A program made the position numbers and the translations under genes. Below, in pieces: positions 1-39,859 of a DNA stretch of 39,859 nucleotides (position 1 is its first letter; every line of letters begins with the position of its first letter). Origin of the DNA: Chloroflexota bacterium (GTDB lineage: Bacteria; Chloroflexota; Anaerolineae; Anaerolineales; Villigracilaceae); the NCBI GenBank assembly GCA_021824575.1, contig JAKAKJ010000015.1:1-39859 (forward strand), read 5' to 3'. The notes under the pieces were generated by a model, which worked only from the letters and a program-made list of their open reading frames with translations, was not told the DNA's origin and made no database searches.

Positions 1-103
1 TCGCGCCCCAACGATCCATCCACGGTGTGAGCAAAACGGTTACGATCACAGCAATAACAGCCAGCGCAAAAAGGATGCTTACGATTTTCAGGGATTTTTT
101 CAT
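1..103 (-). CDS. N-terminus of a membrane-anchored protein (possibly SRPBCC family), partial
   Basis: Only the first 34 codons are in the window. They read as two lysines followed by a hydrophobic membrane segment (about residues 6-26) and then a PWMDRWGA stretch, where the window ends. AGGAA lies about 8 bases before the ATG. In my memory a W-x-x-RWGAT segment right after an N-terminal membrane helix is typical of SRPBCC/polyketide-cyclase-like proteins, but too little is visible to prove it. It follows aroQ in the same direction with a terminator-like hairpin between, so it may be a separate unit. Confidence 0.55.
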   Translation of the reverse strand, partial: MKKSLKIVSILFALAVIAVIVTVLLTPWMDRWGA

Positions 104-141
104 ATCATGATTCCTTCCCTGAACATCTTAAATTCGCACAA

Positions 142-167
142 TAGAAAATTCCCCTATCGAGAGGGGA
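142..167 (-). terminator. Probable terminator downstream of aroQ
   Basis: A six-base perfect stem (TCCCCT/AGGGGA, 150-155 and 162-167) with a six-base loop is followed on the minus strand by AATTTTCT. It sits 31 bases past the aroQ stop and would end the aromatic operon. Confidence 0.5.
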
Positions 168-197
168 GTTTTGACCTAGCCAATCAGACAGGCCCAA

Positions 198-635
198 TTA
201 TTTTTCGTGAATCATCTCAATCAACGCCCTTAGAGCCAGCGCGTACGATCTCCATCCCAGTCCAACAATTTTCCCTTTACACACTGCCGAGATCATGGAT
301 TGGTATCGAAATTCCTCGCGTGCATATACATTCGACAGATGCACTTCAATCACCGGAATCTGAATCGAGCTGATCGCATCGCGCAATGCGACCGAGGTGT
401 GGGTATATCCGCCGGGATTGAACACGACTCCATCCGCCCAAGTGCGCGCATCATGAAGCGCATCGATCAACGCGCCTTCATGATTGGACTGCTGGCATTT
501 AACTTCCGCGCCCAATTCTTTTCCAAGCTCGATGATTTTCGCGTTGATCTGATCCATGGTCATCGCGCCATAGACCTCCGGCTCGCGCGTGCCGAGCAAA
601 TTCAAATTCGGGCCATGCAAAATTAAAATCTTCAT
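198..635 (-). CDS. aroQ: 3-dehydroquinate dehydratase, type II
   Basis: Catalyses step 3 of the shikimate pathway, 3-dehydroquinate to 3-dehydroshikimate, in the cytoplasm. At 145 residues it has the usual type II length. The N-terminal GPNLNLLGTREPEVYG block carries the catalytic Arg17 and Tyr22. The FNPGGYTHTS block (72-81) and the EVHLSN block (97-102) with catalytic His99 are intact. AGAGGA lies about five bases before the ATG. It is the last gene of the aromatic operon and is separated from aroKB by an 89-base spacer largely occupied by a dispersed palindromic repeat. Identification is firm; type I (aroD) is excluded by the fold-specific motifs. Confidence 0.97.
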   Translation of the reverse strand: MKILILHGPNLNLLGTREPEVYGAMTMDQINAKIIELGKELGAEVKCQQSNHEGALIDALHDARTWADGVVFNPGGYTHTSVALRDAISSIQIPVIEVHLSNVYAREEFRYQSMISAVCKGKIVGLGWRSYALALRALIEMIHEK

Positions 636-648
636 GTTTCCTCTTTCA

Positions 649-724
649 TGTCATTGCGAGGGCAAGGCCCGAAGCAATCTCCTCGTTGTAGATACAAGAT
701 TGCTTCGCTACGCTCGCAATGACA
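649..724. repeat. Dispersed palindromic repeat (TGTCATTGCGAG type)
   Basis: The outer arms TGTCATTGCGAG (649-660) and CTCGCAATGACA (713-724) are perfect inverted copies. An inner pair GAAGCAATCT (671-680) / AGATTGCTTC (697-706) is also perfect. It ends one base before the aroKB stop codon and fills the spacer to aroQ. Sequences of this type are widespread small mobile palindromes in many bacterial phyla; that comparison is from memory. Confidence 0.8.
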
Positions 725-2260
725 TCATTCCAATACTGCTTCCAAATCCGTCACATCCACCAATTCGACTTTCCCAATTTCGGCAGGCAAAGCAAAACGA
801 ATCGCCATTGCATTTTTCTTTTTGTCCACGCGCATTACGCGGATGATTTCTTCGCGCGGCATATCGTTTGGAATTTGGACAGGCAATCCCAGCGCCGACA
901 GCGACTCAGCCACCGCATCCGACAACCCTTTAGCGGCCACCGTTAAACGTTCCGCGAGCTTCGCCTCAGCCGCCATCCCAATCGCCACGGCTTCGCCGTG
1001 CCGCAATTGGAATCCGCTCACCCATTCCACCGCGTGCCCGACGGTGTGACCCAAATTCAGCGCCGCGCGGAATCCTTTTTCATACGGATCGTCCTCGATG
1101 ATTTTAATCTTCACCGCCATCGCGCGTTTGACGATTTCCTCCAAATTGTTTTTCACCCACTCCGAACCGCGTCCGCACAAATAAAACAATTCTGGATCAG
1201 AAATGATCCCATGCTTCACCACCTCCGCCATGCCGGAAATCAATTCGGCGTCTGGTAAAGTCTTCAAAAATTCCACGTCAGCCAAAACCAGCTTCGGCGG
1301 ATGAAATGAACCAATCAGATTTTTTCCTTCGGCCAAATCGAATCCCGTTTTGCCGCCCAACGAAGAATCGACCATTGCAAGCAATGTGGTCGGCACGCAA
1401 ACCCAATCAACGCCGCGCATATAAGTTGAAGCCGCAAACCCCGCCATATCACCAATCACGCCTCCGCCCAACGCGATGACCGTACTTTTGCGGTCAAGAC
1501 CATTATCGAGGAAAACTTTCCATAAACGGGAAACGGTTCCAAGATTTTTATGTTCTTCGCCAGCAGGCACAATCACATGTTTTGGCTCAAAGCCAGATGC
1601 CTGCAAAATTGATTCCATTTTTTCGAGGTGAAACTTTGCCGCGTTCTCGTCGGTCACGATGATCGGGCTTCGCATCGGAAACTCTGTCAGGTTAGAAACC
1701 TGACCTACGATGGCATCATATTCCCCCATCGCAGACAAATGATATCGTCCCAAAACAATTTGCAACTCACGCGCGCTTTGCTCCACAGATTTCCCATCCA
1801 CATGAATTTTCAAAGGGAACGATGCGTAATGCTCTTTTCGTTTCTCAAGCAGCGACATGAGCTTTGAAGTCAAATTTCCAGCCAGCAATGGGCGCTGTTC
1901 ATTTCCCTTTTGCAAACGTTCAAGCAAAGTTGGCAACTCGGCCATCAACAGGACAACTTTACCTCGGCTTTCCACAAACGCGCGATTTTCGTCACGCAAC
2001 AATGCGCCGCCGCCAGGTGCTACAACGCTTTCTTCGTTGCTGACAATATTTTGCAACACAGCCGATTCCAAATCTCGAAACGCGTCTTCGCCATTCTCCT
2101 TCATCATTTGCGAGATTGGCTTACCGGCAGATTTTTCTATTTCACAATCCAAGTCAACAAAAGGCAAGCGCAACTTTTCAGCCAATGCTTTGCCAATGAC
2201 TGACTTGCCTGTTCCTGGCGGGCCATAAAGAAAGATGTGTTTCATCATCAATTTATCCAT
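725..2260 (-). CDS. aroKB: Bifunctional shikimate kinase / 3-dehydroquinate synthase
   Basis: Two enzymes in one chain. The N-terminal half is a shikimate kinase (step 5) with P-loop GPPGTGKS, the substrate-binding VDLDCEIE and FRDLE segments and the GGGALL motif. The C-terminal half is NAD- and metal-dependent dehydroquinate synthase (step 2), with ALGGGVIGDMAGFAAS, PTTLLAMVDSSLGGKTG, the metal ligands in GMAEVVKH, LGHTVGH and LRHGEA. The order of steps is non-consecutive. Such fusions are known, for example in Thermotoga. I start at 2260 (MDKLMMKHIFLYG); the frame stays open to an ATG at 2311, but the extra 17 codons derive from a dispersed repeat and are not typical of shikimate kinases. 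An ATG at 2245 is also possible. None of these starts has a convincing ribosome binding site. The linker between the domains is also repeat-derived (1686-1704). Confidence 0.95.
   Translation of the reverse strand: MDKLMMKHIFLYGPPGTGKSVIGKALAEKLRLPFVDLDCEIEKSAGKPISQMMKENGEDAFRDLESAVLQNIVSNEESVVAPGGGALLRDENRAFVESRGKVVLLMAELPTLLERLQKGNEQRPLLAGNLTSKLMSLLEKRKEHYASFPLKIHVDGKSVEQSARELQIVLGRYHLSAMGEYDAIVGQVSNLTEFPMRSPIIVTDENAAKFHLEKMESILQASGFEPKHVIVPAGEEHKNLGTVSRLWKVFLDNGLDRKSTVIALGGGVIGDMAGFAASTYMRGVDWVCVPTTLLAMVDSSLGGKTGFDLAEGKNLIGSFHPPKLVLADVEFLKTLPDAELISGMAEVVKHGIISDPELFYLCGRGSEWVKNNLEEIVKRAMAVKIKIIEDDPYEKGFRAALNLGHTVGHAVEWVSGFQLRHGEAVAIGMAAEAKLAERLTVAAKGLSDAVAESLSALGLPVQIPNDMPREEIIRVMRVDKKKNAMAIRFALPAEIGKVELVDVTDLEAVLE
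1686..1704. repeat. Palindromic repeat inside the aroKB linker
   Basis: GTCAGGTT-AGA-AACCTGAC is a perfect 8-bp inverted repeat with a three-base centre. It lies in frame exactly between the kinase and synthase domains and encodes the GQVSNLTE stretch of the linker. GTAGGTCAGGTT...AACCTGAC elements recur as dispersed repeats in other genomes as far as I recall. Confidence 0.65.
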
Positions 2261-2261
2261 C

Positions 2262-2305
2262 GGTGACCGAGTAAAGCGGGTATTTTTCTCGCTCGTATCA
2301 AGACC
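2262..2305 (-). repeat. Dispersed repeat, GGTCTCGATAC...TACTCGACC type, copy 1
   Basis: On the minus strand this reads GGTCTTGATAC, a 20-base middle, then TACTCGGTCACC. It resembles the copy at 2322-2365, which lies in the opposite orientation, and the copy at 22620-22659. It lies at the 5' end of the aroKB frame and supplies the dubious 17-codon extension. Confidence 0.6.
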
Positions 2306-2321
2306 GCTCATTTAAATTAGT

Positions 2322-2365
2322 TGGTCTCGATACATTCCTCGCTGTTGCTCAGAACTACTCGACCA
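2322..2365 (+). repeat. Dispersed repeat, GGTCTCGATAC...TACTCGACC type, copy 2
   Basis: TGGTCTCGATAC (2322-2333) and CTACTCGACCA (2355-2365) bracket a variable middle. It fills the spacer between the aroC stop at 2370 and the start of aroKB, facing copy 1. Confidence 0.65.
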
Positions 2366-2369
2366 ACGC

Positions 2370-3536
2370 TTACTCCCAAAACAAATGCGGAATGTTATCC
2401 ATCTGCAAATCTTCAAGCGACGCTTTTCGCAACGTCTCAAAGCGCGGCAGCATTTCGTTCATCGAATCGCCGCCCAGTTTTTCGATCAACGCGTCAGCCA
2501 GCACGAACGCAACCATCGCTTCCAAAATTGGCACGGCGCGCGGAACCGGACAAAAATCCGAACGTTCGTATTTCGTTGGAGATTCCTGCCTACTGGCAAG
2601 ATCAACCGTTTGCTGCGGAGTCAATGTTGTCGCAATCGGCTTCATCGCCGCGCGGATGACGATAGGTTTTCCATTGGAAATTCCGCCCTCGATGCCGCCT
2701 GCGCGATTCGTCGAACGATTAAGATTCGAATCTGACAATGTTATTGCGTCATGCACCTGTGCTCCCAATTGTTTTGCATTCTCAAATGCATCGCCAATCT
2801 CCACGCCTTTGATCGCCTGGACGCTCATCACCGCCATCGCCAACTTTGCTTCGAGACGTTTGTCCCATTGCGAAAACGAGCCAAGTCCAATCGGGACATT
2901 CAATGCGACAATTTCGATGACGCCACCCAGAGTGTCTTTTGCATGGACGATTTCTTCGATTCGACTTCGCATCTTTTCCGCCGCGACTTTATCCGGGCAG
3001 CGGACATCACTTTCCTCCGCCGCGTCAAACCGGACCTGATAATCGCCTCCATTTAATTCGGCTTCGACTCCGCCGATGGATTTCACATATCCGCCAACGA
3101 GGATTCCAAATTGCGAAAGAAAATGTTTGCACACCGCGCCCACTGCGACCCGCATGGTTGTCTCTCTCGCCGACGCGCGTTCCAGCGCCGGGCGCAAATC
3201 ATGATAGCCATATTTCACCGCGCCGGTCAAATCCGCGTGGCCGGGACGCGGCAGGGTCATCGGCCCGATGGCTTTGCCTTTCCATTTAACGTGATCCAGA
3301 TTTTCGACAAGCAGCGCAATCGGCGCGCCGGTGGTTTGACCATCCATCACGCCGCCAAGAATCTGCGCGGCGTCTTTTTCGATCTTCATCCGTCCGCCGG
3401 AGCCGTAGCCTTTTTGACGGCGCGCCAGCTCAAAGTCAATGATGGATGCGTTGAGTTTCAGCCCGGCAGGGATCCCTTCGAGGATGGCAGTCAACGATGG
3501 ACCGTGAGATTCGCCAGCGGTTAAAAATCGAAGCAT
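2370..3536 (-). CDS. aroC: Chorismate synthase
   Basis: Converts 5-enolpyruvylshikimate-3-phosphate to chorismate (step 7) with reduced FMN. The 388-residue product starts MLRFLTAGESHGP, the classic N-terminal signature. It keeps the RPGHADLTGAVKYG segment, RASARETT, RAGGIEGG and RSDFCPVPRAVPILEAM motifs. The frame is open 27 codons further upstream, but that part overlaps aroE and has no family similarity; GGAG stands five bases before the ATG at 3536, which decides the start. The gap to the aroE stop is 19 bases and contains a TTAATGG-type heptad repeat. Very secure. Confidence 0.97.
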   Translation of the reverse strand: MLRFLTAGESHGPSLTAILEGIPAGLKLNASIIDFELARRQKGYGSGGRMKIEKDAAQILGGVMDGQTTGAPIALLVENLDHVKWKGKAIGPMTLPRPGHADLTGAVKYGYHDLRPALERASARETTMRVAVGAVCKHFLSQFGILVGGYVKSIGGVEAELNGGDYQVRFDAAEESDVRCPDKVAAEKMRSRIEEIVHAKDTLGGVIEIVALNVPIGLGSFSQWDKRLEAKLAMAVMSVQAIKGVEIGDAFENAKQLGAQVHDAITLSDSNLNRSTNRAGGIEGGISNGKPIVIRAAMKPIATTLTPQQTVDLASRQESPTKYERSDFCPVPRAVPILEAMVAFVLADALIEKLGGDSMNEMLPRFETLRKASLEDLQMDNIPHLFWE

Positions 3537-3555
3537 AAGGTCTCCAAAAAGATGG

Positions 3556-4380
3556 TTAATGGTTAATGGATTCGAGCAAGATGTCGCGTGCTGGGCTGCA
3601 TCCTGTCCAAATCTCAAAGGCGAGGGCGGCTTGCTCGATCAACATGCCAAGGCCCGTTATCGAATTCAATCCTTGTGTGTGCGCATCTCCAACTAATTTC
3701 GTCTCGCGAGGGTTATAAACCAAATCATAAACAAAGATATCGTGGGACAACTTTATTTCGCCCGGCAACGGCGATTGATTGATGTTGGGGAACATGCCGA
3801 TGGGAGTGGCGTTGACAATCAATTGAACGTTTAAATGTTGGAATGTTCGAAAATTGAATTCAATCGCATCAGCATTCTCAAAAAGCCTTGCCAGTTCCTG
3901 TGCTTGCTCGAATCGGCGCGCGGCAACAGTGACGTCCCATCCATCATTGATCAAAGCATAAACGACCGCTCTTGCCGAACCGCCTGCTCCCAAAACCAAT
4001 GCCAATTTACTATTTTCCAATTCCCTATCCCCAATGAACTTCTTCAAATCAGATGAAAATCCCGGCGCGTCTGTATTCTCGCCAACCAGTTTTTCATCGC
4101 GCAGAAAGATTGTGTTGACCGCGCCGATGGCTTTTGCGGTCGGGGTCAGTTCGTCCAGAAATTGAATAATATTTTGTTTATGCGGGATGGTGACATTCAA
4201 TCCGCGAATTTCACCACTGCGAACGCGGACAAGTAAATCCCTCAAAGCTTGGTCGTTATTTAGGAAAATAGGAAATAGGGAATAGTCGCCACCGAGTCCG
4301 CACGCTTTTAATGCCGCATCATGAATCTTCGGCGATAAACTGTGTTCCAATGGATAACCAATCAGACCAAGGCGAATCAT
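3556..4380 (-). CDS. aroE: Shikimate dehydrogenase (NADP+)
   Basis: Reduces 3-dehydroshikimate to shikimate (step 4). The N-terminal substrate domain has GYPLEHSLSPKIHDAAL and NVTIPHK with the catalytic lysine; the Rossmann domain has LGAGGSARA, followed by NATPIGM and DLVYNPRET. Length (274 residues) is normal. The ATG overlaps the aroA stop codon as ATGA, so translation is coupled. Two loops (around DYSLFPIFLNND and GDRELENSK) and the last codons before the stop are encoded by short CTATTTC- or CATTAAC-like repeat tracts. Confidence 0.97.
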   Translation of the reverse strand: MIRLGLIGYPLEHSLSPKIHDAALKACGLGGDYSLFPIFLNNDQALRDLLVRVRSGEIRGLNVTIPHKQNIIQFLDELTPTAKAIGAVNTIFLRDEKLVGENTDAPGFSSDLKKFIGDRELENSKLALVLGAGGSARAVVYALINDGWDVTVAARRFEQAQELARLFENADAIEFNFRTFQHLNVQLIVNATPIGMFPNINQSPLPGEIKLSHDIFVYDLVYNPRETKLVGDAHTQGLNSITGLGMLIEQAALAFEIWTGCSPARDILLESINH

Positions 4381-5639
4381 CGCAAAGATTCCAGAGCTTC
4401 AAAATAATTCGGAAACGTTTTTGAGACGCAAGATGGATTTTCGATGGTTACGCCGTCAACTCGCAGACCAATTAAAGAAAATGCCATTGCCATGCGATGG
4501 TCGCTGTAGGTTTGAATGTTGGCAGGTTTGAAAGTCTGACAAGGGTAAATCGTCATACCATCCTCGTGTTCATCAACTTTTACGCCGAGGCGGGCGAGTT
4601 CGGCACACGTTGCGTGAATGCGATCGGTTTCTTTGACGCGCGCCGAGGCTATTCCGCGGATTCTCGTCGGTGAAGATGCAAATGGCGCCATCGCGGCGAG
4701 GGTTTGTGCTGTATCCGGGATGTCACGCATGTCTACGTCAACGCCGCAAAGTTCAGTGGGACCAGTGACCCGTAAACAGTGAGCACTCGCGGCAGTGGAG
4801 CAACCCATTTGTTTCAAAACATCAAGAAAAGCGATGTCGCCTTGTTTTGATTGGCGCGAAATGTTTTCGACACGAACGGTTCCACCGCAAATCGCGGGCG
4901 CGGCAAAAAAGTAGGAAGCCGCGGAGACATCGGATTCGATTTGGTAAGTGGTAAGTGGTGAATAGGAAGCAGGATGAATGAGAAATTGAAAATAATCACA
5001 TCGTTCGATTTCGATACCGAAGTCTTTCATGATGGCAAGAGTCATATCCACATACGGTTTGGAATTCAATTCGGTGGTGACCTCAATTTCGACGGACGAT
5101 TTCGCATACGGCGCGACCATCAACAAAGCCGAAAGAAATTGGCTCGAAATATTTCCGGCGATTTTTGTTTTCCCGCCGGGCAAGCCGTTAGCAATTATTT
5201 TTACAGGCAGACAATTATTTTGGGTTTTAAGATTTGCGCCTAATTGCGTGAGCGCATCAACCAAGTCGGAAATGGGCCTTTCTCTCATGCGTGGGTCGCC
5301 ATCCAAAATAAATTTGCCGCTGCCGAGCGTCAGAAACGCGGACAAGAACCGCGCCGCTGTGCCAGCATTGCCAATGAAAAGTTGGGCTTTGTTGACTGGG
5401 ATTTTCCCGCCCAAGCCCATAACCGTCATTTCATGATTTGCTTCGTCAAGTTGAATGTCAAAGCCCAGCGCTTGCAAAGCTCTGGCAAAGTAAAGCGAGT
5501 CATCAGAAAACAAGGCATTTGCGAGTCGAGTCTGTCCGTTGGCAAGTGCCGCGATCAGCAAAGCGCGGTTGGTCAGCGACTTGGAGCCGGGCACGCGGAC
5601 GGTGGCGTTGAGAGGATGAGAGATAGGGATGATTTTCAT
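4377..5639 (-). CDS. aroA: 3-phosphoshikimate 1-carboxyvinyltransferase (EPSP synthase)
   Basis: Condenses shikimate-3-phosphate with phosphoenolpyruvate (step 6). The 420-residue protein begins MKIIPISHPLNATVRVPGSK, followed by SLTNRALLIAALA, GNAGTAARFLSAFLTL, DGDPRMRERPI, DIPDTAQTLAAMAPFA, RVKETDRI and YSDHRMAMAFSL, covering both lobes. I start at 5639 because the 23 codons further upstream are a Cys/Pro-rich translation of a purine-rich repeat tract and are not part of the family. The stop overlaps the aroE start by four bases. Two internal loops are built from ACTTACC-like and CACTGTT-like heptad tracts (about 4938-4985 and 4750-4800). Confidence 0.96.
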   Translation of the reverse strand: MKIIPISHPLNATVRVPGSKSLTNRALLIAALANGQTRLANALFSDDSLYFARALQALGFDIQLDEANHEMTVMGLGGKIPVNKAQLFIGNAGTAARFLSAFLTLGSGKFILDGDPRMRERPISDLVDALTQLGANLKTQNNCLPVKIIANGLPGGKTKIAGNISSQFLSALLMVAPYAKSSVEIEVTTELNSKPYVDMTLAIMKDFGIEIERCDYFQFLIHPASYSPLTTYQIESDVSAASYFFAAPAICGGTVRVENISRQSKQGDIAFLDVLKQMGCSTAASAHCLRVTGPTELCGVDVDMRDIPDTAQTLAAMAPFASSPTRIRGIASARVKETDRIHATCAELARLGVKVDEHEDGMTIYPCQTFKPANIQTYSDHRMAMAFSLIGLRVDGVTIENPSCVSKTFPNYFEALESLR

Positions 5640-5704
5640 TTCAGGAGCAGGAACAGAAGGCAAGAGGCAGAAACAGCAAGCAGGAGGCGGTAAGCAGAAA
5701 GCAG
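5640..5704. repeat. Degenerate heptad tract between tyrA and aroA
   Basis: On the minus strand the spacer is almost wholly a run of short degenerate units such as CTGCTTTCTGC, CTCCTGCTTGC, TCTGCCTCTTGC and CTGTTCCTGC. It begins at the tyrA stop codon and runs to the aroA start, leaving no obvious ribosome binding site for aroA. Confidence 0.65.
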
Positions 5705-6562
5705 TCAATGTGTGAAAGTTTGGTAACTGGCCTGCGCCTGATTAAGTAAAGAAAGCAAGGAGTCGGAATCGTTGGAAATAAGTGAAGATTCGATTTCGTC
5801 GAGCGAATGGCGAAAGCAACGCAAAACTTCCAGAACGTTCTCGCGATTCGATTGCAAAACGCCGAGCATCATGGATGAAGGTGTCCCAGCCAGACGACTT
5901 GTGGATTTGAATCCGGGGCCAACAAATGAAGCAACGTCTTTCGGCGTGGAAAGCGCCAGCGCAGATGAAAGTAAAAATGGAAAGTGGCTTGTGGCTGCGA
6001 GAATGCGATCATGTTCAATCGCATCGAGAATCATTGCCTTTGCGCCAATCACTTCGATGATTAGATGCGCGGCAGATAAAGTGCGCTGCGTCGTCCGTTC
6101 CAGCGGCGTCAAAATGAACGGCGCATTTTGGTAAAGCGTCGATTCGGCATTGGCGAGGGAGAGTTTTTCCTTTCCGCAAATTGGATGTCCGCCAATCGGC
6201 TCAAATCGTTCGGGTAAACGCGACATGGCTTCGACAATCAATCGTTTTGTCGAACCGAGATCCATCACAATACAGCGATTCGATGTGAAAGATGGCAATT
6301 GTTCAAGCAGAATCAAAATCGCGGGCACGGGCGCGGCAAAAATAACGAGATCGGATTCGGGCAGGAGTTTAGCGGGATCGCCATCAGCGAGGTCAACAAC
6401 ATTTTGACGGCAAGCCAGCTCAAGCGCCGCGCGATCCGAATCAATCCCATAAAGCGCGGCGCATTTTCCTTTCAATGCCAATGCCAGCGAGCCGCCCATC
6501 AATCCCAATCCAATGATCGCGATTTTTGCATCTGCAAGAACAAAGCCATCTTCGATTTGCAT
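5705..6562 (-). CDS. tyrA: Prephenate dehydrogenase
   Basis: Oxidative decarboxylation of prephenate (or arogenate) towards tyrosine. The 285-residue chain has the dinucleotide site GLGLMGGSLALAL, with an acidic GIDSD at the end of the second strand that favours NAD. It has the GGHPICGKE segment with the catalytic His, the SHFPFLLSSALAL helix and FVGPGFKSTSRLAGTPSSMM. There is no ACT domain, so feedback by Tyr is not evident in the protein. The start is set by AAGGAGG inside the end of aroF; only one base separates the aroF stop and this ATG. Substrate choice between prephenate and arogenate cannot be read from the sequence. Confidence 0.94.
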   Translation of the reverse strand: MQIEDGFVLADAKIAIIGLGLMGGSLALALKGKCAALYGIDSDRAALELACRQNVVDLADGDPAKLLPESDLVIFAAPVPAILILLEQLPSFTSNRCIVMDLGSTKRLIVEAMSRLPERFEPIGGHPICGKEKLSLANAESTLYQNAPFILTPLERTTQRTLSAAHLIIEVIGAKAMILDAIEHDRILAATSHFPFLLSSALALSTPKDVASFVGPGFKSTSRLAGTPSSMMLGVLQSNRENVLEVLRCFRHSLDEIESSLISNDSDSLLSLLNQAQASYQTFTH

Positions 6563-6563
6563 A

Positions 6564-7610
6564 TCACGCCTCCTTTAATTGGGTTTGATGAATCGGGGCG
6601 ATGCGTCGGCCAACAGCACCGGCAATCGCGGCAACCTGACGAACCAATTCCGCGAAACGTTCGGGCTTGAGCGACTGGCGTCCATCGGAAAGCGCGTGCG
6701 CCGGGTCGGGATGGACTTCGATGATCAAGCCGTCGGCTCCAGCCGCGATGGCCGCGCGCGCCACGGCAGTCACGTAATCGGCATGACCGGTGGAATGTGA
6801 CGGATCGAGAATCACAGGCAGATGCGTGAGACTTTTTAACACCGGGATGGCATTGATATCGGTTGTGTTGCGTGTGGCAGTTTCAAAGGTGCGGATGCCG
6901 CGCTCGCAAAGCATCACCTGTCCATTGCCACCGGCGAGAATGTATTCGGCGGACATCAACAATTCTTCAACCGTTCCGCTCAAACCGCGCTTGAGCAAAA
7001 CGGGCGTACGCGTTTCGCCAACCGCGCGCAAAAGGTTATAGTTCTGCATGTTGCGCGCGCCGATCTGCAGCACGTCAACATACTTCAACATCACATCCAG
7101 CTGCGATTGCGACATGATCTCGGCCACGATGGGCATACCCGTTTGTCCGCGCGCCTCAGCAAGATATTCGAGTCCTTCCTCGCCCAGACCTTGAAAAGCA
7201 TAGGGCGACGTGCGCGGTTTGAAGGCGCCGCCGCGCAACGCGTTCGCGCCCGCTTCACGGACAGCTTGCGCCGTTTCGAGAATCTGCACTCGTGACTCGA
7301 CCGAACACGGCCCGGCGATGATGGCGATATCGCCGCCGCCGATCTTGAAACCGTCAAGAGGAAAGATCGAATCTTGCGGATGAAATTGGCGCGAGGCCAG
7401 CTTGAAAGGCTGCGTGATTCGCTTGACCATTTCCACGCCGTCGAGTCCTTCGAAGCGATCCGTAGGAACGTTATGAGCTTCGCCAATCGCGCCGATGATG
7501 GTCGCTTCGACGCCCTGTGAAATATGCGGCGTCAAACCGTTTTCCTTGATGTGTTCGATCACATGGTCAATCTGTTCTTGTGTTGCGTCGGATTTCATAA
7601 TGATCATCAT
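6564..7610 (-). CDS. aroF: 3-deoxy-7-phosphoheptulonate synthase with N-terminal ACT-like domain
   Basis: First step of the pathway, from PEP and erythrose-4-phosphate. The 348 residues divide into a ferredoxin-like regulatory domain (about 1-85) and a TIM barrel with [59 protein letters not shown] and LDPSHSTGH. This is the small AroF type found in Thermotoga and Bacillus-like systems, where the N-terminal domain binds Tyr or Phe. GGAG stands about seven bases before the first of three clustered ATGs. It is the second gene of the operon, after aroH, so flux into the pathway is controlled by the attenuator upstream and probably by allostery. Confidence 0.96.
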
Positions 7611-7643
7611 GACGATTTCTCCTAATCGGTTACAGGTTTACAT

Positions 7644-7706
7644 GTTGAAGGCTAATTGACTTGCGACCTTCCAATCCTCCGACTTCGCTCAGGGCAAGCC
7701 TTCAAC
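7644..7706. repeat. Dispersed inverted repeat between aroH and aroF
   Basis: GTTGAAGGCT (7644-7653) and AGCCTTCAAC (7697-7706) are perfect inverted arms. The inner part has CCGACTTCGCTCAGGGCAAG, a motif I recognise as a common dispersed bacterial repeat. It occupies most of the 98-base spacer and could fold in the mRNA just upstream of the aroF start. Confidence 0.65.
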
Positions 7707-7708
7707 GC

Positions 7709-8080
7709 TCACGGCGCGGCAATCCAGTCGGGCCGCAAGCGGACGGCCTCGCGCAAGTAAATGTGTTTGATCTCGCTTTGCGGTTTTTCCGTGTTCCAAT
7801 GAATCAACACACGGATGCACAACGGCAAACTTCCTTCGATGGGAATTTCTCGCGCGCACATCATTGGGACCTGAGTCCAGCCAATTTGACGCGCGGCCAG
7901 CGCGGGATACGCCGAGACGACGTCATCCGTGACAGTGAAAATCGCCGAAGCAATGTCATCTGTTTGCAAGCCCAGATTGGCAGCCAGAATTGCATCGAGT
8001 AATTCTTTCGTCGCGGAAAGAATATTGTCTTTGGTGTCTGATTCAATTGTGGTTGCGCCGCGGATGCCGCGTATTGTCAT
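7709..8080 (-). CDS. aroH: Chorismate mutase, AroH type
   Basis: Rearranges chorismate to prephenate, feeding TyrA encoded two genes downstream. The 123-residue chain matches the Bacillus AroH fold: RGIRGATTIESDTKDNI at the N-terminus, FTVTDDVVSAYPALAAR, a middle PMMCAREIPIEGSLPLCIRV and HIYLREAVRLRPD at the C-terminus. Arg7, Glu-rich and Cys-Ala-Arg active-site segments are all present. AAGGAG lies six bases before the ATG. First structural gene of the operon, directly after the attenuator hairpin. Confidence 0.95.
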   Translation of the reverse strand: MTIRGIRGATTIESDTKDNILSATKELLDAILAANLGLQTDDIASAIFTVTDDVVSAYPALAARQIGWTQVPMMCAREIPIEGSLPLCIRVLIHWNTEKPQSEIKHIYLREAVRLRPDWIAAP

Positions 8081-8132
8081 AATGGCTCCTTGTTTCCCTC
8101 TCCCATTTTTGGAGAGGGCAGGGTAAGTGCAG

Positions 8133-8170
8133 AAAACAAAAAGAGCGAGACCGTTGTGGTCTCGCTCTTT
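8133..8170 (-). terminator. Attenuator terminator hairpin of the aromatic operon
   Basis: A 13-bp perfect stem (AAAGAGCGAGACC at 8140-8152 and GGTCTCGCTCTTT at 8158-8170) with a five-base loop, followed on the minus strand by a U-rich run. It lies between the Tyr-rich leader peptide and aroH, so terminating here would switch off the whole operon. Confidence 0.85.
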
Positions 8171-8215
8171 GAGCCTACAGATTGATCACTCTATTCGCTT
8201 AAGCGCCACCAACGG
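8151..8215 (-). promoter_or_regulatory. Candidate antiterminator pairing in the leader RNA
   Basis: The leader segment CCGTTGGTGGCGCTT (8215-8201, codons 21-25 and the stop) can pair with AAGAGCGAGACCACAACGG (8169-8151), the 5' arm and loop of the terminator: CCGTTG with CAACGG, TGG with CCA, CGCT with AGCG, with a one-base and a three-base bulge. A ribosome stalled on the Tyr run would leave this segment free; one that reaches the stop would cover it. Found by eye; energies not computed. Confidence 0.55.
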
Positions 8216-8276
8216 CAACTGAATTGCGGAGGCCGTAATAATAGTAAGCAACGTAAAAGCGGACAGTCACGAACAT
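8199..8276 (-). CDS. Tyr/Phe-rich attenuation leader peptide
   Basis: A 25-codon frame runs from an ATG at 8276 to a TAA at 8199. It opens M-F-V-T-V-R and then reads FYVAYYYY, so codons 7-14 hold five Tyr and one Phe; Phe is also codon 2. It has the form of the aromatic leader peptides of attenuated biosynthetic operons: short, rich in the codons of the end products, and located between a promoter and a terminator ahead of the operon (aroH to aroQ, including tyrA). The ATG lies only a few bases downstream of the predicted transcription start and has no ribosome binding site, so it is probably translated from a leaderless end. It is too short for normal gene callers. Confidence 0.85.
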   Translation of the reverse strand: MFVTVRFYVAYYYYGLRNSVAVGGA

Positions 8277-8286
8277 GTTGGGCGGG

Positions 8287-8315
8287 ATTCTATGACGGAG
8301 GGAAAGGAGTGTCAA
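8287..8315 (-). promoter_or_regulatory. Sigma-70 type promoter of the aromatic operon
   Basis: On the minus strand TTGACA (8315-8310) and TAGAAT (8292-8287) are separated by exactly 17 bases. The predicted start (around 8279) is about three bases ahead of the leader peptide ATG. Confidence 0.8.
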
Positions 8316-8356
8316 GGATGAATTCTAGAAGTATACAACAAAACAGGCGCGTCACA

Positions 8357-8398
8357 TCATCTCTCAGCTGCCTACTGATCACTGTTCACTGCTTACTG
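8357..8398. repeat. Heptad tract at the 3' end of the aminotransferase gene
   Basis: GCCTACT-GATCACT-GTTCACT-GCTTACT-GTC is a run of degenerate seven-base units. It covers the stop codon and last codon of the aminotransferase gene and resembles tracts inside aroA and aroE. Confidence 0.7.
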
Positions 8399-9577
8399 TC
8401 TCTTCACCCATTCCAGAATTTTTCTAAATCCAGCTTCCACATCTTCATCTGATGCGGTAATCGCCATGCGGGCAAAGCCTTCACCTTGTTCGCCGAATGC
8501 CGGACCGGGCACAAGTGCCACACCAGCTTCCTCCAGAATCCGTTCACAAATTTCAGATGAGGTCATTCTCAAGGGACGAAAATCAAGAAAGAAATAGAAA
8601 GCACCCATGGGCGGCGTGACAAGCACTTTATCACTTTCCATTTCGCGCGCAATTCTCAAAACTAATTCGCGGCGGTGAGCATACGCGGATCGCATTTGTT
8701 CAGTGAATTGTTGGATTGTGGGATCGGTCAAGGCGAATGCCGCGGCTTTTTGGATAAAAGGCGCGACGCACGTAATCGAATTTTGCCCGGCTTTGAGCGC
8801 GTTCTCGATGACTTGTGCGGGCGCAGCCAAATAACCAACGCGCCAGCCTGTCATCGCGTATGCTTTGGATAAGCTGTTGACGATTAATGTTCTCGGCTTG
8901 GCTTCATCAATCGCCGCGGCGGAAGTTGGCTTTTCACCATCGTAATACAAACTTCCATAAACTTCATCGCTCACAATCCAAAGGTTATTTGACGCGGCAA
9001 AGTCTTGCAGCTTTTCCAAATATTCACGCGCGGGAAACGCACCGGTTGGATTCGACGGATAATTCAAAACAATAACACGCGTGCGCGGCGTGAGGGCCTT
9101 TTCCCACGATTCAAAAAATGGAATGAATCCATTTTCCGCGGGTGCAGGAACTCGAATGACATTTCCGCGCAGCATGATTACCATGTTGGCGTGTGTCGCC
9201 CAGGATGGATCGGGAATCAAAACGTCATCGCCAGGATTCAAAATGGATTGCATCGCGGTGTAATATGCATGAATGCCGCCGTGCGTAATCAGAATTTCGG
9301 ATTGCGGATCGTAGGTCAGGCCTTCGTCGCGAAGCAGCTTGGTTGCCACCGCCCGCCTCAAGTCCAGAAAGCCGCGGGATGGACCGTAATGAGTCTGCCC
9401 ATCCTTCATCGCCTGCAAAGCCACATCCATCACGGATGGCGGAGTCGCAAAATCCGGGTCGCCGACTTGCAGGCTGATGATCTTGCGCCCGTTCGCTTTC
9501 AGCTCGAGTACGCGGTCGTTCATTCCGACCGTTGCAGATTGGCGGATCAAATCGAATTGATGGTTTAGAGTCAACAT
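8393..9577 (-). CDS. PLP-dependent class I/II aminotransferase (aspartate aminotransferase-like)
   Basis: Fold type I aminotransferase of 394 residues. Visible motifs are GDPDFATPPSVMDVA, the NYPSNPTGA loop that binds the cofactor and carboxylate, SDEVYGSLYYDG, and LSKAYAMTGWRVGY with the Schiff-base lysine. The start is supported by AAGGATGAG just upstream. Its position immediately before the aromatic operon promoter suggests transamination of aspartate, prephenate or aromatic keto acids, but residues do not settle the substrate. It ends in a heptad repeat and no terminator is visible before the next promoter, so read-through into the attenuator region is possible. Confidence 0.92.
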   Translation of the reverse strand: MLTLNHQFDLIRQSATVGMNDRVLELKANGRKIISLQVGDPDFATPPSVMDVALQAMKDGQTHYGPSRGFLDLRRAVATKLLRDEGLTYDPQSEILITHGGIHAYYTAMQSILNPGDDVLIPDPSWATHANMVIMLRGNVIRVPAPAENGFIPFFESWEKALTPRTRVIVLNYPSNPTGAFPAREYLEKLQDFAASNNLWIVSDEVYGSLYYDGEKPTSAAAIDEAKPRTLIVNSLSKAYAMTGWRVGYLAAPAQVIENALKAGQNSITCVAPFIQKAAAFALTDPTIQQFTEQMRSAYAHRRELVLRIAREMESDKVLVTPPMGAFYFFLDFRPLRMTSSEICERILEEAGVALVPGPAFGEQGEGFARMAITASDEDVEAGFRKILEWVKRQ

Positions 9578-9644
9578 CGCTCATCCTTCACGATAAGAAT
9601 GGGCGTGAGTGTATCAAGGGGTTTGAAGAAACGTCAACCCGATT

Positions 9645-9676
9645 CAAAAAGAAGGCTCCTGCAATTGCAGGAGCCT
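9645..9676 (-). terminator. Intrinsic terminator after the secreted Gln-rich protein gene
   Basis: AGGCTCCTGCAATTGCAGGAGCCT (9653-9676, written here as arms AGGCTCCTGCA/TGCAGGAGCCT) is a perfect palindrome followed on the minus strand by TCTTTTTG. Confidence 0.85.
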
Positions 9677-9682
9677 GTCGGC

Positions 9683-10216
9683 TTACGGCTTGTGCGGTCC
9701 GCCGTTTTGATTCTGCGCGGCTGAACCCTGTGGATCAGGAACGCAGTCTTCTGTGTGAAGCCTGTCTTGAGTTTGCAATTGATCCTGGTCATGGAGCCGA
9801 TCTCGATCCTGAGTCTGATCGCAAACCTGATCACCAAGCGTTGTTACGCTTGGGTCCAGCGTCTGACAGGTTTGGAGTCTGGTTTGAGTTTGCATCTGAA
9901 GCTGATCTTGATTCTGCTGGCCGGCGCCAGGTGCAGCTTGACCGTTCATTTGCTGCGACTGAAACATCCCTTGCGTCTGCATGCGGATCTGACTCTGCAT
10001 CTGCTGGCCGGGTGCAAATTGCGCTGATCCGTTCATCGCCTGCGTTTGAACCTGTTCGCGTGCCTGAAACATGAACTGAAACGGCTCGCCCCATGCTTTC
10101 AACGCGTAAAGTGGTTCGCCTGCCTGACTGTTTTGTGCGGCCGCGACGGTCACTCCCACGGCTCCCAACAGCAAAGTCAGCACAGAGCTGGCTACAAAAA
10201 GCATTTTCAACATCAT
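9683..10216 (-). CDS. Secreted Gln/Met-rich protein with DUF5667-like N-terminus
   Basis: Function unknown. A signal peptide (about 1-28, ending VAAAQ) is followed by NSQAGEPLYALKAWGE, which resembles the start of DUF5667 proteins (often written AQ-SLPGDPLYPVKR), then a low-complexity region. Residues about 60-160 consist of repeated short units rich in Gln, Met, Asp and Arg, such as QMQSQIRMQTQG and DRLHDQDQLQTQDRLHTED, with only three Cys. It is probably exported and disordered. AAGGAGAAA precedes the tandem ATGs at 10216, and a strong terminator follows. It is divergent from the polyferredoxin gene, sharing a 152-base control region. Confidence 0.75.
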   Translation of the reverse strand: MMLKMLFVASSVLTLLLGAVGVTVAAAQNSQAGEPLYALKAWGEPFQFMFQAREQVQTQAMNGSAQFAPGQQMQSQIRMQTQGMFQSQQMNGQAAPGAGQQNQDQLQMQTQTRLQTCQTLDPSVTTLGDQVCDQTQDRDRLHDQDQLQTQDRLHTEDCVPDPQGSAAQNQNGGPHKP

Positions 10217-10236
10217 TTTCTCCTTTTACTGGTCTG

Positions 10237-10250
10237 ATGAAGGCCTTCAT
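10237..10250. promoter_or_regulatory. 14-bp perfect palindrome in a divergent control region
   Basis: ATGAAGGCCTTCAT is a perfect palindrome 20 bases upstream of the start of the minus-strand secreted protein gene and about 120 bases before the polyferredoxin gene. It may be an operator; no regulator is identified. Confidence 0.35.
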
Positions 10251-10368
10251 TTATCCAATCGTTGTACTACCAAAAAAGTTACGCTTCTTCACAAATTCTT
10301 TACACAGACTTTAAACTCACTTGATGATGGCTTGCTATCATGCCGGCATCTTCTTTTAGGAGTTTGTC

Positions 10369-11283
10369 ATGAACGCGCAAACATTGTCCGTAAGTCAAAG
10401 TCGCATCAAGCCGAGAAGCAAAGGCATCCGAGCATTGTGGTCACATCACATTTTTCGCCGCGTCGTGCAATTGATTTTCGCTTCGTTCATTTTATATTTC
10501 GTCATGGTTCGCGTGATCGCAGGTGAAAGCGCGACCAGTACAGTCGCATCGGCTGAAGCCTTTTGTCCATTTGGCGGATTGGAAACGCTCTATCAATATT
10601 TCGCATCCGGCGGCGCCTTTGTTTCGCACACGCATCTTTCGAATTTGGTGATCGCCGCCGCGGTGTTAATCACTGCCCTGTTGTTGCGGTCCGCGTTTTG
10701 CGGATGGATTTGTCCATTGGGATTTATCCAGGACATGATTCATTCGTTCAGCGCGTGGATGCAAAAACGGTTTGTGCCTTTCCGAAAATTCATGCGTTCA
10801 CTAACGCAGCGCGGAAAACCGGCATGGAATTTCCTCGATCAATATTTGCGACTGGTCAAGTATGGCGTATTGATCTGGTCAATCACAGGCGCGGCGATTT
10901 ACGGTGTGATGGTTTTCCGCGACTATGATCCGTGGTCGGCGCTGATCAACATCACCGAATGGATTCTCACTCCCGGCCTTATCGTTCTTGCCCTGACTTT
11001 GATCGGCTCGCTGTTCGTGGAGCGTCCGTGGTGCCGATACGCTTGTCCGCTCGGCGCGGCCAGCGGATTGCTCGGAAAGTTGAGTCCCGTTTATCTCAAG
11101 CGCGAAGCGGATGCCTGCACAACATGCAAGCTCTGCACGAAAGCCTGCCCGATGGGATTGCAAGTTCACACGGCAACAACCATCACCAGCGTGGATTGCG
11201 TCAGTTGTCTCGAATGTGTGGACGCATGTCCGCGCGAGGGCGCGATGGAAGTCAAAGCCGGTATTCCATTGTTGGCGAAGTGA
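10369..11283 (+). CDS. NapH/CcoG-like membrane 4Fe-4S polyferredoxin
   Basis: A 304-residue integral membrane electron carrier. About four membrane segments are visible (near 27-50, 85-108, 163-185, 200-222). Between and after them lie the FCPFGG, CGWICPLGF and CRYACPLGAAS motifs typical of NapH/NosR-type proteins. The C-terminal part has two 4Fe-4S clusters, CTTCKLCTKACPMG and CVSCLECVDACPREG. Such proteins pass electrons across the membrane to periplasmic or membrane partners; the acceptor here is not evident, since no nap, nos or cco genes are adjacent. TAGGAG stands seven bases before the ATG. The next small gene starts 10 bases after its stop and is probably co-transcribed. Confidence 0.88.
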   Translation: MNAQTLSVSQSRIKPRSKGIRALWSHHIFRRVVQLIFASFILYFVMVRVIAGESATSTVASAEAFCPFGGLETLYQYFASGGAFVSHTHLSNLVIAAAVLITALLLRSAFCGWICPLGFIQDMIHSFSAWMQKRFVPFRKFMRSLTQRGKPAWNFLDQYLRLVKYGVLIWSITGAAIYGVMVFRDYDPWSALINITEWILTPGLIVLALTLIGSLFVERPWCRYACPLGAASGLLGKLSPVYLKREADACTTCKLCTKACPMGLQVHTATTITSVDCVSCLECVDACPREGAMEVKAGIPLLAK

Positions 11284-11293
11284 TGAGGCGAAA

Positions 11294-11620
11294 ATGAAAA
11301 TCAATCCATTTGTTTATGGCGTGATTGTATTGACGGTTTTTCTTGGGATCATTTTCAGCGCACAAGGACTCGGATTTTGGAGCACATCCGGCAAAGTGGA
11401 TTCGTCCGGCCAAGCCATCCAGCCATCCGCCGCGGATGTGAACACGATCAAAGGCTGGATGACGCTCGAACAAGTTTCGACAACATTCAATGTCCCGGTC
11501 TCTGAAATTCTTTCTGTATTCGATTTGCCTGCCGATACACCAGCATCCACCGCGTTGAAGGATTTGGAAAGCGATACATTCGATATCACCGCTTTACGAA
11601 CTTGGTTAAGCGAGAGATAG
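11294..11620 (+). CDS. Small membrane-anchored partner of the polyferredoxin, unknown function
   Basis: 108 residues: an N-terminal membrane anchor (about 5-27) and an outer or cytosolic domain with WMTLEQVSTTFNVPVSEILSVF followed by LPADTPASTALKDLE and ITALRTWLSE. This TLEEV...PVEEIL...LPADTP...LKDL pattern recurs, to my recollection, in short domains accompanying membrane electron-transfer proteins, but I cannot name the family with certainty. The frame is open further upstream over the preceding gene, but the ATG at 11294 after GAGGCGAAA is the logical start. A terminator follows at 11639. Confidence 0.75.
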   Translation: MKINPFVYGVIVLTVFLGIIFSAQGLGFWSTSGKVDSSGQAIQPSAADVNTIKGWMTLEQVSTTFNVPVSEILSVFDLPADTPASTALKDLESDTFDITALRTWLSER

Positions 11621-11638
11621 TGGTTATAAAACCAATCA

Positions 11639-11671
11639 GCCTCCGCGATGAAATTCGACGGAGGCCGTTTT
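11639..11671 (+). terminator. Terminator after the polyferredoxin operon
   Basis: GCCTCCG (11639-11645) pairs with CGGAGGC (11659-11665), then CGTTTTGTT. It separates this unit from the convergent anti-sigma gene. Confidence 0.75.
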
Positions 11672-11703
11672 GTTGATTCAGGAAAAGCAACAGTTGAGAA
11701 AAG

Positions 11704-11970
11704 CTATTGGGATTTCGGTTTCAGGTAATCGTCAAGGTTGAGACGTTTGAAGAGGCGCTCGCGCACATCGTCCGGCACAGGGATCGCCTCGGTCGGCGAT
11801 TGAACGAGATCAATCGTCCGCTTGGTGGTGTTCAAAACGACACGGCAATTATCGCATCCGGCAAGATGCTTTTCGATCTCGCGACAAAGCTCGGGGCTGA
11901 GTTCGCCGTCAATGTATTCGGATAATGAACCGAGTAAAGTTTCGCAGTTCACGTGATTATGATCCATCAT
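11704..11970 (-). CDS. Zinc-binding anti-sigma factor
   Basis: 88 residues beginning MMDHNHVNCETLLGSLSEYID and containing the H-x3-C-x2-C motif (HLAGCDNC) of the ZAS/putative zinc-finger (zf-HC2) anti-sigma domain. No membrane segment is present, so it is probably cytosolic, like the thiol-sensing RsrA group. The first ATG at 11970 has GAGGA six bases upstream and overlaps the end of the sigma gene by 14 bases, indicating coupled translation. An earlier in-frame ATG would add 13 residues lying deep inside the sigma gene and is rejected. The neighbouring genes are mostly thiol-redox proteins, which fits a redox-sensing role by inference. Confidence 0.85.
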   Translation of the reverse strand: MMDHNHVNCETLLGSLSEYIDGELSPELCREIEKHLAGCDNCRVVLNTTKRTIDLVQSPTEAIPVPDDVRERLFKRLNLDDYLKPKSQ

Positions 11971-12580
11971 TTTTGTCCTCACGAATAAGGTGCTCGCTAC
12001 GTTCGGCATAATAGGCAGACAATCTCTCTCGCAGATGCAAACGGGCGCGCAGCAATCGAGTCTTGACGTTGGTCTCGGTCAATCCAAGGGCATCTGCAGT
12101 ATCCTTGATTGACAACCCTTCAACATCGCGCATGACGAAAACCATTCGCAAATTTTGCGGCAATGTTTGGATGGCTTCATCGAGCGCCTTCTTTCCTTCC
12201 TCAGAAAGTAATTCATCTTCCGGCAGGCCGCTCCAATCCACAAATTGGTGAGGCGTCAGTTCGGCATCCGAATCATCCGCCTGCAAGTCCTCGATGTTGA
12301 CTTCAGGCTTCCTGCGCCGGATCAACATCAACGCTTCGTTGGCGGCGATGCGATACAACCAGGTCGCGAGGCTGGAACGTCCTTCAAATTCGGACAAATG
12401 CATGAGCGCATTCATGAATGTATTCTGAAGAACATCCTCGGCATCCTGCTGATTGCCGAGCATCCGCAAACCCAAACGGTAGACCGGACCGGAAAATTCG
12501 TCCACCATGCGAGCGATTTCAGCGCGGTCGCCGGCGCGGAGTTTTTCGAGCGATAGTTCCTGCGATGTCGGATTAACCAT
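11957..12580 (-). CDS. ECF-type RNA polymerase sigma factor
   Basis: 207-residue sigma factor of the RpoE/SigW/SigR class. Region 2 has GLRMLGNQQDAEDVLQNTF and WLYRIAANEALMLIRRR; region 4 has LPQNLRMVFVMRDVEGLSI and a helix-turn-helix DTADALGLTETNVKTRLLRARLHLRE. No region 1.1 or 3 is present. The start at 12580 lacks a clear ribosome binding site. It faces osmC across a shared upstream region containing a TATACT -10-like element on its own strand, and is probably autoregulated together with the anti-sigma factor. Confidence 0.92.
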   Translation of the reverse strand: MVNPTSQELSLEKLRAGDRAEIARMVDEFSGPVYRLGLRMLGNQQDAEDVLQNTFMNALMHLSEFEGRSSLATWLYRIAANEALMLIRRRKPEVNIEDLQADDSDAELTPHQFVDWSGLPEDELLSEEGKKALDEAIQTLPQNLRMVFVMRDVEGLSIKDTADALGLTETNVKTRLLRARLHLRERLSAYYAERSEHLIREDKNDGS

Positions 12581-12631
12581 TAGATGATTTCAACCATCAA
12601 AAGTTACAGGGGTAAAGTATACATCACTGAA

Positions 12632-12655
12632 GAAAAAGCTGCCTGCAACTTTTTC
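12632..12655. promoter_or_regulatory. Imperfect palindrome upstream of osmC (site 1 of a shared element)
   Basis: GAAAAAG...CTTTTTC is an inverted repeat with a 10-base centre. It shares GAAAAAGCTG and TGCAACTTTTT with the palindrome before the glutaredoxin gene (15759-15788). Lies between the divergent sigma and osmC genes. Confidence 0.5.
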
Positions 12656-12721
12656 AGACAGTACGCATCAAAACAATGTGAAACGAAATTATATGACTCG
12701 AAAAGGAGTATCAGATTAAAA

Positions 12722-13126
12722 ATGGAAATGATTATTGACTTCCCCGGCGGCTCGCGCGTGGACGCGCACTTTGGCGGGTTCACCGTCCCGACCGACCAGC
12801 CCCCCGCCGCCAGCGCGCCCACGCCTTTCGCCGTTTTCCTTTCATCCATCGGAACCTGCGCGGGAATTTACGTTCTGGGTTTTTGCCGCCAGCGCGGCCT
12901 GCCCGCCGATAACATCCGGATCGTCCAGCGCGTTCACGCCAATCCGTTCAACGGCATGGTGGAAAAGATTGATCTCGAAATCCAGGTTCCGCCCACCTTC
13001 CCGGAGAAATACCGCGACTCCCTCATCCGCTCGGCAGATTTGTGCGCGGTGAAGAAGCATCTTGAGAATCCGCCGCAGTTCAACATCACGACCCAGGTGG
13101 TCGCGCCCGTAACCAGCGGCGATTAG
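12722..13126 (+). CDS. OsmC family protein
   Basis: 134-residue OsmC/Ohr-like protein expected to handle organic hydroperoxides or sulfur compounds through a cysteine pair. Cys46 in SSIGTCAGIYVLGF and Cys108 in ADLCAVKKHLENPP match the positions of the two redox cysteines of the family; Cys55 is extra. The start is at an ATG 13 bases after AAGGAG, longer than usual; an ATG two codons later is the alternative. It begins a plus-strand run of thiol-redox genes and faces the ECF sigma gene. Confidence 0.85.
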   Translation: MEMIIDFPGGSRVDAHFGGFTVPTDQPPAASAPTPFAVFLSSIGTCAGIYVLGFCRQRGLPADNIRIVQRVHANPFNGMVEKIDLEIQVPPTFPEKYRDSLIRSADLCAVKKHLENPPQFNITTQVVAPVTSGD

Positions 13127-13134
13127 GAATCCCA

Positions 13135-13803
13135 ATGGAAAAACTGCTCGATAAACAGATTGTTGATCAAATCAGCGAAGCCTTTGCTCAATTGAAAGAG
13201 CCGGTTCAGATTCTCTTTTTTGGTTCCATCCAAAACTGCGAATATTGCGCGGAAACGCAGCAGCTTTTGGAAGAAGTGTCTGTCATCAACGACAAAGTCA
13301 GCTTGAAGGTTTATGATATTCAAGCGAACAAAGACGTGGCCGACAAGTATAATGTTGATAAATTTCCGGCCATCGTGATCGCCGCCAAAGATGGAGAACA
13401 AATTTCGAATCTTGGAGTTCAATTTTCGGGCGTCCCATCGGGACACGAGTTCGCTACTCTTATCAACGACATTTTAATGGTATCCAACCGCGACTCCGGC
13501 CTCAGCCCGGCAGTTCGCGAGTTCCTGAAGAACCTGAACGAGCCGTTACTGCTCCAGGTTTTTGTCACACCTACCTGACCGTATTGCCCGCGAGCCGTGC
13601 TGCTCGCACATCAAATGGCAATGGAAAATCCGGCGATGATTCGCGCCGAGGGCATCGAAGCGACAGAGTTCCCTGAACTGGCGCAGGAATATTACGTCAG
13701 CGGCGTGCCGCAGACCGTGATCAATTCGGGAGCTAAAATGGTGGTCGGCGCGGTACCGGAACAAGGTTTATTGACCGAGATCAAACGCGCCCTCGAGAAA
13801 TAA
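13135..13803 (+). CDS. Two-domain protein disulfide oxidoreductase (Pdo/GlrX-like), probable selenoprotein with in-frame TGA
   Basis: Two thioredoxin folds in tandem, 222 residues if TGA at 13576-13578 is read through. Domain 1 has FFGSIQNCEYCAE (Cys35, Cys38). Domain 2 should carry a second redox motif; the frame reads VFVTPT-TGA-PYCPRAVLLA, so codon 148 replaces the first Cys of the C-P-Y-C motif. After the TGA the same frame continues for 75 codons with strong family features (GIEATEFPELAQEYYVSGVPQTVIN) to TAA. Seventeen bases after the TGA a hairpin begins its loop. Sec at this position would be chemically sensible. The alternatives are a nonsense mutation or base error. AGGAA lies six bases before the ATG; osmC ends eight bases upstream. 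Confidence 0.8.
13576..13607 (+). promoter_or_regulatory. Candidate bSECIS element
   Basis: TGA (13576-13578) is followed by GCGAGC (13590-13595), loop CGTGCT, and GCTCGC (13602-13607), a perfect six-pair stem. The loop begins 17 bases after the TGA and has G as its second base, both within the usual rule for bacterial SECIS elements (loop 16-37 bases downstream with a G among the first two loop bases). Confidence 0.65.
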
Positions 13804-13826
13804 AAGCTTCGAATCGCAGGTTCCTC

Positions 13827-14420
13827 ATGACCAAAAAGAGCAAATATCGAAAAAGAAAAAAGGATAACAGCGGGTTGGTTGCGATGGGCATTGGCTTGAT
13901 CCTGATCGGCATCGCGTTGTTCATCTTCTGGCCCAGAGCCAACACCGCATCAGGCTCCACACTGTCTGCTGACGAAATGTCGGTTGTGCCGGCTGCGGTC
14001 AACTACCCGGCTCCGCAACTTGCTCTGCAAAACGTGAATGGGACCAACGAGTCGCTTTCCGATTTTCGGCAGGATGTGTTGCTGGTAAACAATTGGGCGA
14101 CGTGGTGTCCGCCATGCAAAGCGGAAATGCCCACACTCGAAGCCTATTACGAAGCGCACGCAGCGGAAGGCTTTATGATCGTCGCCATCGAAGCCGGAGA
14201 GCCAAAAGATTCCGTGTCGCAGTTTGCTCAAAGTTATGGATTGAAATTTCACGTTTGGGCTGATCCACAAAACGCATCGCTGTCTGTCTTCCGAAACGAT
14301 AATCTTCCCAACTCGTACGTGATTGATCGAACGGGAACCGTCCGTTACGCGTGGACCGGAGCAATCAGCCGCGCCATGCTCGAAAAGTATGTGACGCCGT
14401 TGTTGACACAAAGCAACTAA
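13827..14420 (+). CDS. TlpA/ResA-like membrane-anchored thiol-disulfide reductase
   Basis: 197 residues: a basic N-terminus, one membrane anchor (about 16-35), then a thioredoxin-like domain facing outside. It has NYPAPQLALQNVNG, NNWATWCPPCKAEMPTLE with Cys94 and Cys97, and NLPNSYVIDRTGTV with the cis-Pro region. Family members reduce exported proteins or cytochrome c precursors. It follows the disulfide oxidoreductase gene by 23 bases and ends at a strong terminator, so it closes the osmC unit. Confidence 0.9.
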   Translation: MTKKSKYRKRKKDNSGLVAMGIGLILIGIALFIFWPRANTASGSTLSADEMSVVPAAVNYPAPQLALQNVNGTNESLSDFRQDVLLVNNWATWCPPCKAEMPTLEAYYEAHAAEGFMIVAIEAGEPKDSVSQFAQSYGLKFHVWADPQNASLSVFRNDNLPNSYVIDRTGTVRYAWTGAISRAMLEKYVTPLLTQSN

Positions 14421-14439
14421 GCGGTTGCAAATCAAAAAG

Positions 14440-14469
14440 TGCTGATGAAAAATCATCAGCACTTTTTTG
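14440..14469 (+). terminator. Terminator after the TlpA-like gene
   Basis: GTGCTGATGA (14440-14449) pairs with TCATCAGCAC (14454-14463) around AAAA, followed by TTTTTTG. Confidence 0.92.
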
Positions 14470-14523
14470 TTTAATTCATCGTCAGGTTTCGACCAAATAT
14501 GCGTCGTCATCCTGTCAGTGTTT

Positions 14524-15066
14524 TCATCTTTCCAAAACGTACAAGACCAGCGAGTGAAGGGGAAGAATATGCTTGACTTTTAAGCCGGCTTGAGTTGCAA
14601 GATCTGTAACTTGCTTCTCGGACAGGCGTTCGTCCAACCCCGGACCGATTTCTTGTTCCTTGTATGGCCACTCCAGTGCCGCTACACGGTGTCGGGCCAC
14701 GCGCGCCGCTTCCCGCATGGCTTGGAGACGGTCATCGGTCTCGTGAAACAACAGCCCCATGAAAACCAGATCGAAGGCAGCATCGGGATAAGGCAGGGAT
14801 TCGGCAGTCGCATCCTCGAAGCGCACATCCGGAACCAGCTTTCGCGCCGTCTCCAGCATTTCGGGGTTGGCATCCACACCTACAACATCCAGTCCGGCCT
14901 TAGAAAAGGTTTCAGCGAAGATCCCGCTGCCAGTGCCTACATCCAGCACACTGCGGAAATTTCCATCCTGCAGGGACAGTTCCACCACGCGATCAGCCTC
15001 CAGCCACGCCAGCCGTTCGGGACTGCGCAGGCGGGCAATGTCACCATGAAAACGATGTTCGTGCAT
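14524..15066 (-). CDS. Class I SAM-dependent methyltransferase
   Basis: 180 residues with the SAM-binding motif I VLDVGTGSGIFAETF, an acidic motif II VVGVDANPEM, FEDATAESLPYPDAAFDLVF and LEWPYKEQEIGPGLDERL. It is similar to UbiE/Methyltransf_11 proteins; the substrate is unknown. ATG at 15066 has GGAG seven bases upstream and gives MHEHRFHGDIARLRSPERL; the frame is open 25 codons further upstream but without a family match. Convergent with the redox operon. Confidence 0.85.
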   Translation of the reverse strand: MHEHRFHGDIARLRSPERLAWLEADRVVELSLQDGNFRSVLDVGTGSGIFAETFSKAGLDVVGVDANPEMLETARKLVPDVRFEDATAESLPYPDAAFDLVFMGLLFHETDDRLQAMREAARVARHRVAALEWPYKEQEIGPGLDERLSEKQVTDLATQAGLKVKHILPLHSLVLYVLER

Positions 15067-15184
15067 AAGTCGCTCCGTCCGTAAAAATGATTTTGATTCT
15101 ACTTTGAGAATGCTGAGCTGAATATACGGCAGGCTTGCCAATTGAGTAAAGGAAAATTTAAAGCCAGCATGAGCCCAAAGGGTA

Positions 15185-15703
15185 TTAAGCCTTACTGGTT
15201 AATTCCTTGAATTTGGAAGTGATCGCCCGCCAGATCGGACAGCGATCATACATCGCGCTGAATATCAACAGGCCGCCCAAAATGAACAACAGCCAATTTG
15301 AATTCAATGTCCAGCCAAGCCAAACGGCAACCAAACCAGCACCAACGCGGATGATGCGGTCTTTTGCAGCAAGCGCGGCTGGTCCAGGATCGCCGCCTGT
15401 CGCAAGTGTCTCGAATAAATTCTTCAGCACGTTTGCGGGTTTTGCGCCAACGTACCGCGAAACCTCCTTGCCGCCGCGGAAGACAACCAGCGTCGGGATT
15501 CCATACACACCGAGTTTCCGCAAAAGTTCAGGCGAGTCGTCGGCGTTGATTTGCATCAGATCGACGCGTCCGGCATATTCTTTTGATAGTTTTTCCAAAA
15601 TCGGCTTGACCATTTTACAGGGTCCGCACCAGGGCGCCCATAAATCCACAACAACGGGCCGCGGGTTTTTCTGAATCTTCTGGAAGAAAGTGTTTGTATC
15701 CAT
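15185..15703 (-). CDS. Thioredoxin fused to a DUF2892/YgaP-like membrane tail
   Basis: 172 residues. Residues 1-105 form a thioredoxin with DLWAPWCGPCKMVKP (Cys26, Cys29), YGIPTLVVFRGG and a normal cis-Pro. Residues about 115-160 form two short membrane helices with DRIIRVGAGLVAVW and SAMYDRCPIWRAI, the pattern of the DUF2892 (YgaP-like) domain, which is usually a separate protein or joined to rhodanese. The fusion would place a cytosolic thioredoxin at the membrane. AAGGAG is 21 bases from the ATG, with a small hairpin between them. It is divergent from the glutaredoxin gene. Confidence 0.88.
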   Translation of the reverse strand: MDTNTFFQKIQKNPRPVVVDLWAPWCGPCKMVKPILEKLSKEYAGRVDLMQINADDSPELLRKLGVYGIPTLVVFRGGKEVSRYVGAKPANVLKNLFETLATGGDPGPAALAAKDRIIRVGAGLVAVWLGWTLNSNWLLFILGGLLIFSAMYDRCPIWRAITSKFKELTSKA

Positions 15704-15730
15704 GTTGAACTGGAAATGTCCAGACTCCTT
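15704..15730 (-). promoter_or_regulatory. Ribosome binding site separated from the start by a hairpin
   Basis: AAGGAG occupies 15730-15725. CTGGA/TCCAG arms (15710-15714 and 15719-15723) lie between it and the ATG (15703). If the hairpin folds, the effective spacing falls from 21 to about seven bases. Confidence 0.5.
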
Positions 15731-15758
15731 TTAGGATGACATCAATATACAGATGCTG

Positions 15759-15788
15759 GAAAAAGCTGAAAGTTGCATGCAACTTTTT
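15759..15788. promoter_or_regulatory. Perfect 18-bp palindrome between the thioredoxin and glutaredoxin genes
   Basis: AAAGTTGCATGCAACTTT (15769-15786) is a perfect palindrome preceded by GAAAAAGCTG. The flanks and right arm recur upstream of osmC (12632-12655). The form is typical of a dimeric regulator site, perhaps MarR type; no regulator gene is in the window. Confidence 0.6.
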
Positions 15789-15810
15789 GAGTTCCTTTGC
15801 ATCTATCTTC

Positions 15811-15823
15811 GTAGAAGTTCTAC
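15811..15823. promoter_or_regulatory. 13-base palindrome just before the glutaredoxin gene
   Basis: GTAGAA-G-TTCTAC is perfect, with flanking CTAT/ATAG at 15803-15806 and 15824-15827 roughly extending it. It lies 14 bases before the ATG, at or near the expected transcription start. Confidence 0.4.
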
Positions 15824-15836
15824 ATAGAGGTGAACC

Positions 15837-16088
15837 ATGGATCAAACCAAACCACAACCACGCGTGATCGTTTTCAGCACGCCCACTTGCTCGTTCTGCA
15901 ACATGACGAAGAAATATTTCCGCGAGAAGGGAATCAAATTCCGCGACGTGGATGTCAGCCGCGACATGGCGGCTGCCCGCGATATGGTGCGCCGTTCCGG
16001 CCAGCAGGGCGTGCCCGTGATTGACATTGGTGGAAAGATCGTGGTCGGTTTCGACCGCGTGAAAATAGACAAATATCTTGGACTCTAA
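15837..16088 (+). CDS. Glutaredoxin-like protein
   Basis: 83-residue single-domain glutaredoxin/NrdH-type protein: VIVFSTPTCSFCNMTKKYF with Cys18 and Cys21, then FRDVDVSRD, GQQGVPVIDIGGKIVVGFD with the cis-Pro and the GFD end. Cytosolic. AGAGGTG stands five bases before the ATG. Followed after 13 bases by groES in the same direction. Confidence 0.92.
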   Translation: MDQTKPQPRVIVFSTPTCSFCNMTKKYFREKGIKFRDVDVSRDMAAARDMVRRSGQQGVPVIDIGGKIVVGFDRVKIDKYLGL

Positions 16089-16101
16089 TCTGGAGGTAGT
16101 A

Positions 16102-16377
16102 ATGGCAAAAATCAATCTTCAACCGATGGGCAGCCGCGTGCTCATCAAACCCATCGAACAGGAAAGCAAGACATCATCCGGGTTATTGCTTCCCGAAACC
16201 GCAAAGGAAAAACCGCAGACCGGCTTGGTCATGGCGGTCGGCGACGATGAAGAAATCAAATTGAAAGTCAATGACAAGGTGCTCTTCGCCAAATACACCG
16301 GCACGGAATTCAAAATGGATGGCATAGAATATCTTCTGCTCGAAGCCAACGACGTGCTGGCAAAAGTTCTCAACTAA
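16102..16377 (+). CDS. groES: Co-chaperonin GroES
   Basis: 91-residue Cpn10: INLQPMGSRVLIKPIEQESKTSSG, GLLLPETAKEKPQTGLVMAVG with the mobile loop, VNDKVLFAKYTGTEF and a C-terminal EYLLLEANDVLAKV. GGAGG is six bases before the ATG at 16102; a frame extension upstream overlaps the glutaredoxin gene and is rejected. No groEL is next to it, which is unusual. The gene ends in a large hairpin at 16402. Confidence 0.95.
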   Translation: MAKINLQPMGSRVLIKPIEQESKTSSGLLLPETAKEKPQTGLVMAVGDDEEIKLKVNDKVLFAKYTGTEFKMDGIEYLLLEANDVLAKVLN

Positions 16378-16401
16378 ATTATCCAAGCAACGTCCAACGC
16401 A

Positions 16402-16445
16402 AACATGGCTCACCTCGAATCTGATCTTCGAGCGTGAGCCATGTT
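16402..16445 (+). terminator. Large hairpin after groES
   Basis: AACATGGCTCAC (16402-16413) pairs perfectly with GTGAGCCATGTT (16434-16445), and an inner CTCGAA/TTCGAG pair extends the stem. It is followed by ATGTTTTAAAT; probably a terminator, possibly for both strands. Confidence 0.65.
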
Positions 16446-16462
16446 ATGTTTTAAATTTGCAT

Positions 16463-16710
16463 TTAAAATCGGCGTTCTCGCTTGCCGTGATTCTGGATGC
16501 GGATGAGGGGTTGCCCCATCATCAGCTGCGGGCGGTACTGCAGCGCTTCCGCTAAATGCACGGATTGAATATTCTCGCTTCCAGCCAGATCCGCAATCGT
16601 GCGAGCAAGCTTCAGCGCACGATGATAGCCGCGTGCGGACAAGCTCATCTGCCCCATCGCCATGCGGATGAGACTTTCGCCTGCTTCATACATCATCAGC
16701 CTGCTAAAGA
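16463..16710 (-). pseudogene. 3' remnant of a ComM/YifB-like Mg-chelatase-family ATPase gene
   Basis: The frame ending at 16463 encodes [18 protein letters not shown], then [19 protein letters not shown] and [10 protein letters not shown]. This is the conserved C-terminus of ComM proteins, normally about 500 residues long. The preceding part of the frame (to 16813) has no similarity to ComM and no AAA+ motifs are nearby on either strand. I therefore call a truncated remnant, with the boundary near 16700. The beginning of the unrelated part is unexplained. Confidence 0.6.
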
Positions 16711-16898
16711 TGAAAGTTTGCCCTGCGGCTGGGGGAAATGCCAAGGGGTTACCAATTTCGTTGGTCTCCAGCTCCCCACGGCACATACGGATTGGTGCTA
16801 TTCGAATTGACATTGCGATTCAGGAACTCGCCTGTGGTAAACCGAATCTTAACGAATCAATCCGCCTTAAGCTGACCCGTTTGCAACACTAAAAAGTC

Positions 16899-17146
16899 TT
16901 ATCCACCACAATTATCCCACTCAGAGCGCAGGTTCTGCTGATATTTAACCGCGTCAATTTTTCGACTTTTCCACGGACCAAAAGCAGCATGTTTTTAAGC
17001 GAACGCGGCCTTGTAGATTGCGAGACGGTTACGTGCTGTTGTAAGAACGCGATGAAATCCAAAGCCTCGCACTGTTTTTCAGGGGGCAATGTGTTCAGTT
17101 GTTTTTCAATTTGCTCAAAAGGGTCATGGCAACCACCAAGTTTCAT
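16899..17146 (-). pseudogene. Frameshifted DUF2281-type antitoxin gene
   Basis: The first part reads EQIEKQLNTLPPEKQCEALD and FIAFLQQ, the start of DUF2281 antitoxin-like proteins, then RPRSLK. At the A5 run near 16993-16997 the frame is lost. In another frame the expected continuation follows: HAAFGPWKSRKIDAVKYQQ then NLRSEWDN and a TAA at 16899-16901. One missing A would explain it. The usual partner toxin gene is not found downstream; a ComM remnant lies there instead. Confidence 0.6.
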
Positions 17147-17159
17147 TAATTACAAATCA

Positions 17160-17187
17160 AATGCCTGACACCTGGTACTTGGCACTT
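17160..17187. repeat. Heptad tract at the 3' end of the mutase gene
   Basis: TGCCTGA-CACCTGG-TACTTGG-CACTTTT consists of degenerate seven-base units and ends at the mutase stop codon, like the tracts at the ends of aroE and the aminotransferase gene. Confidence 0.55.
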
Positions 17188-18840
17188 TTAAAACCCTTCT
17201 GCTACATATTCGCCCCACACAACACGCAGTGTATTACAAATCTCGCCAAGAGTGATGCTATTCTCCACGCATTCAATGAATAGCGGCATCAAATTCTCTG
17301 TGCCTTGTGCAACGACTTTCAACCTTTCAAGCAACTGCCCCACTTTACCCTGATCCCTATTATCTCTAAACTTCTTCAACCGTTCGTGCGCGGCAACCTC
17401 GATGGCGGGATCAACTTTCAAACGCTCCAACGTCAGATTTTCTTCCACCTGAAACCGATTGACTCCAACGATCACCTGCTCGCCGCGTTCAATCGCCTGC
17501 TGCGCTTCATACGCCGCGTTCTGAATTTCAGACTGCATGTAACCGCGCTCGATGGCCGTCAACGCGCCGCCCATCTCGTCAATCTTGAAGATGTATTCGG
17601 TCGCGCCCTGCTCGATTTGATCCGTCAGATATTCGATCAAATACGATCCAGCCAGCGGATCCACCGAATCGGCGACGCCTGATTCATACGCGATAATTTG
17701 TTGAGTCCGCAGCGCCACGCGCACGGATTTCTCTGTCGGAAGCCACAAAGCTTCGTCCATGGAATTGGTATGCAGACTCTGCGTTCCGCCGAGGACAGCA
17801 GATAATGCCTGTAGAGTCACTCGCACGACATTATTCTCCGGTTGCTGCGCGGTGAGCGTCGAACCGGCAGTTTGAGTATGAAAACGCAATTGCCATGATG
17901 CGGGCTTATGCGCCTTGAAGCGGTCGCGCATGATCTTGGCCCACAGCCGGCGCGCAGCGCGGAACTTGGCAACTTCTTCGAGTAAATTATTATGGGCGTT
18001 GAAGAAGAATGAAATCTGCGGTGCGAACTCGTCAACACTCAAGCCCGCGCGAATCGCGGCCTCGACGTACGCGATCCCATTCGCGAGCGTGAAAGCGACT
18101 TCCTGCACCGCGGTCGAACCTGCTTCACGGATGTGATAACCCGAAACGGAAATCGTATTCCAATTCGGGATTTCGCGCGCACAGAACGAAAAGATATCGG
18201 TGATGAGTCGCATCGAAGGCGCAGGCGGAAAGATATACGTCCCGCGCGCGACATATTCTTTCAAGATGTCATTCTGGATCGTGCCGCGCAGCGACTTCAT
18301 TTCCACGCCCTGCCGCTTCGCCACCGCGATATACATCGCCAGCAAAATGCCGGCCGGTGCGTTGATAGTCATTGAAGTGGAAACTTTATCGAGCGGGATT
18401 TGATCGAAGAGCCGCGCCATATCTTCGACTGTCGAAATCGAAACACCAACCTTGCCCACCTCGCCTTGTGCGATTGGGTCGTCCGCGTCGTAGCCGATTT
18501 GAGTCGGCAGATCGAACGCGACGCTCAATCCCGTTTGTCCGTGCTGCAACAAATAAAGATAGCGCTTGTTGGTTTCTTCGGCGGTGGCAAAACCCGCGTA
18601 CTGGCGCATCGTCCAAAAGCGTGAACGGTACATCGTCGGCTGGACGCCGCGCGTGAACGGGAACTCGCCCGGGAAGTTGAACTTGGCCTCGTAATCGGGA
18701 TCCACTTCGGGCGGGAGTCCGATGCGGGGCAATTCAATCCCCGAAGATGTTTCAAATTTATTTTTCCGCTCGGGGAATTTATCCAATGATTTCTTGAGTG
18801 TGTTCTCCTGCCATTTTTTGTATTGGTCCTGAAGAGTCAT
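17188..18840 (-). CDS. Methylmalonyl-CoA mutase, large (catalytic) subunit without B12 domain
   Basis: Interconverts methylmalonyl-CoA and succinyl-CoA using adenosylcobalamin. The 550 residues cover the TIM-barrel subunit: [74 protein letters not shown] and [14 protein letters not shown]. Tyr71 in TMYRSR and the Arg in APSMR are the residues that mark methylmalonyl- rather than isobutyryl-CoA mutase (where Phe and Gln occur). The chain stops before the C-terminal B12-binding DxHxxG domain, so a separate small subunit must exist elsewhere. GGTGA lies four bases before the ATG. Confidence 0.93.
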
Positions 18841-18856
18841 ATTGTCACCACTTTTG

Positions 18857-18959
18857 AACCGCGAAGCGCGCGAAGATCGCGAAGAAAAAAACTTGAGAAA
18901 AACTTTGCGTCCTCCCTTGAAAGAGCGTTGCGCTCTTCGCGGTTAATCTTTTCTCAAGT
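18857..18959. repeat. Composite inverted-repeat element upstream of the mutase gene
   Basis: Three perfect inverted pairs: AACCGCGAAG (18857-18866)/CTTCGCGGTT (18935-18944), ACTTGAGAAA (18891-18900)/TTTCTCAAGT (18950-18959) and AAGAGCG-TTG-CGCTCTT (18921-18937). The GCGAAG-type units resemble a dispersed repeat I have seen in many genomes. It fills the gap between the divergent mutase and zinc-ribbon genes. Confidence 0.65.
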
Positions 18960-19012
18960 ATACAGCCAAAGGGCACAGCGCAGAATTGGACAATATTAGG
19001 CGGAATATCAGG

Positions 19013-19052
19013 ACAAATGTCATTTGTGAGGTATAAACGAAAATGCTACACT
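19013..19052 (+). promoter_or_regulatory. Promoter with overlapping palindromic operator
   Basis: TTGTGA (19024-19029) and TACACT (19047-19052) are 17 bases apart. ACAAATG-T-CATTTGT (19013-19027) is a perfect odd palindrome overlapping the -35 box. This is the likely start of the 19080-25701 cluster. Confidence 0.55.
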
Positions 19053-19079
19053 TCTCGTATATCAACTCAGGAGAATTCT

Positions 19080-19475
19080 ATGAAACCAGTTACCTGGATT
19101 TACATTGGCGCAGTTGTTCTTTTTTTCTTCGCGGCGGCGGGTATTTGCCTGGGAGGTTTTATTCTTCTTGGCGCATCTGGCGGAGCACAAGGCGTGACGG
19201 GGATTGGAACTGCTGGAATGGGCATCGGCGTCGTTGCACTGGTTGGCGGGATTGTCCTGATCATCCTAGCCGTAAATAAAACCAAACAGGAGACCGCGCA
19301 AAACGTGACGCTCAAAGTTGATCTGCCCGGCGATACCAAGATTTCACAAGTCACGTGCAAGAATTGCGGCGGCGCGTTAAAACCGGAGAACATCAAAATG
19401 GTGGCCGGCGCGCCGATGGTCGAATGTCCGTTCTGCGGAACAACGTATCAATTGACAGAAGAACCAAAGTGGTAA
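19080..19475 (+). CDS. Small membrane protein with C-terminal zinc ribbon
   Basis: 131 residues. Two glycine-rich membrane helices (about 5-30 and 40-65) are followed by a short soluble part ending in a zinc ribbon with two CxxC knuckles, CKNCGGAL and CPFCGTTY. Function unknown. GGAGA lies six bases before the ATG. It opens the radical-SAM cluster and its promoter carries a palindrome; whether it belongs functionally is inferred only from direction and spacing (60 bases to the next gene). Confidence 0.75.
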   Translation: MKPVTWIYIGAVVLFFFAAAGICLGGFILLGASGGAQGVTGIGTAGMGIGVVALVGGIVLIILAVNKTKQETAQNVTLKVDLPGDTKISQVTCKNCGGALKPENIKMVAGAPMVECPFCGTTYQLTEEPKW

Positions 19476-19535
19476 TTCAATTGCGAGTTATGTTTTATAT
19501 TTCAAAACACAATCCGCAAAACGCAAGGAGGTTCC

Positions 19536-21218
19536 ATGCCCCGAAAATTCATAACTTTCCTTTATATTTTATTCATCGCATTGATATTGCCTGCCAGCGC
19601 ACTGGCGCAAGGTTCGTATCTCTTCAGCGTGGACAAGGAAGTCGTCAACGTGTATTGGAATGCAGATGGCACCGAGTCGCTGGACTACACATTCAACTTC
19701 ACGAACCAGCCGGGCGCGCATCCAATTGATTATGTTGATGTGGGAATGCCGAACGGCAACTTCGACATGAGCACCGTCACCGCGGATGTGAATGGCAGCC
19801 GCGTTGATGTTTCACAAAGTGATTATCAGGGGAGCGGCTCGGGTTTCTCGGTTGTGATGGGACAATATACCATCGAACCTGGCGCAAGCGGAACAGTCCA
19901 CGTTTACGTTGGGAGCATCACGGGCGTTTTGTATCCAGATACCAGCGACAGCAATTACGCCAGCGCTGATTTCGCACCAACTTATTTCGATTCGCAATAC
20001 GTGTCCGGCAGCACAGATTTGACCGTTACCTTCCATCTGCCGCCGGGAGTCAAACCGAACGAACCGCGCTGGCATTCATCGCCATCCGGCTTCGCGTCCC
20101 AGCCGCAAACCGGAATCGATTCGCAAAACCGCGTCACGTACACATGGGAATCAGCCGGAGCAAACGCGTACACACAATACACATTTGGCGCGTCCTTCCC
20201 GAAAAGCTATGTACCTGATTCTGCCATCGTGCAAACGTCAATCTTCGACGTGCTGGGCGGCATTTTCTCCTTCCTGATCGCCAGCCTCGGAAACATCCTT
20301 TGCTTCGGATTTTTCGCGTTCATGTTCATCGGCTTACCGATCATTGGCGCCATTCAGGGACAGCGGCGCAAACTGCAATACATCCCGCCTAAAATTGGAA
20401 TTGAGGGTCATGGCATCAAACGCGGACTGACTGCCGTTGAAGCTGCCATTCTGTTGGAGCAGCCCCTCGACAAAATCATGACGATGATCTTGTTTGGCGT
20501 TGTGAAGAAGGGCGCGGCAACCGTCACTTCGCGCGATCCGCTCAAACTCCAAATCAACGATGTGCCATCCGATGTCACGCTGCACGATTACGAGTTGAAC
20601 TTTCTAAAAGCTTTCAAATTGGATTCTCTCGAGGCTCGCCGCGCAGAATTGCAGGGCATGATGGTGGCATTGGTCAAATCTGTCTCCGAAAAAATGAAGG
20701 GCTTCAGCCGCAAAGAGACGCAGGATTATTACAGGAACATCATGGAACGAGCCTGGCAGCAAGTGGAAGCCGCGCAGACTCCCGATGTCAAAGCTCAAGC
20801 CATTGATCAGAATCTCGAATGGACGATGCTCGACCGCGATTACGATGATCGCTCGCGGCGCGTCTTCACCGGACCAATCTTTGTACCCATGTGGTGGGGA
20901 AGTTATGACCCAATGTACCGCCCCGCTGCTCCAACCATGACAACCGGCTCGATGACAACTGCTCTTCCAACTGGCGGACGATCTCCATCCGCATTGCCTG
21001 GCGCAGAATTTGCCGCGTCCGTGGTGGGCGGCGTGCAAACCATGTCGAGCAAAGTCATTGGCAACTTGAACTCATTTACGAGCGGCGTGACCAATGTGAC
21101 CAATCCACCGCCCCCGCCCTCGACTGGCGGCGGTTATCGCGGCGGTGGAGGCGGGGGCTGTGCCTGCGCTTGTGCGTGCGCCGGCTGCGCCTGCGCCTGT
21201 GCCGGCGGCGGACGATAA
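19536..21218 (+). CDS. Secreted/membrane protein with a Cys-Ala repeat C-terminus, possible modification substrate
   Basis: 560 residues. Signal peptide about 1-25 (ALAQG), an extracellular region (26-235) with repeated aromatic-acidic segments somewhat like DUF2207 proteins, a membrane segment at about 240-275, and a long cytosolic part with GLTAVEAAILLEQPLDKIMTM and a helical region. The end is unusual: a proline run, a glycine run, then GCACACACAGCACACAGGGR (541-560), with seven Cys alternating with Ala. The Cys and Ala codons vary (TGT/TGC, GCC/GCT/GCG), which points to selection on the protein. AGGAGG lies six bases before the ATG. A radical SAM/SPASM enzyme gene follows after 33 bases. 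A substrate role is my inference. Confidence 0.85.
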   Translation: MPRKFITFLYILFIALILPASALAQGSYLFSVDKEVVNVYWNADGTESLDYTFNFTNQPGAHPIDYVDVGMPNGNFDMSTVTADVNGSRVDVSQSDYQGSGSGFSVVMGQYTIEPGASGTVHVYVGSITGVLYPDTSDSNYASADFAPTYFDSQYVSGSTDLTVTFHLPPGVKPNEPRWHSSPSGFASQPQTGIDSQNRVTYTWESAGANAYTQYTFGASFPKSYVPDSAIVQTSIFDVLGGIFSFLIASLGNILCFGFFAFMFIGLPIIGAIQGQRRKLQYIPPKIGIEGHGIKRGLTAVEAAILLEQPLDKIMTMILFGVVKKGAATVTSRDPLKLQINDVPSDVTLHDYELNFLKAFKLDSLEARRAELQGMMVALVKSVSEKMKGFSRKETQDYYRNIMERAWQQVEAAQTPDVKAQAIDQNLEWTMLDRDYDDRSRRVFTGPIFVPMWWGSYDPMYRPAAPTMTTGSMTTALPTGGRSPSALPGAEFAASVVGGVQTMSSKVIGNLNSFTSGVTNVTNPPPPPSTGGGYRGGGGGGCACACACAGCACACAGGGR

Positions 21219-21251
21219 TTTCACATTCTCAATTTTATTATAGGTACAGCC

Positions 21252-22616
21252 ATGACAATATTCGATACGCTTTTCACCTCGAAATCAAAAGTCGAGAATC
21301 CGAAACCCGGACTTTATCATTATCGCTTTGATGCCGAAGATGAAAAGAGCCGCGCGCATTTACGCGTCGACCCCGATGGCACCGGCACGTTGATCGTCAA
21401 CGCCAACCGCGTCATGCACTTGAATCCGACTGCGGCGTTCATGGCGTGGATGATTCTCGAAGGCAGGCATGATGGTGAGATTCTCAAGACTTGCTCAAAG
21501 AAATGGAATGTGAGAAGCAGTCAATTACGCGATGACCTTTCTGCTTTCCACTTTCAACTCACTGAGTTGATTCGTCCCGACGGTGCCTGCCCAATCCATG
21601 AATTGGATTTGGACACAACCATGCCGTTCAGCGCGCGGCCGTCTGCACCGTATCGAATGGATTTGGCAGTCACGTATCGCTGCAACAATGACTGCGCGCA
21701 CTGCTATAACGCGCGTGAACGCAACTTCCCGGAACTGACAACGGAGCAATGGTTCAAGATCATGGATCAACTCTGGGAATTGGGCATACCGCACATTGTC
21801 TTTACCGGCGGTGAAGCGACACTGAGAAATGACCTGCCGGAATTAATTGCTCATGCCGAATCGAATGGACAGATTACAGGCTTGAATACCAATGCCCGCC
21901 GCCTGGCTGACGAAAAATACGTGCAACAACTTATCGACGCGGGACTCGACCACGTTCAAATCACGGTTGAATCGTGCGATGAGGAAGTCCACGACCAAAT
22001 GATGCGCGCCAAAGGCGCTTTCAAGCAAACCATCCGCGGACTCAAGAACGCGCTCGCCAGTCCGCTGTATGTGATGACCAACACCACAATGTTGCGGACG
22101 AATGTTCACAAGATTCCCGACACATTGGACTTCCTCGCCGACCTCGGCGTTCCAACGATTGGACTCAACGCCTTGATTTATTCCGGTCACGGCTTGACGG
22201 TTGGAACCGGACTCAAAGAAAGCGAGCTTCAGCCCATTCTTGATATCGCCACGCGCAAAACCACCGAACGAGGACAGAAACTCATCTGGTACACGCCCAC
22301 GCAATACTGCCAATTCGATCCGACCGCGAACAATCTCGGCGTCAAAGGATGTACCGCCGCGTTGTACAGCATGTGCATCGAATCGAATGGAAATGTTTTG
22401 CCGTGCCAGTCTTATTATCATTCACTTGGCAATATGCTGACCGATTCATGGGACTCGATTTGGAATCATGATTTGTCGCTTCAGCTTCGCGAGCGACGCG
22501 ATTTACCCGCGAAATGCAATGGCTGTTCGCTGGTCCCGGAATGCGGCGGAGGATGCCCGCTGCAATTTGAAAATCACCGCGAATCTTTTGGAGTGAACCT
22601 GCCAATTCTAAATTAG
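21252..22616 (+). CDS. Radical SAM/SPASM enzyme with N-terminal PqqD-like domain
   Basis: 454 residues. Residues about 20-105 resemble PqqD, the RiPP precursor recognition element: DPDGTGTLIVNANRVMHLNP then TAAFMAWMILEGRHDGEIL. The radical SAM core has C144-N-N-D-C148-A-H-C151 for the 4Fe-4S cluster and TGGEATLR for SAM binding. The C-terminal SPASM part has further Cys: GCTAALYSMC, GNVLPCQSYY, and CNGCSLVPECGGGCPLQ for auxiliary clusters. Such fusions modify ribosomal peptides or proteins. It follows the Cys-Ala-tailed protein and precedes a cluster containing a degenerate paralogue. Product chemistry is not predictable from sequence alone. Confidence 0.92.
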   Translation: MTIFDTLFTSKSKVENPKPGLYHYRFDAEDEKSRAHLRVDPDGTGTLIVNANRVMHLNPTAAFMAWMILEGRHDGEILKTCSKKWNVRSSQLRDDLSAFHFQLTELIRPDGACPIHELDLDTTMPFSARPSAPYRMDLAVTYRCNNDCAHCYNARERNFPELTTEQWFKIMDQLWELGIPHIVFTGGEATLRNDLPELIAHAESNGQITGLNTNARRLADEKYVQQLIDAGLDHVQITVESCDEEVHDQMMRAKGAFKQTIRGLKNALASPLYVMTNTTMLRTNVHKIPDTLDFLADLGVPTIGLNALIYSGHGLTVGTGLKESELQPILDIATRKTTERGQKLIWYTPTQYCQFDPTANNLGVKGCTAALYSMCIESNGNVLPCQSYYHSLGNMLTDSWDSIWNHDLSLQLRERRDLPAKCNGCSLVPECGGGCPLQFENHRESFGVNLPILN

Positions 22617-22619
22617 CAA

Positions 22620-22659
22620 TGGTCGAGTAGTGGCGCTCTGGCACCACGTATCGAGGCCA
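22620..22659 (-). repeat. Dispersed repeat, GGTCTCGATAC...TACTCGACC type, copy 3
   Basis: TGGTCGAGTAG (22620-22630) and TATCGAGGCCA (22649-22659) bracket a variable centre; same family as 2262-2305 and 2322-2365. It lies between two genes of the radical-SAM cluster, right before a ribosome binding site. Confidence 0.7.
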
Positions 22660-22668
22660 GGAGATGAC

Positions 22669-23016
22669 ATGAGTCAACACGAATGGATCAAAGAATTTCC
22701 TGCGGCGGTCACCGTCTGCGATGCGGAAGGCATCATCATCGAAATGAACGACAAAGCCGCCAAAACTTATGAGAAAGGCGGCGGTTACGCATTGATCGGA
22801 AAGAACATGCACGATTGCCACGCAGACAAAGAGACGGCGCGCAATAAAGTCGAACAGATGTTATCCACACACGAGAAAAACGTGTACACCATCGAGAAGG
22901 GTGGCGTGAAGAAAATGATCTTTCAATCGCCGTGGTTCAAAGATGGAAAGTATGCCGGTTTTGTGGAACTCTCGCTTGAGATTCCGTTCGAGGTGCCGCA
23001 CTTTATCCGCTCGTAA
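22669..23016 (+). CDS. Single-domain PAS protein
   Basis: 115 residues forming one PAS domain: FPAAVTVCDAEGIIIEMNDK, KTYEKGGGYALIGKNMHDCH and a C-terminal MIFQSPWFKDGKYAGFVELS. It resembles PAS domains associated with DUF438 or small sensor proteins; no kinase or output domain is attached. AGGAGATG precedes the ATG at 22669. The frame is open 13 codons further upstream, but those codons fall in a dispersed repeat. Possible roles are sensing or cofactor binding for the neighbouring radical SAM enzymes; this is inference. Confidence 0.82.
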   Translation: MSQHEWIKEFPAAVTVCDAEGIIIEMNDKAAKTYEKGGGYALIGKNMHDCHADKETARNKVEQMLSTHEKNVYTIEKGGVKKMIFQSPWFKDGKYAGFVELSLEIPFEVPHFIRS

Positions 23017-23030
23017 AATTTTGATGGACC

Positions 23031-24065
23031 ATGTCTTTGAAAAACGCTGAGATTTGCTACCTGCTGGCTTTCCCGGATCGCGTGGACTCGTCCAATGAGC
23101 CGCCCGAACAGATTCGCGGCTTGAAGGACGCCCCGTACTTCCAGCCGGTGGATATCTCCGTCAGGACGCTGGCCGGATGGGCCGAAGTCGAGGTGAGAGG
23201 CGTGCAAGTCTCCACTGTGCGGCAAAGGTATGATGACCGAATCCAAATGATCGAATGCCGCTTCACATTGGATGATGTGCTGGATCTCGCGGCGATCCAA
23301 CAATGCGCTTCCATCGAAAAATCCTTGCAGGAAAAATTCGTCCCTGCCGAACATCGCGAGAGCGGAATGTTCGAGGAGTACGTCATCTTATTGCTAAAGA
23401 AAGTCAATCCGACCCCCGAAAAATTCGTAAATAAAAACGCGGTCGCGTTGGCGCGCTTTGTTCGTTCACAACGCGAGACTTTTGATCAACGCGAAATAGA
23501 TGACATTCTCAGTTCTCAAGTGCGCTATTCGAAAGACGATTTGACGGTGGTGGATTGGCAGGCGGCGATCATCATTGCGCCGGACGGCGATTTTCAGTCG
23601 GATATTGAATTATTGAAGATTGGCAATTATCAACTCATGCGTTATCGCAGGCTCGATCAAAACATCGAGAAGAGCTTGCGCGATCTCAACGAACAATTCC
23701 GTGTTGATCCGCACCGCGCGCTCCGCATCGGTCCGACGAGAGGCCAGATCCGCCACATCGTCCAGCATCGTCTCGATTTAATGCTCGACTTCGAACATAC
23801 CGAACAAAATCTGTTATTGATTGGCGATTGGTACACCTCCCAGCTTTATCACGCCATCCTCGAGGAGTTTTATCTGAACGAGTGGAAAGAAACCGTCAAA
23901 GGCAAACTCGATAATCTGGAAGGCATCATCGAAACCATTCAGGAAAATTTTTCGCTCACGTGGCAGGGTCTGATGGAACGCGTCGAATTGGCAGGCTGGA
24001 TTGTTTTGCTGATCGGCTATTTCATTTTGTTCTTTCTCGAATCCGGCATATTTCGATTACATTGA
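23031..24065 (+). CDS. Membrane-anchored protein of unknown function (weakly RMD1/DUF155-like)
   Basis: 344 residues. No family motif is certain. A soluble alpha/beta region (1-200) is followed by a long helical part, including LDLMLDFEHTEQNLLLIGDW and EGIIETIQENFSLTWQGLME, and a single C-terminal membrane helix (about 318-338) ending ESGIFRLH. The order (soluble part, coiled helices, one C-terminal helix) is like the YagE/RMD1 (DUF155) family, but I could not confirm it. The gene starts 14 bases after the PAS gene stop and its own stop lies 11 bases before the next gene, so it is co-transcribed with the radical-SAM genes. Confidence 0.7.
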   Translation: MSLKNAEICYLLAFPDRVDSSNEPPEQIRGLKDAPYFQPVDISVRTLAGWAEVEVRGVQVSTVRQRYDDRIQMIECRFTLDDVLDLAAIQQCASIEKSLQEKFVPAEHRESGMFEEYVILLLKKVNPTPEKFVNKNAVALARFVRSQRETFDQREIDDILSSQVRYSKDDLTVVDWQAAIIIAPDGDFQSDIELLKIGNYQLMRYRRLDQNIEKSLRDLNEQFRVDPHRALRIGPTRGQIRHIVQHRLDLMLDFEHTEQNLLLIGDWYTSQLYHAILEEFYLNEWKETVKGKLDNLEGIIETIQENFSLTWQGLMERVELAGWIVLLIGYFILFFLESGIFRLH

Positions 24066-24076
24066 TGGAGGGCACC

Positions 24077-25204
24077 ATGAAAAAATTCTTTACGAAAGTC
24101 CAACCGATGAAAGCGGGCATTTACCAAAAACAATCCGCGCCGCAGGACCAGCCTCCCTACCGCATTCATCTGCGATTACAGCCTGACGGCTCCGGCGTGC
24201 TGATCGTCAATGCCTCAACCGTCCTGCATCTCAATCCAACAGCGGCTGAGTTTGCTTATCACTTCATCAAAGGCACCGCGCCCGAGGACGCGGCAAAGGA
24301 AGTCGCTTCGCGTTATCGGATCAATCGAAAGACCGCTCTGGAGGACTTCAATGATTTTGCGGCGCGAATTCAGCGAATGGTGACCGCCACGGATTTAGAT
24401 CCCGAATCGTATCTTGACTTTGAGCGGGTCGCACCCCACTCGACCGATCTCACCGCCCCACTGCGACTCGATTGCGCACTGACCTATCGCCTCCCCGCCG
24501 GCACGCAAGCCGATTACGCACCGACCAAACGCGTCGACCGCGAACTCACCACCGACGAATGGCGCGTCATCCTCGATAGCGCATGGCAATTCGGAATCCC
24601 TCACGTCACCTTCACAGGCGGCGAAGCGACTCTGCGTGACGACTTGCCCGATTTGATTGCGCGCGCGGAGAAGAACGGCCAGGTCTGCGGATTGCTGACC
24701 GACGGTCTGAAGCTCGCCGATAAAAATTATCTCGATCTGTTATTGAAGACAGGACTCGATCACATTCTCTTTCTGCTTCAGCCCAATAACAACGATTCGT
24801 GGAAAGCGCTCGAAACCATCATGCCCGAGGATATTTTTGTGACGGTACATTTCACGTTGACGCCGCAAAACGCGCCAAGTGCAAAAGAAACATTGAGCCG
24901 ATTATCCGGGCTTGGAGTCAACAGTTTATCGTTGAGCGCATCCGACGTGTCTTTGCATGATGCCATGCACGATTTGCACAATACCGCCGCATCGCTGGGA
25001 ATGACCCTGCGCTGGGATTTGCCGGTTCCGTATTCAGCCGAGAATCCGGTCGCGAATCAAACAGTAGAAGATGAAATCCCGGTTGGAGCCGGAAAGGCGT
25101 GGTTGTATGTCGAGCCGGATGGCGATGTCCTTCTAACACAAGGCATGGCAGATAAAATTTTGGGCAACTTGTTACGCGATTCATGGGAGAAGATTTATCA
25201 GTAA
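24077..25204 (+). CDS. PqqD-fused radical SAM-like protein lacking the cluster cysteines (pseudoenzyme)
   Basis: 375 residues, clearly paralogous to the radical SAM protein at 21252. The PqqD-like domain is kept (LQPDGSGVLIVNASTVLHLN). The core aligns through LTYR and ELTTDEW to TFTGGEATLRDDLPDLIARA, so the SAM-binding glycine motif persists. However, the three cluster cysteines are replaced: C144 by Leu139, C148 by Thr143, C151 by Asp146 in RLPAGTQADY. The SPASM cysteines are gone and the chain is shorter. It therefore cannot cleave SAM by the usual mechanism and may act as substrate-binding or structural partner. GGAGG lies five bases before the ATG. The frame is otherwise intact, with no stop. 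Confidence 0.85.
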   Translation: MKKFFTKVQPMKAGIYQKQSAPQDQPPYRIHLRLQPDGSGVLIVNASTVLHLNPTAAEFAYHFIKGTAPEDAAKEVASRYRINRKTALEDFNDFAARIQRMVTATDLDPESYLDFERVAPHSTDLTAPLRLDCALTYRLPAGTQADYAPTKRVDRELTTDEWRVILDSAWQFGIPHVTFTGGEATLRDDLPDLIARAEKNGQVCGLLTDGLKLADKNYLDLLLKTGLDHILFLLQPNNNDSWKALETIMPEDIFVTVHFTLTPQNAPSAKETLSRLSGLGVNSLSLSASDVSLHDAMHDLHNTAASLGMTLRWDLPVPYSAENPVANQTVEDEIPVGAGKAWLYVEPDGDVLLTQGMADKILGNLLRDSWEKIYQ

Positions 25205-25212
25205 GAGGCGGT

Positions 25213-25701
25213 ATGAAAATATCGAGCATTTTCGCCGTCTTCAAGAGATGGGAATACCGCGACGGCCAACCCAACACGTTGGCAAAGATGCAAAACCGGT
25301 TCTGGGCAATCCTCCATTCATCAGGGATATTACCCGACGGCTTCGTCACGCTGGAAGTGGCCGGAAGGAAATCAGGGAAAATAATAAGTTTTCCACTTGC
25401 GATGACGGTCGTGGATGGAGAAAGATATTTGGTATCCATGTTGGGAGAAGAAGCAAACTGGGTGCGAAATGTCAAGGCGGCAGGAGGAAGAGCGAGGCTG
25501 CAACACGGCATCAGCGAGCAGGTTTTGCTTGAAGAGGTGGATGTTGGCAAGAGAGCGCCAATCTTGAAGGCATATTTGCAAATTGCGCCGGGAGCGCGTC
25601 CGCACATACCTGTTGGCAAAGACGCGCCCATTGCCGAGTTCGAAAAAATAGAATCAGAGTATCCGGTATTCAGGCTGGCAACTATAAACTATTCAGGTTA
25701 A
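25213..25701 (+). CDS. DDN-family (F420-type) nitroreductase-like protein
   Basis: 162 residues. VTLEVAGRKSGKIISFPLAM then VDGERYLVSMLGEEANWVRN is the signature of the deazaflavin-dependent nitroreductase (DDN/PF04075) family, split-barrel proteins binding F420. AGAGG is five bases before the ATG at 25213; the radical-SAM paralogue stops eight bases upstream. An F420-type enzyme at the end of the cluster may be a redox partner; a chance neighbour is equally possible. Confidence 0.87.
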   Translation: MKISSIFAVFKRWEYRDGQPNTLAKMQNRFWAILHSSGILPDGFVTLEVAGRKSGKIISFPLAMTVVDGERYLVSMLGEEANWVRNVKAAGGRARLQHGISEQVLLEEVDVGKRAPILKAYLQIAPGARPHIPVGKDAPIAEFEKIESEYPVFRLATINYSG

Positions 25702-25995
25702 CCTGATTGGTTTACAACGTCATGCTCTCGGCGATGTCCTCGCCGCCGAGGACGGCGGCTGAAGCAGAAGTTAGTTGCCAGGCAATTCATGCTAACCGGA
25801 ATAACATCATTTTCAGAATTGGCAAAAAATCCAATCCAAAAACGTCCGGCGTTTTAAAGGCTGAACATCTTTCGATATTTCGTCAGAGAAGGATTTGCCA
25901 ATTGTGCTTTTCGCTGCGAAATCTGACAACCGGCAGGCTGCGGTCGCGGCCAGACTTATTCTGGCCTAACCAATTTAAGTTAGAATTTTGCAGTC
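25702..25995. other. Gene-free spacer with small hairpins
   Basis: 294 bases without a credible gene. It holds GTCCTCG-CCGC-CGAGGAC near 25735, AAAACG-TCCGG-CGTTTT near 25838 and GGCCAG/CTGGCC near 25950. TTAGAAT lies 10 bases before the next ATG and may be a -10 box without a clear -35. Confidence 0.5.
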
Positions 25996-27075
25996 ATGAA
26001 AACCAGATTACCTATATGGGCAGCGTTCCTTATTTCGCTTGCAATCATGATACTGGTGTTGTGCAGCTTTATCGGTTCCATTCCAACGATACCCATTCGG
26101 CCGACAAACTCATTCTTCAACCCAACGCCCATTCTCGTCACGCAAATATCTCCAACGCCGGCACTTGTTTGTCCCACTGGCGATTGCGTCAATGCGTGTC
26201 TTGCCAAAATAAATTCCATCCTGCAAACCGACTCTGTGCCGCAATCGCCGCCGGAAGTCGCCGCACCTCACGGCACAAAAATCCAAGCCGCAACGCTGGT
26301 AAGTTATTTCGTTCAGGGCGGCCAGCTAAGCGCTCCAAAATTTGCTTCGAATATCCCATCTGACCTGATTCCGTACCAGCAGGATACAGTTTCCCAGCAG
26401 CGCATCTGGGATTACTTCACCGCGATGGTTCCCGCAAATCAACGAACGGAACTGACCGCCTTCATTCTTTCCACCGATGGCAAAGGCGGCATGCTGGCAA
26501 GCGTGGAAGAATCTTCCAATGAGCCGCAGTACTGGGCTTTGACTGTCGATCCGCTGGATGCATCTAAACCGATCAATTTAACATACACTCTTGCACACGA
26601 ATTCGGCCATTTGCTGACGCTGAACGACACACAGGTCACGCCCGATCCGCTGTATCTCGCCAATCCAAGCCTGCAAGTGTATCAGCAGGAAGCCGCGAGT
26701 TGTCCGCAATACTTCACAACTGTCGGGTGCAGCCATCCCAATTCGTACATCAACGAATTCTTCCAGTTTTTCTGGGTCAAGTTGTTCAACGAGTGGAGTC
26801 AGGTCAACGCGGAAAAAGACCAAAAGAATTATTTCGCGAACCTGGCTCATTTTTATGAGCGGCATCCAACCCAATTCGTCAGCACGTACGCCGCCACCAG
26901 CCCGGAGGAGGACATCGCGGAAAGCTTCGCCCACTTCGTCCTGAATCCCAAGCCGCCCGCCGACAGCATCGCACACGAGAAAATGCTGTTCTTCTACGAA
27001 TTCCCCGACCTGGTGCAATTACGCATTCAAATGGTGAATGGAATTTGCAATTATGCTTCCACATCCGGGCCGTGA
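25996..27075 (+). CDS. Secreted zincin-type metalloprotease-like protein, copy 1
   Basis: 359 residues. An N-terminal hydrophobic signal segment (about 8-30, with LVLC possibly a lipobox) is followed by a Pro/Thr linker. The catalytic domain has AHEFGHLLTL, the HExxH zinc motif, and EEDIAESFAHFVL about 120 residues later, whose Glu could be the third zinc ligand. Around it are conserved Cys pairs (SCPQYFTTVGC). No close family name is available to me; the motif group is gluzincin-like. No ribosome binding site is visible, so it may be translated from a short leader. The next gene is a paralogue. Confidence 0.78.
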   Translation: MKTRLPIWAAFLISLAIMILVLCSFIGSIPTIPIRPTNSFFNPTPILVTQISPTPALVCPTGDCVNACLAKINSILQTDSVPQSPPEVAAPHGTKIQAATLVSYFVQGGQLSAPKFASNIPSDLIPYQQDTVSQQRIWDYFTAMVPANQRTELTAFILSTDGKGGMLASVEESSNEPQYWALTVDPLDASKPINLTYTLAHEFGHLLTLNDTQVTPDPLYLANPSLQVYQQEAASCPQYFTTVGCSHPNSYINEFFQFFWVKLFNEWSQVNAEKDQKNYFANLAHFYERHPTQFVSTYAATSPEEDIAESFAHFVLNPKPPADSIAHEKMLFFYEFPDLVQLRIQMVNGICNYASTSGP

Positions 27076-27152
27076 AACCCTCTGCGGAAGGCACTCGATA
27101 CAAATTGATATTGGGACAAGACCCCATAGAAACGTTATGGTATCCTAACCGC

Positions 27153-28190
27153 ATGAGATGCTTCCGCGTCATCTTATTTGCAGTTGTCGTTCTCGCCTCG
27201 ACTTTGGCCTGCAGCGTCGCCACGCGCCTGATCTTTGGCAATACGCCAGCGCCCCCCGCGCGATCCGAAGCGACGCTCCCCGCCTTCCCATCACCGACCG
27301 CAACCAGTCAGGCATCCGATTCGTGCCCGGCGGAAATATCCACCATCCTCGATGCAGCCAACAACTCGACTTATCAAAGCAGTTTTCCCAGCGTGGATAC
27401 CGGCGACCAATCCGATATTCCGATGGTCATTTACACCGTCAGCGGCAACGAGATCACCAATCCGATTTTGGAAAAAGTCCCGCGCGATTTGATCAAGTAT
27501 CAAAACGATTACAAGCTCCAGAAACAAAGCTGGGATTTGTTCGTGGCGATTATCCCGCCGGACCAACGCGCAGTTGTGCATCAATATGAGATCATCACAG
27601 ACGGCCAAGGGGGCGTTCTCGGCGCGGTCGAACAATCTCCTTTCGATCCCAATACATGGATGCTCGAAGTGGATATCGCCGATGCGTCCGACACCAAGAA
27701 TCTCGTCTTCACCATGCTTCACGAATTTGGACACCTGCTGACGCTCAATCCGTCGCAGGTGCCGCCTGATTTAAAAGTATTCGACAATCCAGCAGATAAT
27801 GATATTTACAGCCAGGAAGTCAATGCTTGTTCGACATATTTTCCAGGCGAAGGCTGCAGCCTGGCGAATTCCTACATCAATGTTTTCTTCAACCGTTTCT
27901 GGACGAACATTTACGCCGAATGGCAAAAAATTGACGACATCCAGAATGACCAGAAGCGCGAGAACCGGCTGGAGTCCTTTTACAGGAAGTATCGGGACCA
28001 ATTCGTTGACGATTATGCTGTAACCAATCCGTCCGAGGATATTGCCGAAACGTGGGCTTACTATATCCTGATCCCAAAACCGAAAGGCAACAGCATCGCC
28101 GACCAAAAAATAAATTTCTTTTACCAGTACCCCGAACTCGTCCAACTGCGCCAGCAGATTTTGACAAACCTGTGCGCTGCAAATCCATGA
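27153..28190 (+). CDS. Lipoprotein zincin-type metalloprotease-like protein, copy 2
   Basis: 345 residues, similar to the preceding protein throughout: lipobox STLAC at the end of the signal peptide (about 1-20), a Pro/Ser/Thr linker, the zinc motif LHEFGHLLTL, a conserved CSTYFPGEGC pair, and SEDIAETWAYYILIPKPKGN at the C-terminal side. The start at 27153 gives a proper lipoprotein signal; the frame is open 36 codons further upstream without one. TATCCT six bases before the ATG suggests a leaderless transcript. It probably acts at the outer face of the membrane. Confidence 0.78.
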   Translation: MRCFRVILFAVVVLASTLACSVATRLIFGNTPAPPARSEATLPAFPSPTATSQASDSCPAEISTILDAANNSTYQSSFPSVDTGDQSDIPMVIYTVSGNEITNPILEKVPRDLIKYQNDYKLQKQSWDLFVAIIPPDQRAVVHQYEIITDGQGGVLGAVEQSPFDPNTWMLEVDIADASDTKNLVFTMLHEFGHLLTLNPSQVPPDLKVFDNPADNDIYSQEVNACSTYFPGEGCSLANSYINVFFNRFWTNIYAEWQKIDDIQNDQKRENRLESFYRKYRDQFVDDYAVTNPSEDIAETWAYYILIPKPKGNSIADQKINFFYQYPELVQLRQQILTNLCAANP

Positions 28191-28203
28191 TGTGGAATAA
28201 ATC

Positions 28204-28932
28204 ATGAACTGGCATGAACGTTATATCCAGCAGGCAGCATGGACGCGCGATCTGCGGGAGTACCTTTTCCGGCAGGCGGGATTATCCGGCGCAAATTCCG
28301 TTCTTGAAGTCGGATGCGGAACGGGTGCAGTTTTATCCTCACTGGAAACATCGGCGGCGCTTCACGGCCTCGACCTCGACGCGGGCGCGCTGGCCGAATG
28401 CCGCCGCGTATCAAACGCCTCCCTGACGCGCGGCGACGCGCATGATCTTCCTTATCGAAACGAAAGCTTCGATATCGTCTATTGTCATTTTCTGTTGTTA
28501 TGGATCAAGGAGCCGTTGAAGGCAATTTATGAGATGAAACGCGTGACAAAATCCAAGGGCCACATTCTTGCATTTGCCGAGCCTGATTACACATCCCGCG
28601 AAGATAAACCCGATCCGCTCGCGGTCCTTGGAAAATGGCAAACTGAAGCGTTGAAACGCCAGGGCGCGGACATCGGCCTCGGCGGGCGTTTGGCGGAACT
28701 GTTCCATCAGGCCGGAATCAAAATCGTCGAAACGGGAGCCATCCAAAGTCGAAGCCCCGAAGCGATGGATCCCGACGAATGGGAAAATGAATGGGCTGTG
28801 ATCGAATCAGATTTATCGGGATTCGCCCAGCGGGAAGAAATCCAAAAGATGAAACATCTGGATGAGGAAGCGCGGACGCATGGCACACGCGTCTTGGATG
28901 TGCCGACGTACTTCGCATGGGGTCAGGTATAA
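28204..28932 (+). CDS. Class I SAM-dependent methyltransferase
   Basis: 242 residues with motif I VLEVGCGTGAVLSSL, acidic motif II HGLDLDAGAL, ARGDAH-like segment (TRGDAHDLPY), and FDIVYCHFLLLWIKEPLKA, typical of Methyltransf_11/25 proteins. Substrate unknown. It starts 13 bases after the second protease and has no clear ribosome binding site. It is followed by the signal peptidase gene. Confidence 0.86.
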   Translation: MNWHERYIQQAAWTRDLREYLFRQAGLSGANSVLEVGCGTGAVLSSLETSAALHGLDLDAGALAECRRVSNASLTRGDAHDLPYRNESFDIVYCHFLLLWIKEPLKAIYEMKRVTKSKGHILAFAEPDYTSREDKPDPLAVLGKWQTEALKRQGADIGLGGRLAELFHQAGIKIVETGAIQSRSPEAMDPDEWENEWAVIESDLSGFAQREEIQKMKHLDEEARTHGTRVLDVPTYFAWGQV

Positions 28933-28954
28933 TTAGGCAGAAATTTTTGGAGGT

Positions 28955-29548
28955 ATGTTGGAATCTTTACAACCACAAAGCCAGCCCGAACAGCAAGCTG
29001 GAACGCAGGAAAATTTTGATTTCAAGCGTTTCGTGCTGGACTTGTTTGAAACGATTGGGCTGGCGCTCATATTGTTTTTAGCCATCAACGCGGTTTCAGC
29101 GCGCGTGCGCGTGGATGGCTTCAGCATGATGCCAACTTTGCACGATGGCGAATTCGTTTTGGTAAACAAACTGGCATATCAAACCGGCGCGCCGACGCGC
29201 GGCGACATCATCGTATTCCGCTCGGTCAACACTCCCGACCTCGATCTGATCAAACGCGTCATCGGCCTGCCCGGTGACAAGATCGTCATCCGCGGCGGCA
29301 AAGTGATCGTCAACGGACAGACGCTCAATGAACCATACATTGCCGCCGCGCCAAATTACGAAGGCGAGTGGCAGGTGCCAAGCGGTTATCTGTTTGTGTT
29401 GGGCGATAACCGCAATGATTCGTCAGATTCCCATGCGTGGGGCTATCTGCCCATCCAAAATGTGATTGGCAAAGCCCTGCTGATTTACTGGCCGCCGCCG
29501 GAATGGGCGATGATTGATCACGTCAAAATTGCTTTGGCGGCGCCATAG
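28955..29548 (+). CDS. lepB: Signal peptidase I
   Basis: Cleaves signal peptides at the outer membrane face. 197 residues with a soluble N-terminus, one membrane helix (about 29-48), the catalytic Ser57 in GFSMMPTL and Lys100 in LIKRVIGLPGD, and the GDNRNDSSDSHAWG box. The start is odd: GGAGG is only one base from the ATG at 28955. The next codon, TTG at 28958, would have a better four-base spacing and may be the true start. Confidence 0.93.
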   Translation: MLESLQPQSQPEQQAGTQENFDFKRFVLDLFETIGLALILFLAINAVSARVRVDGFSMMPTLHDGEFVLVNKLAYQTGAPTRGDIIVFRSVNTPDLDLIKRVIGLPGDKIVIRGGKVIVNGQTLNEPYIAAAPNYEGEWQVPSGYLFVLGDNRNDSSDSHAWGYLPIQNVIGKALLIYWPPPEWAMIDHVKIALAAP

Positions 29549-29556
29549 AGGCACAC

Positions 29557-29847
29557 ATGAGCGAAGAAAAATTACCCGAGTCAATGCCGTGCGATGAATG
29601 TCAGGCAGGTGTGATGAATCTGAGATTCATTACGTACTTTACATGGCTGGGCGAGGAGCTGATTACGGTTCAAAATTTCCCTGCCTGGATTTGCGATGTG
29701 TGCGGACGCCGCGAGTACGATGAAAAAGCCATTTCGTGGCTGAGCATGTTATTGGATCCAAACGCAGGCAAGCCCACCGGGCACAAACCCGCTTCTCCAC
29801 ACCGGATACCGGGACAGTCTTCCCGGCCTTCGGCTGATCTCAGCTGA
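29557..29847 (+). CDS. YgiT-type zinc-finger protein
   Basis: 96 residues. MPCDECQAGVM and WICDVCGRREYD form the two CxxC knuckles of the YgiT-type zinc finger found in antitoxin-like and other small proteins. The C-terminal 30 residues are Pro/Ser-rich and show no motif. No partner toxin is visible. It starts eight bases after the signal peptidase stop. Confidence 0.75.
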   Translation: MSEEKLPESMPCDECQAGVMNLRFITYFTWLGEELITVQNFPAWICDVCGRREYDEKAISWLSMLLDPNAGKPTGHKPASPHRIPGQSSRPSADLS

Positions 29848-29865
29848 CGAGGGAGGATTCCCATC

Positions 29866-30414
29866 ATGGCAATGGACACGTCTCCGCGCACCTATCGCTT
29901 TTTGCCCGCCGATGTTTTGACATCCGGCTACCGTGTGGTCGGGAAGATCATGGTCACCAGCACCGGCACGATGGGTATGCTGAACGATAGCACACACTCG
30001 GTGCTGGAAGTTCATGATGCGCGGCTGGCGCGGCTGCACATGCCAACCAAACTGGTGGATCATTTTGAATTGACGCGCATGATGAAATCGCATGTGTACG
30101 CGGTCTGCATGGCGCGCCGCGAGGATTTGGGTCCGCAGGCTTTGGTGCGCGGCGGATTTACAAGCATCGTCGAATATCCAATCCGCATCACAACGCAGAT
30201 GTTCGAGATCGAGGGGATTATGGAATTGCCGGGCCGCCTCGACTTTGCATCGCTGATGACCGAGGGCACGCGCGATTTCATCCCGATCTTCAATGCCACG
30301 CTGACGGCCATCCTCATCCCCAACCTGCGGATCGAAAGCGGCGGGATGTTGATCAATCGCCGGCAGATTGACTTGATCGCGCTGCTTAATCAACGTGTCA
30401 AACCCGAAAGTTAG
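29866..30414 (+). CDS. Conserved hypothetical protein
   Basis: 182 residues, no signal peptide or membrane helix. It is soluble and beta-rich, with repeated segments such as YRFLPADVLTSGYRVVGKIM, STGTMGMLNDSTHSVLEVHD and SGGMLINRRQIDLIALLNQ. I do not recognise the family. GGGAGG is eight bases before the ATG; an internal ATG two codons on is an alternative. It starts 18 bases after the zinc-finger gene, probably in the same unit. Confidence 0.65.
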   Translation: MAMDTSPRTYRFLPADVLTSGYRVVGKIMVTSTGTMGMLNDSTHSVLEVHDARLARLHMPTKLVDHFELTRMMKSHVYAVCMARREDLGPQALVRGGFTSIVEYPIRITTQMFEIEGIMELPGRLDFASLMTEGTRDFIPIFNATLTAILIPNLRIESGGMLINRRQIDLIALLNQRVKPES

Positions 30415-30426
30415 TCATCAAATTGC

Positions 30427-30455
30427 TTGACCTGTATCATGGGGAATGATAAAAT
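30427..30455 (+). promoter_or_regulatory. Promoter of the tRNA-Glu gene
   Basis: TTGACC (30427-30432) and TAAAAT (30450-30455) with exact 17-base spacing. About 75 bases of leader, including GCGGCTT/AAGCCGC and CCGAC/GTCGG hairpins, precede the tRNA. Confidence 0.75.
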
Positions 30456-30537
30456 CCCGCCCGCTTGAAACGGAGCGGCTTCAAGCCGCACCGCTTCACA
30501 CCACCGACATGAGTCGGTAGTGTATATAACAAAGCAA

Positions 30538-30610
30538 GCCCCCATCGTCTAGAGGCCTAGGACGCGACCCTTTCAAGGTCAAAACTGGAGTTCGAATCTC
30601 CATGGGGGCA
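30538..30610 (+). tRNA. tRNA-Glu (anticodon TTC)
   Basis: A 73-base cloverleaf: acceptor GCCCCCA/TGGGGGC, the D-arm segment TCTAGAGGCCTAGGA, anticodon stem GACC/GGTC around CTTTCAA with TTC at 30572-30574, and T arm GGAG-TTCGAAT-CTCC. Discriminator base is A. The CCA end is not encoded. Confidence 0.93.
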
Positions 30611-30618
30611 CAAATAAA

Positions 30619-30645
30619 GTCCATCCGGTTTGATGGGCTTTTTTT
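30619..30645 (+). terminator. Terminator after tRNA-Glu
   Basis: GTCCATC (30619-30625) pairs with GATGGGC (30632-30638), one G-U pair, followed by TTTTTTT. Confidence 0.85.
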
Positions 30646-30648
30646 CTG

Positions 30649-30697
30649 CAAAACTGGAGTCCCCATTGGGGATGGTATTCGAATCTCCATGGGGCAC
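30649..30697 (+). repeat. Duplicated 3' fragment of tRNA-Glu with an 18-base insertion
   Basis: CAAAACTGGAG (30649-30659) and TTCGAATCTCCATGGGG (30678-30694, then CAC) repeat the tRNA 3' half at 30580-30612. Between them is an 18-base insert (30660-30677) containing the palindrome TCCCCATTGGGGA. One G is missing from the acceptor run. It looks like a remnant of a recombination or duplication event. Confidence 0.8.
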
Positions 30698-30705
30698 ATG
30701 ATAAA

Positions 30706-30735
30706 AAAATCCCGCGATTAAAATGCCGGGATTTT
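30706..30735. terminator. Bidirectional terminator between the tRNA region and the minus-strand unit
   Basis: AAAATCCCG (30706-30714) pairs with CGGGATTTT (30727-30735); the T-rich flanks suit both strands. The end of the membrane protein gene lies inside it. Confidence 0.8.
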
Positions 30736-31201
30736 ATTTTGTTTGATGAATGCGATATGGAATAAACATCAGGAAGCCGATAGCGATCACGATCTGCCCG
30801 ATCAAAACGCCGGTCGCTTGCCACGGCCCGAAGTACGGAATCTGCGGCAAAGGCTGGGAGCCCATTCCAAATATATCCGCCAGGCCGGCAAAGATCGAAA
30901 TAACGTAACCAGTCGCCACCAGCCGCATACCAATATCAGCAATAATGCTGCGCTGGATTCCCATCCATAAGGCCGATATCCCGACATAACCGCCAAGACA
31001 GATGATTGCCAGTCCAAACAGGAAGAAAGCAATCTGAACGAAGCCGACTCCAACGCTGCGGTCCCAGCCAAACCAGCCCGGCTTTGCCCCAATTGCGAAA
31101 ATGAAAAAACCAAACAGCGTCGTAATCAAACCCACGCGCAAGCGGACAGGCGAGGGTTCCCTGGGCAAAGGTTGAGTATCTATCGGAACAGAGGCGTTCA
31201 T
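30734..31201 (-). CDS. Four-helix membrane protein of unknown function
   Basis: 155 residues with four hydrophobic helices (about 22-42, 53-78, 85-110, 125-148) and few charged residues. No recognised family. Its ATG overlaps the dipeptidase stop codon as ATGA, so translation is coupled to the upstream dipeptidase gene. A bidirectional hairpin lies at its 3' end. Confidence 0.72.
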   Translation of the reverse strand: MNASVPIDTQPLPREPSPVRLRVGLITTLFGFFIFAIGAKPGWFGWDRSVGVGFVQIAFFLFGLAIICLGGYVGISALWMGIQRSIIADIGMRLVATGYVISIFAGLADIFGMGSQPLPQIPYFGPWQATGVLIGQIVIAIGFLMFIPYRIHQTK

Positions 31202-32289
31202 GATGGAAGATTCTCTTGCAAAAAGTTGAGCCAGTTCAAGCCGAGAATATTTGCGGCATCTGATTCCGAATAGCCGCGCGCCAGAAGCAGCGGGACCAGT
31301 TTGTGCAGATCCGCAATGGTATCAATCTCTGGCGGAACAGATTGTACGCCAAAACCGCCGTCGAAATCCGAGCCGATGCCAGAGTGGAGCGAATTGCCGG
31401 CCAACTGGCAAACGTGATCAATGTGCGCGGCGAGGACATCTAGCGAAACTTCTTCACGGCGCGATCCGCTCTTGCGATTCCAGCCTGATTTGAGAAATGC
31501 ATTGAGCGGCACATTTCCGATGATGCCACCGCGTTCGATCAGGCCGCGCAAGACACGATCAGACAGATGGCGATTGGTGGGAAAATTCGGCAAAAGCGCC
31601 AGACAATTAAGGTGTGTTGCCACAATCGGCCCTTCATAAAGATCGAGCGCTTCCAGCGCAGATTGTTCGTCCATGTGGCTGAGATCGAGCGTGAAATTAA
31701 AATCGGCCATGGACCTCAACAAACGGCGGCCCTCCTCCGTGAGCGGACCCGGCTCGCGCGTGCCGCCCGAGTAACGCGTCCCGGTCCAGGCAAGGCCAAT
31801 CAAGCGCACGCCCATTTCATGCCATTCGGCAAGTTCATCGGCGTCGCGGATGCCGTCCGCGCCTTCCATTGCCACAACCAAACCGACAGGATGTTCTTTT
31901 TTCGACGCGTCCTGCCAATCGGAAATGTGGCCGCGCAAATCCTTTGAATTGAAGATCAGGCGAAAATAATCGGGCTTGGAATCGGCAAGTTGGTGGTAAA
32001 GCCGCAGCTGGTCCATGTAGAGGCGGTGAGCTTCGTCAAAATCCCTGTAGCAGAGCTTGTCCCAATCATCCTCTTTTCTTCGAATCGGTGCGGCAAATAA
32101 CGTCGAGAACACAATGGCAACCTGGCCGCGTTGATAATCGGGCCAGCCGATCAAACTGTCGCCGTTCTTTTCCGGGACAATTGTGCCTTTTTCCTTTTCG
32201 CGGGTTTCAGCCGAGGAGCGCGTGTAATCGCGTCCATAGTTGAGCATATTCCAGGCAAGGTCGCAGTGTGAGTCAATAATCAGGTTCAT
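31198..32289 (-). CDS. Membrane dipeptidase family (M19) peptidase
   Basis: 363 residues. Zinc ligands are visible: His8 and Asp10 in IDSHCD, the bridging Glu in VAMEGAD, His in DLSHMDE and ATHLN, and the GSDFDG Asp motif. This is the renal-dipeptidase-type fold acting on dipeptides, possibly including D-amino acid peptides. No signal peptide, so it is probably cytosolic. No strong ribosome binding site is present; a hairpin ends 10 bases upstream. Coupled to the four-helix membrane protein gene. Confidence 0.9.
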   Translation of the reverse strand: MNLIIDSHCDLAWNMLNYGRDYTRSSAETREKEKGTIVPEKNGDSLIGWPDYQRGQVAIVFSTLFAAPIRRKEDDWDKLCYRDFDEAHRLYMDQLRLYHQLADSKPDYFRLIFNSKDLRGHISDWQDASKKEHPVGLVVAMEGADGIRDADELAEWHEMGVRLIGLAWTGTRYSGGTREPGPLTEEGRRLLRSMADFNFTLDLSHMDEQSALEALDLYEGPIVATHLNCLALLPNFPTNRHLSDRVLRGLIERGGIIGNVPLNAFLKSGWNRKSGSRREEVSLDVLAAHIDHVCQLAGNSLHSGIGSDFDGGFGVQSVPPEIDTIADLHKLVPLLLARGYSESDAANILGLNWLNFLQENLPS

Positions 32290-32298
32290 AATCAGAAA

Positions 32299-32322
32299 GA
32301 GCGTGGCTTTATCGCCACGCTC
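32299..32322 (-). terminator. Hairpin after the S1-domain gene, just upstream of the dipeptidase start
   Basis: GAGCGTGGC (32299-32307) pairs perfectly with GCCACGCTC (32314-32322). The minus-strand flank TTTCTG is short, so termination may be partial, allowing read-through into the dipeptidase gene. Confidence 0.6.
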
Positions 32323-32341
32323 CCATTCATGAAATTATCCG

Positions 32342-33592
32342 TTACTCTTTTTTATCTTCAGGTTTATCTTCAGGCTTTTCATCGTCGGATGACGTGTGCC
32401 CGTATTCTTCGATGAGTTTCTTGTAATCTTTATCGGCATACGCGCCCGAGTCGACTTTGCGAAGGCTGAGGCCGATACGATGCTGGTCCGGTTCGATGCG
32501 GACGATGCGCAGCGTGCGGACCTCGCCTTCCTTCAGAACTTCCTTCGGATGGTCAATTCGATGGTCGGCCATTTCCGAAATATGGATCAAACCTTCGATG
32601 TCGCCTTCGAGCCGGGCGAATGCGCCGAACTTGGTCAGGCGTGTGATTACGCCTTCCACCAATTGACCGACAGTGAATTTCTCGACCCGCGTCTTCCACG
32701 GATCATCAGCCAGCGCGCGGATCGAAAGTCCGATGCGTTTCTTGTCGCGGTCAATGTTGATGACCTTGACTTTGACTTCCTGACCCACTTCCAAAACTTC
32801 ACGCGGATGCTGAACGCGATCCCACGAAAGCTCGGAGAGATGAACCAAACCGTCCGCGCCGTTCACATTGACGAACGCGCCAAAATCGGAAAGGCTGGTG
32901 ACGCGTCCGGTATAAACTTTGCCGACTTCGAGTCCTTCGATGACGCGTTCCTTGAGTGACTGCCGCGATTCGGTCGAAGCGGCACGCTCCGAAAGAATCA
33001 ATCGGCGGCGTTCGCGGTCCACTTCGATGATGCGGACGGTGATCGGCTGGCCGACCATTTTCTGCCAGCGTTGTTCCGGGGTATCGCCCGCGGACTGTGT
33101 GCGACGAATCGCGCTGATTTGCGAAGAAGGCACAAAGCCGCGCAAACCGCCCACCATCGCAATCAGACCGCCTTTATTGAAGCCGACGATCTTGCTGTCA
33201 TAAACACGGTCGTCTTCGAGCATCTTTTCGACATTTTCCCAGGAAATTTGTTCTTGTGCGCGTCGAAGGGAAAGGACCACGTTACCGTTTTCATCCTCCG
33301 GGTTCGTCACATAAACTGGAACTTCAGCACCGACCTGAAGCACAGCGCGTTCTTCCTCGGAAAGCTGTTCGAGTTCGCGCCCTGAGATCACGCCTTCAGA
33401 TTTTGCGCCAACGCTGACGAGGATCTGAGTAGGAGTAACACTCGCAACAACGCCCTTGCGAATCTCGCCCTGCTGAGGCATGTCTACTTTGATATGTTCG
33501 CTTGCGAGCAGTGATTCCATGCTCTGATTGTTCTGGTCTCCCTGCTGATTGGTATTGCTCCCCTGAGCGGGCAGGGTCTGATTCTGATCCAT
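32342..33592 (-). CDS. rpsA: S1 RNA-binding domain protein, ribosomal protein S1 type
   Basis: 416 residues with four S1 domains at about 45-110, 130-200, 220-290 and 305-375, including VGKVYTGRVTSLSDFGAFVN, DGLVHLSELSW, GLSIRALADDP and GLIHISEM. Acidic tail of DEKPEDKPEDKKE. It binds mRNA for translation initiation; the fold and length fit ribosomal S1 of many bacteria with fewer domains than E. coli. GGAG is 10 bases from the ATG, with the palindrome GTTAGCTAAC (33594-33603) between, a possible autoregulatory site. Confidence 0.9.
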   Translation of the reverse strand: MDQNQTLPAQGSNTNQQGDQNNQSMESLLASEHIKVDMPQQGEIRKGVVASVTPTQILVSVGAKSEGVISGRELEQLSEEERAVLQVGAEVPVYVTNPEDENGNVVLSLRRAQEQISWENVEKMLEDDRVYDSKIVGFNKGGLIAMVGGLRGFVPSSQISAIRRTQSAGDTPEQRWQKMVGQPITVRIIEVDRERRRLILSERAASTESRQSLKERVIEGLEVGKVYTGRVTSLSDFGAFVNVNGADGLVHLSELSWDRVQHPREVLEVGQEVKVKVINIDRDKKRIGLSIRALADDPWKTRVEKFTVGQLVEGVITRLTKFGAFARLEGDIEGLIHISEMADHRIDHPKEVLKEGEVRTLRIVRIEPDQHRIGLSLRKVDSGAYADKDYKKLIEEYGHTSSDDEKPEDKPEDKKE

Positions 33593-33742
33593 CGTTAGCT
33601 AACTCCGAATTAAGAAATGTAGACAGGATTATAAAGGTGATTGTGCAAGTTGACAACCCTGCCTGTCACATTATCATTATGACAATGATAATTCCTCTTG
33701 CATGGCTTATCGCCTGCGATATAATCAACGCCGGAGAAAATA

Positions 33743-34840
33743 ATGCCTGCAATTTATCCATTCACTGCCATCGTGGGCCAGGAGCGCATGAGACGTGCCC
33801 TGATCCTCAACGCTGTTGACACCCGTATTGGCGGCGTGTTGATTCGAGGCGAACGCGGCACCGCCAAATCAACCGCTTCGCGCGCACTGGCCGCCTTGCT
33901 CCCGCAAGTGAAAGTCGTCGAAGACTGCCGCTTTGGCTGCGATCCTGATAAACCGGGAACATGGTGCACCGAATGCAGGGAACGCGCGGATGGCAAAAAA
34001 TCCCTGCCGTCTCACATGAAGACCACGCCGTTTGTGAATCTTCCCGTTTCCGCGACGGAAGACCGCGTCGTTGGCACGCTGGACATCGAACAGGCCATCC
34101 AAAAAGGCGAACGTCACTTCGAGCCGGGCGTACTCGCAAATGCCAACCGCGGATTGCTCTACATTGACGAAGTGAATCTCCTCGACGATCATGTCGTGGA
34201 CGTTTTGCTGGATTCCGCAGCCATGGGCGTGAACGTCGTCGAGCGCGAAGGTATTTCATTCTCGCATCCCGCGCGCTTTATCCTGGTCGGGACGATGAAT
34301 CCGGAGGAAGGCGAGCTGCGCCCGCAGCTTCTCGACCGATTCGCTTTATCCGTAGACATCGTCGGCATCCGCGATGCACGCGAACGCGTGATGATCATGG
34401 AACGCAACCTTTCCTTCGAGAAAGATCCCGAGGCTTTCCGCAAAGAATGGATGCCCAAAGAAGTAGAAATTTCAAAGCAAATTGAACACGCCCGCGAATT
34501 GGTGGATCAGGTCACCTACACCAGCCGCGATCTATTATCCATCGCCGCGCTGACCGCTTCACTCAATGTCGATGGTCACCGGGCTGACATTGTTATTCTG
34601 AAGGCCGCGCGTGCACAGGCCGCGTTCGAAGGCCGCACAAAGATCAACGACCACGATATCGCATTGGCCGCCGAACTTGCCCTGCCCCATCGCATCAAGC
34701 GCACACCGTTCCAGCAGGCCGAGATCACGTCCGAGCAGTTGCAGGAACGCATTGAGCAATTGGCAGGTCAATCCGTTCCGAGCGAAACAGACGAAAAGAC
34801 CGACGAAGAAAACGCCAAGCCACAGGAAAAAAAAACTTAA
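33743..34840 (+). CDS. ChlI/BchI-like chelatase AAA+ subunit (short product of a frameshifted gene)
   Basis: AAA+ ATPase of metal chelatases, 365 residues. Walker A GERGTAKST (36-44), a four-Cys insert CRFGCDPDKPGTWCTEC, Walker B LLYIDEVNLLDD, GTMNPEEGELRPQLLDRF with the sensor and arginine finger, and a Glu/Lys-rich tail. It corresponds to the I subunit of Mg or Co chelatase. The stop (TAA, 34838) comes three bases after a slippery A9. If the ribosome slips by -1 the chain continues into the VWA half (34834-35799). GGAG seven bases before the ATG. The organism shows no photosynthesis genes here, so cobaltochelatase is the likelier role. Confidence 0.9.
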   Translation: MPAIYPFTAIVGQERMRRALILNAVDTRIGGVLIRGERGTAKSTASRALAALLPQVKVVEDCRFGCDPDKPGTWCTECRERADGKKSLPSHMKTTPFVNLPVSATEDRVVGTLDIEQAIQKGERHFEPGVLANANRGLLYIDEVNLLDDHVVDVLLDSAAMGVNVVEREGISFSHPARFILVGTMNPEEGELRPQLLDRFALSVDIVGIRDARERVMIMERNLSFEKDPEAFRKEWMPKEVEISKQIEHARELVDQVTYTSRDLLSIAALTASLNVDGHRADIVILKAARAQAAFEGRTKINDHDIALAAELALPHRIKRTPFQQAEITSEQLQERIEQLAGQSVPSETDEKTDEENAKPQEKKT

Positions 34841-34860
34841 AGCTCGACGATGACGTCGAG
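34828..34860 (+). promoter_or_regulatory. Candidate programmed -1 frameshift site
   Basis: A-AAA-AAA (34828-34834) is within A9 (34827-34835), with the zero-frame stop two codons on. Eight bases later CTCGAC (34843-34848) and GTCGAG (34855-34860) form a six-pair hairpin. Slippery run plus downstream hairpin is the standard arrangement for -1 frameshifting; transcriptional slippage is an alternative. Confidence 0.7.
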
Positions 34861-35799
34861 GAAAAAGAAGAGCCTCAAGGCACGCCACAGCCAATGCCTC
34901 AGGACGTTTTCGCGCACACGGACGCCAAATGGTGGGAGGGCGGACAAAAGATCAAACCCGGCGAAACATTTCAGCCGCGCAAACTAAATACACCGCTCGA
35001 TAAACTGGCACGCAAACGCGCGGGCCGTCGTTCGCTGACCAAGACCGAGCGCAAGCATGGACGTTATATCAAAGCGCGTCCGGCGGGAGATAAGTTGGAC
35101 GATATCGCTTTCGATGCAACGTTCCGCGCTGCGGCTCCATTCCAGATGCGCCGAACTGAAAAGCGCAAGCGGCTGGCATTTGCCATCGAGCGCAGCGACT
35201 TGCAGCGCAAGATTCGCGTGAAGCGCGTTGCCAATCTTGTTTTGTTTCTGGTGGATGCGTCATGGTCCATGGCTGTGGCTGAACGCATGAACGCCACGAA
35301 GGGTGCAATCCTTTCTTTGCTGACAGACGCATATCAACGCCGCGACCGCGTGGGCTTGATTGTCTTTCAAAAAGATCGCGCCACGTTGGTTCTGCCTCCG
35401 ACCAATTCAGTTCAACTTGCACAACGAGCTTTGGTAGATATTCCAGTCGGTGGAAAGACTCCGCTTTCGGCAGGATTGTTAATGGCTGCCGATGTTTTAC
35501 AACACGAGAAATACACTCACCCCGACATCGAACCGCTCTTGATAGTTTTAACTGATGGCGCGGGCAATGTTTCGATTGGCACTTTGCCGCCGCAGGAAGA
35601 ATCGTATCGCTTTGCTGAATTAATCGCAATAGAACACGTCAAAAGCGTGGTCATCAATATGGAACACGCCGCGTTCGATCAGGGATTGGCGCAGATGCTG
35701 GCCGATCATCTCAAAGCGCCATGTTACGCCTTGAGCGAGTTAAAAGCGGAAAATCTATATCACGCGGTGAAACAGGAAATTGCAGGCGGAGTCAAATAA
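34834..35799 (+). CDS. ChlD-like VWA half reached by -1 frameshifting
   Basis: In the -1 frame the sequence after A9 stays open without stop (LKLDDDVEEKEEPQ, an acidic linker), and continues as VFAHTDAKWWEGG, then a von Willebrand A domain with the MIDAS motif LVDASWSMA and LTDGAGN. Fused to the ChlI-like part it makes a ChlD-type subunit of 685 residues. An internal ATG at 34894 could also give a free VWA protein, but it lacks a ribosome binding site and lies after the linker. Programmed frameshifting yielding ChlI-like and ChlD proteins from one gene has been described for chlD genes. Confidence 0.85.
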   Translation, partial: NLKLDDDVEEKEEPQGTPQPMPQDVFAHTDAKWWEGGQKIKPGETFQPRKLNTPLDKLARKRAGRRSLTKTERKHGRYIKARPAGDKLDDIAFDATFRAAAPFQMRRTEKRKRLAFAIERSDLQRKIRVKRVANLVLFLVDASWSMAVAERMNATKGAILSLLTDAYQRRDRVGLIVFQKDRATLVLPPTNSVQLAQRALVDIPVGGKTPLSAGLLMAADVLQHEKYTHPDIEPLLIVLTDGAGNVSIGTLPPQEESYRFAELIAIEHVKSVVINMEHAAFDQGLAQMLADHLKAPCYALSELKAENLYHAVKQEIAGGVK

Positions 35800-35800
35800 T

Positions 35801-35824
35801 CCACAGATTTCGCGGATTGAAAAA
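35801..35824 (+). repeat. Partial copy of a dispersed CAGATTTCGCGGATT-type repeat
   Basis: CCACAGATTTCGCGGATTGAAA resembles the ATCCGCAGATT/AATCTGCGGAT element at 38866-38914. It lies right after the VWA gene stop. Confidence 0.45.
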
Positions 35825-35828
35825 ACAG

Positions 35829-35853
35829 TAATGGCGGAGTTATTCCGCCATTA
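35829..35853. terminator. Terminator between the chelatase and methyltransferase genes
   Basis: TAATGGCGGA (35829-35838) pairs with TCCGCCATTA (35844-35853), loop GTTAT, followed by TTTAGTTT. Convergent genes on both sides. Confidence 0.75.
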
Positions 35854-35862
35854 TTTAGTTTC

Positions 35863-37624
<1,762 letters not shown>

Positions 37625-37855
37625 CCTGACCCTCATTCAACGAACATTAGAGTATGTTCATGCTGCACTGCAAAGCCCAAAGACCTCACAGGAAATTTTG
37701 AGATGCTGCTCTCCGCGTGCATACGCGCGTCCCTCTCTTTGTTCCGATAGTGTAATGTTAATAAAGACGTTTATAATATAGCATAAATTTGGTTTCTGTG
37801 CTGATACCACGCCGAAAAGATTTGCACGGAAGCCGATCATGCATCAAAGGGAAAA

Positions 37856-38854
37856 ATGGCTCTCGCACTGAACAGCGGCGAGGTCTTGCACGACCGCTAT
37901 AAAGTCCGCGAACGAATCGGACAGGGCGGCGCAGGCTCCATTTATCTGGCCGACGACCTGCGGCTGGAGGGACGTCTGTGCGCGCTGAAAGAGGTCGAGT
38001 ATGACACCGCCCTACCAGAGAATATTCGCGAAGAGGCCCGCGGGCAATTTTTGCGCGAGGCCACTATATTGGCGCGCCTCGATCATCCCAACCTGCCCAA
38101 AGTTTCGGACTTCTTCTCGAACGGCCCGCGCGATTATCTTGTGATGGATTACGTCCCCGGCGATGACCTGCGAACCATCATGCTGGAGGCGCGCCGCAAT
38201 AAAACATTTCTGCCTGAAGGTCAAGTTTTAGGATGGGCACACCAGCTTGCAAACGCACTGGCTTACCTGCATGGACAGGAACCAGCCATTGTTCATCGCG
38301 ATATCAAGCCCAGCAATCTGAAGATCACGCCGGCTGGATTGTTAAAACTTGTTGACTTCGGCCTGGTCAAGATCATGGCCCCGAATGAAGAAGTGACCAT
38401 CACGGTCATTCAGGGACAAGGCACCGCGCTTTACACACCCTTGGAACAATATGGCAGCGACGACACGCATACTGATACGCGTTCCGATATCTATTCATTC
38501 GGCGCGACGCTATATCATTTATTGACCAACGAGCCGCCTGTCGACGCGCGCAAACGATTCATCCAGCCCGCGAGTCTGAATCCGCCGCGGCAGATCAATC
38601 CGTCCATCAGCGCGCGCACCGAAAAAGCCGTCCTGTGGGCGATGGCTTTGCATCCCGATGAGCGGCCCCCCTCCATTGAAGTATTCAGCGACTTTCTGTT
38701 CGAAGGCCATGAGATGCCGACGCGGCCCGTGTCACTTCAAACCGCGCTCGACTTGCAGACGATACGGATTTTCGGCCAGCGGGCTGATGCGTTTCTCGCG
38801 TGGACTACAGCCGGACTCCTGATCCTGAGCCTGATCGCCACCCTCGTACATTGA
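37856..38854 (+). CDS. Serine/threonine protein kinase with C-terminal membrane helix
   Basis: 332 residues. Pkn-type kinase: GQGGAGSIY glycine loop, Lys45 in CALKEV, Glu68 in FLREA, HRDIKPSN catalytic loop, DFGL, and the activation segment GTALYTPLEQY. One membrane helix near the C-terminus (about 308-330), so the kinase is cytosolic with almost no outer sensor. AAGGGAAAA before the ATG. Divergent partner of the FHA regulator gene; a phospho-signalling pair is inferred. Confidence 0.9.
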   Translation: MALALNSGEVLHDRYKVRERIGQGGAGSIYLADDLRLEGRLCALKEVEYDTALPENIREEARGQFLREATILARLDHPNLPKVSDFFSNGPRDYLVMDYVPGDDLRTIMLEARRNKTFLPEGQVLGWAHQLANALAYLHGQEPAIVHRDIKPSNLKITPAGLLKLVDFGLVKIMAPNEEVTITVIQGQGTALYTPLEQYGSDDTHTDTRSDIYSFGATLYHLLTNEPPVDARKRFIQPASLNPPRQINPSISARTEKAVLWAMALHPDERPPSIEVFSDFLFEGHEMPTRPVSLQTALDLQTIRIFGQRADAFLAWTTAGLLILSLIATLVH

Positions 38855-38865
38855 CCCAATAAACG

Positions 38866-38914
38866 ATCCGCAGATTATGCGCGCCGAATAAAGAAATCCA
38901 AAAAATCTGCGGAT
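38866..38914. repeat. Inverted repeat (ATCCGCAGATT) after the kinase gene
   Basis: ATCCGCAGATT (38866-38876) and AATCTGCGGAT (38904-38914) are perfect inverted arms, followed by AAATTTT. It may serve as a terminator between the convergent genes and matches a dispersed repeat type. Confidence 0.55.
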
Positions 38915-38921
38915 AAATTTT

Positions 38922-39859
38922 CTATCTTCGCGCGTTACGCGACCAAATCAATCCGCCAACCCAGCCCAGCAGCGCGCCGATGATCGTAATAATCAATATG
39001 CCATTAATCCCGTTCGAAATGGCAAAGGCGGAACTGCCCGGCAATCCCAGAGCAAAATAGTTATAAGCAAGCAAACCGCCGGCCAACGCGCACATTCCCC
39101 AGCGGACTCCCCATTGCGCGCTTTCGATCCGATAGCCGGCCCAAAAGATCAACCCCGCCGCGGCTGCAAGCAACAACAGCGTCAACAGCCAGGCAGAAAA
39201 TCGCGGCGCGCCCTGCAGTGTCACAAAATTATCTTCGACCGGAGCCTGAGTTTGGATCAATTCCGTTGTGGGCTGAGGCGTCAGCGCAGGGACGATAACG
39301 GTCACTGCCGCGGGCTGCCCGCTGGAAACATCCAATTGGATTACTTCGGACACTTCCGCCGGGTCGCTGGTGGCGCGGATTTGAAGCAGGCCCGGCTTAT
39401 CGAGTCCGAACGAAACGCGCGCCACCCCCTGCGTGGTTGTCGCATCTGCCTGCTGCAAGATGCCGCCGCCTTCGCCGGTCAATGTCATCGAAAAATGCAC
39501 AACCGTCCCATCCGGAACCGGCTGGCCGTTATGGTCTTTGATTACGCCCGTGCGGATGGCAATCGTATCGCCAATCTTGAACAGCGGCACGGCGGTTGCC
39601 TCGGGCGTCGCGGGGGTGGCATTGCCCGTTGGAACGGGAGCCGCCGGAATGTCGAGCACGAGCGTGATAATCTGATTCGGGTCCGGCGAGGTGATCGAGA
39701 TCAGGTCGTATCCCAAGCCTGGGATCGAAACCGGTGACGCGCCCGCCGGAGCCAGTTCCTGAAAAAGCAACCGCGCGGCCACATCCACGAATGGAGGTTG
39801 CTTGCTGTACAAGGCGTAATACGCGCTGAGACGCGAAATATCCGTCGCGTCGAGATAAT
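38922..39859 (-). CDS. C-terminal part of a membrane protein, probably a GH3-type glycosidase with Ig-like domain (partial)
   Basis: The frame is open to the window edge, so the N-terminus is missing; a TTG at 39812 is not a real start. The visible part begins YLDATDISRLSAYYALYSKQ, then VAARLLFQELAPAGASPVS, similar to C-terminal ends of GH3 beta-N-acetylhexosaminidases. An Ig-like domain (VIKDHNGQPVPDGTVVHFSM, RVSFGLDKPGLLQIRATSD) follows, then three hydrophobic helices at the C-terminus. The enzymatic assignment is an inference from the short tail motif. Confidence 0.6.
   Translation of the reverse strand, partial: YLDATDISRLSAYYALYSKQPPFVDVAARLLFQELAPAGASPVSIPGLGYDLISITSPDPNQIITLVLDIPAAPVPTGNATPATPEATAVPLFKIGDTIAIRTGVIKDHNGQPVPDGTVVHFSMTLTGEGGGILQQADATTTQGVARVSFGLDKPGLLQIRATSDPAEVSEVIQLDVSSGQPAAVTVIVPALTPQPTTELIQTQAPVEDNFVTLQGAPRFSAWLLTLLLLAAAAGLIFWAGYRIESAQWGVRWGMCALAGGLLAYNYFALGLPGSSAFAISNGINGILIITIIGALLGWVGGLIWSRNARR

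Follow-up and report, generated by a model that had tools for sequence, protein, structure and literature searches.

Gene content of the locus

The window, by which we mean the whole stretch of 39,859 nucleotides that was analysed, contains seven genes between positions 19080 and 25701, all open, closely spaced and on the forward strand, just as the sequence-only reading had described them (Table 1). The second gene encodes a membrane protein with a Cys-Ala tail, and the presence of this protein was confirmed. For the first gene, ZnR, the zinc ribbon of the earlier reading is visible by eye as two CxxC pairs but is not recovered by Pfam, in which all zinc-ribbon models fell under their cut-offs. 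The PAS assignment of the fourth gene came close (22.5 bits against a cut-off of 23.1), and the gene is optional. CTM, the fifth gene, matched no Pfam family above its cut-off, and its place in the system is that of an optional member. F420H2_quin_red is the model matched by the seventh gene (25.5 bits, cut-off 22). This DDN-type oxidoreductase was not borne out as a member of the system, and we rejected it as a component because it was found in 1 of 57 loci.

Table 1. Features of the locus and their recurrence at related loci (positions in the window)
Feature	Start	End	Strand	Recurrence or basis
ZnR, small membrane protein, two CxxC pairs in a C-terminal zinc ribbon	19080	19475	+	68/69 relative loci with sufficient upstream DNA
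Tail protein	19536	21218	+	75/75 testable loci
Tail segment ahead of the Gly-rich linker, putative "leader-like" recognition site	20997	21125	+	conservation; role inferred
C-terminal core of Tail, CACACACAGCACACAGGGR, proposed modification site	21159	21215	+	
rS1, PqqD-like (RRE) - radical SAM - SPASM enzyme	21252	22616	+	motifs in 80/80
Predicted RRE domain of rS1, residues 20-107	21309	21572	+	secondary structure, PF05402, SuiB alignment
PAS-like small protein, optional	22630	23016	+	29/57 loci
CTM, C-terminally anchored membrane protein, family unknown, optional	23031	24065	+	38/57 loci
rS2, PqqD-like - radical SAM pseudoenzyme	24065	25204	+	67/67 testable loci
DDN/F420H2-quinone-reductase-like gene, lineage-specific neighbour outside the system	25183	25701	+	1/57 loci
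MT, proposed further component (class I SAM methyltransferase)	28204	28932	+	47/57 loci

The start of rS2 lies either at 24065, where it overlaps the stop of CTM, or at 24077; in some searches the ZnR and rS2 queries began one codon ahead of 19080 and 24077. The alignments used below (A1, A2, A3 and A4) hold 46, 38, 20 and 25 selected members, respectively, with further members that were found left out. Two metallopeptidase-like genes were retained as optional neighbours. LepB and MCM adjoin the system in close loci, and a profile search of the distant stretches found neither.

An invariant Cys-Ala tail

The Tail protein, about 560 residues long, consists of a signal segment, a beta-rich ectodomain, a transmembrane segment, a winged-helix-like and helical domain, a linker and the Cys-Ala tail, in this order. 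Its likeness to TIGR04222 and DUF2207 proteins is remote. The protein of the window matches neither TIGR04222 nor, in its N-terminal domain, DUF2207 (PF09972). Among 46 relatives, five match TIGR04222 at an E-value of 0.01 (best 4.2e-6), the scores of three relatives (16.2, 22.8 and 24.9 bits) lying below the cut-off of 43 bits, and one matches DUF2207 (E 1.8e-5), the sole match in the Pfam scan of these relatives.

The protein ends in ...GGGGGGCACACACAGCACACAGGGR, followed by the stop codon, and the tail has the pattern (CA)nG(CA)nGGGR. The last 17 residues are identical in 81 of the 86 Tail-family open reading frames found at 80 relative loci. These 81 tails are encoded by 81 distinct DNA sequences, in which an average of 9.1 of the 17 codons differ. 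Because the codons vary freely, we rejected conservation of a repetitive DNA as the sole explanation, and the comparison of these sequences indicates that the C-terminal tail is under extreme selection. The mean top-residue fraction is 0.98 in the tail versus 0.58 in the adjacent linker. Residues 488–530, a helix followed by TNPPP, reach 0.77, compared with 0.58 in the linker after them, and an LPG...TNP segment lies immediately upstream of linker and tail in 70 of 77 sequences.

The Cys-Ala tail is no chance pattern. Among 2371 mechanically called reading frames of at least 150 residues (loci L001–L113 and L140–L179, some overlapping), 132 have at least five cysteines in their last 22 residues; 126 of these ends are this tail, four are of a CHSA type (two genes, each counted twice) and two are other sequences. 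A repeat of three Cys-Ala codon pairs, sought in the whole genome of the organism itself, occurs in this gene only. Of 31 reading frames that match the Tail profile in distant loci, 26 carry the Cys-Ala tail, two carry a CHSA-type tail and two are truncated by the contig end; the remaining one shows the Cys-Ala tail through GGG and then runs into unknown bases. A pattern scan of viral contigs gave one match (L117), which we took as chance, since no reading frame of at least 60 residues with the tail ends there.

The tail is also borne by a 255-residue protein adjoining Tail (L072) and by a 1139-residue reading frame adjoining rS1 (L171). The latter, named a kinase/ATPase by eye, may be an assembly chimera (an 8.8-kb contig from a genome listed with 8% contamination) and is therefore taken as suggestive only. 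Two Tail-like reading frames that lie off the cluster, in loci of about 3.5 kb (L138 and L139), lack the tail.

At least six cysteines in CxC spacing, a zinc-ribbon partner and predicted disorder of the tail are what one would expect if it were an unmodified metal- or Fe-S-binding segment, comparable to the CxC repeats of metallothioneins, with rS1 acting elsewhere in the same physiological unit. Such a tail should nevertheless tolerate other spacer residues, whereas the alanines and glycines are as invariant as the cysteines in 81 of 81 tails. The tailless off-cluster proteins and the tracking of rS1 by the tail even where the two are unlinked (see below) also speak against metal binding alone, which we consider unlikely.

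The radical SAM enzyme rS1

All three Pfam domains of rS1 scored above their cut-offs (Radical_SAM 100.5 bits; SPASM, PF13186, 39 bits; PqqD, PF05402, 26.0 bits), which confirms the PqqD-fused radical SAM/SPASM enzyme of the sequence-only reading. Both the CxxxCxxC radical SAM motif and the SPASM cysteines, CxxCx5CxxxC, are present in 80/80 close and 31/31 distant loci. In the model, residues 20–107 form four strands and three helices, and rS1 aligns onto SuiB from residue 24. The PF05402 match and the predicted structure indicate that the N-terminal domain is RRE-like.

Among solved structures, rS1 comes closest to peptide maturases. By sequence, SkfB is best and PqqE second, and the fold matches to SuiB (Z 26.9) and SkfB (Z 26.8) are tied. 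The scores of rS1 are nonetheless below the equivalog cut-offs of PqqE (138.1 against 381.35 bits), SkfB (96.6 against 300), NirJ (116 against 515.45) and AhbD (123.5 against 500). The matches to the tetrapyrrole enzymes NirJ, AhbC and AhbD, likewise under cut-off, count against a peptide-modifying role. Together with the PqqE match, they would suit an enzyme whose product is a small molecule, or whose target is a tetrapyrrole or a different peptide, with Tail and ZnR serving as sensor or transporter. We regard this alternative as improbable: the matches lie far under the equivalog cut-offs, rS1 carries an RRE-like domain, and no small Cys-repeat reading frame of at least 20 residues was seen by eye in the two larger gaps flanking the gene run, 18841–19535 and 25702–25995.

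In two genomes, a distant homologue of rS1 adjoins a related, Tail-like membrane protein that ends in another kind of Cys-repeat tail. When the CHSA-tailed protein was used as a query against 191 genomes, only the two genomes already known were recovered.

The pseudoenzyme rS2 and the methyltransferase MT

rS2 scores above the cut-off for Radical_SAM (38.2 bits) and lacks the CxxxCxxC motif. Its PqqD match was 24.1 bits in one scan and 21.2 bits in another (cut-off 23.4). The motif was found in 0 of 74 rS2 proteins, so the pseudoenzyme noted in the window proved to be real and conserved. Several distant stretches with Tail or rS1 showed no rS2, and rS2 is therefore not universal. One genome (G096) has kept rS2, while Tail and rS1 were not found at the thresholds used. 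MT, encoded outside the run of seven genes, recurs in distant loci, and a close homologue is missing in 8 of 8 genomes without Tail and rS1. MT is thus a probable further component of the system.

Co-occurrence of Tail and rS1

Among 396 genomes of the class, 60 have both Tail and rS1, one has Tail only, 11 have rS1 only (that is, they lack Tail at the thresholds used) and 324 have neither. The Tail protein therefore accompanies rS1, which is present in 60 of 61 Tail genomes, and Tail orthologues without the enzyme, sought in all 396 genomes, amount to one in 61. Fisher's exact test gave P = 1.9e-58 for the co-occurrence, a value that overstates independence because the sampled species are related. 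All 40 genomes with the tail peptide fall within the rS1 set. Of the 37 genomes listed from the order of the window, 28 have both proteins and nine have neither, and presence and absence are both seen inside three genera.

The few discordant genomes fall into several groups. In four of the rS1-only genomes (G428, G618, G631 and G636) the profile detects Tail nearby; in four others (G305, G410, G437 and G503) rS1 sits on a short contig or near a contig end; and in G304, G475 and G643 the absence of Tail stays unexplained. In G609, which has Tail and the pseudoenzyme, the search for rS1 at E 1e-15 returned only the pseudoenzyme and one partial match of 30% identity.

In nine genomes the best rS1 and the best Tail lie on separate contigs. 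In G384, G452, G525 and G626, at least 5.8 kb on either side of rS1 is free of Tail, so that at least four genomes carry the two genes unlinked. Because no Tail lies within this distance of rS1, a shared operon is insufficient in these four, and we rejected operon sharing as the sole cause of co-occurrence. Among the other split genomes, G309 and G594 may reflect contig breaks, G336 has another tailed reading frame beside rS1, G507 was covered on a single side of rS1, and the neighbourhood of G512 was left out.

These distributions also bear on a reading of the tail as an unmodified tag for sorting, degradation or protein interaction, with the radical SAM pair adjoining it for an unrelated reason. 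The C-terminal position, the invariant GGGR end and the occurrence of the tail on the proteins at L072 and L171 would fit a tag. A tag of this kind would not account for the joint absence of tail and rS1 in several genera, nor for the rS1 homologue that lies beside a second Cys-repeat tail of another type, and we judge this explanation very improbable.

A proposed modification system

It appears likely to us that these genes form a dedicated system of Chloroflexota for post-translational protein modification, with the tail at the C-terminus of a membrane protein as its substrate. In this mostly uncultured group, rS1 probably modifies the Cys-Ala tail chemically, as judged from the sequences. 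The suggestion of the earlier reading that the tail of the large membrane protein is the substrate has held up in that the tail, which accompanies the PqqD-fused SPASM enzyme, is the best candidate. Counting against this reading, the Tail protein is far larger than the usual peptide precursor. Nor does the system fit a RiPP in the strict sense: in place of a short precursor peptide, the candidate is a membrane protein of 560 residues.

In the mechanism that we infer, rS1 would use the RRE domain at its N-terminus to bind the C-terminal region of Tail, the conserved segment preceding the Gly-rich linker being the probable site of contact. Its radical SAM/SPASM chemistry would then act on the Cys-Ala repeats of the Tail C-terminus, which is predicted to be cytoplasmic. 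The catalytically dead paralogue rS2, which keeps an RRE-like domain, most likely aids substrate presentation where it is present, and MT may add a second modification. That the chemistry yields Cys-derived thioethers is a tentative assignment, with the chances slightly against it, and the product may serve as a membrane-anchored soft-metal or redox site. Evenly balanced, in our estimate, is a broader picture in which rS1 and MT (with rS2 in many lineages) convert the tail to a poly-thioether, or to another Cys-derived site, that stays bound to the protein, a membrane-tethered counterpart of a RiPP, with two or more tail types (Cys-Ala and CHSA repeats) matched to two enzyme clades and a tail module that can move to other proteins.

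Most known substrates of radical SAM/SPASM enzymes are short peptides that are excised and released. Within this enzyme class a membrane-protein tail, if confirmed, would be an uncommon substrate; it would widen the substrate concept to a fixed tail on a membrane protein and hint at what some of the Cys-tailed membrane proteins in other phyla may do. At 19 residues, the tail is a compact and strictly defined target on which radical SAM chemistry can be tested, and the conserved rS2 allows a direct test of the role of a radical SAM pseudoenzyme.

Comparison with known systems

Open PMC papers contained neither the string CACACAGGGR nor CHSACHSAC, and none combined DUF2207 with radical SAM, or radical SAM with Anaerolineae and SPASM. 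The closest published idea is that TIGR04222 membrane proteins with a Cys-rich C-terminus are putative substrates of MNIO (DUF692) enzymes (PMC12452194). In both cases a large membrane protein, whose disordered, Gly/Ser-rich C-terminus bears cysteines, is the proposed substrate of a RiPP-type enzyme. The differences are several: the enzyme is an MNIO there and a PqqD-fused radical SAM/SPASM protein here; the tails are diverse there and nearly invariant here; genomes without the enzyme number 490 of 1372 TIGR04222 genomes there (Table 3 of PMC12452194) and 1 of 61 Tail genomes here, a tight co-occurrence; the tail is predicted to be periplasmic there and cytoplasmic here; and the proteins come mostly from Actinomycetota there and from Chloroflexota here. 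No MNIO (DUF692) gene was matched among nine scanned proteins and the MT of the window.

The sactipeptide and ranthipeptide maturases SkfB, CteB and AlbA share with rS1 the RRE - radical SAM - SPASM order and a Cys-rich target, and SkfB is its best sequence match among solved structures. Here, in contrast, the target would be the C-terminus of a membrane protein some 560 residues long, with no separate small precursor seen, and rS1 scores far under the cut-offs of SkfB and AlbA. SuiB and PqqE, which form C-C crosslinks in short peptides, are similar by fold (SuiB, tied best) and by sequence (PqqE, second), although the PqqE score (138 versus 381 bits) is under its cut-off.

Radical SAM/SPASM enzymes that act on a protein cysteine rather than on a short peptide do exist, namely anSME, whose target is a sulfatase active-site residue, and QhpD, which acts on a small dehydrogenase subunit. 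anSME is among the solved relatives of rS1; the target here, unlike theirs, would be a repetitive membrane-protein tail. Finally, the ACGX system has an Ala-Cys repeat and targets small peptides. All 38 aligned rS1 members match the model of its radical SAM/SPASM partner (TIGR04340) at E 1e-5 or better, whereas the repeat described here is Cys-Ala and is carried by a membrane protein.

Conservation of the Cys-Ala tail

One genome per species was scanned, and the best 80 of 366 relatives of rS1, the PqqD-fused radical SAM-SPASM enzyme, gave a set of 80 loci. These loci contain 86 ORFs that match Tail, the membrane protein with the C-terminal repeat (CA)nG(CA)nGGGR (CA tail). The identical 17-residue ending CACACAGCACACAGGGR is found in 81 of them, preceded by one extra CA in 64 and by two in 4. 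The DNA coding for the 81 identical tails differs in every case, and pairs differ on average in 9.1 of 17 codons, which indicates conservation at the protein level and not at the DNA level. The CA tail is real and under selection. In an alignment of 77 sequences, the fraction of the top residue averaged 0.98 in the tail, 0.77 in residues 488-530, and 0.58 in the Gly-rich linker between them. Of the five ORFs lacking the tail, one (L035) is a broken N-terminal fragment. The other four are short paralogues that have the ectodomain and TM segment and no cytosolic domain or tail, and each adjoins an intact Tail gene.

We then used profiles made from the close loci to find ORFs in 40 distant stretches from 31 genomes. 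Among the 31 Tail-profile ORFs, 26 end in (CA)nG(CA)3-4GGGR, two are cut by contig ends, and one (L146) is readable to GGG, with unknown bases after it. The last two, in L157 and L158, carry a different Cys-repeat ending, ACHSACHSAC... (CHSA). The rS1 homologues adjoining them have 32 and 30% identity, so in these two genomes a divergent enzyme clade appears to be accompanied by a related membrane protein whose Cys tail is divergent too. L158 also encodes, close by, a small membrane protein that weakly matches a zinc ribbon; the CHSA-tailed protein of L158 as query against 191 genomes detected no genome beyond these two. Two other proteins, in L072 and L171, carry the CA tail; the L171 ORF also bears the Tail-type segment preceding it and may be either a real fusion or a chimera of the assembly. 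Two Tail-like ORFs outside the cluster served as controls (L138 in G200, L139 in G248) and have no CA tail.

Co-occurrence of Tail and rS1

In a phylum survey of 301 genomes (rS1 at E 1e-40, Tail at E 1e-10), rS1 matched in 21 and Tail in 19, and no genome had Tail without rS1 at these thresholds. Two genomes, G096 and G136, had an rS1 match and no Tail; the G096 match is an orthologue of rS2, the second radical SAM protein. G096 is one of nine genomes of the window's order without Tail and rS1, and the rS2 it has kept is apparently a remnant. Both genes occur in 28 of the 37 genomes listed for this order and neither in 9; each of three genera (g2, g3, g4) has members with and without the pair. 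In a class survey of 396 genomes (rS1 at 1e-100, Tail at 1e-30), both genes were present in 60, Tail only in 1, rS1 only in 11, and neither in 324. The Tail-only genome, G609, carries Tail, the pseudoenzyme and an MT-like gene, and a search for rS1 at E 1e-15 found nothing there beyond the pseudoenzyme and one 30%-identical partial match. In three congeners (G507, G525 and G626), rS1 and Tail lie on separate contigs. Of the 11 rS1-only genomes, four have Tail nearby by profile, four have short or ending contigs, and three are unexplained. A 26-residue tail peptide query, which misses diverged tails, matched 40 genomes, all 40 within the rS1 set.

Nine genomes have their best rS1 match and their best Tail match on separate contigs. 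In four of these (G384, G452, G525, G626), at least 5.8 kb on either side of rS1 lacks Tail; unlinkage is less clear in the other five.

Composition of the gene set

The window belongs to contig C7 of its genome (3.64 Mb, 98 contigs), and its ORFs agree with the reading of 19080-25701 as a one-directional run of seven genes. Of the 80 loci, only those with sufficient flanking DNA were scored for components. Tail (75/75), the zinc-ribbon membrane protein ZnR (68/69) and rS2 (67/67) recur, the C-terminally anchored protein CTM (38/57) and the PAS protein (29/57) only partly; the DDN-family oxidoreductase, counted earlier as a member, was seen in 1/57 and drops out. Further genes flank the run (see table): MT (47/57), LepB (42/57), M2 (25/57), M1 (9/57) and, upstream, MCM, a stable neighbour (49/60). 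Neither MCM nor LepB was found in the 40 distant stretches, and both appear to reflect synteny within the close group. The M1/M2 pair has HEFGH motifs, is metallopeptidase-like and is present in part of the relatives. The metallopeptidase matches of M1 are weak and below cut-off, and M2 is named by likeness; the two could process the Tail ectodomain.

Features in the window and at related loci
Feature	Position	Strand	Remark
rS1 C113, C353 codons	21588-21590, 22308-22310		outside radical SAM/SPASM motifs
M1 + M2	25996-28190	same as run	downstream; two tandem related ORFs
MT, class I methyltransferase	28204-28932	same as run	downstream
LepB, signal peptidase I-like		same as run	downstream; named from own sequence
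MCM, methylmalonyl-CoA mutase subunit gene	17188-18840	-	divergent neighbour of the run
Tail-less Tail paralogues	L094:2603-3430, L095:5321-6172, L106:1985-2812, L110:1615-2454		just upstream of full-length Tail gene
CHSA-tailed Tail-like membrane proteins	L157:4049-5794, L158:8090-9808		weak TIGR04222 matches; two genomes, different families
Second CA-tailed protein, 255 aa	L072:7215-7982		between Tail and rS1; one TM segment (by eye), no ectodomain
CA-tailed 1139-aa ORF	L171:990-4409		adjoins rS1; kinase/ATPase-like by eye
rS2 orthologue of G096	L186:2598-3743		full length; genome without rS1 or Tail at thresholds used

In the 80 loci, MT shares 45-87% identity with that of the window (one additional L050 ORF at 33%). 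The MT profile matches in 19 of the 40 distant stretches, and 18 matches form one cluster; 17 of these score 93-244 bits, and one that is truncated at the stretch end (L163) scores 66 bits. Of the 18, 15 directly adjoin rS1 or Tail. The other two distant matches scored 50 and 32 bits, and the G096 match 25 bits. No close MT homologue was found in eight genomes lacking Tail and rS1, where five matches of at most 52 bits fell in four genomes. This position beside rS1 or Tail, together with the lack of a close homologue in those eight genomes, suggests that MT is probably a component of the system. Its best NCBIfam match, the DVU_1556 family methyltransferase, is below cut-off (60.6 vs 155 bits).

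Properties of rS1, rS2 and Tail

The CxxxCxxC motif and SPASM cysteines of rS1 are present in 80/80 close and 31/31 distant members. An alignment of 38 members shows eleven invariant cysteines; C113 and C353 are among them and might serve as additional cluster ligands or in catalysis. In the AlphaFold2 model (mean pLDDT 81.6, pTM 0.84), residues 20-107 at the N-terminus form four strands and three helices, the make-up expected of an RRE. The model aligned with SuiB from residue 24 (Z 26.9, rmsd 3.6, 370 residues) and, in a tie, with SkfB from residue 33 (Z 26.8, rmsd 3.7, 342 residues); the best solved relatives by sequence profile were SkfB (4.3e-34) and PqqE (7.5e-34). For rS2, the description as a pseudoenzyme holds in the 74 close ORFs of at least 340 aa (CxxxCxxC 0/74, SPASM cysteines 0/74, TGGE 74/74). 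The 15 distant second copies have CxxxCxxC in 0/15 and SPASM cysteines in 14/15, and no second copy was seen in L153, L154 and L156, where Tail and rS1 are present.

The Tail model (mean pLDDT 79.9, pTM 0.46) has an N-terminal helix, read as a signal peptide, a beta-rich ectodomain (30-222) resembling the N-terminal domain of M1-family aminopeptidases (Foldseek E 6.4e-7; TM-scores about 0.2-0.3), a TM helix (236-258), a winged-helix-like and helical part, and a helix at 488-507. The C-terminal tail, modelled with low confidence, is probably disordered. In nine of 21 close members scanned (window included), a single hydrophobic stretch of 25-31 residues follows the ectodomain with 4-6 Lys/Arg behind it, and by the positive-inside rule the C-terminus is predicted to be cytoplasmic. 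The remaining members, the window Tail among them (up to 236-275), have a split stretch or one of greater length, and the chain may cross the membrane twice.

Proposed mechanism and comparison with known systems

The logic of RRE-bearing SPASM maturases is established. By analogy, rS1 would bind the conserved segment that precedes the linker and act on the CA repeats, with rS2 assisting. We speculate that the two CA blocks flanking one Gly could adopt a hairpin structure in which thioethers are nested. MT may act by methylating either thiols or the carboxylate at the C-terminus. Soft-metal binding or a redox function is conceivable for the product, just as Cys-modified bufferins act with copper according to PMC12452194.

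Among the open PMC papers searched, none contained CACACAGGGR or CHSACHSAC as a string, and none mentioned DUF2207 alongside radical SAM. The nearest published proposal found, in PMC12452194, treats Cys-tailed TIGR04222 membrane proteins as MNIO substrates. Weak TIGR04222 matches in 5 of 46 Tail relatives suggest that the Tail family is remotely homologous to these proteins. The Tail/rS1 system differs from the TIGR04222-MNIO system in the enzyme, the invariance of the tail, the tightness of linkage and the predicted side of the membrane.
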